Source: Desulfovibrio sp.
GTDB lineage: Bacteria; Desulfobacterota; Desulfovibrionia; Desulfovibrionales; Desulfovibrionaceae
Assembly: GCA_016208105.1 (NCBI GenBank)
Contig: JACQYS010000013.1
Location: forward strand, 124,001 to 188,000
Direction of reading: 5' to 3'
DNA length: 64,000 nucleotides
Position 1 is the first letter of the stretch, and every line of letters begins with the position of its first letter. Shown here one piece after another: positions 1 to 64,000 of this stretch. The notes under the pieces were generated by a model that saw nothing but the letters and a program-made list of their open reading frames with translations, made no database searches and was not told where the DNA came from. A program made the position numbers and the translations under genes.

Positions 1-925
1 GCAGGGCCTGGACCTCATGGCCAAGGTCATGCTGGACGTGGGCGACGCGGTGCTCATCGAGCGCCCCGGCTATCTCGGGGCCATCCAGACCTTTTCGCTC
101 TTCGGGGCCAGCTTTCTCACGGCCGACCTTGGCCCGCACGGGGTGGACATCACCCAGCTGGCCGAGCAGCTCAAAGCGCGCCCGAAGATATTCTACGCCG
201 TTCCCAGCTTCCAGAACCCTTCCGGAACCACCTACGACGCCGATACCCGGCGCGAGGCCGCCCGCCTGCTCGAGCAGAGCGACACTATCCTGCTCGAGGA
301 CAACCCATACGGCGAGCTGCGCTTCAAGGGAGACGACGTCCCCCCCATCCGGACCCTTCTGGACGCAAACCGCGCGGCTCTCATGGGGTCATTCTCCAAG
401 ATAGCGAGCCCGGGCATGCGCATCGGCTGGATAGCCACCGGGCCTGAACTCATGCACAAGCTTGTCACGGCCAAGCAGGCCTCGGACCTGCACACCTCCA
501 TCTTCGCCCAGCGTGTGCTGCACCGTTTCCTGGAGGACAACGACCTGGACGCCCACATCTCCGTGATCCGCAAGGCATACGGCGAGCGCCGGGACCTCAT
601 GGTGGCTGCCATCAAGCGGGAATTCCCCGAGGAGGTGCGCTGCACCGAGCCGGAGGGAGGAATGTTCCTCTGGGGCGAGCTGCCCCGCTCCGTGAGCGCC
701 GAGGAGGTCTTCGCCAAGGCCATCGAGCGCAAGGTGGCCTTCGTGCCCGGCCTGCCCTTCTACGTGGACGAAACGGACAACGCCTTCCGCCTGAACTTCT
801 CCAACTCCACGCCGGAGCGCATCGAGGAAGGCATCACCCGCCTTGGCGCCTGCCTCAAGGAAGTGCTTGCCCGCTCCAGCCGCCCGGCCAACAGCCCGGC
901 TTCGGAAGCCGATCTTGAGATATGA
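1..925 (+). CDS. PLP-dependent aminotransferase, class I/II fold (5' end outside window)
   Basis: This is the C-terminal 307 residues or so of a fold-type I aminotransferase; the reading frame is open to the left edge, so the true start lies upstream. Family marks visible are a QGLDL segment at the edge, FQNPSG, the EDNPYGELRF cofactor-pocket segment, and the Schiff-base lysine in GSFSKIASPGMRIGW. The overall pattern resembles the 2-aminoadipate/aromatic (LysN/ARO8-like) aminotransferases that also form the catalytic half of MocR regulators. The missing N-terminus means a MocR fusion cannot be excluded. The substrate cannot be told from sequence. A rho-independent terminator follows the stop codon closely. 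Confidence 0.88.
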   Translation, partial: QGLDLMAKVMLDVGDAVLIERPGYLGAIQTFSLFGASFLTADLGPHGVDITQLAEQLKARPKIFYAVPSFQNPSGTTYDADTRREAARLLEQSDTILLEDNPYGELRFKGDDVPPIRTLLDANRAALMGSFSKIASPGMRIGWIATGPELMHKLVTAKQASDLHTSIFAQRVLHRFLEDNDLDAHISVIRKAYGERRDLMVAAIKREFPEEVRCTEPEGGMFLWGELPRSVSAEEVFAKAIERKVAFVPGLPFYVDETDNAFRLNFSNSTPERIEEGITRLGACLKEVLARSSRPANSPASEADLEI

Positions 926-955
926 GGGCTTAGCCGCGTCCACGCTGCTAACTCC

Positions 956-982
956 AAGGCCGGGCACACGCCCGGCCTTTTT
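956..982 (+). terminator. rho-independent terminator after aminotransferase
   Basis: A ten-base stem (AAGGCCGGGC pairing with GCCCGGCCTT) closes a four-base loop and runs into a T tract 30 bases after the aminotransferase stop codon. Confidence 0.85.
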
Positions 983-1086
983 GCTGATGCCCCAGCAGGG
1001 CCAAGCCGTTTCTCTCCGGGATGAGTCGAGATACCGCCGACAGCAGGCCGCAATCCAAACCCTTCTGGTAGCATTTCCGTACAGTA

Positions 1087-1123
1087 TTGACACAGGCTGC
1101 CACCTTCAGCATGTTTTTATTGT
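1087..1123 (+). promoter_or_regulatory. candidate promoter for the RND efflux operon
   Basis: A perfect TTGACA lies about 110 bases before the adaptor start codon and is followed by a T-rich stretch ending in TATTGT. The spacing to TATTGT is too long for a standard sigma-70 promoter, so only the -35 is convincing. The rest of the 275-base gap shows nothing else I recognise. Confidence 0.25.
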
Positions 1124-1200
1124 CAGGTCAGCCATGGGCTGCGGCTAGGACACCCACAACGTGCTTTGCGTCCCGGGATTAAGACGCAGGGAGGCATACA

Positions 1201-2403
1201 ATGTTCTTGCACCCCTTCCAGGCGCTTACGCGCCTGTTCATCTTCTTCCTGCTGTGCGCGGCCTGCGGCGGGTGCGGCCAAAACCCGCCACCCGCTCCAA
1301 AAGCACGGGCCATCGAGGCTGAAACCCGCCTGGTGCGGGTTGAAGAGGTCGTGGAATGCCGGTCGTTCCCGGCCCAGGTGGAAGCCCGCAACAGTATCAT
1401 CCTGGCCAGCAAACTCTCCGGCGCTGTGGTGGAGATCTTCGCCAAGGAAGGTGCGAACCTGCGCGCGGGAGATCCCATCCTGCGCATCGACGACAAGGAT
1501 CTGCAAAGCCGCGAGCAGGGCCTGACAGCATCCATGGCCCAGGCATCCTCGGAACGCCAAGCCATAGCGGCCAAGGCGTCCCACGCAAAGGCCAATCTGG
1601 ACCGGCTGGAAAAACTCTTGGCCCAGAAGTTCATAAGTCAGGACGATTACGAACGCTCCAAGACAGAACATCTGGCTCTCAAGCGGGAAGAGGAGGCCAT
1701 CGCGGCCCGGGAGCGAGCCGTTGCCGCGCAAAAGGAAGAGCTCAAGGCCCTTGGGGCATACACCCGGATCAACGCCCCGTTCAGCGGGGTTCTTACCAGG
1801 CGCTATGTGGATCAGGGGGCTTTCGTAAACGCCGGACAACCCCTGGCCCAGATGGACGACGTAACCAGTGGGTTCGACCTCACAGCGCAGGTGGACGAGA
1901 GTCTGTTGCCATCCCTCAAGACTGGCCTACCGGTGGTCGGGGTGGTACCCTCTCTCTCCCCGGAACCCTTTGCAGCCGCCGTGAGCGCTGTTGTGGCCCG
2001 GGTGGACCCGGCCACCCGCACCTTCCGGCTCAAGGCCGAACCGCCGTCCGGGACCCGCCTGGCGCCTAATGCCGGCATGTATGGCCGGCTGTTCATTCCG
2101 TCCCGGGTGTCCAAAAAGCTTTTGTTGCCAGTTGAATGTCTGCGCATGCGTGGCGACCTTCCCTCGGTATTCGTGGCCGACGCCCAAGGGGTGGTGAGCT
2201 TCCGGGTCATAAAGCCTGGCGGGCGATTCATAAAGGTTATGCTTGATGGCAAACCTTTCCTCACTGACTCAGAAGCCTTCGGGGATCCGGCGAAAGAGGC
2301 GTTCGTGGAAGTATTGTCCGGATTGTCTGGCGAAGAACGCGTCGTCTGCTCCAAAACGGAGACCCTACGCGAAGGCGACCGTATCGCCGGAGTCGGACAG
2401 TGA
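1201..2403 (+). CDS. RND efflux periplasmic adaptor (membrane fusion protein), probable lipoprotein
   Basis: A 400-residue HlyD/AcrA-type adaptor that links an inner-membrane RND pump to an outer-membrane channel. The N-terminus is a hydrophobic signal segment followed by a cysteine-rich stretch (CAACGGC) that could be a lipidation site, although the -3 residue is not the classical leucine. Then come a biotinyl-lipoyl-like hairpin with an alpha-helical coiled coil around residues 95-180, and a beta-barrel domain. GGGAGG precedes the ATG. The gene overlaps the pump gene by four bases (GTGA), so the two should be translationally coupled. No TolC-like channel gene is in the window. Confidence 0.9.
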   Translation: MFLHPFQALTRLFIFFLLCAACGGCGQNPPPAPKARAIEAETRLVRVEEVVECRSFPAQVEARNSIILASKLSGAVVEIFAKEGANLRAGDPILRIDDKDLQSREQGLTASMAQASSERQAIAAKASHAKANLDRLEKLLAQKFISQDDYERSKTEHLALKREEEAIAARERAVAAQKEELKALGAYTRINAPFSGVLTRRYVDQGAFVNAGQPLAQMDDVTSGFDLTAQVDESLLPSLKTGLPVVGVVPSLSPEPFAAAVSAVVARVDPATRTFRLKAEPPSGTRLAPNAGMYGRLFIPSRVSKKLLLPVECLRMRGDLPSVFVADAQGVVSFRVIKPGGRFIKVMLDGKPFLTDSEAFGDPAKEAFVEVLSGLSGEERVVCSKTETLREGDRIAGVGQ

Positions 2404-5400
2404 GTGCGCCCTCCCCCGAGGGGCACGACCTGCTTACGCGGATAACCGCCGCGTTCGTGGATTCCAAGCTGGTGCCTCTGGTCGTCCTGGCGGCCATGCT
2501 CCTGGGCCTTTTCGCCGTGATGGCCACCCCAAGCGAGGAAGAGCCACAGATCGTGGTTCCCATGATCGACATCCACGTGTCCATGCCCGGTGCCTCGCCC
2601 AAAGAGGTGGAAAACCGGGTGGTGGGTCCCATGGAGAAGATCCTCTGGGAGATCCCCGGAGTGGAATACATCTACTCCACGGCAATGGACGGCCGGGCCT
2701 TGACCATTGTGCGCTTTACGGTGGGCGAGGATGCCGAGAAGAGCATGGTGAAGACCTACGCCAAGCTCTACCAGCATCTGGACTGGATTCCCCCGGGCTG
2801 CTCCCAGCCCATCCTCAAACCCCGCTCCATTGACGACGTGCCAGTGGTGTCGCTCACGTTCTATGGGGGAGGCCTGGATTCGCGCGGGCTCCGTTCCGTT
2901 TCCTTGCAGGTGAACGAAGAGATACGCCAGATCCCCGGCGTGGCCGAGACCACCATAATCGGCGGGCGCAAGCGGGCTGTGATGGTGGAGCTGGACCAGG
3001 AACGGCTCCGGGTCAACGGTTTGGATGCGGTGGACGTGCTGAAGACCCTGCGCGGGCAAAACCAGGGCGAGACAGTTGGAGAAACCGTCCAGGAAGGCCA
3101 CGCCATAAGCATCCGTCTGGATAACTTCTTTCGCACCCAGAAGGAGCTCTCGCGGGCCGTGCTGGCCGTCCGGGACGGCAGGCCGCTGTACCTGGGCGAC
3201 GTGGCCAAAATAACTGACGGATTCGACGAACCTTCCGACTATGTGTTCTATCTTGCGGGCAAGGCCTCGGGCCGGGAGCCCGGCGTCATGGAACCAGCCG
3301 TGACCCTCGCCGTGGCCAAGCGCACCGGAGTCAACGCCACCAGGCTGGCCGATGCTGTCTTTGCCAAGGTGCAGGACCTCAAAGGCTTCGTGATCCCTTC
3401 CGGGGTCCAGGTGGACATCACCCGAAACTACGGGGCCACAGCCAAGGCCAAGGTTCACGAACTTCTGGAACACCTGGTGCTGGCCGCTCTGTCCGTGGGC
3501 ATCATCGTGGCTCTGTTCCTCGGCGCCCGGGCCAGCCTGGTGGTGATGGTGGCCGTGCCGGTCACCCTGGCCATCACCCTGGCCACATACTGGCTGCTGG
3601 GATACACCTTGAACCGGGTCACCCTGTTCGCCCTCATTTTCTGCATCGGCATTCTGGTGGACGATCCCATCGTGGATGTGGAGAACATCGTACGCCATCT
3701 TGAATTGCCGGGAAGCTCAAAAAGACCGTTTTCCCAGGTTATCATCGAAGCAGTGAACGAGGTACGCGCCCCCCTGGTGCTGGCCACATTCACTGTCATC
3801 GCGGCCATCATGCCTATGGCCTTCGTTGGCGGACTCATGGGGCCCTACATGCGGCCCATGCCCATCGGGGCCTCCATGGCCATGCTTTTGTCCATGTGCG
3901 TGGCCTTCGTCATAACTCCCTGGACCGCCAAACGTGTGCTCACCACCAAGCCGTCCCACCACCAACCCGCAGACGACGCAGGCACAAAGCTCTACAAGCG
4001 CTTCATGAACGATCTTATCCGCCGTCCGACCAGACGTTCGGCTTTCCTCGGCGCGGTGGGGCTTCTGCTGGTTCTGGCCTGCTCTTTTTTCCCGTTGCGC
4101 CTGGTGCTGGTGAAGATGCTGCCCTTCGACAACAAGAGCGAATTCCAGGTGATAGTGGACATGCCTTTGGGAACCACTCTGGAACAGACCACCCGGGCCG
4201 CCAGTGAAATGGCCGCCAGGATTCTCGAGCGCCCGGACGTGACCAACGCCCAGATATACGCCGGCACGGCAGGTCCGGTTTCCTTCAGCGGTCTCATCCG
4301 CCATTACTACCTGCGCCGGGGCCAGAACACTGCCGACATCGCCGTGAACCTGGTAGCCAAGGGCGAACGTTCCCTTAAGAGCCACGACATCGCCAAGGCC
4401 GTGCGCCAGGAACTGGCCCCCATCGCCGCCAGGCACAGTGCCAGAATCAAGGTTGCCGAGGTTCCTCCTGGCCCTCCCGTGCTCCAGACCCTGGTGGCCG
4501 AGATTTACGGCCCCGACTCCGAGGGCAGGCTGCGCGTGGCAAGCCAGGTGAAGGACGTGTTTTCCCGTACCCAGGATGTGGTGGATGTGGACTGGTACGT
4601 GGACGATCCTCAGCCCGAGCGGGTCATCCGAATCGAACGCGACAAAGCCCTGGCCGCAGGGATCGACCCGCAGCGAGCCTTGGAAGCGGTCACTGCGGCC
4701 TTGCGCGGAACCACTGTCGGCCTTTTGCACGATGATTCCGCCAGGGAGGACGCCCCCATCGTGGTCCGGCTGCCTCTGCCCGCCAGGGCGCACGCCTTGG
4801 ACATTCCGTCCATTCCGGTGCGGGGTGAGTCCGGGCAGATGGTGTCGCTTAGCCAAATCGCCTCCATCGAAGAGCGTACCGTTTCCCCGGCCATCTATCA
4901 CAAGAACCTGCAGCCCGTGGTTTACGTCACGGGCGACATGGCCGGCCGCGAGGAGAGTCCGGTCTACGGCATGGGGCGCATCACTGATGAACTTGAAAAT
5001 CTAGGCAAGGCCGGGAAGGGTGCCTGGCAGGTGCAGGGCCGGGAGCAACTGCCCATTCTGTATTCAGCCCAGCCTGGTTCGCTCAAAGAATACTCCCTGA
5101 AATGGGACGGCGAGTGGCAGATAACCTACGAAGTTTTCCGGGACATGGGATTGGCCTTCGGGGTGGTGATGATCATCATCTACATCCTGGTGGTGGGCTG
5201 GTTCCGCTCCTACACCACCCCCATCGCCATCATGTCTCCCATTCCTCTTTCGCTTATCGGCATCATCCCGGCCCATGCCCTGGCCGGAGCCTTTTTCACG
5301 GCCACTTCCATGATCGGCTTCATCGCAGGAGCGGGCATCGTGGTACGCAACTCCATCATCCTGGTGGATTTCATCGAGATGCGCCGCCGCCAGGGAGCCA

Positions 5401-5624
5401 GACTGGAGGACGCCGTGGTGGAGGCCGGGGCCGTGCGCTTCAGGCCCATGCTCCTTACAGCAATCGCCGTGGTAGCCGGGGCCTTCGTCATACTGTTCGA
5501 CCCCATCTTCCAGGGGCTGGCCATCTCGCTCATGGCCGGAGAAGTGGCTGCAACCGTGTTTTCGCGCATGGTGGTGCCGGTCCTGTACTATCTGGACCAG
5601 AAACGCTTACTCCCAACGCGTTGA
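2400..5624 (+). CDS. RND superfamily efflux transporter permease (AcrB/MexB-like)
   Basis: An inner-membrane proton-driven pump of 1074 residues, the usual size for AcrB-type permeases. It begins with a GTG inside the stop codon of the adaptor gene. The TM4 proton-relay signature is present as GILVDDPIVDVENI at about residues 416-429, keeping both aspartates, with a proline where many homologs have alanine. Two large periplasmic loops and a second membrane cluster near the C-terminus are evident. Substrate class cannot be assigned; I see no metal-binding signature, so a drug or lipid substrate is more likely than heavy metal. Probably cotranscribed with the adaptor and perhaps the following DUF4412 gene. 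Confidence 0.92.
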   Translation: MSAPSPEGHDLLTRITAAFVDSKLVPLVVLAAMLLGLFAVMATPSEEEPQIVVPMIDIHVSMPGASPKEVENRVVGPMEKILWEIPGVEYIYSTAMDGRALTIVRFTVGEDAEKSMVKTYAKLYQHLDWIPPGCSQPILKPRSIDDVPVVSLTFYGGGLDSRGLRSVSLQVNEEIRQIPGVAETTIIGGRKRAVMVELDQERLRVNGLDAVDVLKTLRGQNQGETVGETVQEGHAISIRLDNFFRTQKELSRAVLAVRDGRPLYLGDVAKITDGFDEPSDYVFYLAGKASGREPGVMEPAVTLAVAKRTGVNATRLADAVFAKVQDLKGFVIPSGVQVDITRNYGATAKAKVHELLEHLVLAALSVGIIVALFLGARASLVVMVAVPVTLAITLATYWLLGYTLNRVTLFALIFCIGILVDDPIVDVENIVRHLELPGSSKRPFSQVIIEAVNEVRAPLVLATFTVIAAIMPMAFVGGLMGPYMRPMPIGASMAMLLSMCVAFVITPWTAKRVLTTKPSHHQPADDAGTKLYKRFMNDLIRRPTRRSAFLGAVGLLLVLACSFFPLRLVLVKMLPFDNKSEFQVIVDMPLGTTLEQTTRAASEMAARILERPDVTNAQIYAGTAGPVSFSGLIRHYYLRRGQNTADIAVNLVAKGERSLKSHDIAKAVRQELAPIAARHSARIKVAEVPPGPPVLQTLVAEIYGPDSEGRLRVASQVKDVFSRTQDVVDVDWYVDDPQPERVIRIERDKALAAGIDPQRALEAVTAALRGTTVGLLHDDSAREDAPIVVRLPLPARAHALDIPSIPVRGESGQMVSLSQIASIEERTVSPAIYHKNLQPVVYVTGDMAGREESPVYGMGRITDELENLGKAGKGAWQVQGREQLPILYSAQPGSLKEYSLKWDGEWQITYEVFRDMGLAFGVVMIIIYILVVGWFRSYTTPIAIMSPIPLSLIGIIPAHALAGAFFTATSMIGFIAGAGIVVRNSIILVDFIEMRRRQGARLEDAVVEAGAVRFRPMLLTAIAVVAGAFVILFDPIFQGLAISLMAGEVAATVFSRMVVPVLYYLDQKRLLPTR

Positions 5625-5696
5625 CTGCCGGGCACAGCCCCTTTATTTTTGAAAGCGGTCGTGCGCACTCCGGCCAAATCACCATAAGGAGACCGC

Positions 5697-6314
5697 ATGA
5701 AAGCTCTTGTGAGACTGTCTGTCGCTCTCGCCCTCTGCATGGGGTTGGCCCTGGCGGCCCACGCCGCCGAATTCTCGGCCGACATCGTCAGGACCGGCGC
5801 CGGTATGCCGCCTTCCACAGGGAAAGCCTACATCAAGGCCGACAAGATCCGCATGGAAACCACCATGCAGGGAAACACGCAGGTCACCATCACCGATCCG
5901 GCCGCGAAAAAGGTGTACATGATCATGCCTGACCAGAAGATGTACATGGAGATGGCGCTCGACCCCTCCCGCATGGGGCCTGAAGCCATGAAGGACGGCT
6001 CGTCCGACCTGGGGCAGTGGAAAACCCTGGGCAAGGAAACCGTGGACGGCTGGGAATGCGAGAAGCGCGTATTCGAATTCAAGGACAAATCCAAGGGCGA
6101 GATGACAGCCTGGTTTGCGGACAAACTCGGCCACCCCGTCAAGTCCGTGATCAAGGAAGGCTCCATGAACATGACCATGGAGTACAAGAACATAAAGACC
6201 GGCAACGTGGATCCTGCGCTTTTCACGGTACCAGCCGGCTACCAGAAGATGACCATGCCCAACATGGGCGGCCAGGGGATGCCCCCGGGCAAAGGCGGAA
6301 AGCCCGGCATGTAG
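5697..6314 (+). CDS. periplasmic DUF4412-type protein
   Basis: A 205-residue exported protein with a clear Sec signal peptide (KALVRLSVALALCMGLALAAHA, cleavage before AEF). The body contains the repeating pattern of DUF4412 proteins: a methionine-rich strand segment (KVYMIMPDQKMYMEM), then WECEKRVFEFKDKSKGEMTAWFA, and a methionine/glycine/proline-rich tail. The fold resembles lipoprotein-carrier-like beta sheets, but the function of the family is not established. It starts 72 bases after the RND pump gene behind AAGGAG, with no clear terminator between, so it may belong to that operon and act in the envelope. Confidence 0.75.
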   Translation: MKALVRLSVALALCMGLALAAHAAEFSADIVRTGAGMPPSTGKAYIKADKIRMETTMQGNTQVTITDPAAKKVYMIMPDQKMYMEMALDPSRMGPEAMKDGSSDLGQWKTLGKETVDGWECEKRVFEFKDKSKGEMTAWFADKLGHPVKSVIKEGSMNMTMEYKNIKTGNVDPALFTVPAGYQKMTMPNMGGQGMPPGKGGKPGM

Positions 6315-6333
6315 CCGCTCCGGTTCTGAATGC

Positions 6334-6361
6334 TTGACTTTCTCGGGAGCCCCTTTTATTT
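6334..6361 (+). promoter_or_regulatory. candidate marR promoter
   Basis: TTGACT at 6334-6339 and TTATTT at 6356-6361 are 16 bases apart. The predicted start of transcription falls inside the palindrome at 6360-6375, so a bound MarR dimer would block it. Confidence 0.5.
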
Positions 6362-6388
6362 GCATGCGCAAGCAACAAGGGGCTCCCG
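6344..6388 (+). promoter_or_regulatory. nested palindrome: MarR operator inside a hairpin over the marR ribosome-binding site
   Basis: The inner element TTGCATGCGCAAGCAA (6360-6375) is a palindrome with 14 of 16 positions symmetric. It is enclosed by perfect 12-base arms CGGGAGCCCCTT (6344-6355) and AAGGGGCTCCCG (6377-6388). The downstream arm contains the AAGGGG ribosome-binding site and the first base of the GTG start of marR. A near-identical copy of the inner palindrome lies before the next gene at 6841. Confidence 0.75.
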
Positions 6389-6819
6389 TGTCTGATTCAA
6401 AAACCCTGCTCGAATGCTGCCTCTACTTTACCGCCAACGCTCTGGCCCGCACGGTCACGCGCATGGCCGAGGAGTCCTTTGCGCCCACTGGGTTGTCCCC
6501 CTCCCAGGCATTCCTGCTCATGCTGGCCATGGAATCACCCGGAGTGACCCCATCCGAACTGGCCGCCCGGTTGCATCTGGCGCCCTCCACCGTGACACGC
6601 CTGGCTGACGGCCTGGAGCGCAAAGGGCTCGTGGAGCGGCGCACCAAGGGCAAAGCATCCCACATTTCCCCCACGGCCAAGGGGCGCGGCATGTCCGGGA
6701 CAATCGCCGCCGCCTGGAAGGACCTTCACTGCGCGTATTCGAAGATCCTGGGCGAGCAGGCCGGGGCCGACCTCACCCTGTCTCTGCACCAGACCTGCCT
6801 GCGCCTGGACAACCCGTGA
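6388..6819 (+). CDS. MarR family transcriptional regulator
   Basis: A 143-residue winged-helix repressor of the MarR family. The DNA-binding core TPSELAARLHLAPSTVTRLADGLERKGLVERR is followed by the wing. I chose the GTG at 6388 because it has AAGGGG five bases upstream; an in-frame ATG at 6364 lies inside the operator palindrome and upstream of any likely ribosome-binding site. The operator over its own promoter and its twin at 6841 suggest autoregulation and control of the flavin reductase next door. The inducing ligand is unknown; phenolic or redox-active compounds are common for the family. Confidence 0.88.
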   Translation: MSDSKTLLECCLYFTANALARTVTRMAEESFAPTGLSPSQAFLLMLAMESPGVTPSELAARLHLAPSTVTRLADGLERKGLVERRTKGKASHISPTAKGRGMSGTIAAAWKDLHCAYSKILGEQAGADLTLSLHQTCLRLDNP

Positions 6820-6840
6820 GTGTTTTTTTAACCCAGAAAC

Positions 6841-6856
6841 TTGCATGCACAAGCAA
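6841..6856 (+). promoter_or_regulatory. second MarR operator, upstream of flavin reductase gene
   Basis: TTGCATGCACAAGCAA differs at one base from the palindrome in front of marR. It lies 22 bases before the flavin reductase start codon, a position suited to repression of that gene. Confidence 0.7.
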
Positions 6857-6877
6857 TAAAAACAGGAGAACTCCACC

Positions 6878-7453
6878 ATGAAAAAAGACATCGGACCTGC
6901 CAACGCCCTGTATCCGTCCCTCACCACCATCGTCGGGGCTGTCGTGGATGGACGCCCCAACTTCCTGGCCGTCGCCCATGTGGGAATCATGAACCACGGA
7001 CAACCCCAGTACCTGTCGTTTGGCATCAACAAGTCCCACTACTCCAACAAGGGCATTTTCGAGCACAAGGAGTTCAGCGTGAACATCCCCTCTGAAAATC
7101 TCATGGTGGAGACCGACTACGTGGGTATTGTCACGGGCAAGAACACGGACAAATCAAAGGTCTTCGAGCTGTTCACCGGCCAACTGCAACACGCGCCGCT
7201 CATCAAGGGATGCCCGGTAGCCATGGAATGCCGGCTGCATCAGGTGGTGGACTTTCCCACCCACGAGGTATTCGTGGGAGAGGTGGTGAATACCTGGGCG
7301 GACGAGGCCGTGCTCACGGATAAGGGAAAGATCGATCCTGCCAAGGTTCGTCCGCTACTCTTCGACATGGGGACCCTCTCTTACTACGGGCTGGGACCGG
7401 TGCTCGGAGGCTGCTGGAACGTGGGCAAGAAACTCAAAAAAGGTTCACAGTAA
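6878..7453 (+). CDS. flavin reductase family protein (flavoredoxin-like FMN-binding split barrel)
   Basis: A 191-residue cytoplasmic FMN-binding split-barrel protein. The opening motif (P-L-TTIVGAVVDGRPNFLAVA), HVGIMNHGQPQYLSFGINK, and HYSNKGIFEHKEFSVNIPS are typical of the flavin reductase/flavoredoxin family found in sulfate reducers and methanogens. Such proteins pass electrons between reduced nicotinamide or ferredoxin and flavin acceptors. The gene follows marR by 58 bases, with the shared operator in between, and has its own AGGAG site. It is most likely an inducible electron-transfer or detoxification enzyme; the physiological partner is unknown. Confidence 0.85.
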   Translation: MKKDIGPANALYPSLTTIVGAVVDGRPNFLAVAHVGIMNHGQPQYLSFGINKSHYSNKGIFEHKEFSVNIPSENLMVETDYVGIVTGKNTDKSKVFELFTGQLQHAPLIKGCPVAMECRLHQVVDFPTHEVFVGEVVNTWADEAVLTDKGKIDPAKVRPLLFDMGTLSYYGLGPVLGGCWNVGKKLKKGSQ

Positions 7454-7490
7454 CTCTTCTATTCGCGGCCAGAAACTCTGTGCACAACCA

Positions 7491-7542
7491 TGCCGTGGTT
7501 TTGAAGCATTTTTGGAAAACCTGCAGCTTCAAAACCACGGCA
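7491..7542. repeat. perfect 17-bp inverted repeat between convergent genes
   Basis: TGCCGTGGTTTTGAAGC (7491-7507) pairs perfectly with GCTTCAAAACCACGGCA (7526-7542) across an 18-base loop. Neither side has a convincing T tract, so it is not a textbook terminator, though it lies where one would be expected. The segment TTCGCGGCCAGAAAC just before it (7462-7476) recurs at 54059. Confidence 0.7.
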
Positions 7543-7559
7543 CCTAAAAAAAGTCTGCT

Positions 7560-7979
7560 TTAAGCCCCGGCAGCCTTGGCCGCTCCTGTCTCCGTTGGCT
7601 CGTAACCCTCGCCCGCGAACAGTTCCGGCCCGCCCAAGCAGCGCTCGTAGTCCACGCCCCAGTCGCGCAGTTCCTTGAGTATGGGTATCAGGCCGCTCCC
7701 CAAGTCCGTGAGCGAATACTCGACGCGCGGGGGCACCTCCCGGTACACCTCGCGGTGCACGATACGATCTGCTTCGAGTTCGCGCAGCTGCCTGGCCAGC
7801 ATGCGTTCCGTGACCCCGCTGATGCTGCGCCGCAGGTCACTAAAGCGCATGACACCTTCGGTAGCCAAGTGGTAGAGAATGACCGGCTTCCACTTGCCGC
7901 CCATCACCTGCAGCGTCAGCTCGAAAAAACAGCGGTAGGTCTTGCCATTGAGTTCCTTAGTCTTGCAGGGCTGGATCAC
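7560..7979 (-). CDS. HxlR family transcriptional regulator
   Basis: A 139-residue HxlR-type winged-helix regulator, with the family core GGKWKPVILYHLATEGVMRFSDLRRSISGVTERMLARQLRELEADRIVHREVY and a typical YSLTDLG segment. It starts with GTG, with AGGAG six bases before. Cysteines at positions 5 and 17 are in the region where some HxlR proteins (the YodB group) carry a redox- or quinone-sensing cysteine. The divergent gene encodes a flavoprotein reductase, and a perfect palindrome in the shared promoter region is the likely operator, so it probably represses itself and that gene in response to electrophiles. The signal is inferred. Confidence 0.9.
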   Translation of the reverse strand: MIQPCKTKELNGKTYRCFFELTLQVMGGKWKPVILYHLATEGVMRFSDLRRSISGVTERMLARQLRELEADRIVHREVYREVPPRVEYSLTDLGSGLIPILKELRDWGVDYERCLGGPELFAGEGYEPTETGAAKAAGA

Positions 7980-7995
7980 GTTTTCTCCTCACACT

Positions 7996-8012
7996 ATACT
8001 TCTTGTAAGTAT
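7996..8012. promoter_or_regulatory. candidate HxlR operator
   Basis: ATACTT-CTTGT-AAGTAT has perfect six-base arms and a five-base centre. It lies between the divergent hxlR-type gene and the flavoprotein gene and overlaps TATAGT, a good -10 for the regulator gene on the minus strand. The arm spacing and TACTT/AAGTA half-sites resemble operators known for YodB/CatR-type HxlR proteins. Confidence 0.65.
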
Positions 8013-8104
8013 GGTACATTTTAGACAGTACTTGCGCCCATGGCTGGTGGACGCATATACGCACACAAAACGGGCCGTCAAGAGCTGCCCGCAGGAGGAA
8101 CACC

Positions 8105-8722
8105 ATGAAAGCAGTGGCCATCAATGGAAGCCCCCGCAAGGGCGGCAATACGGAAACCCTGCTGCGCGAAGTGCTCAAGCCGCTGGACGCCGCCGGGTGG
8201 AAGACGACCTTCATCCAGGTCGGCGGAGCCAAGATCAAAGGATGCATCGCCTGCTTCAAGTGCTTCGAGAACAAGGATATGCGCTGCGCCGTAAAAAACG
8301 ACGTATTGAACGACTGTCTGGCCCAGATGCTGGATGCTGACGCCATCATCATGGGCTCGCCCACCTACTTCACCGACGTCACAGCGGAACTGAAGGCCCT
8401 CATCGACCGGTCCGGGCTGGTCTCCATCGCCAACGGGACGGCCTTTGCCGGAAAGATCGGAGCGGCGGTGGTAGCGGTGCGAAGGGGCGGGGGCACCCAC
8501 GTGTACGACAGCATCAACCACATGTTCCTCATGTCCGGCATGATCGTTCCCGGATCATCTTATTGGAACCTGGGGTTCGGCCTTAACCCCGGCGAGGTGA
8601 ACAAGGACGGCGAGGGCATGAGCAACATGCGTCACCTGGGCAAAGCCATCGACTGGCTTGGGCGGGCCATCAAGCCCCATTTGACAAATTACCCCAAACC
8701 GCCGTCCCCGGGCGAAGGATGA
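8105..8722 (+). CDS. NADPH-dependent FMN reductase / iron-sulfur flavoprotein-like (flavodoxin fold)
   Basis: A 205-residue flavodoxin-fold reductase. The FMN phosphate loop is NGSPRKGGNTETLL near the N-terminus, followed by the cysteine cluster GCIACFKCFENKDMRCAV that marks the iron-sulfur flavoprotein/NADPH-dependent FMN reductase group. GSPTYFTDVTAELKALIDRSG and AVRRGGGTHVYDSINHMFLM are also typical. The gene has a strong AGGAGG site and is divergent from the HxlR regulator. It probably reduces quinones, nitro compounds or other electrophiles, or serves as an electron carrier. It is followed by a quinol-monooxygenase-like gene, likely in the same operon. Confidence 0.88.
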   Translation: MKAVAINGSPRKGGNTETLLREVLKPLDAAGWKTTFIQVGGAKIKGCIACFKCFENKDMRCAVKNDVLNDCLAQMLDADAIIMGSPTYFTDVTAELKALIDRSGLVSIANGTAFAGKIGAAVVAVRRGGGTHVYDSINHMFLMSGMIVPGSSYWNLGFGLNPGEVNKDGEGMSNMRHLGKAIDWLGRAIKPHLTNYPKPPSPGEG

Positions 8723-8763
8723 GCCTTGCCGGGCGGTGACAAGCATCCCAGGAGTGCATCAGC

Positions 8764-9054
8764 ATGGCGAGTATACATGTAGTGGCCACTATCGTGGCCA
8801 AGAAAGGCAGGGAGAACGACGTTGAAAAGATCCTCACGGGCTTGATCGCCCCCTCGCGCAAGGACCCGGGCTGCATACTCTATGACCTGCACCGCAGCCT
8901 GGAAAATCCCTGCGTGTTCGTCTTCTACGAAACCTGGGAGAGTCAGGAACTGCTCGGCAAGCATCTGGAGACGCCGCATTTGCTGGCTTGGCGCGGCAAG
9001 GCCCCGGAGTTGGCCGAGTCCATGGACGTAAAGGTCCTTGAAAAGATTGGATAA
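8764..9054 (+). CDS. antibiotic biosynthesis monooxygenase / quinol monooxygenase (YgiN-like)
   Basis: A 96-residue ferredoxin-like dimeric barrel protein of the ABM family. The family pattern VVATIVAKKGRENDVEKIL, then PGCILYDLHRSLENPCVFVFYETWES and HLETPHLLAW, is clear. Members act as cofactor-free quinol or heme monooxygenases. It starts 41 bases after the flavoprotein gene behind AGGAG, so the two probably form an HxlR-controlled pair handling quinones or related stress. In an anaerobe the oxygenase reaction may matter only during oxygen exposure. Confidence 0.85.
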   Translation: MASIHVVATIVAKKGRENDVEKILTGLIAPSRKDPGCILYDLHRSLENPCVFVFYETWESQELLGKHLETPHLLAWRGKAPELAESMDVKVLEKIG

Positions 9055-9144
9055 CGAAAAATCACCTTGCGTGAAGGCGAGACATTTGAGCAGGCCTCCC
9101 CAAATGCGGTGAGCTTTACCACCCCTCACAACGGGCTTCAAAAG

Positions 9145-9187
9145 CAAAGGAGCCGGAACGCATAATGAGGCGCTTCCGGCTCTTTTG
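9145..9187. terminator. bidirectional terminator
   Basis: AGCCGGAA and its complement TTCCGGCT form the core of a stem with flanking A and T runs, ending in CTCTTTTG on the plus strand and CTTTGCTTTT on the minus strand. It separates the monooxygenase gene from the convergent nickel genes. The remainder of this 270-base gap shows no other feature. Confidence 0.75.
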
Positions 9188-9324
9188 ATTCTGGCCCAAG
9201 GGCATTCTTGCCTGAGGACGTTCTTCACGAGGCAAAGCTGGAAAAACGGACAAGCCCGTCCTGGCTGGCAACATGTTGGCGTAGTTCCGGTGCCTCTCGG
9301 CAAACCCGGGAGTTCAGAACAACC

Positions 9325-9966
9325 CTACCTGGGCCGCTTGAACCAGGCGGCAATGCCCACCAGACCCACTATCCAGCCCAGTCCCCCAATGATGTCTCGG
9401 AGCCTGGACGACTGTTCCTGCTCGGCTATCCTGGCCAACTCCAGTTTGAGCGGAGTGAGCTTCTCCTCCACCGTCTTGGCCACTGCCGCTTCCATAAGCG
9501 CGGTGAACTTCGCCTCGTCCATGCCCGTGGCGGGGGCGGGACCAATTTGTCCTTGGGAAGCATTCGTCCCCGCACCGGCTTGGTGCATTCCGGGTATGGG
9601 CAAGGCTCCGGGCGATGGAGCGGGAAGTGTTTGCGTCTGGGCGAATTCTCCCAGGTCCTTGGCTGTAAGGGTGAAATCGTTCTGATGGCCGTCCCCGGCC
9701 TTGAGAACGACCCTAAGAGGAGCGGTAACACCTTGGGGCAAGGCTATCTTGAACGCTCCGTCGGGCCCGGTGATCCCCTTTGCCACCACAGTGCCGGTGG
9801 AGTCGACAACCTCTACAGGAACATCCTGAGCTTTGCCGCCGCCTGCGAAGTAGCCTTCTCCGGTGATGCTTCCCTTTTCCACCACAGCGAAAACATTCAC
9901 CTTATGGGCCCAGGCAGGCATGGCCAACAAGACCAATAAGGCTAGCGCAGGCGGTATCCGAAACAT
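9325..9966 (-). CDS. nikL: NikL-like nickel ECF transport accessory protein
   Basis: A 213-residue envelope protein: signal peptide (FRIPPALALLVLLAMPAWA), then a beta-rich domain starting with histidine (HKVNVFAVVEKGSITGEGYF), a proline/glycine linker, a helical segment around residues 150-185, and a C-terminal membrane span (IIGGLGWIVGLVGIAAW). This arrangement matches the NikL subunit of energy-coupling-factor nickel transporters. I chose the ATG after GAGGTGTTCCCG; longer starts would bury the signal peptide. It is 11 bases downstream of the nikK-like gene. The core permease and ATPase genes nikM, nikQ and nikO are not adjacent. Confidence 0.62.
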   Translation of the reverse strand: MFRIPPALALLVLLAMPAWAHKVNVFAVVEKGSITGEGYFAGGGKAQDVPVEVVDSTGTVVAKGITGPDGAFKIALPQGVTAPLRVVLKAGDGHQNDFTLTAKDLGEFAQTQTLPAPSPGALPIPGMHQAGAGTNASQGQIGPAPATGMDEAKFTALMEAAVAKTVEEKLTPLKLELARIAEQEQSSRLRDIIGGLGWIVGLVGIAAWFKRPR

Positions 9967-9977
9967 CGGGAACACCT

Positions 9978-10745
9978 CTACTTGCCGGGCACGGGATGAA
10001 AATACACCCAGATGACGCCACCCAATTCCACGGGCATATCCTTGCCGTCTTTCTTCATCTTGGCGTCGTCGTCGGTCAGAGCGGCGAATCCCCACCAGCC
10101 GGCCCACGGAGCTGCGTAGGTGAACACGCCATTGGCATCTGTTTTCACAACCTGGGCCACGTAGGCCTCGTCCGGGGCTTTGACCGCCCCGTCCTTGTTG
10201 AAGAATTCCACCTCCACCTCAGCGTTGCCCAGCGCCTTGCCCTTGTAGAGAACCTTTCCGGTGAACACGTTGCCGGCATACAGGGCGAAGGGCTTGACCA
10301 TGGGCACGATCTCCAGCTTCATCCCCACAGGTTTGTCCCAGCCTTCATCGCCGCCCAGAGCGCTTATGATCGTCTTGGTCAGATGGACAATGTATTTTTT
10401 CTCGGCAGGTTCCCAATACGCCTGAGGCGTCATGGCGAATACGCTCACTCCAGGCGCCTTGACCTGGTATTCGGCTTTCCAGGCCTGCTTGCCGTCTATG
10501 ACGTTTGGAGAAAGAGACGAGGAGATATCCTGCTTCTGCCCCTTGACCAGAACCTCAAGCTTGGGCTTCTCCTGGTTCATTCCCTGGTTTTCCATGGGAT
10601 GCCAAAACCGGATGTCCAGGTTCACGGCCTTGGGCCCGTCCTTGACCACAAGGTTTTTGTCCGGAACCACCATCCCGAAATGGGCATGAGCCGGAAAGGC
10701 ACTGGCACACACGAAAAGCAGGGCGATCAGAACGACTGGGCGCAT
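9978..10745 (-). CDS. nikK: DUF4198 periplasmic protein, NikK-like nickel transport component
   Basis: A 255-residue exported DUF4198 protein. After the signal peptide (RPVVLIALLFVCASAFPAHA) the predicted mature form begins HFGMVVPDKN, with histidine at or near the N-terminus. Motifs of the family follow: LDIRFWHPMENQGMNQEKP, VHLTKTIISALGGDEGWDKPVGMKLEIVP, and a C-terminal immunoglobulin-like module ending GGVIWVYFHPVPGK. DUF4198 proteins accompany nickel ECF transporters as NikK. GGAGGA precedes the ATG. Its 3' end carries the ribosome-binding site of the nikL-like gene, so the two are an operon. The assignment rests on family resemblance and gene pairing. Confidence 0.68.
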   Translation of the reverse strand: MRPVVLIALLFVCASAFPAHAHFGMVVPDKNLVVKDGPKAVNLDIRFWHPMENQGMNQEKPKLEVLVKGQKQDISSSLSPNVIDGKQAWKAEYQVKAPGVSVFAMTPQAYWEPAEKKYIVHLTKTIISALGGDEGWDKPVGMKLEIVPMVKPFALYAGNVFTGKVLYKGKALGNAEVEVEFFNKDGAVKAPDEAYVAQVVKTDANGVFTYAAPWAGWWGFAALTDDDAKMKKDGKDMPVELGGVIWVYFHPVPGK

Positions 10746-10824
10746 GGGACTCCTCCGAGTGTCATCATTTTCTTGTTCGTGTAATTTAAGTAGCACGAAA
10801 CATCAAGCTGTGGCACTGGAAGGC

Positions 10825-11589
10825 TTATTTCTCGGCGAGGATTTTCTCCCAGTCGTCCCCCACCATCTTGGCCAGAGCCGCCCGGATGACCAGATCGAAA
10901 CCCGAGTTGGCGTAACGCTTGTCCCTATAGATAGTGTCCATTGCGGCAATCACGGCGTTCATGGGCAAAGGCAGCAGGGGCTTGAGACACTTGGAACCGG
11001 CAGGAGTGTCGCCGAAGCGCTCGAGGCATTGAGCTGCGGCCATGTCCCCGAATCCTTCGGCGAAAAGCTGTTTCTGGGCTTCAATCGTAGCCAACCAGGC
11101 GTGGGCGTAGGTGGGCTTCGCTCCAGGGATGGGGGTGGGTACGAAGCCTTCCAAATTTATTGGCCAGAATTCGGGATCGTCAAAGAGGAGCATGGCGTCG
11201 AATTGGGGATCGCGCACTTGCTTGCCGGACTCGACAAAGGGAATGCCGGTATCCTGGGCGGACATGATCGCCTTGAGGGCCACAGCCATCATTGGCAGGC
11301 GGCTGTACCTGGGGTCTGCGGAGAGGTGATCCATGTTGGTGACTGCCTGGGGTACGTCGATGCGTGCTGGCATTGGCGTGCCCGGCTGGGTTGCGGCAAA
11401 GGCGCGGGCCCCGGCAGCGGCCCCGGTCATGTAGCAGGTGCGGGCATCTCGGGGCATGCGGGACCATTGCCCGGCCAGAGGAGGGCCCTGGGATTGGGCT
11501 TGAGCTTGGTTCTGGGTCTGAGGTCTGGGCTGGCCCAGGGCTGGCAAGGCGAAAAGAAGGATCAGGAACAGGGCTGTCAGCGCGCGCAT
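10825..11589 (-). CDS. secreted protein of unknown function
   Basis: A 254-residue protein with a Sec signal peptide (RALTALFLILLFALPALG) followed by a Gln/Pro/Ala-rich linker (residues 20-40). The remaining domain has three cysteines (RTCYMTG, AAQCLERFG, SKCLKPLLPLP) and no motif I recognise. It lies 79 bases upstream of, and on the same strand as, the nikK-nikL-like pair, so it may be part of that transcription unit and function in the periplasm in metal handling, but there is no direct evidence. AAGGA sits seven bases before the ATG. Confidence 0.7.
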   Translation of the reverse strand: MRALTALFLILLFALPALGQPRPQTQNQAQAQSQGPPLAGQWSRMPRDARTCYMTGAAAGARAFAATQPGTPMPARIDVPQAVTNMDHLSADPRYSRLPMMAVALKAIMSAQDTGIPFVESGKQVRDPQFDAMLLFDDPEFWPINLEGFVPTPIPGAKPTYAHAWLATIEAQKQLFAEGFGDMAAAQCLERFGDTPAGSKCLKPLLPLPMNAVIAAMDTIYRDKRYANSGFDLVIRAALAKMVGDDWEKILAEK

Positions 11590-11713
11590 GGAGGTATCCT
11601 TTTTGGTTTCGTTCGGATCGGCGCGAGCAGCGGTTGCCGCCCGGACCTGCTTCTAAAATAGTAGCGTATTGGTTCCCTGCATGTCGAGGATGGACACTCA
11701 ACTCATTTCCCTC

Positions 11714-11753
11714 GCAGGGCTCCGCCCTGCACCCGTCAGGGGGATACCCCCTG
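11714..11753. repeat. intergenic hairpin modules (types C and B)
   Basis: GCAGGGC-TCC-GCCCTGC (11714-11730) is followed by CAGGGGG-ATA-CCCCCTG (11737-11753). Both hairpins belong to a modular repeat family that recurs at 33411, 40197 and 54108 in this window. Confidence 0.8.
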
Positions 11754-11788
11754 GACACTCAATGATACTCCTTGACACTACCCACTTG

Positions 11789-11806
11789 AATTTTGCATGC
11801 AAAATT
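11789..11806. promoter_or_regulatory. candidate GntR operator, perfect 18-bp palindrome
   Basis: AATTTTGCATGCAAAATT is perfectly symmetric and lies in an AT-rich patch 53 bases before the GntR regulator start codon. TTGACA at 11772-11777 is a good -35 element just upstream. The palindrome would cover the -10 region, consistent with autorepression. Confidence 0.65.
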
Positions 11807-11858
11807 TTAAATACAGACATTGGAATATCCCGCGAGGAGAAAACTTGGACGTGCCCAC

Positions 11859-12572
11859 ATGAAGAACGCTTCTTCCAATCTCTCGCCGGCCAGGATGGCC
11901 ATCCTCCCACGCCCCATCAGGCACCAGAACCTGGACGAGATGGTCTACGCCAGAGTCAAAGACATGCTCGCCTCGGGAGAACTGGAACCAGGCCAGCGAA
12001 TCGTGCAGGAGGACATGGCCGCCGGTCTTGAAGTCAGCAGGACGCCCCTGGTCAACGCGCTCAAACGCTTAGCCCAGGAGGGCCTGCTCGAATGGGTTCC
12101 CAGGCGCGGAATATACGTCAGGGTCCTTGGGCTTGCCGAACTGGTGCACCTTTTCGAGGTGCGCGAGCGCCTGGAACCCCTGGCCGCGGAGCTTGCCGCC
12201 GCCCAGATCAGCGCTAAGGAAGCCGACGAGATGTACGAGCTGTGGCAAGGCATGCAGGGGCTGCCGGACACCCAAGAGTCTCACAAGCTCTTCATCGAGA
12301 GGGACAGGAGCTTCCACTGGCGCCTGGCGGAACTCTCCGCCAACCCTTACCTGATGACCGCCATGGCCCCGGTGAACATGCTGGCCGCGGCATACCTGCA
12401 TGGCACGCCTCGCCCCTGGGAGGACACCGTCCCGGACCATATGGCGGTGATCGAAGGCCTTCGCCGGAAAGACTCCGAGGCAACCGGCCAGGCCATGCGC
12501 CGTCACATCGCCCAATCCCTTGAAGCCCTTCGCCGCGAGGCCGCAGCCCAACCGGAAACCGCAAGGAGTTGA
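11859..12572 (+). CDS. GntR family transcriptional regulator, FCD ligand-binding domain
   Basis: A 237-residue FadR-subfamily regulator. The N-terminal winged helix includes LDEMVYARVKDMLASGELEPGQRIVQEDMAAGLEVSRTPLVNALKRLAQEGLLEWVPRRG. The all-helical FCD domain follows, with the usual aspartate and histidine metal or ligand positions in ERDRSFHWRLAELS and PDHMAVIEGLRRKD ... MRRHI. The start is uncertain: ATG at 11859 fits the domain, but the nearest purine-rich site is about 20 bases away, and an upstream TTG at 11820 is also in frame. It is followed three bases later by hydroxypyruvate isomerase, which it presumably regulates in response to a C2-C4 organic acid. Confidence 0.88.
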   Translation: MKNASSNLSPARMAILPRPIRHQNLDEMVYARVKDMLASGELEPGQRIVQEDMAAGLEVSRTPLVNALKRLAQEGLLEWVPRRGIYVRVLGLAELVHLFEVRERLEPLAAELAAAQISAKEADEMYELWQGMQGLPDTQESHKLFIERDRSFHWRLAELSANPYLMTAMAPVNMLAAAYLHGTPRPWEDTVPDHMAVIEGLRRKDSEATGQAMRRHIAQSLEALRREAAAQPETARS

Positions 12573-12575
12573 ACC

Positions 12576-13361
12576 GTGCCGAAATTCTCAGCAAACCTGT
12601 CCATGCTCTTTACGGAACATCCCTTCCCCGAACGTTTCGCTGCCGCTGCCGCTGCCGGCTTCACCGCAGTGGAATACCTCTTCCCCTACGACTATGCCCC
12701 GGCCAAACTGGCCGGGCTTCTCAAGCAGCACGGGCTTTCCCAGGTGCTGTTCAACCTGCCTGCCGGGGACTGGGCCGCCGGGGACAGGGGCATAGCCGCG
12801 GACCCGTCCTGGACCGAGGAGTTCCGCGCTGGCGTTGCCAAGGCCGTAACCTACGCCAAAGTGCTTGAGACCCCCCGGTTGAACTGTCTGGCCGGGAAAG
12901 CCCCCAAGGGAGTGGCGCACGAGGACATGTGGCGCACCCTGGTGGAGAATCTTCGCTTCGCCGCCGATGCTCTGGCCAAGGAGAACCTGACCCTCCTGGT
13001 TGAATTCATCAACCGCAAGGATATTCCCGGGTTCTTCCTCCACTCCTCAGCCCAGACCCTGTACCTGATCGAAGAGGTCGGCAGGCCGAACGTCTTCATG
13101 CAGTACGACGTCTACCACGCCCAGCGCGAGGAGGGAGAGCTGGCCGCCACTCTCCGGGCGCACATGGACAAGATCGGCCACATCCAGATCGCGGACAACC
13201 CAGGCCGCCACCAGCCCGGAACCGGCGAGATCAACTTCCCCTACGTGTTCAAGGAGATCGACCGTCTGGGTTATGCGGGCCACATCGGCCTCGAATACGT
13301 TCCGGAACCCGACACCCTGGCCTCCCTGGCCTGGATGAAAAAAATGGGCATCACCCACTAG
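12576..13361 (+). CDS. hyi: hydroxypyruvate isomerase
   Basis: A 261-residue TIM-barrel isomerase interconverting hydroxypyruvate and tartronate semialdehyde. It follows the E. coli Hyi pattern closely: FSANLSMLF at the N-terminus, VEYLFPYDY, NLPAGDWAAGDRGIA, LVEFINRKDIPGF with the first catalytic glutamate, MQYDVYHAQREEGEL, IQIADNPGRHQPGTGEIN, and GLEYVPEPDT with the second glutamate. The start is GTG with AAGGAG upstream. It sits between the GntR regulator and a tartronate semialdehyde reductase, so carbon flows from hydroxypyruvate towards glycerate. No glyoxylate carboligase is in the window. Confidence 0.93.
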   Translation: MPKFSANLSMLFTEHPFPERFAAAAAAGFTAVEYLFPYDYAPAKLAGLLKQHGLSQVLFNLPAGDWAAGDRGIAADPSWTEEFRAGVAKAVTYAKVLETPRLNCLAGKAPKGVAHEDMWRTLVENLRFAADALAKENLTLLVEFINRKDIPGFFLHSSAQTLYLIEEVGRPNVFMQYDVYHAQREEGELAATLRAHMDKIGHIQIADNPGRHQPGTGEINFPYVFKEIDRLGYAGHIGLEYVPEPDTLASLAWMKKMGITH

Positions 13362-13379
13362 CGCCTGCAAGGAGTTTCC

Positions 13380-14267
13380 ATGAAACGCATAGGATTCATC
13401 GGACTTGGAATCATGGGCAAGCCCATGTGCCGCAACCTGCTCAAGGCGGGATACGAACTCACCGTTTTCAGCCGCACCCAAAAGGACGTCGACCTTATTG
13501 TCTCCGCCGGAGCCAAGGCCGGTGCTTCCGCCAAAGACGTGGCTTCCCGCTCGGACATCATAATCACCATGCTGCCCAATTCGCCCCAGGTGAAGGAGGT
13601 GGTCCTCGGGCCCGGCGGTGTTCTCGAAGGAGCGGCAGCGGGCTCCATCGTGGTGGACATGAGCTCCATCGCCCCCCTGGCCAGCCAGGAAATCGCCGCA
13701 GAGTTGGCAAAGAAAGGCGTTCGCATGCTGGACGCCCCGGTGAGCGGCGGCGAGCCCAAGGCCATAGAGGGCACCCTGTCCGTGATGGTCGGGGGGTCGC
13801 AGGCCGATTTCGACGAATGCCTGCCCGTGCTCAAGTCCATGGCCGCCTCGGTGGTTCTGGTGGGAGCAATCGGCGCGGGCAACGTGACCAAGCTTGCCAA
13901 CCAGATCGTGGTGGCCTTAAACATCGCGGCCATGTCCGAGGCCCTGGTCCTGGCCACCAAGGCCGGGGTGAGTCCGGACCTGGTTTATCAAGCCATTCGG
14001 GGCGGGCTGGCCGGGAGCACTGTGCTGGACGCCAAGGCTCCTCTGGTGATGGACGGCAAGTTCACGCCCGGCTTCAAGATTAACCTCCACGCCAAGGACC
14101 TCTACAACGTCCTGGAGACCTCGCATGAATTAAACGTGAGCCTGCCCCTCACGGCCCAGGTGATGGAAGTGATGCAAGCCCTCAAGGCCGACGGCCTTGG
14201 AGATTCTGACCACGGTGCATTGATCCGCTACTGGGAGAAACTGGCCAAGGTGGAGGCCAGGCGTTAG
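13380..14267 (+). CDS. garR: 2-hydroxy-3-oxopropionate (tartronate semialdehyde) reductase
   Basis: A 295-residue beta-hydroxyacid dehydrogenase that reduces tartronate semialdehyde to D-glycerate with NAD(P)H. The dinucleotide fold is GFIGLGIMGKPMCRNLL at the N-terminus; the substrate-binding signature is DAPVSGGEPKAIEGTLSVMVGG; the catalytic lysine lies in GAGNVTKLANQIVVALNIAAMSEALVLA; and the C-terminal GFKINLHAKDL segment is typical. It starts 18 bases after hyi behind AAGGAG. GarR and GlxR cannot be told apart by sequence alone. With hyi it forms a short glycerate-producing route. Confidence 0.9.
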   Translation: MKRIGFIGLGIMGKPMCRNLLKAGYELTVFSRTQKDVDLIVSAGAKAGASAKDVASRSDIIITMLPNSPQVKEVVLGPGGVLEGAAAGSIVVDMSSIAPLASQEIAAELAKKGVRMLDAPVSGGEPKAIEGTLSVMVGGSQADFDECLPVLKSMAASVVLVGAIGAGNVTKLANQIVVALNIAAMSEALVLATKAGVSPDLVYQAIRGGLAGSTVLDAKAPLVMDGKFTPGFKINLHAKDLYNVLETSHELNVSLPLTAQVMEVMQALKADGLGDSDHGALIRYWEKLAKVEARR

Positions 14268-14291
14268 GCGCTTTTTTGGGGTGGAGTTGAA

Positions 14292-14330
14292 GGCATCCGG
14301 CGGCCAAAGGGCTCTGCCCTTTGGAATCCC
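14292..14330. repeat. intergenic hairpin module (type A)
   Basis: CCAAAGGG-CTCTG-CCCTTTGG sits inside the longer conserved frame CCGGCGG ... AATCCC. The same module recurs at 35575, 36638 and 54012. Confidence 0.8.
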
Positions 14331-14383
14331 GAATTTATGCCGCACTTCTACGGGCCTTCTCGAGCTTACAATTCAACCTATGG

Positions 14384-14415
14384 AAAAAGGGCCGGGATAA
14401 TTCCCGGCCCTTTTT
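14384..14415. terminator. bidirectional terminator between garR and gldA
   Basis: AAAAAGGGCCGGGA pairs with TCCCGGCCCTTTTT around a four-base loop, with an A run on one side and a T run on the other. This serves both converging genes. Confidence 0.9.
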
Positions 14416-14439
14416 GTTTTATCCTAGCAAATCACATTG

Positions 14440-15525
14440 TCAGCCCTTACGGCGGCGGCCTTCGGTGTCCGCAGCCTTGATGGCCGCCAGCACAGCTTCG
14501 GGCGTCACCCCGCCCTTGATGTTGTGGATGGTTTCGCCTTGGGCACAGGCCTTCTGGGACACCGCCATCAGCTGTTCATCCGTCGGGTTTTCAAGGCCTA
14601 TATCGGCGAGGCAAACAGGCAGGCCCACCGCCTGGCAGAAGTCATAGACCTTGGAAACCACGTCCGCTGGGCGCCCGGTCAGCTTAAGAAGCGACAAAGT
14701 GCCGATAGCCACTTTCTCGCCATGCCAGCAGTTGTGGGTTTCGGGCAACACGGTAAGGCCGTTGTGGATGGCGTGAGCGCCGGACAGTCCGCCGCTTTCA
14801 AAGCCAAGGCCGGAGAGAAGCGTGTTGGCTTCAATGATGCGCTCAAGCTCAGGCGTCACCGCCCTGTTCTCGCAAGCTTTCACAGCGGCGACCCCGTCAG
14901 CCATGAGCGTGTCGAAGCACATGCGCGCCAGGCCGTACGCCGTCATGGTGCCGGGACGCCCCGTCATGTTCGCGGCTTGGCTTAACCGGCAATCCTCGGC
15001 CTCGAACCATGTGGACAACGCATCGCCCATGCCCGAGACCAGAAAGCGGGCAGGGGCGTTGGCGACCACCGTGCTGTCCACCAGCACCACGTCCGGATTT
15101 CGCGGCAGAAGCAGATAGCGTTTGAAGGCCCCCTCGGGGGTGTAGATAACGGACAAGGCGCTGCAGGGCGCATCGGTCGAGGCCAGGGTCGGCACGACCA
15201 CCACCGGAAGCGACAAGGCATGCCCGACAGCTTTGGCCGTATCCAGGGGTTTCCCGCCGCCAACGCCAATGATGACGTCCACCTTGCCCTTCTTGCCCAC
15301 GTCCACCAGGCGGTCGATTTCTTCGTCACTGCATTCGCCGGTGAAGGTCTCATGCACCAACGCGAGCTGCGACTGCCCGGCCACGGCCTGCTCCGCGATA
15401 GGGCGGGCCGTCCTGCTGACAATCATCAACCCCTTTTTCCCCAACCGGGCGGCCTCTTCAGGCAGAGCGCCGAGCGCTCCGGCCCCCTGGACATACCGGG
15501 CGGGGAATATCGAAGCACAAACCAT
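14440..15525 (-). CDS. gldA: glycerol dehydrogenase (iron-type alcohol dehydrogenase family)
   Basis: A 361-residue NAD-dependent, zinc-containing polyol dehydrogenase that oxidises glycerol to dihydroxyacetone. The nucleotide-binding GVGGGKPLDTAKAV, the diagnostic PTLASTDAPCSALSVIYTPEG, LLPRNPDVVLVDS, and the metal ligands in GMGDALSTWFEA, HAIHNGL and WHGEKVAIG all match GldA. GGAGG precedes the ATG. It converges on hyi-garR across a shared terminator, so a C3/glycerol theme runs through this part of the window. It could act on a related diol such as 1,2-propanediol, as GldA enzymes are not strictly specific. Confidence 0.9.
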   Translation of the reverse strand: MVCASIFPARYVQGAGALGALPEEAARLGKKGLMIVSRTARPIAEQAVAGQSQLALVHETFTGECSDEEIDRLVDVGKKGKVDVIIGVGGGKPLDTAKAVGHALSLPVVVVPTLASTDAPCSALSVIYTPEGAFKRYLLLPRNPDVVLVDSTVVANAPARFLVSGMGDALSTWFEAEDCRLSQAANMTGRPGTMTAYGLARMCFDTLMADGVAAVKACENRAVTPELERIIEANTLLSGLGFESGGLSGAHAIHNGLTVLPETHNCWHGEKVAIGTLSLLKLTGRPADVVSKVYDFCQAVGLPVCLADIGLENPTDEQLMAVSQKACAQGETIHNIKGGVTPEAVLAAIKAADTEGRRRKG

Positions 15526-15576
15526 ACGTGATCCCTCCTCAGTTCAAACGACCCCACTCGGGGGAGAAACTGACGT

Positions 15577-17250
15577 TTACGGCGAATAGAGCATAAGAAC
15601 CATGAGCTGGCCCGCCAGAATGCGCAGGATCATCACCAGGGGATAGACCGTGGCGTACACCGAAGCCGGAGCGTCACTGCCGAGCATCTGCCCGGCAAAA
15701 GCCAGGGCCGGAGGGTCGGTCATGCTGCCGGCCAGGAGACCGCACATGGATGCGTAGTTGCATTTGAGAAAAATCCGCCCGACGAGGCCGGCCACCAGAA
15801 GCGGGAAAAAGGTGATGCAGGCCCCGGCCAGCAGCCAGTAGAGCCCTGCCCCGCTTGTGACCGCGTCCAGAAAGTGCCCCCCGGCCTTGATCCCCACGCA
15901 GGCCAGGAACAGGCTGATGCCCACCTCGCGCAGAATAAGGTTGGCCCCAGGATGCATGTACCACACCATGCCCCCGAAATGGTGCAGGCGCGACAGGAGG
16001 ATGGACACCAGAAGCGGCCCCCCGGCAACGCCGAGCTTGATGCCCGAGGGCAGTCCGGGCAAGGCCACCGGCAGGCTGCCCACCACTGTTCCCAGAAGGA
16101 TGCCCACGAAGATGGGAAGCACATGGGGATGGTCCAGGTCCTTGACGTTGCCGAGCAGACGTTCCACCTCGGCCAACTGAGCCGGGTCGCCCACGCATTG
16201 CACCAGGTCGCCGAAATGCAGGTGGATGTCCGGGCCTGGCGCGAACTCCGTGCCGGACCGGGTGATCCGGGTCACGGTCACCTCGTATTTCTGGGCCAGG
16301 TTCAGCTCCGGAACGCTCTTGCCCACCACCGAGCGTTTGGTGATTACGAAGCGGCGCATCTGGAGTGGCCCGGCCACGCGCGGCAGGTTGGTTTCGCTTC
16401 GCACCCCGGCCAGAACGCGCAGCTTCTCCAGGTCTCCGGGCATCCCCACGGCGTGCAGGAGCATACCAGCTCTCAACACCGTATCCGGGGTGGCAGCGCT
16501 CACCACTCCCTCGCTCATGACCCGGGACACGGCCACGTTCAGGTCCGCGAGCCCCGGGACTCCTCCCAGGCGCAAACCGTTCAGGTTGGGATTGGTCAGC
16601 TCCAGGGTCATGGTTTCCAGCGGAGGATGGAACGTCTTGGCCTGCTCCTCCATCTGCTTCAGTTCCTGGGCAGGGTTTATGCGGAACACGGCCCGGATGA
16701 GAAGCATAACCAGGATGATGCCGAAGATGCCGAAGGGATAGGCCACCGCATAGCCGAGTCCGGCTTCGCCAATGGCCTTGTCCGCCAAGGCCGGGGCGAG
16801 TTCCTGGAAGGCCTGGGACGCCGAGGCAAGGGACGGGGTGTTGGTGGTGGCTCCGCTGAAAAGGCCGACCGCCGTGGACAATGGCATGTGGCCCCAGAAA
16901 TGAAAACACACGGTGATAAGTACGCTCAAGGCCACAATAAGGGTGGCCATGGCGTTCAAGCGAAAGCCCCGGCGGCGAAGCGAATCCGCGAAGCTCGGCC
17001 CCACCTGCATGCCGATGGTGTAGACGAAAAGAATGAGCCCGAATTCTCGGGCGAAATCCATAACCCCATGGTCCAAGGAAAAGCCGTAATGCCCAAGGGC
17101 CAAGCCGCTGAACAGCACCCCACCCACTCCCAGGCGGATACCGAAGAAGCGTATGTGTCCGAAGGCAAGGCCCAGAACCACGGCCAAGCCCAGGACCACC
17201 ACTGCCTGCGCGGCTGAATGGCTGAGAAACAGCTGGGAAAACCAGTTCAT
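15577..17250 (-). CDS. AspT/YidE-type putative transporter (AAE family)
   Basis: A 557-residue inner-membrane protein with two blocks of about five to six membrane spans (residues 1-190 and 370-557) flanking a cytoplasmic region with two RCK_C/TrkA_C-like domains (about residues 205-360; GLRLGGVPGLADLNVAVSRVMSEG and FVITKRSVVGKSVPELNLAQKYEVTVTRITR). Each block carries the repeated G-L family motif (GLFSGATTNTPSLASA; GLLAGSMTDPPALAFA) of the aspartate:alanine exchanger family. The ATG at 17250 fits the first span; longer starts add a polar tail. Substrate unknown; members exchange amino acids or dicarboxylates. Confidence 0.82.
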   Translation of the reverse strand: MNWFSQLFLSHSAAQAVVVLGLAVVLGLAFGHIRFFGIRLGVGGVLFSGLALGHYGFSLDHGVMDFAREFGLILFVYTIGMQVGPSFADSLRRRGFRLNAMATLIVALSVLITVCFHFWGHMPLSTAVGLFSGATTNTPSLASASQAFQELAPALADKAIGEAGLGYAVAYPFGIFGIILVMLLIRAVFRINPAQELKQMEEQAKTFHPPLETMTLELTNPNLNGLRLGGVPGLADLNVAVSRVMSEGVVSAATPDTVLRAGMLLHAVGMPGDLEKLRVLAGVRSETNLPRVAGPLQMRRFVITKRSVVGKSVPELNLAQKYEVTVTRITRSGTEFAPGPDIHLHFGDLVQCVGDPAQLAEVERLLGNVKDLDHPHVLPIFVGILLGTVVGSLPVALPGLPSGIKLGVAGGPLLVSILLSRLHHFGGMVWYMHPGANLILREVGISLFLACVGIKAGGHFLDAVTSGAGLYWLLAGACITFFPLLVAGLVGRIFLKCNYASMCGLLAGSMTDPPALAFAGQMLGSDAPASVYATVYPLVMILRILAGQLMVLMLYSP

Positions 17251-17412
17251 GAAAGGCGCCTTTTGATCCGCCTCCGGGCAGGAGACCTCCACCCGGTTCC
17301 GTGTTTGATACAAAGCAAAGCCCGGCGAATACTGCGGTGCGGATGTAAGATACGCACTCCATGCGCCAACCGCTTGGCTCCTGCTTTCTGTGCGCCCTTG
17401 GCAGCTGCCCCG

Positions 17413-18627
17413 TCAACTCTCCCCTGCGCCCAGCCGGTCGCGATTCTTAAGCGCGGGGAACAGCCTCATCCACACCGCCACGACCAGAAGGGTGGCCATC
17501 CCTCCGATAACCACCGAGGGCGACGTGCCGAACCAGGCCGCCGTAACCCCGGACTCGAACTCCCCAAGCTGATTGGAGGTCCCGATGAACACCGCGTTCA
17601 CAGCGCTCACCCGTCCTCGCATCTCGTCCGGGGTTTCGAGCTGCACCAGTGAAGACCGGATGACCACGCTCACCATGTCGCTGGCTCCAAGGACAATAAG
17701 AGCAAGAAGCGAGAGTGGAAAACTCCGGGACAAACCGAAGACGATGGTGGCCACCCCGAATACGGCAACCGCGGCGAACATTTTACGCCCCACCTTCCCA
17801 CCCAGCGGAGAGTGGGCCAGACAGACGGACATGGCCAAGGCCCCTATGCCCGGCGCGCCGCGCAGAAGCCCCAATCCCCAAGGGCCGGTGCCGAGAATGT
17901 CCCTGGCGAAAATGGGCAAAAGGGCCGTTGCACCGCCAAGAAGCACCGAAAAAAGATCGAGTGATATGGCCCCCAGCAGTTCGGGCTTGTTGCGCACGTA
18001 GCGGATCCCCCCCAGCACGGAATCGATGCTCACCGGCTCCCGTCGCTGCGGAGTCTTGGGCTTGGGGATGCCCCCCACAGTGTGTGCGGCCAGGGCGAAG
18101 AGTGTGGCGCAGAGCGTGTAGACCGTGCCCGCCCCGGCAAGATAGAGAATGCCCCCAAGGGCCGGCCCCAGGATGAAGGCGGTCTGCCTGGCCGATGCCG
18201 TCAGGGCGAGCATGCTGGGCAATTTGGCCGGATCAACCAGGCCAGGCAGCAATGCCTGCATGGTGGGCATTTCGAATGCCCTGGCTGCTCCAAGCACAAA
18301 AGCGCCGATGTAGAGCATCCGTTCATCAATGAAGTGAAGGAGGCTGCCGGCGGCCAGGCTAGCGGTCATGAGGCATTCAAGAATCTGGCACGCCTGGGTG
18401 ATGCGCCTGCGGTCGAACCTGTCGGCCACCTGCCCCACCACCAGGGTCAGGGCCAACTGAGGTATGAACTGGGCCAGCCCGACAAACCCCAGGCTCAGCG
18501 CACTGCCGGTGATGTCGTACATCTGCCAGCCAATGGCCACGGTGAGCATCTGATAGGCGGACATGGTCTGGAGCTGGCAGAACCAGAATTTCCGGAAGGG
18601 CTTTTCCGAGAGGGCATCCTTGAGCAT
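17413..18627 (-). CDS. MFS transporter (EntS/MFS_3-like)
   Basis: A 404-residue twelve-span permease. The major facilitator signature is present between helices 2 and 3 as VGQVADRFDRRRITQ, and its second-half counterpart as AHSPLGGKVGRKMF. The pattern, including LGAARAFEMPTMQALLPGLV and LETPDEMRGRVSAVNAVFIGTSNQLGEFESG, is that of the EntS/MFS_3 group of siderophore or drug exporters. It is on the same strand as the following antiporter gene, separated by about 160 bases. Direction is more likely export; the substrate is unknown. Confidence 0.85.
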   Translation of the reverse strand: MLKDALSEKPFRKFWFCQLQTMSAYQMLTVAIGWQMYDITGSALSLGFVGLAQFIPQLALTLVVGQVADRFDRRRITQACQILECLMTASLAAGSLLHFIDERMLYIGAFVLGAARAFEMPTMQALLPGLVDPAKLPSMLALTASARQTAFILGPALGGILYLAGAGTVYTLCATLFALAAHTVGGIPKPKTPQRREPVSIDSVLGGIRYVRNKPELLGAISLDLFSVLLGGATALLPIFARDILGTGPWGLGLLRGAPGIGALAMSVCLAHSPLGGKVGRKMFAAVAVFGVATIVFGLSRSFPLSLLALIVLGASDMVSVVIRSSLVQLETPDEMRGRVSAVNAVFIGTSNQLGEFESGVTAAWFGTSPSVVIGGMATLLVVAVWMRLFPALKNRDRLGAGES

Positions 18628-18911
18628 GTATCACTTCCATCCGGCTTCTTAACAGGTGCGCCCATACGGTTTTTCCTCCGCATGGGCTTTCACGAACAGG
18701 TCTCTACAAGAGCTCGCCCGAGCGCTCAAGCCTCATCACTGCAAGGATGCTGAGGCCTCCCGCCAGAAATATGCCAGAGGCCCGCAGTTCACTTTTCGGG
18801 TTGTGTGACAGCCGCTATTTGGGCATCAGGGAGATGCGGATACCGACGCCGCGACGCTTAAACCCCAACCCGTGTAGTCCGTTTCGATACACCGGCTTCC
18901 GGAGGTTCGAA

Positions 18912-19262
18912 ATGTGGATTTTTACACGTGATGGCTTCTTCTCTGTCGCGGCCACCAAGTTTTGCCAGCCCGGCGAGGTCGCGGTCCGGGCCAGAAAAAA
19001 AGAACACCTGGAAAACCTCATCGCCAGGCATAAGCTCAAGGCAGATATCCTTACATTCCCGGAAGCGGACTACCGTTACCGGATTCAGATTCCCAGAGAG
19101 GAATGGGGCAAAGCCTTGCAGAACGAGGCCGTGGATTTGGACTACCACTCCTTCAAGGACGCCATGGCGGAGGCGGGCGCCTCCGCGGACTACCTGAGGG
19201 CAATGTTCAGCACCTGGGCCATAATAAATAAAATTCAAACCCAGGAGCTGCCAAAAGACTAG
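18912..19262 (+). CDS. conserved small protein of unknown function
   Basis: A 116-residue soluble protein starting MWIFTRDGFFSVAATKF, behind a strong GGAGG six bases upstream. That opening, followed by VRARKKEHLENLI and a short alpha/beta body, is a pattern I recall from widely distributed uncharacterised bacterial proteins. No catalytic or binding motif is obvious. It stands alone between convergent transport genes, so context gives no hint of function. Confidence 0.72.
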   Translation: MWIFTRDGFFSVAATKFCQPGEVAVRARKKEHLENLIARHKLKADILTFPEADYRYRIQIPREEWGKALQNEAVDLDYHSFKDAMAEAGASADYLRAMFSTWAIINKIQTQELPKD

Positions 19263-19314
19263 TTATTTTCTGTTGCAGCTCGCCTGACAATACCTGGCAG
19301 AGCGTCACGCCGAG

Positions 19315-19335
19315 CGCCCTGAAAGCTCCAGGGCG
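19315..19335. terminator. hairpin between convergent genes
   Basis: CGCCCTG (19315-19321) pairs with CAGGGCG (19329-19335) across a seven-base loop. There is no T tract, so it is at best a weak or factor-dependent terminator for the two converging genes. Confidence 0.4.
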
Positions 19336-19380
19336 TGCGCTCGCCCTGCTCACACCAATCCTTACTGCTCCACCGGTTCC

Positions 19381-20382
19381 TTACGCTTTACGAGCCGACA
19401 GCCAAATACCCACTCCCACGGCCAGGCATCCTAGGGACTGGCTATACGAGGGAGCAAGCCCCAAGAGCAGCCAGCTCGATAGCACAGCGCTCACAGGCAT
19501 GAGTCCTGTCACCACGGCCGCCTGGCTCGGCCGTGCCCGAACCACCCCCTTGAACCACAGCACGTAGCCACCGGCTGTCACCAGCACGCCGAGCGCCCCC
19601 ACGGCCAGCCAGGGTCCCGCTTCTGCCCTAGGCACCCCCTCATGCAGGATCTGCACGACTGCCAGGGGCAAAACCATTAAAAAACCTATCCATGTGATGC
19701 GCTTTGCCGCCGCCAAGGAGGAAAGCCCTCGCGGCTGCCATTTAAGAGCCAGGAGAAAGACCGCTTCCCCTGTCACAGCGGCCAAGAGCAGCGCATCACC
19801 ATAATTCGGCCGCCAGGGAGTATTCGCAACGTCGCGGGAGAACAACACCCCGGCCACTGTCAGGCCAATGCCCGCAAGCATTCTCACCGTCACCTTCTCG
19901 CCTAATCCAAGTACACCGATGAGCGCCATGAGCACTGGGGTGGCACTGGTGAACACTCCAGCCGCAGCCGGCCCACTCTCGGCCATGCCGAGCCAGAGCC
20001 CGACGTTGAACACCACCACGCCGCACAATGCCTGCACGGCTAGCAACATCCACTGCCGAAGTGCCAGCCTCGGACAATCGCTGTGTCTACGTTCGGCCAC
20101 AGCGGAGAGCGTCACCGCTGCCAACGCCAGCCGGATCGCCAAGGCTGGAAAGAGCGGGAAACCAGCCAAAGCAACTTCCCCCAGAGGGGCTGTGGCCCCC
20201 ACCAAGAGCATGGCCAGCGACATGTAGGCAACGGGGACCAGCGTACCCGGATTGACAACTGGCTGAGAGCGAGGCTCTTTTTGCGAAAGAGGCGGGATCT
20301 TGGACAGCTCCGTGGTTGGAAGCTGATTGTGATCAGGAGGTGAGGGGAATTCTCTTCGGATAATCGAGGGTTGAATCTTCAC
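19381..20382 (-). CDS. EamA/DMT family transporter
   Basis: A 333-residue drug/metabolite transporter with ten predicted spans in two EamA repeats (first about residues 50-180, second about 195-333). Features such as FNVGLWLGMAESGPAAAGVFTSATPVLMALIGVLGLGEKVT and GYVLWFKGVVRARPSQAAVVTGLMPVSAVLSSWLLL are characteristic. I prefer the GTG at 20382, which has GGAGG nine bases upstream; the in-frame ATG at 20418 has no ribosome-binding site. It lies just downstream of an AraC regulator on the same strand, probably its controller. Likely exports an amino acid or metabolite. Confidence 0.82.
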   Translation of the reverse strand: MKIQPSIIRREFPSPPDHNQLPTTELSKIPPLSQKEPRSQPVVNPGTLVPVAYMSLAMLLVGATAPLGEVALAGFPLFPALAIRLALAAVTLSAVAERRHSDCPRLALRQWMLLAVQALCGVVVFNVGLWLGMAESGPAAAGVFTSATPVLMALIGVLGLGEKVTVRMLAGIGLTVAGVLFSRDVANTPWRPNYGDALLLAAVTGEAVFLLALKWQPRGLSSLAAAKRITWIGFLMVLPLAVVQILHEGVPRAEAGPWLAVGALGVLVTAGGYVLWFKGVVRARPSQAAVVTGLMPVSAVLSSWLLLGLAPSYSQSLGCLAVGVGIWLSARKA

Positions 20383-20431
20383 GACAACATGCCTCCAGTG
20401 TGAAACTGGACGGCACATGCCAAATAAAGAC

Positions 20432-21256
20432 TCAGCGGTCTTGAACGATCTTGCCGTATACCCCGGGGGTTACCCCGGTAATACGCCGGAAATGTCGGTT
20501 CAGATGGCTTTGGTCAGCGAACCCTGTTTGGACCGCGACATCAACGGGGCGTATCCCGGCAGCGAGAAGCGTGCGGGCCTTTTCCACGCGCAGGAGCACC
20601 TGGTAGGCATGGGGAGCCAGCCCCACGGCACGGCTGAACACCCGGTTCAAGCGAAAGGCAGAGAGCTTGGCTGCCTGCGACAATTCCACCAGGGTAACAG
20701 GTTCCAACACTTTCTCCCGCAGATACTCCTTAGCCCTTTTGACCCCTGCGTGCTCACGCCCTGCCCGCACCGAACGGGTCTTGCCAGAATGCCTTACAAT
20801 CCAACGTGAGAGAAGCTGGGACAAGCGGTTCTGGCGCTCGAGCAACGTGGTGCACCCGTTTTCCAGATCCTGGTGCAGAGAAGAGAGTGATCGGGCCAAA
20901 ATCGGATCGTGGATTACACCAGCGGGAAATCCTGGGGGCACGGCATCGCGCTCCCCAAGCTCCCCAGCAGTGCGCTCAACCACATTGGCGTCCAGGTAGA
21001 ACATCCGATAACGCCAGCCCTGGGGGGACGCCCCATGCCCGTCATGGACCTCGCCTGGGACAACCATATTCACGGCCCCGGCAGGGGCCACGCAGTCTCG
21101 GCCGAGGTATTTAAATTCCAGCGCTCCGGATTCCACCACACCCAGGGCGTAGCCTTCGTGAAAGTGGCGGGAGAAATGTTCGCCTCGAAGACTGGCGTGC
21201 AAGCATTCCACACCTTCCAAACCTTTTGGTCTCCAGACTTTCGCGTTCCGCGCCAT
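20432..21256 (-). CDS. AraC family transcriptional regulator
   Basis: A 274-residue AraC/XylS regulator. The N-terminal cupin-like sensor contains FSRHFHEGYALGVVESGALEFKYLG and PGEVHDGHGASPQGWRYRMFYL; the C-terminal part has two helix-turn-helix motifs, VTLVELSQAAKLSAFRLNRVFSRAVGLAPHAYQ and RPVDVAVQTGFADQSHLNRHFRRITGVTPGVY. This arrangement matches regulators that control adjacent LysE- or EamA-type exporters. The downstream EamA transporter starts about 50 bases later. The ATG has GGGGTATAT upstream, a moderate ribosome-binding site. Confidence 0.9.
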   Translation of the reverse strand: MARNAKVWRPKGLEGVECLHASLRGEHFSRHFHEGYALGVVESGALEFKYLGRDCVAPAGAVNMVVPGEVHDGHGASPQGWRYRMFYLDANVVERTAGELGERDAVPPGFPAGVIHDPILARSLSSLHQDLENGCTTLLERQNRLSQLLSRWIVRHSGKTRSVRAGREHAGVKRAKEYLREKVLEPVTLVELSQAAKLSAFRLNRVFSRAVGLAPHAYQVLLRVEKARTLLAAGIRPVDVAVQTGFADQSHLNRHFRRITGVTPGVYGKIVQDR

Positions 21257-21283
21257 ATATACCCCATGCTCCCCAGCGCCCGG

Positions 21284-23173
21284 CTAACCCTTGCCAGCCT
21301 GGGGCAACGCCTCAACCCCCGCGTCGAACTTACGGATCACATCGCCTAGCTGAGCCTGTTCCCCCTCCAGCCTACGCAACGCATCCAGGGACTCCGAGGC
21401 GTTCCTAGCCACCTCTCCAGCGACCTGGGCAATGGCCTCAACCGCACCGGAAACCTGGTGCATGGCCTTGGATTGAGCTTGCGCATCAGCGGCTATGCTG
21501 GAGGTCTGAGCGGCCGAGCGGCCGACAATGTCCACAATGTCCACGAACACCTCGCCGGACTGGCGGGACAGATTCGTGGCCTGGGCGATGGCCTTGGCCG
21601 CCTGATCCATACGTTCCACGTTGCGGCGTGCCCCGTCCTGGATGGCGCCCACGGACCTGGTTACTTCCTGGGTGGCGGTCATGGTTTTTTCAGCGAGTTT
21701 GCGCACCTCGTCGGCCACAACAGCGAAGCCTCGTCCGGCCTCCCCTGCCCTGGCCGCCTCGATGGCCGCGTTCAGGGCGAGCAGGTTTGTCTGGTCCGCT
21801 ATGTCCGCTATGGTGGTGAGGATAGCGCCGATGGCCTGGCTCTGCTTGCCGAGCTCGTGCATGGATTCGGAAAGAGCCTGGGCCTGGGTGTTGACCTCTT
21901 CAATGGCTTTGGCCGAGCCTTCCACAACCCCCGCCCCTGCTTTGGCCTTTTCGCTTGCCTCTCCGGCCAGCCCGGCCACATCAGACGCCAATTGCGACAC
22001 ATGTGCCAGGGTGCGAGTGGCTTCCTCCACCTCGCTGGCTGTTTCTTCGGCCTGCCTGCGTTGCCTGCCGGTTCCCTCGGCTGCGTCGGAAAGTAGCCCG
22101 GCAAGTTCGCCTGCCACCTGCCCGATTCCATCGGCAGCCACGCTCATGGCGTCCACGGCCGTGAGTTCACCTTGACGTTTGGCGTCTTCAGCCATGCGGC
22201 AAGCCTGCTCGGCCAGCCTGGACTGATCCTTGGCCTGTTCGGCCTGCACGCTCGCTTCACGCGTTTTCTCCTCGGCCAGGGCGATTGATTCCCGCAGGCG
22301 CTCCACCATGGACACCAATGCGTTCTTGAGCACACCGAGCTCGGCCTTGAACGAGACTGCTGGCACCTGAGCGGACAGATCTCCCCCGGCCACCTTGCCG
22401 GAGAAATCAACCAGCGCGTCCACTTGGCGGCCCACGAAGGCTCTGGTCAGCCAAATGGTCACGCCGAGGCCCGTAGCAAACACCGCCGCCAACACTCCCG
22501 CGCCCCACCAACGCATTGTCGCGACCTTGGCGGCAATGTTGTCGATGTACACTCCGCTGCCGATAACCCATCCCCAGGGTTTGAACACCTTGCCATAGGA
22601 CAGTTTCGGGAAGAGTTCTTTGGTCACCCCTTCCCGCGTAGGCTTGGGCCATTCATAGATGATGAACCCGTCGCCACTCTCCTGACTGGCCTTTACAAGA
22701 GTGGAGAAAAGATTGGCCTTGCCGTCTTGAAGACGTTCGAGAGTCGATTTCATTCCCTTCTGGGAGTGCGTGGCGCAGACGAATTTGGGGTCATCCAATA
22801 CCTTGCCATCCAACGCTGGCACGGTGGGATGCAATATCATCTTCGGGTAGGGGAGAGTGAGGTCGTTTATCCAAAAATAATCGTTGTTCCCATAGCGCAG
22901 CATTTTAATACGATGGATTGCTCTCTTTTGCGCTTCTTCAAGCGTCAGATCACCACGCTTTACCTGGTTGTCATATTCAATAAGTAAGGAATGGATTGTC
23001 CCTACAACAGCATTCAATGAATCCTTGTGTACATCCATCATCTCGCTTTCAAACTTTGGAAGAATTACTATAAAGAGGGATGCGCCAAATATTACGAGCG
23101 AGAAAATAGAAATAACAAGAAATTTGATAGTCAGGCGCGTATTGCCGAGCCTTTCCAAAATGCCAGAGGCCAT
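21284..23173 (-). CDS. methyl-accepting chemotaxis protein with single Cache (sCache_2) sensor
   Basis: A 629-residue transmembrane chemoreceptor: first span about residues 16-38, periplasmic sCache_2 domain about 40-200 ([31 protein letters not shown] is diagnostic), second span about 215-235, HAMP linker, then the methyl-accepting domain with the conserved tip [40 protein letters not shown] precedes the ATG. sCache_2 domains bind small carboxylates in characterised receptors, and the neighbour upstream is acetyl-CoA synthetase, so an organic-acid attractant is a fair guess but unproven. It has no adjacent cheW. Confidence 0.93.
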
Positions 23174-23252
23174 GGATACCTCCTTCCCCTAAGAACATAG
23201 CTGAAGACTCTTTGGATTTTTATTTTATGCATTGAATAAGCGAGAATGTAAA

Positions 23253-23280
23253 GGCGGCCTCTCCCATCGGAGAAGCCGCC
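23253..23280 (-). terminator. acs terminator
   Basis: On the minus strand GGCGGCTTCTCC pairs imperfectly with GGAGAGGCCGCC around GATG, followed by TTTACATT, 25 bases after the acs stop codon. Confidence 0.75.
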
Positions 23281-23304
23281 CCATGGATTGCAAATGGATT
23301 ATTG

Positions 23305-25287
23305 TTAGCCGAACAGCTTGTCCTTTCCTTCGATGAGGTCCGTCACCACACTCGGATCGGCCAAGGTGGAGGTGTCGCCAAGCTGGCTCACCTCACCTTC
23401 GGCGATCTTGCGCAGGATGCGCCGCATGATCTTGCCGGAGCGAGTCTTGGGCAATCCCTGGGTGAACTGGATGACGTCAGGGGTGGCGATAGGCCCGATC
23501 TCGGTGCGCACATGTTTTTTGAGCGCCGCCAAGAGCTCGTCCGTGGCCTCTATGCCCTCCTTCAGGGTGACGTATGCGTAGATGGCTTGGCCCTTGATGT
23601 CGTGGGGCATGCCCACCACCGCCGCCTCAGCCACATCCGTGTGCGCCACCAGGGCGGACTCGATCTCGGCCGTGCCCATGCGATGGCCGGAAACGTTCAC
23701 CACGTCGTCAACACGGCCCATGATCCAGACATAGCCGTCGGAGTCTATACGAGCCCCGTCGCCGGTCTCATAGGTGCCGGGGAACGCATCGAAGTACTGC
23801 TTCTTGAAGCGATCAGGGTCTCCCCAGATACCGCGCAGCATGCCGGGCCAGGCTTGGGTCTGTACCAGGAAACCTCCCTGCCCGGCCGGAACGCCCTTGC
23901 CGTCCTTGTCCACGATCTTGGGAACTATACCTGGCAGGGGCAGGGTGGCCGAGCCCGGCTTCTGGGGCGTGGCATAGGGCAGGGGCGAGATCATGAGCCC
24001 CCCGGTTTCGGTCTGCCACCAGGTGTCCACGATGGGCAGTTTCCCCTTTCCGATGTTGTCGTGGTACCATATCCAGGCTTCCGGGTTGATGGGCTCGCCA
24101 ACCGACCCAAGGATGCGCAGCGAGGACAGGTCGTGGTTCTGGGTCCATTTCACTCCCTCGCGCATAAGGGCCCGGACGGCAGTGGGAGCGGTGTAGAAAA
24201 TGTTCACCTTGAACTTCTCCACAGTGGCCCAGAAGCGGTCAGGGGAAGGCCAGGTGGGCACTCCTTCGAACATGACAGACGTGGCTCCCAGGGCCAGGGG
24301 GCCGTAGACGATGTAGCTGTGCCCGGTGACCCAGCCGATGTCTGCGGTGCACCAGTGGACGTCCTCGTCGTGGATATCGAACACCAATTGGGTTGTGTGG
24401 GCCACATAGGTCAGGTAGCCGCCCGTGGTGTGAAACACTCCCTTGGGCTTGCCGGTGGAGCCGGATGTGTACAGGATGAAAAGCACGTCCTCGGCGTCCA
24501 TGGGTTCGGCCGGGCATGGCGCCTTCATCTCCGGCTTGGCCATGCACTCGTGCCACCAGAGATCGCGGCCCTCCACGAAATCCACCTGGGTTCCAGCGCT
24601 GTTGTGCACCACCACCTTCTCCACGCAGGGGCATTCCTTGAGGGCCGCGTCCACGTTCACCTTGAGGGGAATGGCCTTGCCCGCGCGGCGCACGGCGTCG
24701 CCGCAGATGACCACCTTGGCCTGGCAGTCGTTGATGCGGTCTCTGAGCGAGTGAGCCGAGAACCCGGCGAACACGATGGAATGGGGCGCTCCTATGCGGG
24801 CGCAAGCGAGCATGGCCACGGCCAACTCCGGGACCATACCCAGGTAGATGGCCACCCGGTCGCCCTTTTTCACTCCAAGACTCTTCAGCACGTTGGCGAA
24901 TTTATTCACCTGATCGTGAAGCATCTGGTAGGTGAGGACCTGTACGTCGCCCTCTTTGTCTCCCTGCCAGACAATGGCCGCCTTGTTGCGCCGGGGACCA
25001 TCCAGATGGCGGTCCAGGCAGTTGTAGGCCACGTTTAACGTGCCCCCGGAAAACCATTTGAAGGAGGCCTTGTCGAAATCACAGTCCATAACCTTGCCAA
25101 AGGGGGAAAACCACGTGAGCAGCTCTTTGGAGCGGTCTCCCCAATAGCCTTCAGGATCTTCCACCGATCTCTTGTATACGGCACGGTATTCGTCGAGGCT
25201 TTTGATATGGGCCCTGGCCTGGTGAGGACCGGTGGGCGGTTCGAAGATGCGATTTTCGTGTTGCATGGATTCAATGTTCTCAGTCAT
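23305..25287 (-). CDS. acs: acetyl-CoA synthetase
   Basis: A 660-residue AMP-forming acetate-CoA ligase converting acetate, ATP and CoA to acetyl-CoA, AMP and diphosphate. The adenylation P-loop reads [11 protein letters not shown], followed by [20 protein letters not shown] and [10 protein letters not shown], whose second tryptophan limits the pocket to short acyl chains. The C-terminal catalytic lysine is in [15 protein letters not shown], the segment subject to acetylation in homologs. I use the ATG with AAGGAG seven bases upstream rather than a longer start. It lies downstream of the ActP-like symporter operon on the same strand, so the block imports and activates acetate. Confidence 0.95.
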
Positions 25288-25336
25288 GCACGGCTCCTTA
25301 AGGAGTTGGATATTTGATGCTTCCATATCATGCACC

Positions 25337-25362
25337 TGCCAAATTTCTAGGTTTATTTGGCA
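25337..25362. promoter_or_regulatory. inverted repeat upstream of acs
   Basis: TGCCAAAT and ATTTGGCA form eight-base arms around a ten-base loop, 50 bases upstream of the acs start codon. It could be an operator or the end of the upstream transcript; no T run follows it on the minus strand. Confidence 0.4.
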
Positions 25363-25390
25363 AGCGGTCAGCCTTTGACGGTGAGCGGTT

Positions 25391-26077
25391 TCAGAATGCT
25401 GGCTGCGGAGCTGCCCTGGGATTCGCCGACGGTGACGCCAGCCTGAGAACAGTCTCCAGCGTGGGATCCTCCCCCTGGCGGGACACCCTCAGAATTGAGA
25501 GAAACCGCTGCAGCACCTGGGCCGTTAGGAAAGCGTCCCCCAGAGCGTCGTGAGCCCCTTTTGGAGAGACGCCCAAAGCCCTGGCCACACTGTAGAGAGT
25601 GGCGTCTTTTAAGGGAAGCTCCTCCAGGAGTTGAGACCCCCTGCCCCCCCTGATGGCCATGTACAGCCCCAAAACATCCAGGCTGCGGTTCTTGGGTGCG
25701 GGCAATCCCAAACGTTTGGTCCACGAGCGCAGAAATGCCATATCCAGCTCCACGTGCCAGCCTGTGAGCACGGCCTCACCGCAGTATTCCAAAAATGCCG
25801 GGAGCGCTTCCTCGATGGGAGGCTTATCCTCAAGCTCCGCAGGGGTGAGTTGGTGGATTCGCACGCTTTCCCCGGATGGCCGGTTTCCCGTTGGCCTGAC
25901 CAGGGCTTTGTAGGTGTCGCCCAGGTCGATGCGCCCGCCATGCATGCGCAGAGCCCCGAAAGACAATATGTCGTCCCGCGAGGGGTCAAGCCCGCCCATC
26001 TCCAGATCGAAGACAACGAATTCAGCCCGCCCCACTGGCGAGTCGCCGTTACGGCTGGACCATGGCCACCATTTCAT
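25391..26077 (-). CDS. DEDDh 3'-5' exonuclease domain protein (DnaQ-like)
   Basis: A 228-residue RNase T/DnaQ-fold exonuclease. Exo I is [10 protein letters not shown] with the D-x-E pair, Exo II is [14 protein letters not shown] with the third aspartate, and Exo III is [16 protein letters not shown] with histidine and the fourth aspartate, so the active site looks complete. Its 5' end overlaps the upstream DUF294-type gene by 29 bases. Stand-alone DnaQ-like proteins of this type are regularly linked to CBS/DUF294 proteins and acetate permeases, and some genomes fuse them. Whether it acts on DNA, RNA or a nucleotide signal is unknown. Confidence 0.88.
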
Positions 26078-27701
26078 CGTGCGCCCTCCCCGCCGCTTTT
26101 CTACACATGCGTTCCATCCCCCGCGCCAGGGGGCCCCGTCTCAGGGGCTCGCCCACCCACTGCCACGCCGTGAGGTATTCCAGAGCGAAGGCAAGCTCCG
26201 GTCCTGTCGGCCTCAACCGTTCAAGGGCCTGGGCACGCTCCACGCTCGAAATGCGGGTGATTCTGCTGCTCAGCGCCCAGCGACGGGCCGTGTCCACCAG
26301 GCATTCGGTCAGGCCCTTCCCGCACTCATCCGGCTTTTCCCGATTCACCAAACCAACCATGGTCCCCATATGGGCCCGGAGCGCCTCCCCCAGCCAGAGC
26401 TGGCCGTGTACCGGACGGAAGTCGAGATACGACGGGTCCTCAGGAGCATGTTGCAGCCAACCGTCCATACGCTCGCGCCACTGTGGCAAGGTACCCCTCC
26501 ATTGGCGGCTTTCGGCCGAAGGCGATTGCGGTGCACCGGCCAGATTCATGATCTCGAAAGCTTCGGACAAAAACGCTCCGAGACGCTCAAACCACTGGTC
26601 CCCATCCGATGTTTCCTCGTGAACCACCGCGTTCCACAGGGGGCACAGGGCCGGGCCTTCCCGTCTGGCCGCCCTGCCCAAGAGTATCAGAGCGTATCCG
26701 GCCGGAGGCGGACCCAGTATCTCCTCGGCCAGTTGGCAGGCCCTAGCGGCCAGGGATTCGCGCAGGCCTCCGACAATACGCCCCAAACTGGACGCTCGCG
26801 CCCCCTCCCGTAGGAGCCCCAGCGCGAGCGGATCCAGCAGGGCGGCCACACCGGCCAGTTCCTCCACCGTCAGCGCCCCGGCGACCTTTGCGGCAAGAGC
26901 GGGTGGGGAACCAACTTGTTTCAGCAGCAGTTCCTGGGCCGAGAGAACCCCGGCCGGCATTCTGCCGGCCATAACCACCACGTGACGCAGATGGTGGCGG
27001 GTCATGGCCATGAGGGCGTCGAAGCAGGACGAAGCGGCATCCACGGACACCACCGGCGAAGTCATCACCTGCTCCACAGGCGTGTCCGGGGCCAGACCCT
27101 GCTCCACCGCCTTGGACCGGAAGTCCCGGTCCGTTATGACGCCGGAGGGACGCCCCTCGCGGCCGAGCACCACCACCGCGTCGCGGTTCGTGGCGCTCAT
27201 GATCCGGGCTGCCTGCTGGATGGTGGTGCCGCATGACACAGGCTCGCCCACCCGCAGGGCCTCGCCCGCAGTGACCATGGCCAGGGGACGCCTGGCCAGC
27301 CAGGCCGGAATTTCCCGGACCAGGCCGGCCAATCCCAGTTCCAGCACCTTGTCCGTGAACCGTTCATCGAGAAAATCGAAGAGCTCCGGTCTCTCTTCCA
27401 GGGCTTGAGACACTCCCTGGGGAGGCAGCAGGTAGCAGACGCTGTCCTCCTCGGCATGGGCTTCCACGGCGGTCCAACCAAGTACAGCGCCCTCCCCGTA
27501 TTCTTCGTCTCCAGCCTTCAAGAGCCCCTTTTTGACCACCAGCACGAACCCTTCGCCAGCTCCCCCAGGGCCCAGAACCTTGGTACCGCAAGGGAAGAAC
27601 TCCAACCCCGCCTTCCTGGCCAGGGCCAAGAGCCTGGGCGGTTCCAGAAAGGACAACGGCGGCGACTCCCGCAGAAATTCGACAACGTCTTCGAGGATCA
27701 T
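26049..27701 (-). CDS. cNMP-binding/CBS/DUF294-type signalling protein with degenerate nucleotidyltransferase
   Basis: A 550-residue cytoplasmic protein: a cyclic-nucleotide-binding-like beta-roll (about residues 15-115), two CBS repeats (about 145-265; VTDRDFRSKAV-like segments), a DUF294 nucleotidyltransferase-like region (about 280-430), and a helical C-terminal domain. At the catalytic motif it reads LGRAARREGPALCPLWNAVV (residues 341-360), lacking the glycine-serine and both aspartates present in its neighbour ([20 protein letters not shown]). It is therefore probably catalytically dead. The ATG overlaps the upstream paralog's stop by four bases (ATGA). A regulatory partner for the intact paralog is likely. 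Confidence 0.85.
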   Translation of the reverse strand: MILEDVVEFLRESPPLSFLEPPRLLALARKAGLEFFPCGTKVLGPGGAGEGFVLVVKKGLLKAGDEEYGEGAVLGWTAVEAHAEEDSVCYLLPPQGVSQALEERPELFDFLDERFTDKVLELGLAGLVREIPAWLARRPLAMVTAGEALRVGEPVSCGTTIQQAARIMSATNRDAVVVLGREGRPSGVITDRDFRSKAVEQGLAPDTPVEQVMTSPVVSVDAASSCFDALMAMTRHHLRHVVVMAGRMPAGVLSAQELLLKQVGSPPALAAKVAGALTVEELAGVAALLDPLALGLLREGARASSLGRIVGGLRESLAARACQLAEEILGPPPAGYALILLGRAARREGPALCPLWNAVVHEETSDGDQWFERLGAFLSEAFEIMNLAGAPQSPSAESRQWRGTLPQWRERMDGWLQHAPEDPSYLDFRPVHGQLWLGEALRAHMGTMVGLVNREKPDECGKGLTECLVDTARRWALSSRITRISSVERAQALERLRPTGPELAFALEYLTAWQWVGEPLRRGPLARGMERMCRKAAGRAHDEMVAMVQP

Positions 27702-29119
27702 GTGAGCAGCCGCAGCGCGTATTTGTTGGATAAAATCGCCTGGAAACCGGCCACTGCCTTGAAACACTCCTTGAGCCGCGACCGTTCCATGCGCGACATC
27801 CGGTCCAGATACACCATACTGTCCGGCTCGCGGCCCTCGGCCAAAGCCTCGGCCTGGAAGCGCAGCCTGAGTTCCTGCATGAACTCCATGGACTGGGTGA
27901 GATCTCCTGCCGTTTCCCCTGAGAGAACCCCCGCCGCTGCCGCACCCAAGAGCCGGGAAGCCGTATCCGTGCGCTCCATGCCGAACTCCAGGGCCAGCAC
28001 CCGCGCTCCCTGGGTCAGGGGGAAAATACCGCCCCGTTTTATGTCCAGTCCCTCGCGGCCCAGATCGGTTTTCTCAGTGGACAAGGTACCGAAAATCGAA
28101 ATCGGCGGTTCGAACCGCACAGCTTCTCGCGCCATGTAGCGAAGCGAGCGGGGATTTTCCCGCACAGCGTGGATAACTGCTTGGCGCAATCCATCAGAGA
28201 GACTTTTTTCCCCGAACACATGGCGCAGGTCGGCAAGGAGTGACAAGGCCAGAACAGCATCCGGGCCGATATCCCTGCCCAGGGTGGCCAGACGGTTTTC
28301 CCACCCGGCCAGGGTCATGCGCCACGATGCATGGTCGGCAGTGACTCCGTGCGGACAAGGCGGCAACCCGGCCTGGTTCAGGATGGCCATCAGGCGCAAT
28401 GCGAAAGACTCGGCCAGATGGATGTCGGCATTTTCCCCCAGTACCAGGGCGTTGTCCTGGTCCGTGGCCAAAAACTGCTCGCGGCGGCCTTCGCTGCCGA
28501 GAACCAACAAGGCCATCATCCCGGGATCCGGCCCGCCCAAAAGGGCCAGCTCCGCAGCGCGCACGAAGAGTTGGTCGCGTACCGCGGCAGCCAGGGCTCC
28601 GGCGCGGGACACGTCTGCTCCCTGTTTGAGCCACAGGGGAAGCAAATCGCCAAGGCCGGCATAGGCCCTGGCCAGAGACTCGCCGTCCGAGGCGTTGGAA
28701 ATGGCCACGGAAAGGGCCACCGGGCTTTCGAGCCTGGCGGCCATGAGGTCCCGCTCCGTGAGCATGGCCTTGGTCCGCCCCTCCCGATCCGTCACCGCGA
28801 GGCGGCGGATGGAGTGGCGGATCATGGCCAGAAACGCCTCCGAGACCAGCTCCTCCTCGGACACGCTCACCACCCCCCGGCTCATCAGTTCCGAAGCCGG
28901 GCAATAGAGGGCTCGCCCATCGGCCACAGCTCCGACGATGTCCCGTTCCGTAAGGATTCCGGCCACGCTCTCAGGCGAACCAACAAGGCAGGCCGTGGCG
29001 CTGGCGGCGCGCATGGCGCGCGCCGCCTCCACCACAGTGGTCAGTTCATCCACGAAGACGGGCTTCTTCAGGGTGAGGCTACCCACCCTGAGGCCCAAAA
29101 AACCATCTTCGCTTGTCAT
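27698..29119 (-). CDS. CBS/DUF294 nucleotidyltransferase-type signalling protein
   Basis: A 473-residue protein with two CBS repeats (about residues 12-130; [12 protein letters not shown] and [13 protein letters not shown]), a DUF294 putative nucleotidyltransferase with an intact motif (G208, S209, R212, E214, D220, D222), and a helical C-terminal substrate domain with [42 protein letters not shown]. The fold is related to GlnD-type uridylyltransferases. Unlike its downstream paralog it lacks the cyclic-nucleotide-like domain. It overlaps the symporter stop codon by four bases, so transporter and signalling protein are translationally coupled. A role in modulating acetate uptake is inferred from context. 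Confidence 0.87.
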
Positions 29120-30663
29120 TCCACGCCCACCCCCAGGTAGTTGCGGATTTTCTGATCCTCATAGCGCTCGCTGGCATCGGCCTCAGGCGCGAGGAGCGAA
29201 CCCAGCCAACCGGCAATGAAAGCCGCGGGCATGGAGATGAGGGCCGGGTTCTTCCAGGGGAAGATGGCCTGCTTGAAGCCCAACACGTCCACCCACACAG
29301 TGGGGGAGATGACGATGAGCCCCACGGCCAGCACGGAACCGGTCACGATTGCGGCGGTAGCGCCGGTTGTGGACATGCCGCGCCACAGAATGGACATGAG
29401 AAGAGCCGGAAAGTTGCCGCTGGCCGCGATGGCAAAGGCCAGGCCCACCATGAAGGCCACGTTCTGGCCCTTGAAAGCGATGCCCAATCCCATTGCCACC
29501 AGACCCAGCACCAGGGTGGCGCGCTTGGCCATCTTCACTTCCTCTTCCTCGGTGGTCTTACCCGACCTGAACACGTTCACGTACAGGTCATGCGAGAAGG
29601 TGGCCGCCCCGGCCAGAGTAAGCCCGGCCACCACGGCCAGGATGGTGGCGAAGGCCACGGCCGCGATGAAGCCAAGGAACATGGTGCCACCGGTCACTTC
29701 GGCCAGAAGCAGGGCCGACATGTTGCCACCCTTGTCGAACTTGGTGATCACGTCCTGACCCACCAACACCATGGCCCCAAAGCCGATGATGAAGGTCAGG
29801 ATGTAGAAGTAGGAGATGAAGCCCGTAGCGTAGAGCACGCTTTTTCTGGCCTGCTCGGCGTCGGGCACGGTGTAGAAACGCATGAGGATGTGGGGCAGCC
29901 CGGCTGTGCCGAACATCAAGGCGATGCCAAGGCTCAGGGCGTCCCAGGGGTTGGAGACCAGCCCGCCGGGTTCAAGAACCTTCTGGCCGTATTTGGCGGC
30001 CGCAGCGGAGAAAAGTTCAGCGGGGTTGAAGCCAAACTTGGCCAACACCAAACCCACCATAACTGAAGCCCCGCCCAAGAGCAGAACGGCCTTTATTATT
30101 TGCACCCAGGTGGTGGCCAGCATGCCACCAAAGAGCACATACAGGATCATCACCGCGCCCACGATTCCCACCGCCAGCTCGTAAGGCAGGCCGAACATCA
30201 GGTTTACCAGGGAGCCCGATCCCACCATCTGCGCAATCAGGTAGAAGCACACCGTCATGAGCGAACCGCAGGAGGCCGCGATGCGGATGGGCTTCTGCTT
30301 GAGGCGGTAGGCCACCACGTCCGCAAAGGTGTACTTGCCAAGGTTGCGGAGGGGCTCTGCGATGAGAAACATGATGAGCGGCCAACCCACCAGAAAGCCG
30401 ATGGAGTAGATGAGCCCGTCGTAGCCCTTGAGGGCCACCAGTCCGGCAATTCCCAGGAACGACGCCGCGGACATGTAGTCCCCGGCCAGGGCCAGGCCGT
30501 TCTGGAAACCAGTGACCGAGCGGCCGGCGGCATAGAAGTCCGAAGCGGTCTTGGACTTTTTGGCCGCAAAATAGGTGATTACCAAGGTGGCGGCCACGAA
30601 CACGAAGAAAAAGATTATGGAAAGGGCGTTTGGCTGCCCGATGGTGGAAGTAAATGTATTCAT
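29116..30663 (-). CDS. actP: sodium:solute symporter, ActP acetate permease-like
   Basis: A 515-residue SSS-family symporter with about thirteen membrane spans. Family marks include [81 protein letters not shown], and [27 protein letters not shown]. It is preceded three bases upstream by a DUF485 gene, the same order as yjcH-actP in enterobacteria, where ActP imports acetate and glycolate. Two DUF294 proteins, an exonuclease and acs follow. It starts behind AAGAGGTAGGC. A related short-chain acid such as pyruvate or propionate is also possible. Confidence 0.9.
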
Positions 30664-30666
30664 TGC

Positions 30667-30963
30667 CTACCTCTTCATGTGGTCGATGATGTCTTTCACG
30701 GTTTTGTCGTAGGTGGTGTTGGCCCAGCGCACGTAAATCCCTGTGAGCACGCAGGCCGAGAGAATGACTCCCAGGCCGATGGGGATGCCTAACGTCATGT
30801 GCTCGCCGATTTTTTGGGACAGGATATTCTTGTTGAATGCCAGTACCAAAATGAATCCGTAGTAAATGACCAGCATGAGCGCTGAAAGGGAAAGGGAAAC
30901 AGACCACTTACTGCGCACGAGGCCTTGGAATTTCTCGTTGTCGATCTTGTGATGGTTACTCAT
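30667..30963 (-). CDS. DUF485 small membrane protein (YjcH-like), symporter partner
   Basis: A 98-residue inner-membrane protein with two spans, SLSLSALMLVIYYGFILVLAF and TLGIPIGLGVILSACVLTGIYVRWAN, and short charged ends. GIPIGLGVI and LTGIYVRWAN match the DUF485 consensus seen in YjcH. It is the first gene of the symporter operon and ends three bases before it. DUF485 proteins are thought to assist the associated symporter. GGAG lies about seven bases before the ATG. Confidence 0.88.
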   Translation of the reverse strand: MSNHHKIDNEKFQGLVRSKWSVSLSLSALMLVIYYGFILVLAFNKNILSQKIGEHMTLGIPIGLGVILSACVLTGIYVRWANTTYDKTVKDIIDHMKR

Positions 30964-31094
30964 GGGGATTCTCCTTATTCACGTTTCGCGGTCAGACCCG
31001 GCATGCTTTCGGGCCGTCCGCGATTTCTATGTAAAGCAGGAGAAAATAAAAAAAAGGTGTGTTTCGGTTAGTGGTTGGGATCAAATGTGTGGAC

Positions 31095-31168
31095 GGTGAA
31101 CGGTTCGAGGAAGCGCTGGTGAACGGCGGGAAAAGGAGCCGTTCACCGGGAAAGAAACGCCGTTTATC
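31095..31168. promoter_or_regulatory. four-box array resembling LytTR binding sites in a divergent promoter region
   Basis: Two copies of GGTGAACGG (31095-31103 and 31118-31126) are followed by two boxes in opposite orientation, CCGTTCACC (31139-31147) and CCGTTTATC (31160-31168). The downstream pair is separated by 12 bases and the upstream pair by 14. LytTR proteins bind nine-base direct repeats with a GTT core and 12-13-base spacing. The array lies between the symporter operon and the AbrB/LytTR/acs genes. Apart from this array, the 379-base gap 30964-31342 shows no element I recognise. Confidence 0.6.
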
Positions 31169-31342
31169 GGCTAAGCGCATGAATCCTGGCTACTTGGTTC
31201 TTTCCACCCGCGTATCGAACTCGCCGGATGGGCCCTTGCCATCCCCGGCTTGCGCCCGGTATGTTTGAGTCCAGCTCAACTTCAACTCCGCTCGCCCATC
31301 CCACGCGGCGGCCGGCCCGCAGGTCCCCCTGGAACAACGGCA

Positions 31343-32440
31343 ATGTCCTTTTCGAAACTCGCCCTGCAATGGGCGGCGCTCATTTTCTTCTCTTTATCCC
31401 TGTCCTGGGTCCTGACCTGGGCTGAATTCCCCGCCGCGCTGCTGCTTGGCCCCATGCTCTGCGGCGTTGCCGTCGGGCTTCGCGGGGCCTCCATACGTCT
31501 CCCGCGCTGGGCCTTCACCGGCGCCCAGGCGGTCATCGGCTGCCAGGTTGCCCAGGCCATCACTGTCTCCATCCTCCTGTCCATCGCCCACGGCTGGCTG
31601 GTGATGCTCGCGGTGGTGGGCACCACCATCGCTGCCGGAGGCGTGGTCGGCTGGGTGTTGACTCGATACGGCGCCCTGCCGGGCAACACTGCCGCCTGGG
31701 GCTCCTCGCCCGGAGGAGCAGCCGCCATGACGGCCATGTCCGAGGAATACGGGGCGGACGCCCGGCTCGTGGCCTTCATGCAGTATCTGCGGGTGTTCAT
31801 CGTGGTTCTGACCGCCTCGGCCGTCTCCCGGGTTTTGATCGGTTCCCAGCCCACGGCCGCAGGATCGCCCGCTCCCTTGATCGATCTGGGCTTGAACGCC
31901 CCGCTCCTTCCCGTGCTCGAAACTCTGGCCGTCATACTTGCCGGGCCCCTGATCGGTCTCAAGTTGCGGATTCCTGCAGGGGCCATGCTTGTCCCTCTGG
32001 TGATGGGCAGCATCCTCAACAGTTCCGGCACTGTTTCCATCAACGTGCCGCACTGGCTGTCCGGATCGGCTTACGCTTGCCTGGGCTGGTACATTGGCCT
32101 GCGTTTCACCAGAGGCGTGGTCCTGCATGTGTACCGGGCCATCCCCCAGCTTCTGCTCTCGACGTTTTTGCTCATCGGCCTTTGCTGTATTTCCGCCCTG
32201 GCTCTCAACCATCTTCTTGGCATAAGCGGACTTACCGCCTACTTGGCCACCAGCCCAGGCGGCCTGGATTCCATCGCCATCATCGCCATGGGCAGCGACT
32301 CGGACGCGGCTTTCGTGCTGTCCATGCAGACTCTCAGGCTTTTCGCGGTCATCCTCACCGGACCTTACATCGCCAGGCTGGTCTGCCGTTTCGCCGCGCC
32401 CTGCGAAAAACCAGGCCCTGCTGACGGCAAAAAAATCTGA
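31343..32440 (+). CDS. AbrB-family (TIGR03082-type) integral membrane protein
   Basis: A 365-residue membrane protein with two homologous halves of about five spans each, the AbrB duplication family. The repeated pattern LLLGPMLCGVAVGLRG / PRWAFTGAQAVIGCQVAQAI and PAGAMLVPLVMGSILNSSG / LSGSAYACLGWYIGLRF, plus WGSSPGGAAAMTAMSEEYGADARLVAFMQYLRVFIVVLTAS and its second-half counterpart ATSPGGLDSIAIIAMGS, is diagnostic. It is unrelated to the DNA-binding AbrB despite the shared name. Homologs include putative ammonia-monooxygenase-linked and regulatory membrane proteins; function is unknown. It is first in a run with lytTR and acs. Confidence 0.82.
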   Translation: MSFSKLALQWAALIFFSLSLSWVLTWAEFPAALLLGPMLCGVAVGLRGASIRLPRWAFTGAQAVIGCQVAQAITVSILLSIAHGWLVMLAVVGTTIAAGGVVGWVLTRYGALPGNTAAWGSSPGGAAAMTAMSEEYGADARLVAFMQYLRVFIVVLTASAVSRVLIGSQPTAAGSPAPLIDLGLNAPLLPVLETLAVILAGPLIGLKLRIPAGAMLVPLVMGSILNSSGTVSINVPHWLSGSAYACLGWYIGLRFTRGVVLHVYRAIPQLLLSTFLLIGLCCISALALNHLLGISGLTAYLATSPGGLDSIAIIAMGSDSDAAFVLSMQTLRLFAVILTGPYIARLVCRFAAPCEKPGPADGKKI

Positions 32441-32521
32441 TCTCAGCTCCTTTCCTGCCGCTCCGCCCTTGCCCGCCCCCTGGTTTCCCGCTAACTAGGG
32501 CGAAATCTTGGAGCCTTGTCC

Positions 32522-33394
32522 ATGTCGCAGGTAAAAACCCTCATCGTCCATGCCGACCCCGCCGTGCGCGCCGGACTGCGCCAGCTTTTGTCCGGCATGG
32601 ATTCCCTGCGCGTATTGGGAGCGGCGGCCACCGCTTTCGAAGCCCTTGAGATGCTCGAGGCCATCCCCTACGGTGTTTTCTTCCTGAGTCCGGACCTGCC
32701 AGGCCCCACGTCCGGCATGGAGCTTGCCCAGATTCTCTCCGGACGCCGCCAGCGCCCGGCCCTGGTCTTCGTGGCCCCGGACGAATCCCAGGCCTACAAG
32801 GCCTTCGAGCTGGGGGCTATCGACTATCTCATTTGGCCAGTGTCCTCCCAGCGATTGGACACCACCCTCTCCAGGCTCAAAGGGCTCTCTTCCGGTTTCA
32901 AGCAGGCCCAGCCAGCCGGCGCCTGGGTGGAGGAACGTTCAGCCGCGGCCGAGGACGAGCAGCAGACCCTCTCGCTGCCCATCGAGGACGAGGAGGAGGG
33001 CCCCTTCTTCTCGGCTCTGAAGCAGGCCTGGGACTTGAACCAGAAGAAAAAGCCCCTGGACATCGAAAAGCTGCCCATCACCCTGGACGGGCGCACCCTG
33101 CTTCTGCCCTACCCGCAGATTCTCTTCGTGGAAGCCTACGAGGACTATTCCTTCGTGCACACGGCCCAGCAAAAATACCTCACTTCCTATCGCCTGAAGA
33201 ACCTGGAGGAGCGTCTTGGACCGCATGGTTTCTTCCGGGTCCACCGCAAGTTCCTGGTGAACCTGGAGGCCGTGACCGAGATCGCCAGCCTGCCCGGGGG
33301 CCAGTTCATGCTGCGCACCCAGGGCAAGACCAGGATCGAGCTGCCAATCAGCAGAAGAAGGATCGGCGAGTTAAAACAGGTGCTGGGTTTATGA
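32522..33394 (+). CDS. LytTR-type response regulator with degenerate receiver domain
   Basis: A 290-residue regulator: receiver-like fold (residues 1-125), a charged linker rich in Glu (about 130-175), and a LytTR DNA-binding domain (about 185-290; ILFVEAYEDYSFVHTAQQKYL, FFRVHRKFLVNLEAVTEI). The receiver has lost its chemistry: the acidic pair is reduced to H10-A11-D12, the phosphoacceptor is serine (S56 in FLSPDLP), the switch threonine is alanine (A85), and the conserved lysine is tryptophan (W105 in DYLIWPV). No LytS kinase is nearby. It probably acts constitutively or through another signal. GGAG lies nine bases before the ATG. Confidence 0.87.
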   Translation: MSQVKTLIVHADPAVRAGLRQLLSGMDSLRVLGAAATAFEALEMLEAIPYGVFFLSPDLPGPTSGMELAQILSGRRQRPALVFVAPDESQAYKAFELGAIDYLIWPVSSQRLDTTLSRLKGLSSGFKQAQPAGAWVEERSAAAEDEQQTLSLPIEDEEEGPFFSALKQAWDLNQKKKPLDIEKLPITLDGRTLLLPYPQILFVEAYEDYSFVHTAQQKYLTSYRLKNLEERLGPHGFFRVHRKFLVNLEAVTEIASLPGGQFMLRTQGKTRIELPISRRRIGELKQVLGL

Positions 33395-33410
33395 GAAGAG
33401 TGAACACTGA

Positions 33411-33477
33411 GGGGCTCCGCCCCCCATCCCAGCCAGGGCTCCGCCCTGGATCCGCCGGGGGAAATGATTTCCCCCGG
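33411..33477. repeat. three consecutive intergenic hairpins (types C, C and B)
   Basis: GGGGC-TCC-GCCCC (33411-33423), CCAGGGC-TCC-GCCCTGG (33433-33449) and CCGGGGGAAA-TGA-TTTCCCCCGG (33455-33477) lie between the LytTR gene and the second acs. They may end the regulator transcript and belong to the modular repeat family of this chromosome. Confidence 0.85.
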
Positions 33478-33532
33478 ACCCCCTCGATAGCGCTCAAGAT
33501 GATGCTGTCAGGAGAACGCGCAGGAGTGATTC

Positions 33533-35461
33533 ATGGAAACCGGCCTCGTCGATAGCCTTCTGCGGGAAGAACGGGTCTTCCGCCCCCTGCCCCAGGTGGT
33601 GCGCGAGGCCAACATGGGCCAGCCCGAACTCAAGGCGGCCCAGAAGCTCGCGGACGCGGACTATCGTCTTTTCTGGGAAGAACAGGCTGCGGACCTCGAC
33701 TGGTTCGAAAAATGGGACCAGGTTCTGGATGATTCCACTCCCCCCTTCTACAAGTGGTTTCTGGGCGGCAAGTGCAACCTGGTCCACAACGCCCTGGACC
33801 GCCACATCTTAACAGCCAACAAGAACAAGCTGGCCATCATCTGGGAAGGCGAATCCGGCGAGTGCCGCAAATACACCTATTACGAACTGTACCGGGAGGT
33901 ATGCCGTTTCGCCAACGCGCTCAGGGCCATGGGCGTGGGCAAGGGCGACCGAATCCTCATTTACCTGCCCCCGCTGCCGGAAACCATCATCTCCATGCTG
34001 GCCGCGGCCAAAATAGGCGCGATACAAACCCTGGTCTTCGCCGGGCACTCGGCCAGGTCGCTTCGCGAGCGGGTGGAAGGCTGCCTCCCCAAAATCATCG
34101 TCACGGCAGACGGATTCTACCGCAACGGACGGGTGATCAACTTAAAATCCGTGGTGGACGAAGCCCTGTTCGGCCAGGGCTGCGACTGCGTGCAGAGCGT
34201 CATCGTGGTGCACCGGGCCGGCGTGGAACTGGACATGGTGGAGCCGCGCGACCTGCGCTACGAAGACCTGCTCCGCCAGGAGCGTCCCCAGTCACCCACC
34301 GAGGTCATGGACGCCGAGGATCCGCTGTTTCTTCTCTATACGTCCGGAGCCACGGGCAAGCCCAAGGGGCTTTTGCACACCCACGGCGGCTACATGGTGG
34401 GCGTGCACTCCACTTACCGCTGGGTCATGGACGTCAAACCCACCGATCTTTACCTGTGCACTGCCGACCCTGGCTGGATCACTGGCCACAGTTATGTGGT
34501 TTTCGGCCCGCTCATGGCCGGAACAACCGTGGTGCTCTACGAGGGCCATCCGCTTTACCCTCAGGCCGACCGGCTCTGGGCTATCGTTGCCCGCTACGGC
34601 GTGACCATCCTCTACACCACGCCCACGCTCATACGCATGCTCATGCGCTACGGCGGCCAGTATCCCAAGAAACACGACCTCTCCTCCCTGCGCCTTCTGG
34701 GCAGCGTGGGCGAGCCCATCGGGCCCGAACCCTGGGTGTGGTTCCACAAATACATCGGGCGTAGCGAATGCCCGCTGTTGGACACCTGGTGGCAGACCGA
34801 GACCGGCATGTTCATGGTGTCGCCGCTGCCCATATCCCTCTTGAAGCCCGGTTCGGCCGGTCGGCCGCTGCCCGGCGTGGACGTGGACGTGGTGGACCGC
34901 AACGGCAACCAGGCCGGACCCGACAAGGGCGGCTTCGTGGTGGTGCGCAAACCCTGGCCCGCCATGGCCCGCACCTTGTGGAACGACGACGAGGGATACA
35001 AGAAAGCCTACTGGGAAAAGATACCTGGCTTTTATTTCGCGGGAGACGTGGCCCGCAAGGACGAGGACGGCTACTTCTGGTTCCAGGGCCGGGCCGACGA
35101 CGTGTTGAACATCGGCGGGCACCGCATCGGTCCGGCCGAAGTGGAGGCGGCGCTCGTGGCCCACAAGGCCGTGGCCGAGGCAGCGGTGATCGGCGTGCCA
35201 GACCCCATAAAGGGCGAGGCCGCCAAGTGCTTCGTGGTGCGCCGGGAAGGATGGGAGAAGGATTTCGACAGCGAGGACGAACTCATCAAGGCCCTCACCA
35301 GCCACGTGAAGCGTGAACTCGGTCCCTTCGTGTCCATCAAGGCCATCGCCTTCCGCGACAACCTGCCCCACACCAAGAGCGGCAAGATTCTGCGCAGGCT
35401 CCTGAAAGCCGAAGAAACCGGGGCCGCCCCTGGCGACTTGTCCACGCTGGAAGAGGAATAA
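33533..35461 (+). CDS. acsA: acetyl-CoA synthetase-like AMP-dependent ligase (second copy)
   Basis: A 642-residue acyl-CoA ligase of the acetyl-CoA synthetase subfamily. The P-loop is YTSGATGKPKG, followed by [33 protein letters not shown] and [15 protein letters not shown], whose tryptophan again implies a short acyl substrate such as acetate or propionate. The catalytic lysine lies in LPHTKSGKILRRLL. It is clearly diverged from the copy at 23.3-25.3 kb, so it is not a recent duplication. It follows the LytTR regulator across hairpin repeats. Division of labour between the two ligases is unknown. Confidence 0.92.
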   Translation: METGLVDSLLREERVFRPLPQVVREANMGQPELKAAQKLADADYRLFWEEQAADLDWFEKWDQVLDDSTPPFYKWFLGGKCNLVHNALDRHILTANKNKLAIIWEGESGECRKYTYYELYREVCRFANALRAMGVGKGDRILIYLPPLPETIISMLAAAKIGAIQTLVFAGHSARSLRERVEGCLPKIIVTADGFYRNGRVINLKSVVDEALFGQGCDCVQSVIVVHRAGVELDMVEPRDLRYEDLLRQERPQSPTEVMDAEDPLFLLYTSGATGKPKGLLHTHGGYMVGVHSTYRWVMDVKPTDLYLCTADPGWITGHSYVVFGPLMAGTTVVLYEGHPLYPQADRLWAIVARYGVTILYTTPTLIRMLMRYGGQYPKKHDLSSLRLLGSVGEPIGPEPWVWFHKYIGRSECPLLDTWWQTETGMFMVSPLPISLLKPGSAGRPLPGVDVDVVDRNGNQAGPDKGGFVVVRKPWPAMARTLWNDDEGYKKAYWEKIPGFYFAGDVARKDEDGYFWFQGRADDVLNIGGHRIGPAEVEAALVAHKAVAEAAVIGVPDPIKGEAAKCFVVRREGWEKDFDSEDELIKALTSHVKRELGPFVSIKAIAFRDNLPHTKSGKILRRLLKAEETGAAPGDLSTLEEE

Positions 35462-35574
35462 TCCCCTTCTTGCCCGGCACTGTTCCCAATACTGCTCGCC
35501 CGCGCCTTTTGGCTGCACGCGGCTACCCTCCCAAAGCGTGCTCCTTCGACTTACCGGGTTCCTCCTCAACGCAA

Positions 35575-35613
35575 GGGATTCCAAAGGGGCTTGCCCCTTT
35601 GGCCGCCGGAGGC
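35575..35613. repeat. intergenic hairpin module (type A, reversed)
   Basis: CCAAAGGGGC-TT-GCCCCTTTGG with flanking GGGATT and CCGCCGGAGG is the reverse-oriented form of the module at 14292 and 54012. It lies in the 200-base gap before the phosphotransferase gene. Confidence 0.8.
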
Positions 35614-35663
35614 CTTCTCCACCCAGCCCTGCCATCACCGGCAACCATGGTTCGTCCCCGTCC

Positions 35664-36614
35664 ATGACGCCCCTTGCTGACCTCCTCTCCAACTGGGGAG
35701 TTCTGTTCGCCCGCCTTCGGCCTGATCTTGCCATTCCGGGCAGCCCGGAGCGGTGCCTCGTGCGCCACGTGGTCGAGGATGTGAGCGGCACTCTCTGGCT
35801 GTTGGAGCAGCTCGGGCCGGGGCAGGCCATACGGCGAGAGGCACTCGGGAAGCTTCTCGACGAACTGGCCGGGCTCGGCCTGCACGGTCTGGCGCCCTAC
35901 CGACGCGTCGACGCCAGCTCTGGGACCGGGGCCAACAGAGACGCCGGTGGTGGCCCCTTCGTCTTGAGAGATTGGGGGGGCTGCTGGCAGCTTTCCCCGT
36001 TCATACTGTGCGAGCCTTTGATCCAGCCGGACTATTTGGATGACAGCGCCAAAGGTGAATCGCTGGGCGCGTGGATGTCGGACCTCCGGAATTCGTCCAC
36101 CAGCCTGCCTGTGCCTGACAACCTCTTCCCTCTTGATCTTCCAAGCTTCGTGACTGACCTTTTGACCCGCATGGCCCGCGCCCGTCCGGATGTCCACGCA
36201 CGAGTGTCCCGGATGGTGTCCACGCTAACGGGATTCTTCGAGGCGTATGCGGAATTGCCCCGCGCCCTGTGCCACGGCGACGTGCACCCCCTGAATGTGA
36301 TCTGGAAAGAGTCCGGCATCTTGGCCGTGATCGACTGGGAGTTCGCGGGGATGCGCCCGGAGATCTACGATCTGGCCAACTGCCTGGGTTGCCTGGGCAT
36401 CGAGGGTGATGGCGGTTTCGACTCGCCTTTTGCCCAGAGCCTGCTCGGCCGTACTCTCCATGCAGGGCTCTATACTCCCGAATCCGCCAGCATGCTGATC
36501 CCGGCCATTCTGGCCACGCGATTTGGCTGGCTCTCGGAATGGCTGCGCCGAAAAGATGAAGAGATGATCGAACTGGAGCTTACGTTTATGGAGCATCTGG
36601 CGGATCACCCCTGA
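35664..36614 (+). CDS. APH-fold phosphotransferase (aminoglycoside phosphotransferase/choline kinase-like)
   Basis: A 316-residue kinase-fold protein. The catalytic loop is LCHGDVHPLNVIWKE (catalytic aspartate, downstream asparagine), followed by the metal-binding AVIDWEFAGMRPEIYDLANCLG. The N-lobe has LVRHVVEDVSGTLWLLEQL, suggesting a nucleotide-binding lysine or glutamate is diverged. Such proteins phosphorylate small alcohols, amino sugars or cell-wall precursors. No antibiotic-resistance context is present. The start is uncertain, as no strong ribosome-binding site precedes the ATG at 35664. It is isolated by type A hairpin modules on both sides. Confidence 0.78.
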   Translation: MTPLADLLSNWGVLFARLRPDLAIPGSPERCLVRHVVEDVSGTLWLLEQLGPGQAIRREALGKLLDELAGLGLHGLAPYRRVDASSGTGANRDAGGGPFVLRDWGGCWQLSPFILCEPLIQPDYLDDSAKGESLGAWMSDLRNSSTSLPVPDNLFPLDLPSFVTDLLTRMARARPDVHARVSRMVSTLTGFFEAYAELPRALCHGDVHPLNVIWKESGILAVIDWEFAGMRPEIYDLANCLGCLGIEGDGGFDSPFAQSLLGRTLHAGLYTPESASMLIPAILATRFGWLSEWLRRKDEEMIELELTFMEHLADHP

Positions 36615-36637
36615 AAACACGGCCGTAAGATACAAAT

Positions 36638-36676
36638 GGGATTCCAAAGGGACTTATCCCTTTGGCCGCCGGAGGC
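36638..36676. repeat. intergenic hairpin module (type A, reversed)
   Basis: CCAAAGGGA-CTTA-TCCCTTTGG within GGGATT ... CCGCCGGAGG, 24 bases after the phosphotransferase stop. Same family as 14292, 35575 and 54012. Confidence 0.8.
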
Positions 36677-36772
36677 TTCTCTCAACAAAAACATAAAGCC
36701 CAAAAGTTTTCTCTCTTTATCGCCCCCACGATAGTCCCCTTTTCCTCCCCGGGCTAAAGCGCCACCATCCAC

Positions 36773-36798
36773 GCCGCCGCAAGGCGGCCATCCAGGAG
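36773..36798 (+). promoter_or_regulatory. hairpin next to the transporter ribosome-binding site
   Basis: GCCGCC-GCAA-GGCGGC (36773-36788), a stable stem with a GNRA tetraloop, ends five bases before the GGAGGT ribosome-binding site of the DASS transporter. It could stabilise the message or influence initiation. Confidence 0.4.
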
Positions 36799-36805
36799 GT
36801 AGCGT

Positions 36806-38362
36806 ATGGCCAACAGGTCGGACGATTCCGTCATCGAATGCAGGGGAGGCTTCGGGACCTACATCTCCGAAAACCTCACCCTGTGCGGGCAGAGCCCGCG
36901 CGTGACCTGGGCGGGCTATGCGGCAGCCTGGGGACTGTTCTTTCTCATCAACAACGTTCTCCCCCTTCCGGAAGGTCTCAAGCCCGAAGGCATGTCCGTG
37001 CTGGCCATCCTGGTCTGGGCCTGCGTCATGTGGGTCACGGAGGCCATGCCGGTTGGCATCGCGGGAATCTCCATTCCCACCCTCATCATCCTCACCCGCG
37101 CCATCCCCTGGAACGGCGACCGTCCCCCCATGGGACAAGCCTTCTCGGGATTCACCACCCATGAGGTCTGGCTGTGCCTGTTCGCCTTTTTCGCCGGGGC
37201 CATCATCCAGCTTTTGAAGATGGACAAACGCATCGCCCTGGCCATCCTGGACAAGATCAAGGCCTCCAACGTGGGTCGCATCATCTGGGGGATGTTCTGG
37301 GTGAACATCGTGCTGGCCTTCCTCATACCCGCGGCCAACGCCCGCGCCGCCACTGTGATGCCCGTGGTGCAGGGCATCACCAATCTCTTGGGTGATACAC
37401 CACGCGAGCGCGAGGCCAAGAAAGCCATCGTCATCTCGTCCATGGTCTACGCCAGCATGATCTCGGGCCTGTTCATCCTCACCGGCCACATGCCCAACCT
37501 CATCATGACCGGCCTTTTCGAGAAGAGCGGGTTCAAGAATCTGGGATATTTCAATTGGATGCTGCTGCACGCACCGTATCTGGTCATGTTCGCCCTCACC
37601 CAGTGGTGGATGAGCTTCCACTTCAAGACCCGGGGAGTGGACATCGCCGGAGGCCACGAGCAGATCCACAGGCAGCACAAGGACCTGGGCCCCATGACCG
37701 GCCCCGAGTGGGCCATGCTGGCCGCTTTCTGCCTGGTGGGCGTGCTGTTCATGACAGGCAAGGGAAGCCCCCTCGTGCTGCACAACTACCAGCTTGGCAT
37801 CGTGGGCCTCATCGGCATCATGATCCTCTTCATCCCCGGGCTCTTCCCCTTCAAATGGAAGGCTGTGCAGGACCGCACCATATGGGGCACCTTCCTGCTC
37901 CTGGGCGGAGCCATCTCCATGACTGACGCCATGAGCAAATCCGGCCTGGCCGGGTGGATGGCCGACCACATACACACCATGGTGACGGGAATGAACTGGT
38001 GGCAGACGCTTCTGGTGATGATGCTCGGCACCCAGGTGCTGCGCTTGGGAATGCTCTCCAACGTCGCGGCCGTGGCCATGCTAGCCCCAATCATGTTCGC
38101 CATGGCCCCAAAGGTGGGCCTGCACCCGGTGGCCTTCACCCTGCTCATCTGCAACGTGGATACCTTCGCGTACTTGTTGCCCACGCAGATAACCGCCGCT
38201 GTCATCGCCTACGGCACAGGCACCTTTACCACCGCTGACTATGCCCGGGTGGGATGGGTCTGCACGCTCCTGGCCATCGCTTTCGGAATATTGGTCATGG
38301 CCCCATGGTACGCCCTGTTCGGCCTGCCTGTCTGGAACCCGGGCGTTCCCTGGCCCTACTAG
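36806..38362 (+). CDS. DASS/SLC13-family sodium:anion symporter
   Basis: A 518-residue inner-membrane transporter with about twelve to fourteen hydrophobic segments. The sequence follows the divalent anion:sodium symporter (SLC13/CitT) pattern: LAILVWACVMWVTEAMPVGIAGISIPTLIIL, FAFFAGAIIQLLKMDKRIALAILDK, VLAFLIPAANARAATVMPVVQGI, and the C-terminal repeat FLLLGGAISMTDAMSKSGLAGWMADH with LGTQVLRLGMLSNVAAVAMLAPIMFAMA. Family substrates are dicarboxylates, sulfate or related anions. GGAGGT precedes the ATG. The next gene, 74 bases on, is the AprA-like flavoprotein, so the imported anion may be its substrate. Confidence 0.88.
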   Translation: MANRSDDSVIECRGGFGTYISENLTLCGQSPRVTWAGYAAAWGLFFLINNVLPLPEGLKPEGMSVLAILVWACVMWVTEAMPVGIAGISIPTLIILTRAIPWNGDRPPMGQAFSGFTTHEVWLCLFAFFAGAIIQLLKMDKRIALAILDKIKASNVGRIIWGMFWVNIVLAFLIPAANARAATVMPVVQGITNLLGDTPREREAKKAIVISSMVYASMISGLFILTGHMPNLIMTGLFEKSGFKNLGYFNWMLLHAPYLVMFALTQWWMSFHFKTRGVDIAGGHEQIHRQHKDLGPMTGPEWAMLAAFCLVGVLFMTGKGSPLVLHNYQLGIVGLIGIMILFIPGLFPFKWKAVQDRTIWGTFLLLGGAISMTDAMSKSGLAGWMADHIHTMVTGMNWWQTLLVMMLGTQVLRLGMLSNVAAVAMLAPIMFAMAPKVGLHPVAFTLLICNVDTFAYLLPTQITAAVIAYGTGTFTTADYARVGWVCTLLAIAFGILVMAPWYALFGLPVWNPGVPWPY

Positions 38363-38436
38363 CCCAGATTATTTCCATGAAAGCGGCAATCGCCTGAAAC
38401 AATAAGACTCCCCGATACGATACAGGAGGACACCCC

Positions 38437-40194
38437 ATGCCCCGCATGACCCACAACCCCCAATCCCTGGACGCTATTGAAACCGTCCGGGTGGACTGCG
38501 ACATCCTGATCATCGGCGGCGGCAACGCCGGCTGCTTCTCGGCCGTGGAGGCCGCCAAAGTGGACCCCAGCCTCAAAGTGGTGATCATGGAAAAGGCCCA
38601 GATCATGCGGTCCGGCGCATGCTCGGCCGGCATGGATGCGATAAACACCTACATTCCCGAGGGCAAAACCCCCGAAGACCTCGTCCGCTGGTGCCGCTCC
38701 CAGGTGGGCGGCGGCCCCATTCGCGAAGATCTGGCCCTGTCCAACGCCCAGGAGTTGAACGAATCCGTGGACGACCTGGAGCGCTGGGGCCTGCCCATCC
38801 TGCGCGATGAGAACGGCAAGATCCGCTACCGGGGCGCCTGGGACATCTCCATCCACGGCGAACAACTCAAGCCCATCATGGCCGAAAAGGCTCTGGAATC
38901 CGGGGCGGAAGTCTACAACCGGGTGGCCTGCACCCAGCTGCTCATGGACAAGGGCCGTTGCGTTGGCGCCCTGGGTTTCGGGGTGCGAGACGGCAAGTTT
39001 TACGTCTTCAATGCCAAAGCGACCATCAACGCCACGGGCGGCGCGGCCGGTCTCTACAAGAGCTACACCGCGGACGCCACGGACTGTCACCATCAGATTT
39101 GGATGTGCCCCTACTGCGTTGGAACCGGATACGCGGTGGGCATCCGCCAGGGCGCGGAGATGACCTCCATGGAGCAGCGCTGGGTGGCCACACGCACCAA
39201 GGATTTCTGCGGCCCGGTGGACACCATTTCTGTGGGCTACAAGGCACCCATCATAAATGCCAAGGGCGAGCGCATCATGCAGAGCCGCTATGCTCATTTG
39301 GGCGCGGACAAGGCCCCTCGCTACATCAGGGCCAACGCCCCCATGGAGGAGTGGCTGGCCGGGCGCGGGCCCACCTACTGCGACACCCGGGGCATGGACC
39401 CCAAGCTGGCCGAGCAGATGATGACCGACTATCTGAACGAGCGGCCGAGTTTCGTGCTGTTTTTGGCAAGCCGGGGCCAGGATCCCACCAAGGAACCCAT
39501 CGAGATCTACGGTTCCGATCCCTACATCGTGGGCGGGCACACCCAGTCCGGCTTCTGGGTTGACCTGTGCCGCATGACCACAGTTCCGGGCCTGTTCGCC
39601 GCGGGTGAAACCGCCGGGGGAAATCCCAACAAGTTCGTGGGCGGATGCGCCGCCGAGGGCAAGCTCGCGCTTCGGGGCGCGGCTTCCTACATCATGGACC
39701 TCGTTCTTCCCGAACCGGACCCGGCCCAGGTAGCGGCTGAAAAAGCCCGCGTGTTCGAACCGCTACTGCGCGGTGCAGATTTCGACGGTCTACTCGCCCT
39801 GGAGATGGAAGAGCGCCTGCAGCGCCTCATGGACGAATACGCGGGCGGCACGAGCCAGTTCTACCGCACCAACGAGGAGCGCCTGGACTATGCTCTGAAG
39901 CACATCGCCATGCTGAAAGACCAGGCGAAATACCTGAAGGCCTCGGACCTGCATGATCTCATGAGCGTGCATGAGGTCATCGACCGTCTGGACGTGGCCG
40001 AGGTGCTCTGCCACCATCTGAAGTTCCGCAAGGAAACACGCTGGCAGGGCTGGCAGACCCGCTCGGACTACCCTGAAGTCGATCCAACCTACGACTGCCA
40101 TGTCGAGAGCAGAAAGAACCTGGCCACCGGAGAAATCGAGACCTTCACCCGCCCCTACGAACAGTTGGTTCCGGGCGACAGGTATAAGCCGTAG
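38437..40194 (+). CDS. AprA-like FAD-dependent oxidoreductase (adenylylsulfate reductase alpha-related)
   Basis: A 585-residue cytoplasmic flavoprotein of the fumarate reductase/APS reductase superfamily. The FAD site is IIGGGNAG (G27-G32). Aligned by eye to AprA, it keeps several residues recalled as lining the APS pocket: N70 (MDAINTY), E142 (HGEQLKP), W222 (QIWMC), R253 (ATRTKDFCGP) and H368 (GGHTQSG); the tyrosine of the pocket is replaced by leucine near residue 82. It is about 70-80 residues shorter than AprA. An AprB-like ferredoxin follows. It could reduce or oxidise APS or another sulfur anion or carboxylate. AGGAGG precedes the ATG. Confidence 0.82.
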   Translation: MPRMTHNPQSLDAIETVRVDCDILIIGGGNAGCFSAVEAAKVDPSLKVVIMEKAQIMRSGACSAGMDAINTYIPEGKTPEDLVRWCRSQVGGGPIREDLALSNAQELNESVDDLERWGLPILRDENGKIRYRGAWDISIHGEQLKPIMAEKALESGAEVYNRVACTQLLMDKGRCVGALGFGVRDGKFYVFNAKATINATGGAAGLYKSYTADATDCHHQIWMCPYCVGTGYAVGIRQGAEMTSMEQRWVATRTKDFCGPVDTISVGYKAPIINAKGERIMQSRYAHLGADKAPRYIRANAPMEEWLAGRGPTYCDTRGMDPKLAEQMMTDYLNERPSFVLFLASRGQDPTKEPIEIYGSDPYIVGGHTQSGFWVDLCRMTTVPGLFAAGETAGGNPNKFVGGCAAEGKLALRGAASYIMDLVLPEPDPAQVAAEKARVFEPLLRGADFDGLLALEMEERLQRLMDEYAGGTSQFYRTNEERLDYALKHIAMLKDQAKYLKASDLHDLMSVHEVIDRLDVAEVLCHHLKFRKETRWQGWQTRSDYPEVDPTYDCHVESRKNLATGEIETFTRPYEQLVPGDRYKP

Positions 40195-40196
40195 AG

Positions 40197-40328
40197 GCGG
40201 GGGCCAGCCCCCGCACACCCGCCAGGGGGATGATCCCCTTGGACCCTCAATATGCCGGGGTCCGGGGGAGGCATCTCCCCTCGGCTGGTGCAGGGCGGAG
40301 CCCTGCCGGGGGTTAGGGGCAGCGCCCC
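40197..40328 (+). repeat. hairpin-repeat block between AprA-like and AprB-like genes
   Basis: GCGGGGGC-CA-GCCCCCGC (40197-40214), an arm pair 40222-40231/40233-40242, GCAGGGC-GGA-GCCCTGC (40290-40306) and GGGGC-AGC-GCCCC (40316-40328) fill the 160 bases between the two subunit genes. The types match modules at 11714, 33411 and 54108. Within an operon they may protect or prematurely end the message. Confidence 0.8.
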
Positions 40329-40354
40329 AACGAAAAAATATCAAGGAGGACACC

Positions 40355-40684
40355 ATGCCACCTATCGTCGATCCCAAGAAATGCAACGGCTGCGAAGGCC
40401 GCGAGGAATCTTTCTGCGAGGAGGCCTGCCCGGGCGATCTCATGTATGTGGGCGCGGACGGCAAGTCCCACTGCCACGCCACCCGTGACTGCTGGGACTG
40501 CATGTCCTGCGTGAAGATGTGCCCGCGGAACGCCATAGAAACCCGCATTCCTTACCAACTGGGCTACCACAAGGCGCGGCTCACGCCCATCATGGGAAAA
40601 AACAGCATCACCTGGAAGTGCACGGACATAAAAGGCCAGACAGTGACCTACAAGTATCGTAACCGTTTGGACATCAAGGACTGA
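40355..40684 (+). CDS. AprB-like two-cluster ferredoxin subunit
   Basis: A 109-residue protein with two [4Fe-4S] sites: C10, C13, C21, C25 and C46, C49, C52, C56. The spacing in the first cluster (CNGCEGREESFCEEACP), with seven residues between the second and third cysteines, is the unusual AprB spacing, and W47 in DCWDCMSC corresponds to the tryptophan that bridges cluster and flavin in APS reductase. It lacks the C-terminal tail of 40-60 residues that wraps AprA. It starts with AAGGAGG upstream, 160 bases after the AprA-like gene. It presumably feeds or drains electrons from that flavoprotein. Confidence 0.88.
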   Translation: MPPIVDPKKCNGCEGREESFCEEACPGDLMYVGADGKSHCHATRDCWDCMSCVKMCPRNAIETRIPYQLGYHKARLTPIMGKNSITWKCTDIKGQTVTYKYRNRLDIKD

Positions 40685-40744
40685 GCGGACATCCCTCGGC
40701 CGGGCGGGGAATTCCCCGCCTCGTTGCCTGGGCTGGAAACAGGC

Positions 40745-40772
40745 TTGACCTTGCCAGCTCCGGAACTATGTT
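40745..40772 (+). promoter_or_regulatory. candidate promoter for the Crp/Fnr gene
   Basis: TTGACC and TATGTT are 16 bases apart. The predicted transcription start is near 40779, which argues for the ATG at 40800 as the start codon of the regulator. Confidence 0.5.
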
Positions 40773-40799
40773 GCGGGCATGGTTTCACATGGGAATCAC

Positions 40800-41486
40800 A
40801 TGGACTGGCACCTGATCAAGGGGGGCTTCTTTGACGGACTGGACCGCGAGTTCACCGCGTTTCGTGAACTCGCCGGGCGCAGGCGCTTGAAGAAAAACGA
40901 AATCATTTTCTTCGAAAACGACCTGTGTACGCGTTCATTCTATCTAGACGACGGCTCTGTGAAGATTTTCAGGGTTTCCCTTCACGGCAAGGAACCAACG
41001 TTCTTCATCCGCTCTCCGGGAGAAATGTTCGGCTTGGCCGAGGTGGTGGGTGGGGAGCGCCGTAAATGCTCCGCCCAGGCCATGTCCGACGGTGTTCTTC
41101 TGGAAATCGACCGGGACGACTTTTTGAAGCTCATGCTGCACCACCCCATGCTGGCCCGCCGGGTTATCGAAGTCCTGGGCAAACGCATCCGCTACTTAAG
41201 CGGCCAGCTTGAAAACCTCATGACGTGCGGTGTTTCTTCCAGGCTGTTGAGGCTCTTCCTCTGTCTCTCTCACGACGAGATCTCCCGGGCAAAGGGAGGC
41301 GCCGTGGATGTTCCGGTACGGCTCACCCAGGGCCAGTTAGCCTCCATGACCGGGTCCTGCCAACAAACTATCAGCGAAACGTTGACCGCCTTCGAGCAGA
41401 GAGGCCTCATTGCTGTGTCGCGCCAGCGCATACGGCTGCTCGACCCGAACGCTATCATGGCGGCCCTGGTGGAAACACAATCCTGA
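40800..41486 (+). CDS. Crp/Fnr family transcriptional regulator
   Basis: A 228-residue regulator with an N-terminal cyclic-nucleotide-binding-type beta-roll (NEIIFFENDLCTRSFYLDDGSVKIF, SPGEMFGLAEVVGGERR) and a C-terminal winged helix (LTQGQLASMTGSCQQTISETLTAFEQRGLI). The Fnr four-cysteine cluster is absent; scattered cysteines occur at about positions 42 and 91. The effector pocket lacks an obvious cAMP signature. An ATG seven codons further upstream is in frame but sits at the predicted transcription start. It may regulate the preceding AprAB-like module, as Crp/Fnr proteins such as HcpR do for sulfur and nitrogen genes in this group; this is inference. Confidence 0.87.
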   Translation: MDWHLIKGGFFDGLDREFTAFRELAGRRRLKKNEIIFFENDLCTRSFYLDDGSVKIFRVSLHGKEPTFFIRSPGEMFGLAEVVGGERRKCSAQAMSDGVLLEIDRDDFLKLMLHHPMLARRVIEVLGKRIRYLSGQLENLMTCGVSSRLLRLFLCLSHDEISRAKGGAVDVPVRLTQGQLASMTGSCQQTISETLTAFEQRGLIAVSRQRIRLLDPNAIMAALVETQS

Positions 41487-41557
41487 CTCAAATGGTGGGG
41501 GTTTCCCCATGGTTTCGCTTCCCCGGTTCTGCTAAAATTATCGACATCGATGAACTC

Positions 41558-42079
41558 ATGGACCGGGCAATGCACGATTATGCTCATAAATCGAGGGAAG
41601 AACTCCTGCGTGAAGTGGAACGACTGAAAAGGGCGGTCTGCCATCTGGAAGCGGCCGAACTTGCCCGCCGCAGATTGCATGACAAGCTTTTTGTGGAATG
41701 CAACGCCTTCCGGGCCGCCTTCGACCTCTCCCCGGTGCCTCAGTTTTGGCACGACCGGGAGGGCCGGACCCTTCGTCTCAACAAAGCTGCCCAGAACCTG
41801 CTTGGAATGGAAACGCCTCCGCCCGAATTTACCGTGTTCAACGACCCACAACTCGTCTTGATAGGCGTGCCCGAGTACTTCAAACGGGTCCTAGCCGGAG
41901 AAACCGTACGGGTGCCAAAGCACGCTTTCACTCCTTCCCAAACCCACACCGGAGCCCTCGAAAAAAAGCTCATGGTGGCTTCCGTCATGTATCCGGTTTT
42001 CAGCCCTGAAGGCGGGGTGACCTCCGTGGTGACCCAGCTTTTCGATCTCAAGGCCCTGGCAGGGGAAGACGAAGACTAA
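41558..42079 (+). CDS. PAS-domain protein
   Basis: A soluble protein of about 173 residues: an N-terminal coiled-coil segment (HKSREELLREVERLKRAVCHLEAAELARRRLHDKLF) followed by a PAS fold (FRAAFDLSPVPQFWHDREGRTLRLNKAAQNLLGM and the beta strands around KLMVASVMYPVFSPEGGVTSVVTQLFDLK). No output domain is present, so it may signal by protein contact. In-frame ATGs at 41492, 41558 and 41570 are all possible starts, none with a strong ribosome-binding site. It lies directly after the Crp/Fnr gene on the same strand and may be cotranscribed with it. Confidence 0.72.
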   Translation: MDRAMHDYAHKSREELLREVERLKRAVCHLEAAELARRRLHDKLFVECNAFRAAFDLSPVPQFWHDREGRTLRLNKAAQNLLGMETPPPEFTVFNDPQLVLIGVPEYFKRVLAGETVRVPKHAFTPSQTHTGALEKKLMVASVMYPVFSPEGGVTSVVTQLFDLKALAGEDED

Positions 42080-42175
42080 GCTGCCAGCCTTTACACACGG
42101 GCTCACAATTCGTATCCGCCCCGCTTCCCGCCCGGCAACTCCCCGCTTTAAACGCGGCTTCGCCGATCACTGACG

Positions 42176-42760
42176 CTATTTGGCGTCGTCGAAACGTCTG
42201 CGCACCTCTTCAAGCCGCTCCCGGTATCCCTTTGCGTCGCCATATTCAAAAAAATGCCGGTACCTGCTGTGCACCGATTTCAAAGGCCGGGCGTGCCGCA
42301 CCGGACACCAGTATTGCTCGGTCCTGGCGGCCACCTCGGTGACGTATGCGATCAGCCCGTTGAAGTAGCTGCAGTATGCGCAGTTCAGCTTCTCGATCCA
42401 GTTCAGATAGCTCAGCACATGGCGATCCATGATGACATACTCGCCGCGTTTCACTCGAGGGATGCCGTATATGGGAAAGCACGCGAGCTGGTAGACATTG
42501 ACCACCAAATCCATGAACGCCGCCGGAATGAGCGCCGACCAGATGATCGGGATGGTCAGTATCTTCATGGCCCCGGACTCGTAGACGTAATCCAGCCATT
42601 TGAGCGTCATCTTCCTGTGGTACTGTTTGACCTCTTCGCTGAAGCGGACCTTCTTGTCGCGGATGGTGTAGAGGAGCTCGTCTTCCGTCTTGCGCAGCTC
42701 TTCCAGAAGCTCCTTCTCCAACAATTCGATCCGATCCAGAATGTCATCGACTTTACTCAT
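42176..42760 (-). CDS. conserved membrane-associated protein of unknown function
   Basis: A 194-residue protein with an N-terminal charged coiled coil (about residues 1-55), a hydrophobic segment (ILTIPIIWSALIPAAFMDLVVNVYQLACFPIYGIP, about 67-100) and a C-terminal domain with LNWIEKLNCAYCSYFNGLIAYVTEVAARTEQYWCPVRHARP. The C-x-x-C pair and later cysteine and histidines could bind a metal or heme, but no family name comes to mind. GCTCCTT before the ATG gives AAGGAGC as ribosome-binding site. The 635 bases downstream-facing from its start (42761-43395) hold no gene I can support, only an eight-base inverted repeat (GGCGGACC, 43043-43050 and 43080-43087). Confidence 0.72.
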   Translation of the reverse strand: MSKVDDILDRIELLEKELLEELRKTEDELLYTIRDKKVRFSEEVKQYHRKMTLKWLDYVYESGAMKILTIPIIWSALIPAAFMDLVVNVYQLACFPIYGIPRVKRGEYVIMDRHVLSYLNWIEKLNCAYCSYFNGLIAYVTEVAARTEQYWCPVRHARPLKSVHSRYRHFFEYGDAKGYRERLEEVRRRFDDAK

Positions 42761-43395
42761 GAATGCTCCTTGCCCGGGCTGTGTTCACCCAAGGTATTGC
42801 ATGAAGAAACTAGCACGGTTGCCGAGCATTCCCATCCTTTTATTCCCTGAGAACCCCGGAGGTATGCTGGCCTCGGCACATTGTTCCGTGGCATGCTTCC
42901 TGCTTATTTCCATTCAAGCTGGACGGCATGTGAGACGGTGCGGTGATGAACCAACAGCTACATAAAAAACGTAGACATACAGGTTCTATCCCAACAACCC
43001 GCGCCACGGCCGGATCGGCAAAAGCCCGACACTTGCGCCCGGGCGGACCAACACCCTCAGAATACACCTATACACGAGGGTCCGCCGGAACCACCTGAAG
43101 GGCTTTTTTCTTGGTCTTTCCTTAAATCCACTTGCGAATCCGTTCTGCCTGGCTCCACGGACCCCGTAAAACGACAGCGTATTCTGCTTCGGTCAAATTC
43201 CTGACGGAACATATCCTTTCACAAAGCACCCTCATACCGAACCAGCCCAGACTACGTAGACTGCCGTCTCCGTGCCCTCTAGCGAAACATGCGTATTTCT
43301 GGCAAAATTTAACAGTTTGCGAGGCGCTCTTGCCAGAGCCGCCTCCAGAGGCTATCTACTCGTTAGTTTGTGGAATCATCAGAAGGAGATTCGAC

Positions 43396-44100
43396 ATGTA
43401 CAACGCCTACAACGCACAGCAGACCATCCCCCGCGCAGAGGCGCTCAATGCCTTCATGCGCGGCGTATACGGCTGGATGGGGGCGGGCCTTGGCCTTACC
43501 GCCCTGGTGGCCGTGAGCGTGGCTTCCAGCCCCGCTCTTTTGAAAATCGTCTTCAACCCGGTAGTGCTCATTGCCCTGGTGATCGCCGAGTTCGCCCTGG
43601 TGATGATCCTTTCCGCCCGCATCAACCGCATGGCAGCGGGCACCGCCACCGGCATGTTCCTGGCCTACAGCGCTCTGAACGGTATGACTCTCTCGAGCAT
43701 CTTCATCGTCTACACGGCCACCTCCATCGCCTCCGCCTTCGCCGTGACAGCCGGTATGTTCATAGCCATGAGCGTCTACGGCATGGTCACCAAGCGCGAC
43801 CTCACCTCCCTGGGAAGCTTCCTCTTCATGGGGCTCATCGGCATGGTGATCGCCATGGTGGTGAACATATTCCTTAAGAGCTCGATGATGAGCTTCATCA
43901 TCGACTGCGTGGGCGTGCTGGTCTTCACCGGCCTTACCGCCTACGACACCCAGCGCCTGAAGGACATGGGCGAAACCGCCCCCATGAACGACTCCACCGC
44001 CATCCGCCGTGGTTCCATCCTGGGCGCGCTCACTCTTTACCTGGACTTCATAAACCTCTTCTTGATCATGCTCCGCCTTTTCGGCGGCAACCGCGACTAG
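43396..44100 (+). CDS. Bax inhibitor-1/YccA family membrane protein
   Basis: A 234-residue inner-membrane protein with seven predicted spans, the usual length for bacterial TMBIM/YbhL/YccA proteins. Motifs include MRGVYGWMGAGLGLTALVAVSV, ALNGMTLSSIFIVYTATSIASAFAVTAGMFIAMSVYGMVTKRDLTSLGSFLFMGLIGM, and the C-terminal FTGLTAYDTQRLKDM with YLDFINLFLIMLRLFG. The YDTQ and LDFINLF segments carry the aspartates thought to form the pH-sensitive calcium-leak latch in BsYetJ. The ATG has AGAAGGAG seven bases upstream; a longer in-frame extension is not needed. A strong terminator follows. Confidence 0.92.
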   Translation: MYNAYNAQQTIPRAEALNAFMRGVYGWMGAGLGLTALVAVSVASSPALLKIVFNPVVLIALVIAEFALVMILSARINRMAAGTATGMFLAYSALNGMTLSSIFIVYTATSIASAFAVTAGMFIAMSVYGMVTKRDLTSLGSFLFMGLIGMVIAMVVNIFLKSSMMSFIIDCVGVLVFTGLTAYDTQRLKDMGETAPMNDSTAIRRGSILGALTLYLDFINLFLIMLRLFGGNRD

Positions 44101-44111
44101 CCTCCCATACG

Positions 44112-44139
44112 CCGGGGAGCCGAAAGGCTCCCCGGTTTT
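44112..44139 (+). terminator. terminator after Bax inhibitor-1 homolog
   Basis: CCGGGGAGCC-GAAA-GGCTCCCCGG followed by TTTTC. It ends only eight bases before the start codon of the lpxK-like gene. Confidence 0.85.
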
Positions 44140-44146
44140 CATACCC

Positions 44147-45211
44147 ATGCAGGACATCTTCGTCTGGCAACACCGTTTCCGCCATCTGCTCGCCCCTCCG
44201 GCCGCGCTGACCTCTCTTGCCATGCGCCTGCGCGCGGCCCTTTACGCGCGCCACGTCCTCCCTTCCTGGACCCCGCCTGTTCCTGCGGTCTGCGTGGGGG
44301 GAGTTAATTCCCTGGCCCGGGGAAAGGTTCTGGTGACAGCCTGGCTTATGGGCTGGGCCGAGGCACGGGGGCTTCATCCCGCACTCCTGGCCGGGCCGCG
44401 CGACGCCTCACCAAGCGACATGCCCTTTTTGGTAACAGCCGATACCCCGGCTGCGCAGTGCGGTACTGACGCGGCCCTTCTGGCGCGCTACCGGCCAGGA
44501 GCGACAATAATGGCCGACGACAAGCCCGGGCGGGCGGGGAAATCGGTCTCCAAGGCGCACCAACCAGGGATATTCATTCTCCACGACTTTTCCTCAGCGC
44601 TTTCCATTGGCCGGAACGCGGAAATCCAACTGCTGAACGCACACGACCTGGACAAAGGCTGGAACCGGCCGTTCCCGGCGGGTTCCTGGCGGGAGGGCAA
44701 GCACGCCCTGAAAAGGGCCAACGCCTTCATACTGCACATCTGGCCGGACGAACTTCCGCTGCGCAAAACCCTGGCCGAACGCCGGCTGGCGCATCTGGGC
44801 AAGCCGATCTTCACCGTGCATCCTCGCATATGGCGCTTGCGCCAAGCCACTGGCGAGACAGCCACCGACCTGGGAGGGGAGCCGTACCTGCTCGTTACTG
44901 CCGAATCCAACCAGGACGTGGCTGCCAAGGCCGCACAGGCATTCATCGGCCTGCCCCCCAGATTGCGCATCGTCTTCCCGGACTCGCATCGCTTCACCAA
45001 CCAGGACCAGGACCAGATCGCCGCGGATGCCGCACGCATACGCGCCCCCCACGTGCTGGCAACGCCCGAGGCCGCCCTTCGCCTGGCCTCGGTGCCCGGC
45101 AGGACCCTCTGGACCTACGACCCCGATGTGGTGCTGGGCGCCTGCCTCGTAACCGGGCAGAATTTCTTGCCCTGGTGGGAAACATGCTGGACTGAACTGT
45201 CCGTCCGTTAA
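44147..45211 (+). CDS. lpxK: divergent tetraacyldisaccharide 4'-kinase (LpxK family) with degenerate P-loop
   Basis: A 354-residue LpxK-family protein, which normally phosphorylates the lipid A disaccharide at the inner-membrane face. The N-terminal RLRAALYARHVLPSWTPPVPAVCVGG and later VTADTPAAQCGTDAALLARY follow the family. However, the Walker A consensus GGTGKT reads LARGKV (G59, K60 kept), and the usual DDGFQH..LARD motif reads HDFSSALSIGRN. The catalytic machinery therefore looks impaired. Its ATG lies eight bases after a terminator tract with no ribosome-binding site. It may be a pseudoenzyme or decaying; a proper lpxK may exist elsewhere. Confidence 0.7.
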   Translation: MQDIFVWQHRFRHLLAPPAALTSLAMRLRAALYARHVLPSWTPPVPAVCVGGVNSLARGKVLVTAWLMGWAEARGLHPALLAGPRDASPSDMPFLVTADTPAAQCGTDAALLARYRPGATIMADDKPGRAGKSVSKAHQPGIFILHDFSSALSIGRNAEIQLLNAHDLDKGWNRPFPAGSWREGKHALKRANAFILHIWPDELPLRKTLAERRLAHLGKPIFTVHPRIWRLRQATGETATDLGGEPYLLVTAESNQDVAAKAAQAFIGLPPRLRIVFPDSHRFTNQDQDQIAADAARIRAPHVLATPEAALRLASVPGRTLWTYDPDVVLGACLVTGQNFLPWWETCWTELSVR

Positions 45212-45395
45212 CCGCCCTCTCTTCTGGTCCACTGCGGATTTCTCCTCCATCTTCCTGGACCAACTAGCCGACTTTCTGTACTTTTCCCCCGGCGTCTTCT
45301 CTTCGTAACCATGAAGAATGTATGCTCACCCACCCAAAGTTGTTCCTGTTGTAACGCTCAATTCCAAACCCTCTGCTTGCATCAAGGATGTATTC

Positions 45396-47432
45396 ATGCG
45401 CAATTTAAAGCTCGGTATGAAGATTGGCCTGGGGTTCGGCATTCTCATTCTTATTGCCGCCCTGCTCGGCGGCATGGCCATGCTCAATATGGGAACAGTG
45501 GGCAGACAGGCTGACCGCCTGTCCCAGGAAGTCGCACCTGCCGTGGCCGTAGCCAACCTGCTGGAGCGCCACGCCCAGACCGCCATGCTCAACACCCGCT
45601 CCTTCAACCTGACCAGCGACGACAAATACTGGGACCTGGCAGTGAAGTCCTTCGCTGACATGGAAAAAGATCTAAAGGAAGCCAAGGACCTGGCCCAAAA
45701 GTATCCCACCCTGGTGGCCCTGAATCAGAACACGGACAGGGCCGCAGCAGCGGTGGCCGAATACGTAAGACTTGCCACCCAGACCCACGATCTGGACAAG
45801 GCCATCATCGCCAACCGCAACGTAATGGCTGAGACTGCCAACGCCTTTGGCAAGACAACCACGGCGTTCCTTGAATACCACCAGGCCACATTGGCCAAGG
45901 AAATGGATTCCAAACTCGAACCGGCCAAACTCAAGGAACGCCTGGATAAGATAGGCTGGCTAGCGGAAGTGACCCAGATCACCGGCGGCATCCGCATGGC
46001 CTATTGGCGAGCAACCGCCACACGCGACCCCAAAGTCTTGCAAAGCATCCTGAAAGACTTCGATACGATCGGCGTGCTCTTTGACAAGGTACGAGCCTCG
46101 ACCCACCAGGAAACCAACCTCCGCCAAGTCGCGGACATCAAGAAGGGACTGGACACTTACAGAGACGGCGTGAACACCGTTCTCAAAAACTGGCAGACCC
46201 TGGACGAACTCGGCCAGAAACGCGCCCAGGCCAGCGCGGCTATGGTTGAGGCGGCAACGGCCGTGGCCGTGGCCGGTGTTAAGGAAACCCAGGAGCTCAC
46301 CACCGCCGCCTCCCACAGTCTTTCCTCCGCCTCTTCCATCATGGCTGTGGGCCTTCTCGTGGCCCTTATGCTGGGTGCCGTGGTGGCCTACGTGATCACC
46401 AAAGGCATCACCGGACCGGTGATCCAGGGAGTGGCCTTTGCCCAGAAAATGGCTGAAGGCGACATGACCCAGAGCCTTAATGTGAACCAGAAAGACGAAA
46501 TCGGCATCCTGGCCGACGCCCTGCGGGAGATGACCAGGCGCTTAAACGAGGTGATGAGCGAGGTGATGGAGGGTGCCAACAACGTGGCCGCCGGATCCCA
46601 GCAACTCTCTGCCACTTCCGAGACCCTCTCCCAAGGGGCTGCCGAGCAGGCAGCCAGTGTGGAGGAAGTTTCCTCCTCCATGGAAGAGATGGCCTCCAAC
46701 ATCCAGCAGAACGCGGACAACTCGGTGCAGACCGAATCCATGGCATTAAAGGCCGCCAAGGACGCCGAGGAAGGCGGCCGGGCCGTGGCACAGACCGTGG
46801 GGGCCATGAAGCAGATCGCCGAGAAGATTTCCATCATCGAGGAGATAGCCCGCCAGACCAACCTTTTGGCCTTGAACGCCGCCATCGAGGCAGCCAGGGC
46901 CGGGGAACACGGCAAGGGCTTCGCGGTTGTCGCCGCCGAGGTGCGCAAGCTGGCTGAACGCTCCGGCCACGCCGCGGCGGAAATCTCCTCCCTGTCCACA
47001 GACTCAGTGGCCGTGGCTGAAAAAGCGGGCACCATGCTCACGGCCATTGTGCCGGACATTAAGAAGACAGCCGAGCTGGTCCAGGAGATCGCGGCCGCTT
47101 CACGCGAGCAGAACACCGGAGCCGACCAGATCAACAAGGCCATCCAGCAGCTCGACCAGGTCATCCAGCAGAATGCCTCGGCATCGGAAGAGATGGCCTC
47201 CACCTCGGAAGAACTCTCCAGCCAGGCCGAACAACTGCTCTCCACCGTGAGCTTTTTCAAGCTTACCGGAGGACACGGCACGCGCAGAGAAACCCCCAAG
47301 GCCCTGGCAAGTGCGTCCGGGCCCGCTCCGTCCAAGCCCACGCTTGCGCCCAAAAAGAAGTCAGGCCCGAAAAAGGGCGTGGTGCTGGACCTTGGCAGCG
47401 ACGTGACGGACGCGGATTTCGAAAAATTCTAG
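45396..47432 (+). CDS. methyl-accepting chemotaxis protein (tandem copy 1), HBM-like sensor
   Basis: A 678-residue chemoreceptor: first span about residues 9-31, a long helical periplasmic sensor (32-313) of the size and helix content of HBM or double four-helix-bundle domains, second span about 314-336, HAMP region (337-390), and methyl-accepting domain with [31 protein letters not shown] at the tip. The tail ends [19 protein letters not shown]. The ATG has AAGGA upstream. A cheW gene follows 14 bases later. The whole receptor-cheW unit is repeated immediately downstream, with nearly identical signalling halves but diverged sensors. Confidence 0.93.
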
Positions 47433-47446
47433 CCAGGGGGAGAGTC

Positions 47447-47926
47447 GTGAGTGGCACAACGAATCAGTTCCTGACCTTCACCTTGGGGGAGGAGATTTTC
47501 GCCCTGGACATCTCGTCAGTGCGCGAAGTTCTGGAATACACCACCATCACCAAGGTCCCCCGCACTCCGGAATACATCCGGGGAGTCATCAACCTCAGGG
47601 GGCGGGCGGTGCCCGTGGTGGACCTGCGGCTCAAGTTCGGCATGCCCGGAACAGAGCGCACCGTGGACACATGCATCATCATCGTGGAAGTTCTCCTCGG
47701 CGGTGAGCAGACCGTTCTCGGTGCCCTGGCCGACTCGGTGCAGGAAGTCATGGATATCGAACCCAAGGACATTGAACCCGCCCCGAAGATGGGCACGACC
47801 ATCAAGGCGGATTTCATCCTGGGAATCGGCAAGCACGAGGATGGCTTCATCCTGCTTTTGGACATCAACAAGGTCTTTACCGAGGATGAACTCATCCAAG
47901 TGGCGCAAACCGGGGACCGCGCCTAA
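47447..47926 (+). CDS. cheW: CheW chemotaxis coupling protein (tandem copy 1)
   Basis: A 159-residue SH3-like coupling protein that joins chemoreceptors to the CheA kinase. The GTG start is preceded by GGGGGAG. Family segments are FLTFTLGEEIFALDISSVREVLEYTTITKVPRTPEYIRGVINLRGRAVPVVDLRLKFGM and ADFILGIGKHEDGFILLLDINKVF. It lies 14 bases after its receptor gene and is nearly identical to the CheW encoded at 50.4 kb. Specific pairing of each CheW with its receptor is suggested by the gene order. Confidence 0.95.
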   Translation: MSGTTNQFLTFTLGEEIFALDISSVREVLEYTTITKVPRTPEYIRGVINLRGRAVPVVDLRLKFGMPGTERTVDTCIIIVEVLLGGEQTVLGALADSVQEVMDIEPKDIEPAPKMGTTIKADFILGIGKHEDGFILLLDINKVFTEDELIQVAQTGDRA

Positions 47927-47949
47927 TACAGCTTCATAGCCTTACACGC

Positions 47950-47987
47950 ATCCGGCCGGGTGGACGCACCCCTCGGCCGGATTTCGT
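47950..47987 (+). terminator. terminator after first cheW
   Basis: ATCCGGCCG and CGGCCGGAT form the base of a stem with further pairing (GTG-GACG-CAC) inside, followed by TTTCGTTTC. Confidence 0.75.
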
Positions 47988-48401
47988 TTCCCGCAGGAGG
48001 AAGTAGCGTTTTTCAGCCATGCATGTGGTGCGATCTCCTGTTCATGATCCAGTCCGCGTCTTGGCTTCACTCTCCTTCAGTCCCCCAAACATTACGGCCG
48101 GGCATTCCCTCTACAATTTTCTCCCACCGGCCGAACTTCATAGCCGCGCCCTGATTTTTCCTGAGCGGCTGCTGTCTGTATCCGTTCTTGCTTCTCAGAT
48201 CCCCCATCCCCCTTTTCTTCATCCGGGCGACGGGTTCAGTCACAGCCCCATCTCGAACGCTCCAGGCCTTTCTTCATTTTTTCTCGCTTTTTTTTCCACA
48301 AAACTAGACCACGGCCATCCGCTTGTGATAGCTTTAACAATAGCCGTGGACTCCTGCCGCTGTACGAAGGGCGCAACATATTGACACGAAAGGACTCTCT
48401 T
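47988..48401. other. intergenic region upstream of second chemoreceptor
   Basis: About 410 bases, pyrimidine-rich on the plus strand, without a supportable gene. The only structure seen is a seven-base inverted repeat (CCACGGC at 48309-48315, GCCGTGG at 48343-48349) about 50 bases before the receptor start. I find no flagellar sigma-28 promoter. Confidence 0.5.
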
Positions 48402-50435
48402 ATGCGCAACTTGAAGCTCGGAGTGAAGATCGGACTGGGATTCGGAATTCTTATCCTTATTGCGGCCCTGCTGGGCGGCATGGCCATGCTGAACATGCTC
48501 ACCGTGGGCAAACAGGCGGACCGCCTGGCCCAGGAGGTCGCTCCGGAAGTGGCCATAGCCAACGCCGTTGAACGCGATTCCCTGAAAACCATGTTCGAAA
48601 TGCGCGGCTACGGCCTAACCGGCGAGCATAAGTACTGGGACGCTGCCTCAAAACATTTGGCTGACGTGGAAAAAGACTTGAAAGACGCCAGGGACCTCGC
48701 CCAGAAATACCCCCGCCTGACAAAGCTCAAGGAGAACGCCGATAAGGCCACTGCGGCTGCGGCCGAATACAAAAGATTCGCCAACCAGACTCGAGAGTTC
48801 GAAACGGCACTGGAAGCCAACAGACACACCATGGACCAGGCCGCCCAGACCTTCATAAAAAACGCCTACGACTACCTGGAAAGCCAGAACAAGGCCCTGA
48901 AGGACGTTCTCGCCCAGCCTTCGGCGGAATCCTCCAAGGTCAAGGACCGCACGGACAAGATCGAATGGATGAACGACATAATAGACGCTGGCAACGCCAT
49001 CCGTCTGGCCAACTTCAAGGGCCAGGCCCTTCGAGACTTCTCCCATATTAAGGACGCGATGAAGCAGTTCGACGTCATCTTCGCCAAGGAACAGCAGATC
49101 CGGCCCCTAACCCGCCAGGAAGCCAACATCCGGCAGCTGGGCGAGGTCCGCAAGGGTGCAGAAGCATACAAGGAGGCCATGCTGGCCTTCATGAAGAACT
49201 GGCAGGCCCTGGAAGACGCCAGCAAGAAGCGCGTTGAGGCTGCGGACGCCGTGCTCAAGGCTGCGGAAGAGACCTCCACCTATGGGGTGAAGGTCACCGA
49301 GGAACTCACTGCCGAGGCTTCCCACAGCCTGTCCACCGCCTCCACCATCATGGCCATCGGTTTGCTCGTCGCGCTCATTATCGGCGTGGCTGTGGCCATT
49401 TTCATCACCAAGGGCATCACTGGCCCTGTGATCCAGGGAGTCACCTTCGCCCAGAAGATGTCCGAGGGCGACATGACCTTGGACCTGGACGTGAACCAGA
49501 AAGACGAGATCGGCATGTTGGCCGATGCTCTTCGTGAAATGACGCGCCGACTGAACGAAGTGATGGGCGAGGTGGTGGAAGGGGCCAACAACGTTGCCTC
49601 GGGCTCCCAGCAGCTCTCGGCCACCTCCGAATCGCTCTCCCAGGGGGCCTCAGAACAGGCGGCCAGCGTGGAAGAGGTCTCCTCCTCCATGGAAGAAATG
49701 GCTTCCAACATCCAGCAGAACGCGGACAACTCGGTGCAGACCGAGTCCATGGCTCTTAAAGCCGCCAAGGACGCCGAGGAAGGCGGACAGGCCGTGGCCC
49801 AGACCGTTGGCGCCATGAAGCAGATCGCCGAGAAGATCTCCATCATCGAGGAAATAGCCCGCCAGACCAACCTCCTGGCCCTGAACGCCGCCATTGAAGC
49901 GGCCCGGGCCGGAGAACACGGAAAAGGCTTCGCTGTAGTGGCCGCCGAAGTGCGGAAACTGGCCGAACGCTCCGGGCATGCTGCCGCGGAAATCTCATCC
50001 CTCTCTTCGGACTCCGTGGCCGTTGCTGAAAAAGCCGGAGTCATGCTCACAGCCATCGTCCCGGACATCAAGAAGACCGCCGAGCTGGTCCAGGAGATTT
50101 CGGCCGCCTCACGCGAGCAGAACGCCGGGGCCGACCAGATCAACAAGGCCATCCAGCAGCTCGACCAGGTCATCCAGCAAAACGCCTCGGCCTCGGAAGA
50201 GATGGCCTCCACCTCGGAGGAACTTTCCAGCCAGGCCGAACAACTCCTTTCAACCGTAAGCTTCTTCAGGCTCAAGGGAACCCAGGGCATGCGCCGCCAA
50301 GCTCCCAAGGCCCTGCCGGCCGGTCCGTCCGCGCCCAGGCCGAAAGCCGCTCCGAGAAAGCCTGCCTCGCCCAAGGGCGGAGTGGTCCTGGATCTGGCTT
50401 CGGAAACCCATGACGATGATTTTGAAAAATTCTAG
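48402..50435 (+). CDS. methyl-accepting chemotaxis protein (tandem copy 2), HBM-like sensor
   Basis: A 677-residue chemoreceptor with the same architecture as the one at 45.4-47.4 kb: span near the N-terminus, a helical periplasmic sensor of about 280 residues, second span, HAMP and methyl-accepting domain. The first 30 residues and the cytoplasmic half are almost the same in both, while the sensors share only a general pattern (for example [28 protein letters not shown]). This indicates duplication followed by change in ligand specificity. The ATG at 48402 has AAGGA upstream. A second cheW follows 15 bases later. Confidence 0.93.
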
Positions 50436-50450
50436 CGCAGGGGGCGTTCC

Positions 50451-50960
50451 GTGAGTGACACCACAAACCAATTCCTGACCTTCACCCTGGGCGAGGAGGT
50501 CTTCGCCCTGGACATCTCGTCCGTGCGCGAGGTGCTGGAATACACAACCATTACAAAAGTCCCCCGCACACCGGAGTACATACGGGGAGTCATCAACCTC
50601 CGGGGGAGGGCCGTGCCGGTTGTAGACGTGCGTCTCAAATTCGGCATGCCCGAGACCGCCCGCACGGTGGACACATGCATCATCATCGTGGAGGTCACCC
50701 TCGGCGGTGAGGAAACCGTGCTCGGGGCACTGGCCGACTCGGTCAAAGAGGTCATGGACATCGAGCCGCACGAAATTGAACCCGCCCCGAAACTGGGCAC
50801 GTCCATCAAGGCGGACTTCATCCTGGGCATTGGCAAGCACGGAGAGGACTTCATCCTGCTTTTAGACATCAACAAGGTGTTTACCGACGAGGATCTTGCT
50901 CAATTGGCCACAATCGGCGGGAGCGGTACTGCCGGCACGGCAGGCCAGGACGCGGCATAA
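50451..50960 (+). CDS. cheW: CheW chemotaxis coupling protein (tandem copy 2)
   Basis: A 169-residue CheW, GTG start, nearly identical to the 159-residue copy at 47.4 kb but with a short Gly/Thr/Ala-rich C-terminal extension (GGSGTAGTAGQDAA). Conserved VREVLEYTTITKVPRTPEYI, GVINLRGRAVPVVDVRLKFGM and FILLLDINKVF identify it. It completes the duplicated receptor-cheW unit and is followed directly by a terminator. Confidence 0.95.
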   Translation: MSDTTNQFLTFTLGEEVFALDISSVREVLEYTTITKVPRTPEYIRGVINLRGRAVPVVDVRLKFGMPETARTVDTCIIIVEVTLGGEETVLGALADSVKEVMDIEPHEIEPAPKLGTSIKADFILGIGKHGEDFILLLDINKVFTDEDLAQLATIGGSGTAGTAGQDAA

Positions 50961-50987
50961 AAAAGGGGCCTTCGGGCCCTTTTTTTC
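50961..50987 (+). terminator. terminator after second cheW
   Basis: An A run, a GC stem capped by the stable UUCG tetraloop (GGGGCC-TTCG-GGCCC) and a run of seven T residues directly after the cheW stop. Confidence 0.92.
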
Positions 50988-51105
50988 TAAACTTTACATA
51001 CCTCACTGCCGATGAGGTAAAAGAGTACGTGCATGCTTTGCTAGGCTGCAGTACGCAATACATCAAACACTTACTACACGCCGGAAACGGCTTGCGAGGC
51101 GTACC

Positions 51106-51294
51106 ATGGATGCTCCCGGGGCACCGCCCAGAATACCCGACGCAATAGTGATCAACAAGATCATCCAGGAATACATGGTGGTGAGTTCTCGTTTGCGCAA
51201 CGCCGAAATCGAAGCCTTCGCAAACAGTGCCAACCGAACTGATGTGCTCATGATGGAGGTCTTCAAGGGCCTCATCGCCAAAGCCAAGGCTTAG
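51106..51294 (+). CDS. small hypothetical protein
   Basis: A possible 62-residue protein, with GAGG seven bases before the ATG. It is soluble, largely helical and charged (INKIIQEYMVVSSRLRNAEIEAFANSANRTDVLMMEVFKGLIAKAKA), with no known motif. It fills the space between the cheW terminator and the convergent AAA+ gene, ending two bases from that gene's 3' end. The amino-acid composition and ribosome-binding site favour a real gene, but there is no family support. Confidence 0.45.
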   Translation: MDAPGAPPRIPDAIVINKIIQEYMVVSSRLRNAEIEAFANSANRTDVLMMEVFKGLIAKAKA

Positions 51295-51295
51295 C

Positions 51296-52399
51296 CTACC
51301 TGACCAACCTATCCTGCACCATTCCTCTGTCAATGGTGAGGCTATGTCCCTGCTCGGACTTTTGCAATTTGGGCTGGCTGAAGGGGTCGAACTCCGCGTC
51401 GGCCATGATGCGGCTGAACAGCTCCCGCAAAGCCCTTGCCCCTATGCGCGTATTACGCAGGGCATGCTCGGCAATCATATCCAACGCCTCCTGAGTCACC
51501 CGCAGGTCTATTCCCATGGAGGCGAAAAACTCGCGGCAATGCCTGAGCGGGGAATCATCCGCAGCCAGCAGAATCTGCACCAGGTCCTCCTTGGCCAAAT
51601 CGTCCAGGATGGCGATTGAGGAAAAGCGCGACAAAAACTGCGGCAACATTCCGTAGGTGAACATGTCCGAAAGGCGCAGATAATCCACCAGCTTGAAGCG
51701 GGTCACGGCGGTTACCCGGACCTCTCCGTCTCCGGTGCGCTGAAGCTCGGTTGTTTCCCTGAGCCTGCGGTCGTCCTTGCGGTTTATGATGAGCCCATAG
51801 ACCTGGTCGTAGAGTTCCTCGAAGGCTCCGCCGCAAACAAAGAGAATCTTGCTGGTGTCCACGGGCACGTTGGTGGCCACTTCCTGGCCGTTCTCCGTAA
51901 CCGTTACCGGCACCATGATGGTTTCGCCCTCCAGGATGGTCAACAGGGCCTGCTGCAGGGCGATGCCCACGGGATTGGGCTTGCCGGAGATACGTGCCGA
52001 TATCTTGTCCACCTCGTCCAAGCAGACCGTGGCGTTTTGCAGCCCCTGGCGCATGGTCTCGCGGTCAACGTTCTCGCCCAGCTGCTTTTTGACGGCCGCT
52101 TCCAGGGCGGTGAACAGTCTGGCGGTACGAATGTCGCCTTCCTCGCCAGCCAGAATGTTGGCATTGAGCACGGCCATCACCCTGTACGGGGCCATCTCGT
52201 CATGATCCATGTAGAAACGGTGGATGGTCTTCATGATGGTGGTCTTGCCCGTTCCCGAGTTTCCCACCAGAAGGATGTTGCCCGCCCGAATGCCTGATAC
52301 GTGTTTGTACACCGACACTGAAATAAGCCGCAGCACCTCGCGCTGGCCAAGCACCCGCTTGGCCATATACTCGTATATATCTTTGGGGAGGATGGGCAT
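51296..52399 (-). CDS. ClpX-like AAA+ ATPase without zinc-binding domain
   Basis: A 367-residue AAA+ protein. Walker A is GNSGTGKT (residues 46-53), Walker B is ATVCLDEVDKI (D128, E129), and the sensor 2 arginine lies in NTRIGARALRELFSRIMAD. The ordering resembles the ATPase module of ClpX, including LQQALLTILEGETIMVPV, but there is no N-terminal zinc-binding domain and I find no IGF-type ClpP loop. It probably remodels a specific partner without ClpP. It starts two bases after the siroheme-decarboxylase-like gene, so the two are cotranscribed and may act together. Confidence 0.85.
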   Translation of the reverse strand: MPILPKDIYEYMAKRVLGQREVLRLISVSVYKHVSGIRAGNILLVGNSGTGKTTIMKTIHRFYMDHDEMAPYRVMAVLNANILAGEEGDIRTARLFTALEAAVKKQLGENVDRETMRQGLQNATVCLDEVDKISARISGKPNPVGIALQQALLTILEGETIMVPVTVTENGQEVATNVPVDTSKILFVCGGAFEELYDQVYGLIINRKDDRRLRETTELQRTGDGEVRVTAVTRFKLVDYLRLSDMFTYGMLPQFLSRFSSIAILDDLAKEDLVQILLAADDSPLRHCREFFASMGIDLRVTQEALDMIAEHALRNTRIGARALRELFSRIMADAEFDPFSQPKLQKSEQGHSLTIDRGMVQDRLVR

Positions 52400-52401
52400 G
52401 G

Positions 52402-52875
52402 CTAAAAGTACCGCATGCTGGTCTTCTTGAATTCCTTTCGGCTTTCCAGCACGTCGTAGTCCTCCACGCCGGAGAGTCTGGCCAGCTCGGCCACGGTCTC
52501 GCTGCAGGCTTCCCGGGTCTTGGCGTGAACCATGGTGTAGAGGTTGTAGGGCCAGTCCATGCAGTTGACCCGGTGGTAGCAGTGGGAGATCTCCGGCCTC
52601 GCGGCCATGAAGGCGCCCACACGCTCCATGTCCTCGCCGTCCACGAACCAAGCCACCATGGCGTTGGAGCCGTATCCGGCCTTCTGGTGGCGCAAGGTGG
52701 CACCGAAACGCCTGATCTCGCCGCGTTCCTTCATGCCGTTCAAAAGCTCCAGGACCTCTTCCTGGCTCACCCCGGCCTGCCGTGCCACTTCCGCGAAAGG
52801 CTCGGCGCCGTCGGGCAGATCACCCTGCACAAGGGCCAGGATGCGCTTCTGTGAATCGGTGAACTCTTTGGCCAT
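52402..52875 (-). CDS. Lrp/AsnC-like protein of the siroheme decarboxylase (AhbA/AhbB, NirDLGH) family
   Basis: A 157-residue protein with an Lrp-type winged helix (EVARQAGVSQEEVLELLNGMKERGEIRRFGATLRHQKAGYGSNAMVAW) and a ferredoxin-like domain carrying SHCYHRVNCMDWPYNLYTMVHA and the ending ESRKEFKKTSMRYF. These segments mark the AhbA/AhbB and Nir proteins that decarboxylate siroheme to didecarboxysiroheme in the alternative heme pathway of sulfate reducers, rather than DNA-binding Lrp. The ATG at 52875 has AGGAG about eleven bases upstream; a longer start at 52932 lacks one. The partner subunit is not in the window. It precedes a ClpX-like ATPase gene. Confidence 0.75.
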   Translation of the reverse strand: MAKEFTDSQKRILALVQGDLPDGAEPFAEVARQAGVSQEEVLELLNGMKERGEIRRFGATLRHQKAGYGSNAMVAWFVDGEDMERVGAFMAARPEISHCYHRVNCMDWPYNLYTMVHAKTREACSETVAELARLSGVEDYDVLESRKEFKKTSMRYF

Positions 52876-53007
52876 GGGGATCGCAGCTCCTTTAAGACGT
52901 GCTGATAACGCCTTTATCTCTACCGGGTTCATGTGCTAGTTGCAATCACGGCGAGACGGGGCGCTTCTCCGCTCTGGCCACCATACCAACGGTTTCCGGG
53001 AGATCCC

Positions 53008-54000
53008 ATGAACATATCCGTTATCGGCGGCGGCAGCTGGGGGACAACCCTGGCCGACCTGCTGGCTCACAAGGGTTTGAATGTCACCATCTGGGTCCGC
53101 GAGATGGAGCTTCTGGCCGAGATCAAATCCAAGGGGGAGAACACCTGGTACATGCCTGGGGTGAAGCTCTCGCCGAATCTGCAGGCCACCATGGACCTGG
53201 CCCAAGCCTGTGAGGGCAAGGACCTGTTCCTCATGGCCGTGCCGAGCCAGTTTTTGCGTTCCGTGCTCGGGGAAATGCACCCCATGCTGCAAAAGAACTC
53301 CGCCATCGTCTGCGCCAACAAGGGCATCGAACTCGATACCGGAAAAACCATGTCCGAAGTCTGTGACGAGGCCATGGGGGCCAAAAAGCACCGCTTCGCG
53401 GTCCTTTCCGGCCCCAGCTTCGCCTATGAAGTCATCCGCCGCATGCCCACGGCCGTAAGCCTCGGCTGTAAGGACAAGACCTTGGCCAAAGACGTGCAGG
53501 ACCTGTTCGCAACCGATTATTTCCGTGTCTACACCAACAAGGACGTCAGGGGCGTGGAACTGGGCGGCGCGGTAAAAAACATCATCGCCATCGCCGCGGG
53601 CGTGTCGGACGAGCTTGGTTTCGGTTCCAATGCCCGCGCGGCACTCATAACCCGAGGACTTGCGGAAATGGGCCGGCTTGGCTCCAAGATGGGAGCGGAC
53701 CCCAAAACCTTCATGGGCCTCTCCGGCCTTGGCGACCTGGTGCTGACCTGCACCGGCGACCTCTCCCGCAACCGGCAGGTGGGCAAGCGTCTGGCGCGTG
53801 GCCAGAAGCTCATGGACATCCTGGGCGAGATGAAGATGGTGGCCGAGGGCGTCAAAACCACCCAGGCCGTGCATGCGCTGTCCAAGAAACTCAAGGTGGA
53901 ATTGCCCATTACCGAGCAGGTCAACGCCATCCTCTACGAGGACAAGGACCCGGCCCAGGCGGTGCGCGACTTGATGACCAGGGCGCTCAAGGACGAATAA
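53008..54000 (+). CDS. gpsA: glycerol-3-phosphate dehydrogenase [NAD(P)+]
   Basis: A 330-residue GpsA, which makes sn-glycerol-3-phosphate from dihydroxyacetone phosphate for phospholipid synthesis. The dinucleotide motif is ISVIGGGSWGTTLADLL; ANKGIELDTGKTMSEV, LSGPSFAYEV, the catalytic lysine in GGAVKNIIAIAAGVSDELGFGSNARAALITRGLAEM, and GLGDLVLTCTGDLSRNRQVG follow. The ATG has GGGAG six bases upstream. It diverges from the siroheme-decarboxylase-like gene across 132 bases. Hairpin repeats follow its stop. Confidence 0.95.
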   Translation: MNISVIGGGSWGTTLADLLAHKGLNVTIWVREMELLAEIKSKGENTWYMPGVKLSPNLQATMDLAQACEGKDLFLMAVPSQFLRSVLGEMHPMLQKNSAIVCANKGIELDTGKTMSEVCDEAMGAKKHRFAVLSGPSFAYEVIRRMPTAVSLGCKDKTLAKDVQDLFATDYFRVYTNKDVRGVELGGAVKNIIAIAAGVSDELGFGSNARAALITRGLAEMGRLGSKMGADPKTFMGLSGLGDLVLTCTGDLSRNRQVGKRLARGQKLMDILGEMKMVAEGVKTTQAVHALSKKLKVELPITEQVNAILYEDKDPAQAVRDLMTRALKDE

Positions 54001-54011
54001 ACAAGAGAATT

Positions 54012-54155
54012 GCCTCCGGCGGCCAAAGGGACGAAGTCCCTTTGGAATCCCATATAGCTTCGCGGCCAGAAACGTTAACGTTTCTGGCCGCGAAGCTATT
54101 GAGGGGTCCAGGGGAAATGATTTCCCCTGGCGGGGTGCAGGGGCAGAGCCCCTGC
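54012..54155. repeat. four-part intergenic repeat block including a 46-bp perfect palindrome
   Basis: In order: type A module CCAAAGGGAC-GAA-GTCCCTTTGG (54023-54045); a perfect palindrome at 54054-54099 with 23-base arms centred on CGTTAACG; type B CCAGGGGAAA-TGA-TTTCCCCTGG (54108-54130); and type C GCAGGGGC-AGA-GCCCCTGC (54137-54155). The block lies between the converging gpsA and yjbQ genes and probably ends both transcripts, though no long T tract is present. Confidence 0.88.
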
Positions 54156-54173
54156 CATAACATTTCTCCTGTG

Positions 54174-54569
54174 CTATTTCCCCATCCATTTGGCCCAGAG
54201 TTGCCTGGTCCTGGGGCCGTCGAACTCGCAGAAAAACACCCCCTGCCAAGTTCCCAGGCAGAGCTTCCCGTTCTCCACGAAAAGATTCAGTCCCGGCCCC
54301 ATGCAGCTGGCCTTCAGGTGTGCGTCCGAATTGCCTTCCGCATGGTGGTAGTCGCCGCGCTCCGGCACCAGCCGCGCAAGTGTGGCCAGGATATCCCGGA
54401 CCACGTCCGGGTCGGCGTTTTCGTTGATGGTGAGCCCGGCTGTCGTGTGGGGGCAGTGCAGGAAGAGCATGCCGTCCTTCCAGCCGTTCTGGGACACCAT
54501 ATCCTGGATCTGGCCGGTGATGGCCAGGAGCTGTTCGCGCTTGGCGGTTCTAATGGTCAGGGTTTCCAC
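54174..54569 (-). CDS. yjbQ: YjbQ family protein (UPF0047)
   Basis: A 131-residue protein of the YjbQ/UPF0047 family, with LFLHCPHTTAGLTINENADPDVVRDI, ERGDYHHAEGNSDAHLKASCMGPGLNLFVENGKLCLGTWQGVFFCEFDGPRTRQLWAK. The conserved histidines and glutamate form the presumed metal site. Some members show weak thiamine-phosphate synthase activity in vitro; the physiological role is unsettled. It begins with GTG behind GGAGGAGG, 21 bases after the cbiF stop codon, so it is the last gene of that cobalamin operon. Confidence 0.9.
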   Translation of the reverse strand: METLTIRTAKREQLLAITGQIQDMVSQNGWKDGMLFLHCPHTTAGLTINENADPDVVRDILATLARLVPERGDYHHAEGNSDAHLKASCMGPGLNLFVENGKLCLGTWQGVFFCEFDGPRTRQLWAKWMGK

Positions 54570-54590
54570 GGTCAGCCTCCTCCCATGGTA

Positions 54591-55352
54591 TCACTCGCCA
54601 CCCGGCCTGGCGCCGTGGGAGAACTTCGGGTCGTAGAGTTTCGAGCGTGTGATGGCCCCGTACCCTGGCAGCACCATGAAAAGCGTCTGCTTCATCAGAT
54701 TGCGCTCGCGGACCAGTTCCGGAAAAGCCCGTACGGTGGAGAGGTGCAACTCCTCCTCGGGCCAGCCCACCCGGTGGGCCACGGCCACGCAGGTGTCCGC
54801 CGGATAGCCCCCGGCCAGAAGTTCCTCGCGAACGGTCTCCGGATCAGTGGAACTCAAGTACACGGCCAAGGCGCTACGATGTTTGGCCAAATCTCGCAGA
54901 CGTTCGGCCTCGGGCACCGGGGTACGGCCTGCCAAACGGGTGAGGATGAGGGTTTGGGTGATTTCAGGCGCGGTTGCGGACACCCTGAGTGCGGCAGCGG
55001 TGGCTGCTGCAGCCGTAACCCCCGGAACCACTGCGTACTCCACCCCTGCCGCTTCCAGGAGCCTGGCCTGCTCGCCCACGGTTCCGTAAAGGGCCGGATC
55101 TCCGGCCTGGAGCCTGGCCACCCGGCCGCCCCGGCGAACGATTTCCATGATGGCTTCATGGGTCTGTTCCAAAGTCAGGGAGGCACTGTCCAAAAGTTCC
55201 GCTCCGGGCTTGGCCAGATCAGTGACTTCCTTCGGTGTGAGCGAGCCTGGATAGATAACCAGGTCGGCCTGGGCGATGACCCGGGCAGCCTTGAGGGTAA
55301 GCAGCTCAGGGTCTCCAGGGCCCGCGCCGACGAAGTGGACTCTCGGGGTCAT
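54591..55352 (-). CDS. cbiF: precorrin-4/cobalt-precorrin-4 C11-methyltransferase
   Basis: A 253-residue SAM-dependent methyltransferase of the tetrapyrrole methylase fold. The N-terminal VHFVGAGPGDPELLTLKAARVIAQADLVIYPGSL, the RLQAGDPALYGTVGEQ loop and VVPGVTAAAATAAALRVSATAPEITQTLILTRLAGRTP are characteristic of CbiF/CobM, which methylate C11 before ring contraction is completed. The ATG overlaps the stop of the upstream membrane-protein gene by four bases. Together with cbiD and cbiET it indicates the early-cobalt (anaerobic) cobalamin pathway. Confidence 0.93.
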   Translation of the reverse strand: MTPRVHFVGAGPGDPELLTLKAARVIAQADLVIYPGSLTPKEVTDLAKPGAELLDSASLTLEQTHEAIMEIVRRGGRVARLQAGDPALYGTVGEQARLLEAAGVEYAVVPGVTAAAATAAALRVSATAPEITQTLILTRLAGRTPVPEAERLRDLAKHRSALAVYLSSTDPETVREELLAGGYPADTCVAVAHRVGWPEEELHLSTVRAFPELVRERNLMKQTLFMVLPGYGAITRSKLYDPKFSHGARPGGE

Positions 55353-56218
55353 GCCTGTTTGGTCCCGCACTCCGGCCTGTCCGAGAGCCTGTTGAACGTC
55401 CAGGTAAGCCCCACAGCGTAGAGCGCGGCCCCGATACCCAACAAGGTGTTGTAGTATGGCGGAGCGGCCAGGGCCAGACGGATGCCCAGGGTGGCCAGGG
55501 CGTAGCCAGAGTTGCGAAATACAGCAAGATAGCCGGGGATGAAGCGTTGGGACAGAAGAACCAGCAGTATGTCCGCGAAGACCAGCACTGTGTAGAAAGT
55601 GTCGAAGAAGTCGAAGGTCGGCTTGTGGACCAACCCTTCCCAGATGGCCCTGACCCCGAGCGCTGCGAAGACTCCAAGCAGGATGAGCGCCACGATCTTC
55701 TTCGAGGCGATGAAGGCGTAACGGGCATGCCCGGACCGGGCCAGCTTTCTTTGTGGCTGCTGGAGGCGGTCATAGACCCCAAGGAGCCCGAATATCACCA
55801 GGGCGCCCACGCCGTTGGCAACAATGTGCAGTATGGGTGTCCAGTCGGCAGTTATGTGGATCGGTTCGGGAAGGTTGACCAGTTCCTTGAAGGAGTTGCG
55901 CAGGAGAATGAGCGACAGGATTTCAAACTGCTTGCCCATTGCCTTGGAAAAAGAACACGGGAGGATGAGGATGAGCCCGATAACCTCCATGATGAGCACC
56001 ATGGAGAAGGCAACGCTGACCGCATGGAAATGGTGGTCCGGAGTGAACGAAGCCATCCAGGCGGGCAGAAGTCCCTGTCGCTTGAGTTCGATTCCCGCCA
56101 GGGAGGCCAAAAAAATGATCACCAGCGAGGCGGAAATGGTCCGCTCGGTTTTTGGGTCCTCCCAAAAGCGGACCATGGGCTCGAAGATGTTGGTGGAGAG
56201 TTCGTAGAGTGACTGCAT
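55349..56218 (-). CDS. integral membrane protein embedded in the cobalamin operon
   Basis: A 289-residue protein with about six to seven membrane spans, including ERTISASLVIIFLASLAGIELKRQG, HHFHAVSVAFSMVLIMEVIGLILILP and IVALILLGVFAALGVRAIW. The histidine-rich DHHFHAVSVAF stretch could bind a metal or heme. It has no family name that I recognise and is not CbiM, CbiN or CbiQ by motif. It lies 19 bases after cbiET and overlaps cbiF by four bases (ATGA), so it is translationally coupled to cobalamin synthesis. Metal uptake or precursor handling is a guess. Confidence 0.78.
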   Translation of the reverse strand: MQSLYELSTNIFEPMVRFWEDPKTERTISASLVIIFLASLAGIELKRQGLLPAWMASFTPDHHFHAVSVAFSMVLIMEVIGLILILPCSFSKAMGKQFEILSLILLRNSFKELVNLPEPIHITADWTPILHIVANGVGALVIFGLLGVYDRLQQPQRKLARSGHARYAFIASKKIVALILLGVFAALGVRAIWEGLVHKPTFDFFDTFYTVLVFADILLVLLSQRFIPGYLAVFRNSGYALATLGIRLALAAPPYYNTLLGIGAALYAVGLTWTFNRLSDRPECGTKQA

Positions 56219-56237
56219 GGCCAAGCTGCTAACAGAT

Positions 56238-57476
56238 TCAGGCTGGTTTGTCCGCCGCTACGATGAAAACAGGGTTGTCCGCCACCAGATGCAGGTCCGC
56301 CGCCAGGGGGGAGCAATGGCTGGCCTGAATCTGGGTGATTTCCATCACCCACCCTAGGTTCTTGAAATGCCCGACCGCCAGGTTGAGCGAACCCAAGAGC
56401 ACTGTGTTGGCCACAATCCGCCCGCCGGGTTTAAGCCTGCGGCAAGCTTGGTCCAGGGCGGCGATTCCGCCCCCCAGGGAGCCGCCTACGAAAATTCTGT
56501 CCGGGTCTGGCAGACCGATGAACGCCTCAGGGGCTTCCCCTTTCACCGCCTTGACCTGCCAGGCCCCGCAGCGGCGAATGTTCTCCCGTATGGATGCGTG
56601 ACGCTCCGGGTCTCGCTCCACCGAAAACACCCTGCCCAGGGGCATGAGAGAACACGCTTCAATCCCAACAGAGCCGCAACCCGCCCCAACATCCCAGAGG
56701 ACGCCGTCCCTGGTCAACCGCAACATGGCCAGGGTGCAGGCCCGGGCGGGCCATTTGGTTATGAGCCCATCTTGCTTTTCGTACGCAACGTCCGCCTGCC
56801 CGAGCACGGGTGGCCCGTTCTGGGCTGACGAAGCCTCGATGATCACCAGGTTCAACGGGGAAAATTCCTCCTGGGCAGCCTCGCCAGGGCTGAACCTTCG
56901 CACGCGTTCTCCCGGAGCGCCCAGTTCCTCCAGCACCCAAACCGCGGCCGTGGCCAATCCCCGTTCGATGAGGAGCCTGGCCACGCTGGCGGGTGTGTTC
57001 TCGCTGTCCGTGTAAACCGCCGCCCGGCCTTTGGCAGCCAACGCAGCCATGATGGGGCTGGAGTCGGACCTTCCGTGCAGAGACACCACGGGGAGATCGT
57101 TCCAGGCAAGGCCGATGCGCGCGCAGGCCGCCTGCACTGCGGATATTCCCGGGGTGAAATGCAGCGCATCCCTGCCGAAGCGTTCTAGCAGGGTGGCTCC
57201 TATTCCAAAAAACAGGGGATCCCCGTCCGCCAGGACCACCACGCTCTCCCCTCTGTTCCTGGCCTGTTCAATCCGGTCCATGGCGCCGGACAATGGCGTG
57301 GAGATGATAATCCGTTGGCTCGGAAGATGTGCGAAACGCTCCAGCAGGCGAGTTCCTCCGGCCATCACATCCGCCGAGACTATGCGTTCCATTTCCGACC
57401 GGCTGATGCTTCCGCCCATGCCCAGCCCGATGACTTCGATGGGGTGTGTTTTGGTACTCTGCGACTGTCCGCCCAT
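56238..57476 (-). CDS. cbiET: precorrin-6Y C5,15-methyltransferase (decarboxylating), CbiE-CbiT fusion
   Basis: A 412-residue fusion enzyme. The N-terminal CbiE half is a tetrapyrrole methylase (IEVIGLGMGGSISRSEMERIVSADVMAGG, VVVLADGDPLFFGIGATLLERFG, TPGISAVQAACARIGLAWND). The C-terminal CbiT half, from about residue 220, is a class I methyltransferase (LRLTRDGVLWDVGAGCGSVGIEACSLMP, DRIFVGGSLGGGIAALDQACRRLKPGGRIVANTV). Together they methylate C5 and C15 and decarboxylate the C12 acetate. The same fusion is called CobL in aerobic-pathway organisms. Start chosen at ATG with GGGGA upstream. Confidence 0.93.
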   Translation of the reverse strand: MGGQSQSTKTHPIEVIGLGMGGSISRSEMERIVSADVMAGGTRLLERFAHLPSQRIIISTPLSGAMDRIEQARNRGESVVVLADGDPLFFGIGATLLERFGRDALHFTPGISAVQAACARIGLAWNDLPVVSLHGRSDSSPIMAALAAKGRAAVYTDSENTPASVARLLIERGLATAAVWVLEELGAPGERVRRFSPGEAAQEEFSPLNLVIIEASSAQNGPPVLGQADVAYEKQDGLITKWPARACTLAMLRLTRDGVLWDVGAGCGSVGIEACSLMPLGRVFSVERDPERHASIRENIRRCGAWQVKAVKGEAPEAFIGLPDPDRIFVGGSLGGGIAALDQACRRLKPGGRIVANTVLLGSLNLAVGHFKNLGWVMEITQIQASHCSPLAADLHLVADNPVFIVAADKPA

Positions 57477-57566
57477 TTTCCCCGCCTTTACTTGATGTAA
57501 ACCTGCCGGTATTCTCTCGACAGTCCGCTTCTTGCGGGCCGCCCAAATCAATCAAAAGGACACGAC

Positions 57567-57872
57567 ATGATCAAGCACATCGTCATGTGGACATTAAAAG
57601 ACGAGGCAGGCGGCAAGCCCAAAGCCGAAAACCTTGCTAAAATGAAGGCCCTGCTTGAGGAACTCCCCGCCAAGGTGCCCGGCGTGATGGAACTGGAAGT
57701 GGCCGTTTCAGGCCTTTTCGAGTCCGTCCCACCCACCGACATCGTCCTCTACACCGTTTTCAAAACCAAAGAGGACCTCAAGGCCTACGCCGTACACCCC
57801 GAACACCTGAAGGTCGTGGAGTTCGTAAAAAGCGTTGTCGCCGAGCGCAGGGTCATCGATTACGAGGTGTAG
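57567..57872 (+). CDS. Dabb family (stress responsive alpha/beta barrel) protein
   Basis: A 101-residue dimeric alpha/beta-barrel protein. The opening MIKHIVMWTLKDEAGGKPKAENLAKMKALLEELPAKVPGVMELEVAVSG and the C-terminal DLKAYAVHPEHLKVVEFVKSVVAERRVIDYEV define the Dabb domain. The AAAAGGAC sequence before the ATG is the ribosome-binding site. It lies in opposite orientation inside the cobalamin gene series, and its last 13 bases overlap the end of cbiD. Function is not established for most members. Confidence 0.9.
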   Translation: MIKHIVMWTLKDEAGGKPKAENLAKMKALLEELPAKVPGVMELEVAVSGLFESVPPTDIVLYTVFKTKEDLKAYAVHPEHLKVVEFVKSVVAERRVIDYEV

Positions 57873-58963
57873 GCCTCGGCCAGAACCGTTTCGTCGAAAC
57901 CGAAACAGCAGATTCCCATGCGCGGCCCCGGCCCAACATGGTCCCGGGCCGCGCTCAATGCTTTCCTGACCACCCTTTCCACGAACCTTTCCCTCACCTC
58001 GCTTTCGGGAATAAGCTCCAAGGCGTGCCGGGCCGTGTTTGCCGTGAAAATCTCGCTACGGACCCGTTCGTCCGCACCAGCCTGCCCGGCCAGTTCCGCC
58101 AAGAGCCCGAAATCCGTAGGCGCTTCGTGAGCATGGGTGTAGGCCAATCCCTGGGCCATCTTGACCAGCTTTCCCAAAAAACATCCCCAGACGATTTCAG
58201 AAAAACCGAGCTCGGATGCCTGCTGAAGCGAATAGGCGAAGAAGTCCGCGGCCTGGACGAACGCCAGACCGGACAGCTCCGGGTGCCTGGCCATGAGCAG
58301 GCGCTCGCTGCGCCTGCCCGTGGAAAACGCGGCTACCGTAATATCTGCGGCCCGGGCCACTTCCAGCCCTGAATCAATCGTTGCCTTCCAGGCGTCCAGA
58401 CTGAAAGGTTTCACAATCCCCTGGGTACCTAGAATCGATATGCCGCCTACAATGCCCAAGCGCGGATTCAAGGTTTTTGACGCCATGGCCTCCCCGCCCT
58501 CAACCTCCACAAGCAGACTGACCGACCCTGCATAACCCGCCAGGGCCAAGACTTCACGAACGGCCTGCCCGATCTGCTCCCGAGGTACCGGATTGATGGC
58601 GGCTTGGCCCACGGGTACGGGCAGCCCGGGAAGTGTTACCCGGCCGACGCCGGTCCCCCCTTCTATGTGCAGTCCACCCAGTGTGGAGGGGGCGAGCGTG
58701 ACCAGGCAGGAAATGCGCGCCCGGTTGGTGGCGTCCGGATCGTCTCCAGCGTCCTTGACCACCAAGGCGCGGGCTCCGCCATCCTCCAACTTCACGGACT
58801 CCACCGGGACCTGCAACCGTCCTCCGGTTGGGAGCGGGATATCCACGGACGACCCGGAACGGCATGTGAGAAGAAACTCCAGGGCCGCCTTAGCGGCCGC
58901 TGCAGCAGCAGAACCGGTGGTGAAGCCCTGCCTGAGTGACGCGGAGCTGGACTTCGGAGTCAT
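57860..58963 (-). CDS. cbiD: cobalt-precorrin-5B (C1)-methyltransferase
   Basis: A 367-residue CbiD, which methylates C1 of cobalt-precorrin-5B in the anaerobic cobalamin route. Hallmarks are LRQGFTTGSAAAAAAKAALEFLL at the N-terminus, NPRLGIVGGISILGTQGIVKPFSLDAWKATIDSGLEVARA in the middle and VWGCFLGKLVKMAQGLAYTHAHEAPTDFGLLAELA towards the end. The ATG overlaps the cbiA stop codon by four bases, so the two are coupled. Confidence 0.94.
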   Translation of the reverse strand: MTPKSSSASLRQGFTTGSAAAAAAKAALEFLLTCRSGSSVDIPLPTGGRLQVPVESVKLEDGGARALVVKDAGDDPDATNRARISCLVTLAPSTLGGLHIEGGTGVGRVTLPGLPVPVGQAAINPVPREQIGQAVREVLALAGYAGSVSLLVEVEGGEAMASKTLNPRLGIVGGISILGTQGIVKPFSLDAWKATIDSGLEVARAADITVAAFSTGRRSERLLMARHPELSGLAFVQAADFFAYSLQQASELGFSEIVWGCFLGKLVKMAQGLAYTHAHEAPTDFGLLAELAGQAGADERVRSEIFTANTARHALELIPESEVRERFVERVVRKALSAARDHVGPGPRMGICCFGFDETVLAEAYTS

Positions 58964-60327
58964 GATTTTGGCCGTGCCTCTCTGGCCATCGCCGCCACAA
59001 AGTGCGCGGCCACTGCCGGGTTAGAGGCGAAGTGCAGATGCACATAGCTGCCCAGAGTGTTGCAGCGAAGAAATCCTTCGGGCGAATCGAGCTTTCCGGT
59101 CCGGCCTTCCAGCGCATAAACAGCTGGCACATCCGGAACCGCAACCAGATGCGAATAATGGAACTCATGCCCTCGCACAGCGGTTGCGGCCGGACCAAGG
59201 GGCGTGGAGGCCATGAAACGGACCTCCCGATAGCCCAGGGCGGCAAACCGCTCACCCATTCTGGCCCTGCAGGGGAACACTCCGACCATGGGCCATACCC
59301 GCCCCCCGATGTCCTCAATGGACTCCATCAGGGCCATGAAGCCGCCACATTCACCGTACACGGGCAGGCCTGAAAGGGAAAATTCTCGAATGTCCGCCAA
59401 CATGGCGGCGTTCTCCGACAAGGCACTGGCGTGGAGTTCCGGGTAGCCGCCAGGCAGATACAGGCCATCGATCCTCCCGGGCAGGCGCGCATCGGTCAGC
59501 GGCGAAAAAAAGACAAGTTCCGCGCCAGCAGATTCCAAAAGGCGCAGGTTCTCTTCGTACGCGAAACAGAAGGCCCGGTCTCTGGCCACCCCCAAGCGCA
59601 CTCTCGGTGCGGTCGAAGCCTCTTCCACCGAGGCGCCCACGGCTGTTTCAGGCAAGGCTTTGAGAAGGCTGTCCAGATCCACGGCTGTCTCAACCCAATC
59701 GGCCAGACGTTCCATCCATTGAGGCCGCTCGCCCAGATCCTGGGCGGTTACAAGCCCGAGATGACGCGAAGGTACGGCAAGCTCCAGGTCCTTGGGCAGA
59801 AAGCCCAAGACAGGAATTTTTGCCAACTCCATGGCTTCGCTCAAGATGGACCGGTGCCCGGGCCCTCCGACGCGATTGAACACGACTCCGGCCAGATTCA
59901 GATCAGGATCGAACCCCGCGAAGCCCTGGGCCACGGCGGCGGCGCTGCGAGCCATGCCTGATGCGTCAATAACGAGAACCACAGAGATCCCTAAAAGTTT
60001 GGCCATGTGCGCTGCGCTGCCCTGCTCGCCCACACCGGAGGCGCCGTCGAAGAGGCCCATTACCCCTTCCAGCACGGCCACGTCCGACTGGGCTGCGTAA
60101 CGGGCAAAAAGCGCCTGGTTCGCGTCTTCCGATAGCATCCAGGAATCCAGGTTGTGGCTCTTGCGCCCGCAGGCCAGGGCATGGAGCCCCGGATCGATAA
60201 AGTCCGGTCCGGTCTTGAAAGGAGCCACACGCAGGCCCCGTCGCGAAAACGCGGCTAATAGCCCCAGGGTCAGCGAGGTCTTGCCGCACCCGGAGTGCGT
60301 GCCGGAAACAAGTAGGCTTTTGGTCAT
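58960..60327 (-). CDS. cbiA: cobyrinate a,c-diamide synthase
   Basis: A 455-residue CbiA/CobB. It amidates the a and c acetate groups of (cob)yrinate with glutamine and ATP. The N-terminal P-loop domain begins SLLVSGTHSGCGKTSLTLGLL (residues 4-24), with SDVAVLEGVMGLFDGASGVGEQGS for the DTBS-like fold. The C-terminal class I glutamine amidotransferase domain has GLYLPGGYPELHASALSENAAML and the nucleophile cysteine in VYGECGGFMALM. It is first in the cobalamin gene series and diverges from the Cdd1-family gene by 30 bases, with no room for a cobalamin riboswitch. Confidence 0.95.
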   Translation of the reverse strand: MTKSLLVSGTHSGCGKTSLTLGLLAAFSRRGLRVAPFKTGPDFIDPGLHALACGRKSHNLDSWMLSEDANQALFARYAAQSDVAVLEGVMGLFDGASGVGEQGSAAHMAKLLGISVVLVIDASGMARSAAAVAQGFAGFDPDLNLAGVVFNRVGGPGHRSILSEAMELAKIPVLGFLPKDLELAVPSRHLGLVTAQDLGERPQWMERLADWVETAVDLDSLLKALPETAVGASVEEASTAPRVRLGVARDRAFCFAYEENLRLLESAGAELVFFSPLTDARLPGRIDGLYLPGGYPELHASALSENAAMLADIREFSLSGLPVYGECGGFMALMESIEDIGGRVWPMVGVFPCRARMGERFAALGYREVRFMASTPLGPAATAVRGHEFHYSHLVAVPDVPAVYALEGRTGKLDSPEGFLRCNTLGSYVHLHFASNPAVAAHFVAAMAREARPKS

Positions 60328-60357
60328 GGCCTGGAGATGATAGGGGAACACTCACCT

Positions 60358-60627
60358 ATGGACAAGCAGACCGAGAAGCTCTTCAGAACCATCCCGGGAG
60401 TCGGGCCGCGCATGGCCAAGGACTTGTGGATTCTAAACATCCGAAGCCTTGAGGAACTGGCCGGGCGTGACCCTCAAGAGATGTACGACGCTCTCTGCGC
60501 ACTCACGAATTCGAAGCAGGACCGATGCGTGCTCTACGTTTTCCGCTCGGCGGTGTACTTCGCCAAGACCCCGCCTCACCTGCGCGACCCGCAGAAACTG
60601 CTCTGGTGGAACTGGAAGGACGCCTAG
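60358..60627 (+). CDS. Cdd1/pathogenicity-locus family helix-hairpin-helix protein
   Basis: An 89-residue protein with a helix-hairpin-helix motif (FRTIPGVGPRMAKDLWILNIRSLEELAGRDPQEMYDALCALTNSKQDRCVLYVFRSAVYFA), the full pattern of the Cdd1 family. The hairpin suggests nucleic-acid binding, but no role is established, and the pathogenicity label comes only from the first described locus. I prefer the ATG at 60358; an upstream in-frame ATG at 60337 abuts its ribosome-binding site too closely. Confidence 0.85.
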   Translation: MDKQTEKLFRTIPGVGPRMAKDLWILNIRSLEELAGRDPQEMYDALCALTNSKQDRCVLYVFRSAVYFAKTPPHLRDPQKLLWWNWKDA

Positions 60628-60662
60628 GCCGCGAAGCGGATCAAAGTTTTTTGGAAGGGGTT

Positions 60663-60696
60663 GGGGGAAACCTTTTGTTCACAAAAGGTTTCCCCC
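60663..60696. terminator. strong hairpin between convergent Cdd1-family gene and wrbA
   Basis: GGGGGAAACCTTTTGT pairs perfectly with ACAAAAGGTTTCCCCC across a two-base loop, just after the Cdd1-family stop and before the wrbA stop. It is likely to end both transcripts. Confidence 0.85.
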
Positions 60697-60714
60697 TTAT
60701 TCTTACTTTTCTTC

Positions 60715-61326
60715 TTACCTCGTCAGTTTCGAAGCAATCTCCGCCACATGCCTGCCCTGCCAGCGAGCCCCGTCCAGCTCGATGGCCGAGGGCATACGCG
60801 AACCGTCGGCACCCGCTATGGTGGTGGCGCCGTAAGGCGAACAGCCCTTCACTTCCTCCACCCCGGTCTGCTGTTGGAAGGCGTAGGGCAGCCCCACGAC
60901 GATCATTCCCTGGTGCAGCAGGGTCACATGGAAGGTGAGTATGGTGGACTCCTGTCCGCCGTGCTGGGTGGCGGAGCTTGCGAACACCGAGCCCACTTTG
61001 CCCACCAGGGCTCCCTTGACCCACAATTGGCCGGTCGAGTCCAAGAATTGGCGCATCTGCCCACACATGTTGCCGAAACGCGTAGGGGTGCCGAAGATGA
61101 CCGCATCGGCCTGCCCCAGCTCGTCCAGAGTGCACACAGGTATGTCGGCCTGGGCTTTCTGGGCGTCGAGTGCGCCCATTTTGGTCAGCACGTCCACAGG
61201 CAAGGTTTCGGGGACACGGCGCAGAAGCGGTTTCGCTCCTTCCACCTGCGTTACGCCCTCGGCTACGGCCTGGGCCATGGTGTGGATATGTCCGTACATG
61301 GAATAATAGACGATGAGAACGTTCAT
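60715..61326 (-). CDS. wrbA: WrbA-type NAD(P)H:quinone oxidoreductase
   Basis: A 203-residue flavodoxin-like quinone reductase. The FMN loop [24 protein letters not shown], the [58 protein letters not shown] core and the [10 protein letters not shown] segment are diagnostic of WrbA. It reduces quinones by two electrons to prevent semiquinone formation. GGAGGAAGGC precedes the ATG. Combined with the flavin enzymes and monooxygenase at 6.9-9.1 kb, it points to active defence against redox-cycling compounds. Confidence 0.94.
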
Positions 61327-61398
61327 GCCTTCCTCCGTTTACGTGAATCGATGCTCATGCATAGACCATCCTCGGAAAAAAGAAAGCGTGGGTTGTTG

Positions 61399-61427
61399 TT
61401 GACGAGACAATAGGAGGGGCATAGTCA
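61399..61427 (+). promoter_or_regulatory. candidate kup promoter
   Basis: TTGACG at 61399-61404 and a weak ATAGTC/TAGTCA element 16-17 bases later would start transcription just before the riboswitch. Confidence 0.45.
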
Positions 61428-61439
61428 TGCGTCGTAGCA

Positions 61440-61560
61440 CATTGCCGAACCTCGCCAAACGCGAGGACGGGGGACCCACTTCAACGGGGCGAATCGCACA
61501 TATTGCGTAGGGCACCTTTCGGCCCGAGCCCGTCAGCTAACCTCGTAGGCTTCGAAGGGA
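61440..61560 (+). promoter_or_regulatory. c-di-AMP riboswitch (ydaO/yuaA type) upstream of kup
   Basis: Hallmark blocks of the ydaO class appear in order: GCCGAACC (61444), GGACGGGGGACCCA (61465-61478), GGGGCGAATC (61486-61495) and CGTCAGCTAACCTCGTAGGC (61531-61550). The element ends about 50 bases before the kup start codon. In other bacteria this riboswitch turns potassium importers off when c-di-AMP is high. The region before the start codon, with GGGGCCTTCCCC at 61579, may serve as the expression platform. Confidence 0.9.
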
Positions 61561-61610
61561 GCACTCCGGCCAGATCCGGGGCCTTCCCCATTGATCTTCC
61601 GGAGGTATTC

Positions 61611-63527
61611 ATGCGCTCTTGTTCTTTAGACGGCGGCCCTACGCCCGGGCAGCCGGCATGCTCGCCCGTTCAAACCGCTTCGTTGTCCCTGGCCGCGCTT
61701 GGTGTTGTCTATGGAGACATAGGCACCAGCCCCCTCTACACCATCAAGGAATGTTTTTCCGGCTTGCACGCCGTGGCGCCCACCCCGGGCAATGTGCTGG
61801 GGATACTGTCCATGGTGTTCTGGTCGCTCATGATCGTGGTCGGCCTGAAGTACGTGATCTTTATCATGCGGGCCGACAACAAAGGCGAGGGGGGCATCTA
61901 CGCTCTTCTGGCCATGCTCAAGGGCGGACCAGCCAACCAGGGAAAATGGTGGTCCTTTCTGACCGTTCTGGCCGCATTCGGCGCGGCGCTGCTCTACGGC
62001 GACGGGGTGATCACCCCGGCCATCTCGGTTCTCTCAGCCATCGAAGGCCTGAACATGGCCACTGACGCGGCAGCGCCTTACGTTGTGCCCTTGACCTGCC
62101 TTGTTCTGATAAGCCTCTTCTTCATGCAAAAGCACGGTACAGCCACAATCGGCAAGGTGTTCGGACCAGTGATGATCATTTGGTTCACGCTGATCGGCAC
62201 CTTGGGGATCGTGTCCATCGTCCGCCAGCCGCTGATTCTGACCGCCTTAAACCCCATCCATGCCGTGAACTTCTTCGCCGAAAACCACTTCCACGGCATC
62301 GTGGCCCTGGCTTCGGTGGTGCTGTGCATCACCGGCGGGGAGGCGCTCTACGCCGACATGGGCCATTTCGGACGCTTCCCCATTCGCCTGACCTGGTACA
62401 GCATCGTGCTCCCGGGGCTGGTGCTCAACTATTACGGCCAGGGCGCGCTTCTTTTGGACAACCCGGACATCGTCAACGTGAACCCGTTCTACGCCCTAGT
62501 GCCCGAATCCCTTCTCTACCCCATGGTTGCCCTGTCCACATTGGCCACCATCATCGCCTCTCAGGCCATGATCTCCGGGGTGTACTCACTCACCCAGCAG
62601 GCCATCCAACTGGGCTTCACACCACGCATGCACATCATCCACACCTCAAAGGAGGCCATCGGGCAGATCTACCTGCCCACGGTCAACTGGATGCTCATGA
62701 TCGCCTGCCTGTCGCTGGTGCTGCTGTTCAAGGAATCGAGCCGCCTGGCCGCGGCCTACGGAATCGCCGTCACCGCAACCATGGCCATAACATCGTTCAT
62801 GTACTTCGAGGTCACCCGCATCAAATGGAACTGGCCCATGTGGAAAAGCGCCACGCTTCTGGTCATTTTCCTGGCGTTTGACTGCTCGTTCCTCGGCGCG
62901 AACCTGCTCAAGATTGTGGACGGTGGCTGGATAACCATCAGCATCGCCCTGGCTGTTCTAACGGTCATGATCACCTGGCGGGACGGCCGGGCCATTCTGG
63001 CCAGGCACTATGGCATGATGCGCATGCCCACGGACATATTCTTAAAAGACATTGCCGAATACAACCCACAGCGCACCTCTGGCACTGCCGTGTTCATGTC
63101 CATCTCCCCCGAAGGCGTGCCCCATACCTTGTTGCACCACTTCAAGCATAACGAAGCCCTGCACGAGAGGGTGATCCTGCTCTCCATCATTGCCGCGGAA
63201 ACGCCCACCGTACCGGACGAAGACAGGGTAAGCATCGAGGATCTCGGCCAGGGCTTCTACAGGGTCACAGCTCGTTACGGTTTCATGGAATCCCCGCGCA
63301 TGCCCGAGATACTGGACTTGGCCACCCAGAAAGGCTTGGCCATGGACATCTATTCCACCTCGTTCTTCCTGGGGCGCGAAACCATACTCACCACGGGCAC
63401 GGCGCCCATGGCCCAATGGCGCAAGACACTCTTCGTCTTCATGTCCCGCAACTCCTGGAACGCGACATCATTCTTCAACCTGCCGCCCGGACGGGTGGTG
63501 GAATTGGGGAATCAAGTGGAGCTGTAG
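61611..63527 (+). CDS. kup: Kup-type potassium transporter
   Basis: A 638-residue KUP/HAK potassium uptake protein with twelve spans in the first 430 residues and a soluble C-terminal domain. The start SLAALGVVYGDIGTSPLYTIKECFSG is the family signature, followed by RADNKGEGGIYALLAML, LLYGDGVITPAISVLSAIEGL, ITGGEALYADMGHFGRFPIRLTW and FLGANLLKIVDGGWITI. The start ATG has GGAGG six bases upstream. A c-di-AMP riboswitch lies in its leader. The next gene, if any, is beyond a terminator at 63584. Confidence 0.95.
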   Translation: MRSCSLDGGPTPGQPACSPVQTASLSLAALGVVYGDIGTSPLYTIKECFSGLHAVAPTPGNVLGILSMVFWSLMIVVGLKYVIFIMRADNKGEGGIYALLAMLKGGPANQGKWWSFLTVLAAFGAALLYGDGVITPAISVLSAIEGLNMATDAAAPYVVPLTCLVLISLFFMQKHGTATIGKVFGPVMIIWFTLIGTLGIVSIVRQPLILTALNPIHAVNFFAENHFHGIVALASVVLCITGGEALYADMGHFGRFPIRLTWYSIVLPGLVLNYYGQGALLLDNPDIVNVNPFYALVPESLLYPMVALSTLATIIASQAMISGVYSLTQQAIQLGFTPRMHIIHTSKEAIGQIYLPTVNWMLMIACLSLVLLFKESSRLAAAYGIAVTATMAITSFMYFEVTRIKWNWPMWKSATLLVIFLAFDCSFLGANLLKIVDGGWITISIALAVLTVMITWRDGRAILARHYGMMRMPTDIFLKDIAEYNPQRTSGTAVFMSISPEGVPHTLLHHFKHNEALHERVILLSIIAAETPTVPDEDRVSIEDLGQGFYRVTARYGFMESPRMPEILDLATQKGLAMDIYSTSFFLGRETILTTGTAPMAQWRKTLFVFMSRNSWNATSFFNLPPGRVVELGNQVEL

Positions 63528-63583
63528 GCTGCTTCAACGCGCTCCCAAGAAAGGGACATCAAAAAATGCAGACCAAAACATCA

Positions 63584-63625
63584 AGCGCCGACTGGCCTTG
63601 ATATTCTTCAAGGACAATCGGCGCT
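63584..63625 (+). terminator. kup terminator
   Basis: AGCGCCGA ... TCGGCGCT with additional pairing inside (CCTTGA/TCAAGG), followed by CTATTTTCC. Confidence 0.85.
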
Positions 63626-63629
63626 CTAT

Positions 63630-64000
63630 TTTCCGGTTTATAAATCTTGCCCAACCCAGGTTTAACCCCCAATCGTCGGGTTACTCACCTGCTGGCTGCT
63701 GCGCACGCCACCTGAATCCATGGCCCAAACCGGTTATCAGGCGATGGATTCTATGCGTTGACGGTCGATCTTCGCCAAGCTGGCCGCTTAAACCGGTTTC
63801 ATTTTATGCTTCGGTTTCAGGCTTCCCGCATGTGCGAAAGCTCTGGCACGGCCGCACAAGGCAGATCAGCCGGACCTTTTCGCGAAGGCTATGCATTCAT
63901 GTGTTTCCTTTCTCCTATCCCGCCAAGCAGCTTCGATATGTACATGCAGTTGGCATGATGCAAGCAGCACGTCTGGTCGCAAAACCCCTGGGAGGCACGT
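63630..64000. other. intergenic region at right edge
   Basis: About 370 bases after the kup terminator without a gene I can support. A 66-codon open frame at 63758-63958 has no ribosome-binding site or recognisable content. Confidence 0.5.

Follow-up and report, generated by a model that had tools for sequence, protein, structure and literature searches.

A five-box LytTR-type array at a symporter promoter and a candidate acetate regulon in Desulfovibrionaceae

Introduction

Most LytTR regulators are reported to bind upstream of the -35 element and to activate transcription (PMC11347149). AgrA-type activators bind 9-bp direct repeats that share a GTT core and occur in pairs with 10–13 bp between them (PMC11347149), and the AgrA site is centered at about -60 (PMC4227749). 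The sites of RcoM and CoxC comprise three direct repeats of TTCNNGCA, 12–13 bp apart, and these regulators sense CO through haem or MHYT domains (PMC11347149). With respect to acetate metabolism, the closest described regulator is DVU0749 of Desulfovibrio vulgaris, which shares an operon with an acetyl-CoA synthetase gene, has a receiver domain without the phosphorylation aspartate and, according to its authors, has no adjacent kinase (PMC3333781). A DAP-chip experiment, performed blind without a positive control target, assigned it four genes or operons as in vitro targets, among them acs (DVU2969) and DVU0443-0448, which lies at a separate locus and is described as a possible transporter or signal transduction protein (PMC3333781). 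The main text of that report gives no motif for the regulator, and the passage on its targets names no hydrogenase (PMC3333781). Finally, regulation of acs together with a symporter-like component is known from CrbS/CrbR, a kinase and response regulator pair; the available text of the reports on it contains no LytTR term (PMC5436829, PMC5715377).

Here we describe a related locus in a 64,000-nucleotide stretch of Desulfovibrio sp. DNA, hereafter the window. As in the case of DVU0749, a protein with receiver and LytTR domains is encoded beside acs, but here the symporter operon is also a neighbor of the regulator and has a five-box array at its promoter, and an Ech-type hydrogenase operon carries boxes elsewhere in the genome. 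The array shares 9-bp direct repeats, the GTT core and a 12-bp spacer with AgrA-type sites and differs from them in its mixed orientation, in two longer spacers of 14 and 20 bp next to the 12-bp one and in a proximal box that lies nearer the promoter. Ech promoters of the same genus, with three boxes at a 21-bp period, recall the RcoM/CoxC arrangement, although the box sequence is a different one and the regulator carries a receiver-like domain rather than a CO-sensing one. LytTR sites of this kind are already known, but neither the present array nor its set of genes appears to have been characterized before. In the literature searched we found no report of a LytTR acetate regulon and none of an Ech link to such a regulon.

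Results and discussion

The box array and its gene neighborhood

The array separates two divergent transcription units. On the minus strand, the symporter operon opens with a gene for a DUF485 protein (30667..30963), followed by a sodium:solute symporter (29116..30663). The symporter comes closest to the models of acetate symporter ActP and stays just under their cut-offs, scoring 746 bits with the subfamily model (cut-off 750) and 673 bits with the equivalog (cut-off 1099); it exceeds the cut-off for the general symporter superfamily only. Further along the same strand lie genes for a CBS/DUF294 nucleotidyltransferase-like protein (27698..29119) and a second CBS/DUF294 protein (26049..27767), another open reading frame (25391-26077) and acs2, a second acetyl-CoA synthetase gene (23356..25287, ATG start taken from the sequence). 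On the plus strand, the divergent unit encodes an AbrB-family membrane protein (31343..32440), the LytTR regulator, whose receiver domain is devoid of phosphorylation residues (32516..33394), and the acetyl-CoA synthetase acs1 (33533..35461).

An earlier note on this DNA had described four boxes between the two units, two facing left and two facing right, and the window sequence bears out their positions and spacers. The forward strand carries GGTGAACGG twice, at 31095-31103 and 31118-31126, with a spacer of 14 bp; on the minus strand these are boxes D and C, respectively, both CCGTTCACC and both facing the symporter. Boxes B (CCGTTCACC, 31139-31147) and A (CCGTTTATC, 31160-31168) face AbrB on the plus strand with a spacer of 12 bp. 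Start-to-start distances are thus 23 (D-C), 21 (C-B) and 21 bp (B-A), and the inner boxes B and C are exact inverted copies of each other, 12 bp apart. The exact 9-mer occurs three times in the whole window on both strands, and all three copies fall in the array, within a span of 53 bp. First-order Markov simulation of the window predicted a mean of 0.75 exact copies, and none of 300 simulated windows held two within 60 bp, which rules out chance as the origin of the array. Copies with at most one mismatch were not enriched across the window (23 found, 19.9 expected), so that the signal resides in the clustering and the boxes are not a general window-wide repeat.

The note had also regarded the array as symmetric, and this did not hold. 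The left pair has a spacer of 14 bp, a period of 23 instead of the conserved 21, and a fifth, promoter-proximal box belongs to the symporter side. This box E (CCACTAACC followed by GAAAC; 31066..31074, minus strand) is degenerate in the window and was therefore overlooked, but its counterpart is clearer in the other six genomes of the genus, reading CCGCTCGCC or CCGTTGGCC followed by GAAAC. Symporter-facing boxes are consequently placed 23 bp (C/D) and 29 bp (D/E) apart from start to start. Against the 10–13 bp published for LytTR spacers (PMC11347149), the 12 bp of A/B lie inside the range, and the 14 bp of C/D and 20 bp of D/E lie outside it. The array contains a direct pair of 9-bp repeats with the GTT core, and its boxes are very probably LytTR sites.

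The array within Fundidesulfovibrio

The genus of the window's genome, which together with six congeners we took as Fundidesulfovibrio, encodes the symporter in all seven genomes. The core of the symporter promoter is likewise common to 7/7: an outward pair A/B at 21 bp, in which B reads CCGTTCACC throughout, a box facing inward at 21 bp from B, and the proximal box with GAAAC after it. The sequence of C varies, and C/D is apparently a single box in two of the seven genomes (L136, L137), which carry four boxes in total. Two others (L132, L133) carry seven, apparently after partial duplication of the array. Outside the genus, one symporter promoter (genome G023, locus L141) shows a run of boxes, nearly all of them facing the symporter, whose distances include 20–21 bp.

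Four congeners retain the outward pair in a different neighborhood. In G094, G009 and G050 the LytTR-acs locus and the symporter are found on different contigs, and in G118, which is 66% complete, no LytTR orthologue was found; in all four, the 1.5 kb upstream of the symporter showed no homologue of AbrB, LytTR or acs. The array is instead neighbored by an EamA-type gene pointing toward it and ending about 70 bp before it (G094), by an RCC1-repeat gene in the same direction ending about 700 bp away (G009) or, as far as could be seen, only by short unassigned open reading frames (G050, G118). Since A/B is kept in these genomes without the right-hand genes, it would serve the symporter promoter too, or instead. 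On this comparison the outward pair is not maintained solely for the divergent acs unit, contrary to the idea of one pair per direction, and the array appears to belong first to the symporter promoter. The suggested link to AbrB is similarly local: AbrB is directly adjacent to the array in the window's genome only, and about 0.5 kb off in one other of the seven.

Position of the boxes relative to promoters

Using a -10 matrix, we identified a candidate -10 element of the symporter operon (TTTACA, 31030..31035, minus strand) 30 bp after box E. In the same scan, controlled with 300 shuffles, the best -10-like hexamer fell 29–34 bp past the proximal box at 17 of the 46 acs regions (5.0 on average and at most 12 after shuffling), at 6 of the 13 symporter promoters (1.2 and at most 5) and at 1 of the 7 lytTR regions (0.8 and at most 3). 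Provided that the hexamer is right, the proximal box is located at about -44 to -52.

Rightward of box A, no -10-like hexamer was found at 29–34 bp. A weak candidate promoter, CTACTT-N17-TATCGA (31190..31218, plus strand), lies on the AbrB side 44 bp after box A, and for this reason the right pair may drive AbrB-LytTR-acs1 in the window's species. Three congeners with a pair before lytTR have TTGCSG-N17-TAYSAM 43 bp beyond that pair; with the -10 of lytTR promoters at 43 and not 30–33 bp, no single geometry applies. Visual inspection of two congeners with the same arrangement (L040, L042) revealed no such promoter on the AbrB side.

Conservation across the family

We surveyed 149 genomes of the family, 87 of which encode a LytTR orthologue (E <= 1e-58). 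From 75 loci outside the genus, 134 regions were extracted (75 before lytTR, 59 between lytTR and acs; regions shorter than 50 bp were dropped) and scanned with a matrix built from the genus's own boxes. A direct pair pointing toward acs at exactly 21 bp start-to-start was present in 46/59 acs-upstream regions of other genera. The next most frequent spacings there were 14 bp (15 regions), 28 bp (7) and 11 bp (6), and other orientations reached at most 6. Such recurrence of a 9-bp repeat with a 12-bp spacer agrees with the earlier reading of the boxes as LytTR-type direct repeats, and the consensus before acs is CCGTTYRCC-N12-CCGYTKRCC-GAAT. Counted by locus, 47/75 outside the genus have the 21-bp pair and 28/75 have none at the threshold used. 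Regions upstream of lytTR showed no excess (4/75 with a pair), leaving a pair before lytTR unsupported as a family-wide rule. Among more distant relatives, represented by 20 loci chosen from 76 named ones for titles that pointed outside the family, 12/20 had the 21-bp pair, followed by spacings of 20 and 28 bp with 6 each.

The pattern also co-occurs with the regulator. Exact pairs were found in 27/87 genomes with the orthologue and 0/62 without, and pairs with at most one mismatch in 50/87 and 4/62, respectively, an association that is partly built in, as the pattern derives from LytTR-linked loci. One of the four orthologue-free genomes with a near-match is an incomplete congener.

By comparison with relatives from the genus of D. 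vulgaris, the window's LytTR regulator appears to correspond to DVU0749. In that genus (g38, taken as Nitratidesulfovibrio), acs2, which is 70–71% identical to that of the window, is preceded by AATTTCACC-N12-CCGTTCACC-GAAAAG in 8/8 genomes; [CT]C[GA]TTCACC-GAAAGT precedes the symporter operon, again in 8/8. We take DVU0443-0448 to be this symporter operon. No pair was detected at the acs beside LytTR in the 6/6 loci of that genus that we read, which are among the 28 without a 21-bp pair.

The receiver domain of the LytTR regulator

Alignment of 81 orthologous LytTR regulators (that of the window and those of 80 fetched loci) revealed that the phosphorylation aspartate is absent from all 81, being replaced by glycine (60), alanine (14), serine (5), proline (1) or valine (1). 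The lysine expected at position 107 is likewise absent from 81/81 (tryptophan 64, phenylalanine 14, leucine 2, tyrosine 1). In the window's protein the active-site positions read His12, Ala13, Asp14, Ser58, Ala87 and Trp107, and the set that defines a phosphorylation-dependent response regulator, namely the aspartate, the acidic pair, the threonine or serine and the lysine, is missing. As conventional phosphorylation is not open to this receiver, control is probably exerted by something other than a partner kinase. At the same time, His12 is invariant (81/81), Asp14 is kept in 78/81 and an aromatic residue occupies position 107 in 79/81; preservation of these residues in the pocket of a dead receiver suggests a different ligand.

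Alternative readings of the array

We consider it likely that the symporter operon has its regulatory region in the array, that the LytTR regulator (32516-33394) binds there and that the regulon includes acs and probably ech. The neighboring protein had already been put forward as the natural binder, and that proposal gains from the recurrence of pairs beside its orthologues and from the in vitro binding of the orthologue DVU0749 to acs and DVU0443-0448 (PMC3333781). According to our model, the regulator would be an activator that binds CCGTTYRCC boxes of 9 bp pairwise, two helical turns (21 bp) apart, with the box nearest the promoter ending about 30–33 bp before the -10, a position that would allow recruitment of RNA polymerase. 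In the window's species the outward pair A/B probably also drives AbrB-LytTR-acs1, in which case the regulator would act on its own gene. The earlier proposal lets two LytTR dimers bind independently, each to a direct pair and each for one divergent unit, and links acetate import to AbrB-LytTR-acs. The right-facing pair speaks in its favor: it has the canonical 21-bp period and a candidate promoter at 44 bp, comparable with the 43 bp in the lytTR promoters of three congeners, and in the window's genome neither lytTR nor acs1 has a box pair of its own. The left pair does not, as its period is 23 and a conserved fifth box follows, and even the right pair lacks a -10-like hexamer 29–34 bp past box A and persists in the four genomes without AbrB, LytTR or acs nearby. 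The fifth box, the 14-bp spacer and the retention of A/B without right-hand genes rule out the symmetric scheme as a complete account, and overall we regard two independent dimers as a doubtful explanation.

The number of boxes and their occurrence in both orientations could also point to a repressor that oligomerizes along all five boxes and keeps both promoters shut until an acetate-related signal releases it, similar to CoxC at PcoxB; CoxC is a known LytTR repressor with three direct repeats (PMC11347149). Such a mechanism is unlikely, however, because the proximal boxes end about 30–33 bp before the -10, upstream of the expected -35 and without overlap, and because binding upstream of -35 goes with activation in most LytTR regulators (PMC11347149). 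It is more improbable still that the boxes are owned by another regulator, whether an unrelated factor or one of the genome's two further LytTR proteins, and that their neighborhood is coincidental. The genome does encode three LytTR domains, and near-matches exist in four orthologue-free genomes, but the pair lies beside the orthologue's own gene or acs in 47/75 loci outside the genus, none of the 62 orthologue-free genomes has an exact pair, and in vitro the corresponding genes were bound by DVU0749 (PMC3333781).

The candidate regulon and the Ech-type hydrogenase

In the window's genome, a search for the exact pair pattern returned four matches and none in the control: one in this array, one before acs2 and two overlapping ones at an Ech-type hydrogenase operon. 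The acs2 pair, CCGCTCACC-N12-CCGCTTGCC (25359..25388, minus strand), which the earlier note overlooked, is direct, lies 71 bp before the ATG and is found in 7/7 genomes of the genus. Across these seven genomes the exact pattern gave 29 matches against 11 in the control, distributed among ech (14), acs2 (7), the array (3), lytTR (2) and other places (3). Allowing three mismatches genome-wide performed no better than the control (12 matches compared with 10).

The ech operon is preceded by three boxes 21 bp apart in 7/7 genomes of the genus, and in the window's genome the site lies at 286287-286337 of contig C19 with an HlyD-type gene in the opposite direction. The large subunit matches the [NiFe] hydrogenase and complex I 49-kDa families; the name Ech is our own reading, because EchA falls below the cut-offs of the related antiporter and hydrogenase-4 models. 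Invariant positions were far more frequent in boxes than in spacers (25/27 compared with 2/24 at ech, 17/18 compared with 2/12 at acs2), but these counts are biased, as the sites were located by the box pattern, and only the fixed spacing carries weight. Outside the genus a similar pair was found at 1/30 ech loci, so the link is recent or lineage-specific and the Ech connection is unsupported as a family-wide rule.

With boxes before acs2 and the Ech-type operon in 7/7 genomes, the regulon would combine acetate import and activation with, probably, a ferredoxin-linked hydrogenase. Such a combination would fit cells that grow on hydrogen and take their carbon from acetate. Under these conditions acetyl-CoA must be reductively carboxylated to pyruvate, and, extrapolating from known biochemistry, ferredoxin reduced by Ech would feed pyruvate synthesis. 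Cultivation of Desulfovibrio on hydrogen with acetate carbon is established practice, and D. alaskensis G20 is said to be without Ech (PMC4215793). We tentatively suggest that the dead receiver might be a direct sensor of a metabolite (acetate, acetyl-phosphate or the level of acetyl-CoA), which would turn a two-component regulator into a one-component master switch, with growth on hydrogen and acetate under its control; it would govern acetate import, two acetyl-CoA synthetases and, in Fundidesulfovibrio, an Ech hydrogenase possibly supplying reduced ferredoxin; the multi-box array might then give a cooperative bidirectional response.

The boxes offer a precise candidate cis-element for a regulator that is known, in the literature searched, only from a blind in vitro target list, and they would unite the uptake and activation of acetate in a single small regulon, which in one genus also takes in an energy-converting hydrogenase. 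This makes testable the signal perceived by a phosphorylation-dead receiver, the co-regulation of acetate assimilation and ferredoxin supply in sulfate reducers and the workings of a mixed-orientation LytTR array.

The ech promoter of the window's genome additionally holds an inverted repeat, AAGGAATT-TC-AATTCCTT, between its -35-like and -10-like elements, about 150–200 bp before echA. Its sequence is varied in the other genomes, and it is possibly the site of another regulator.
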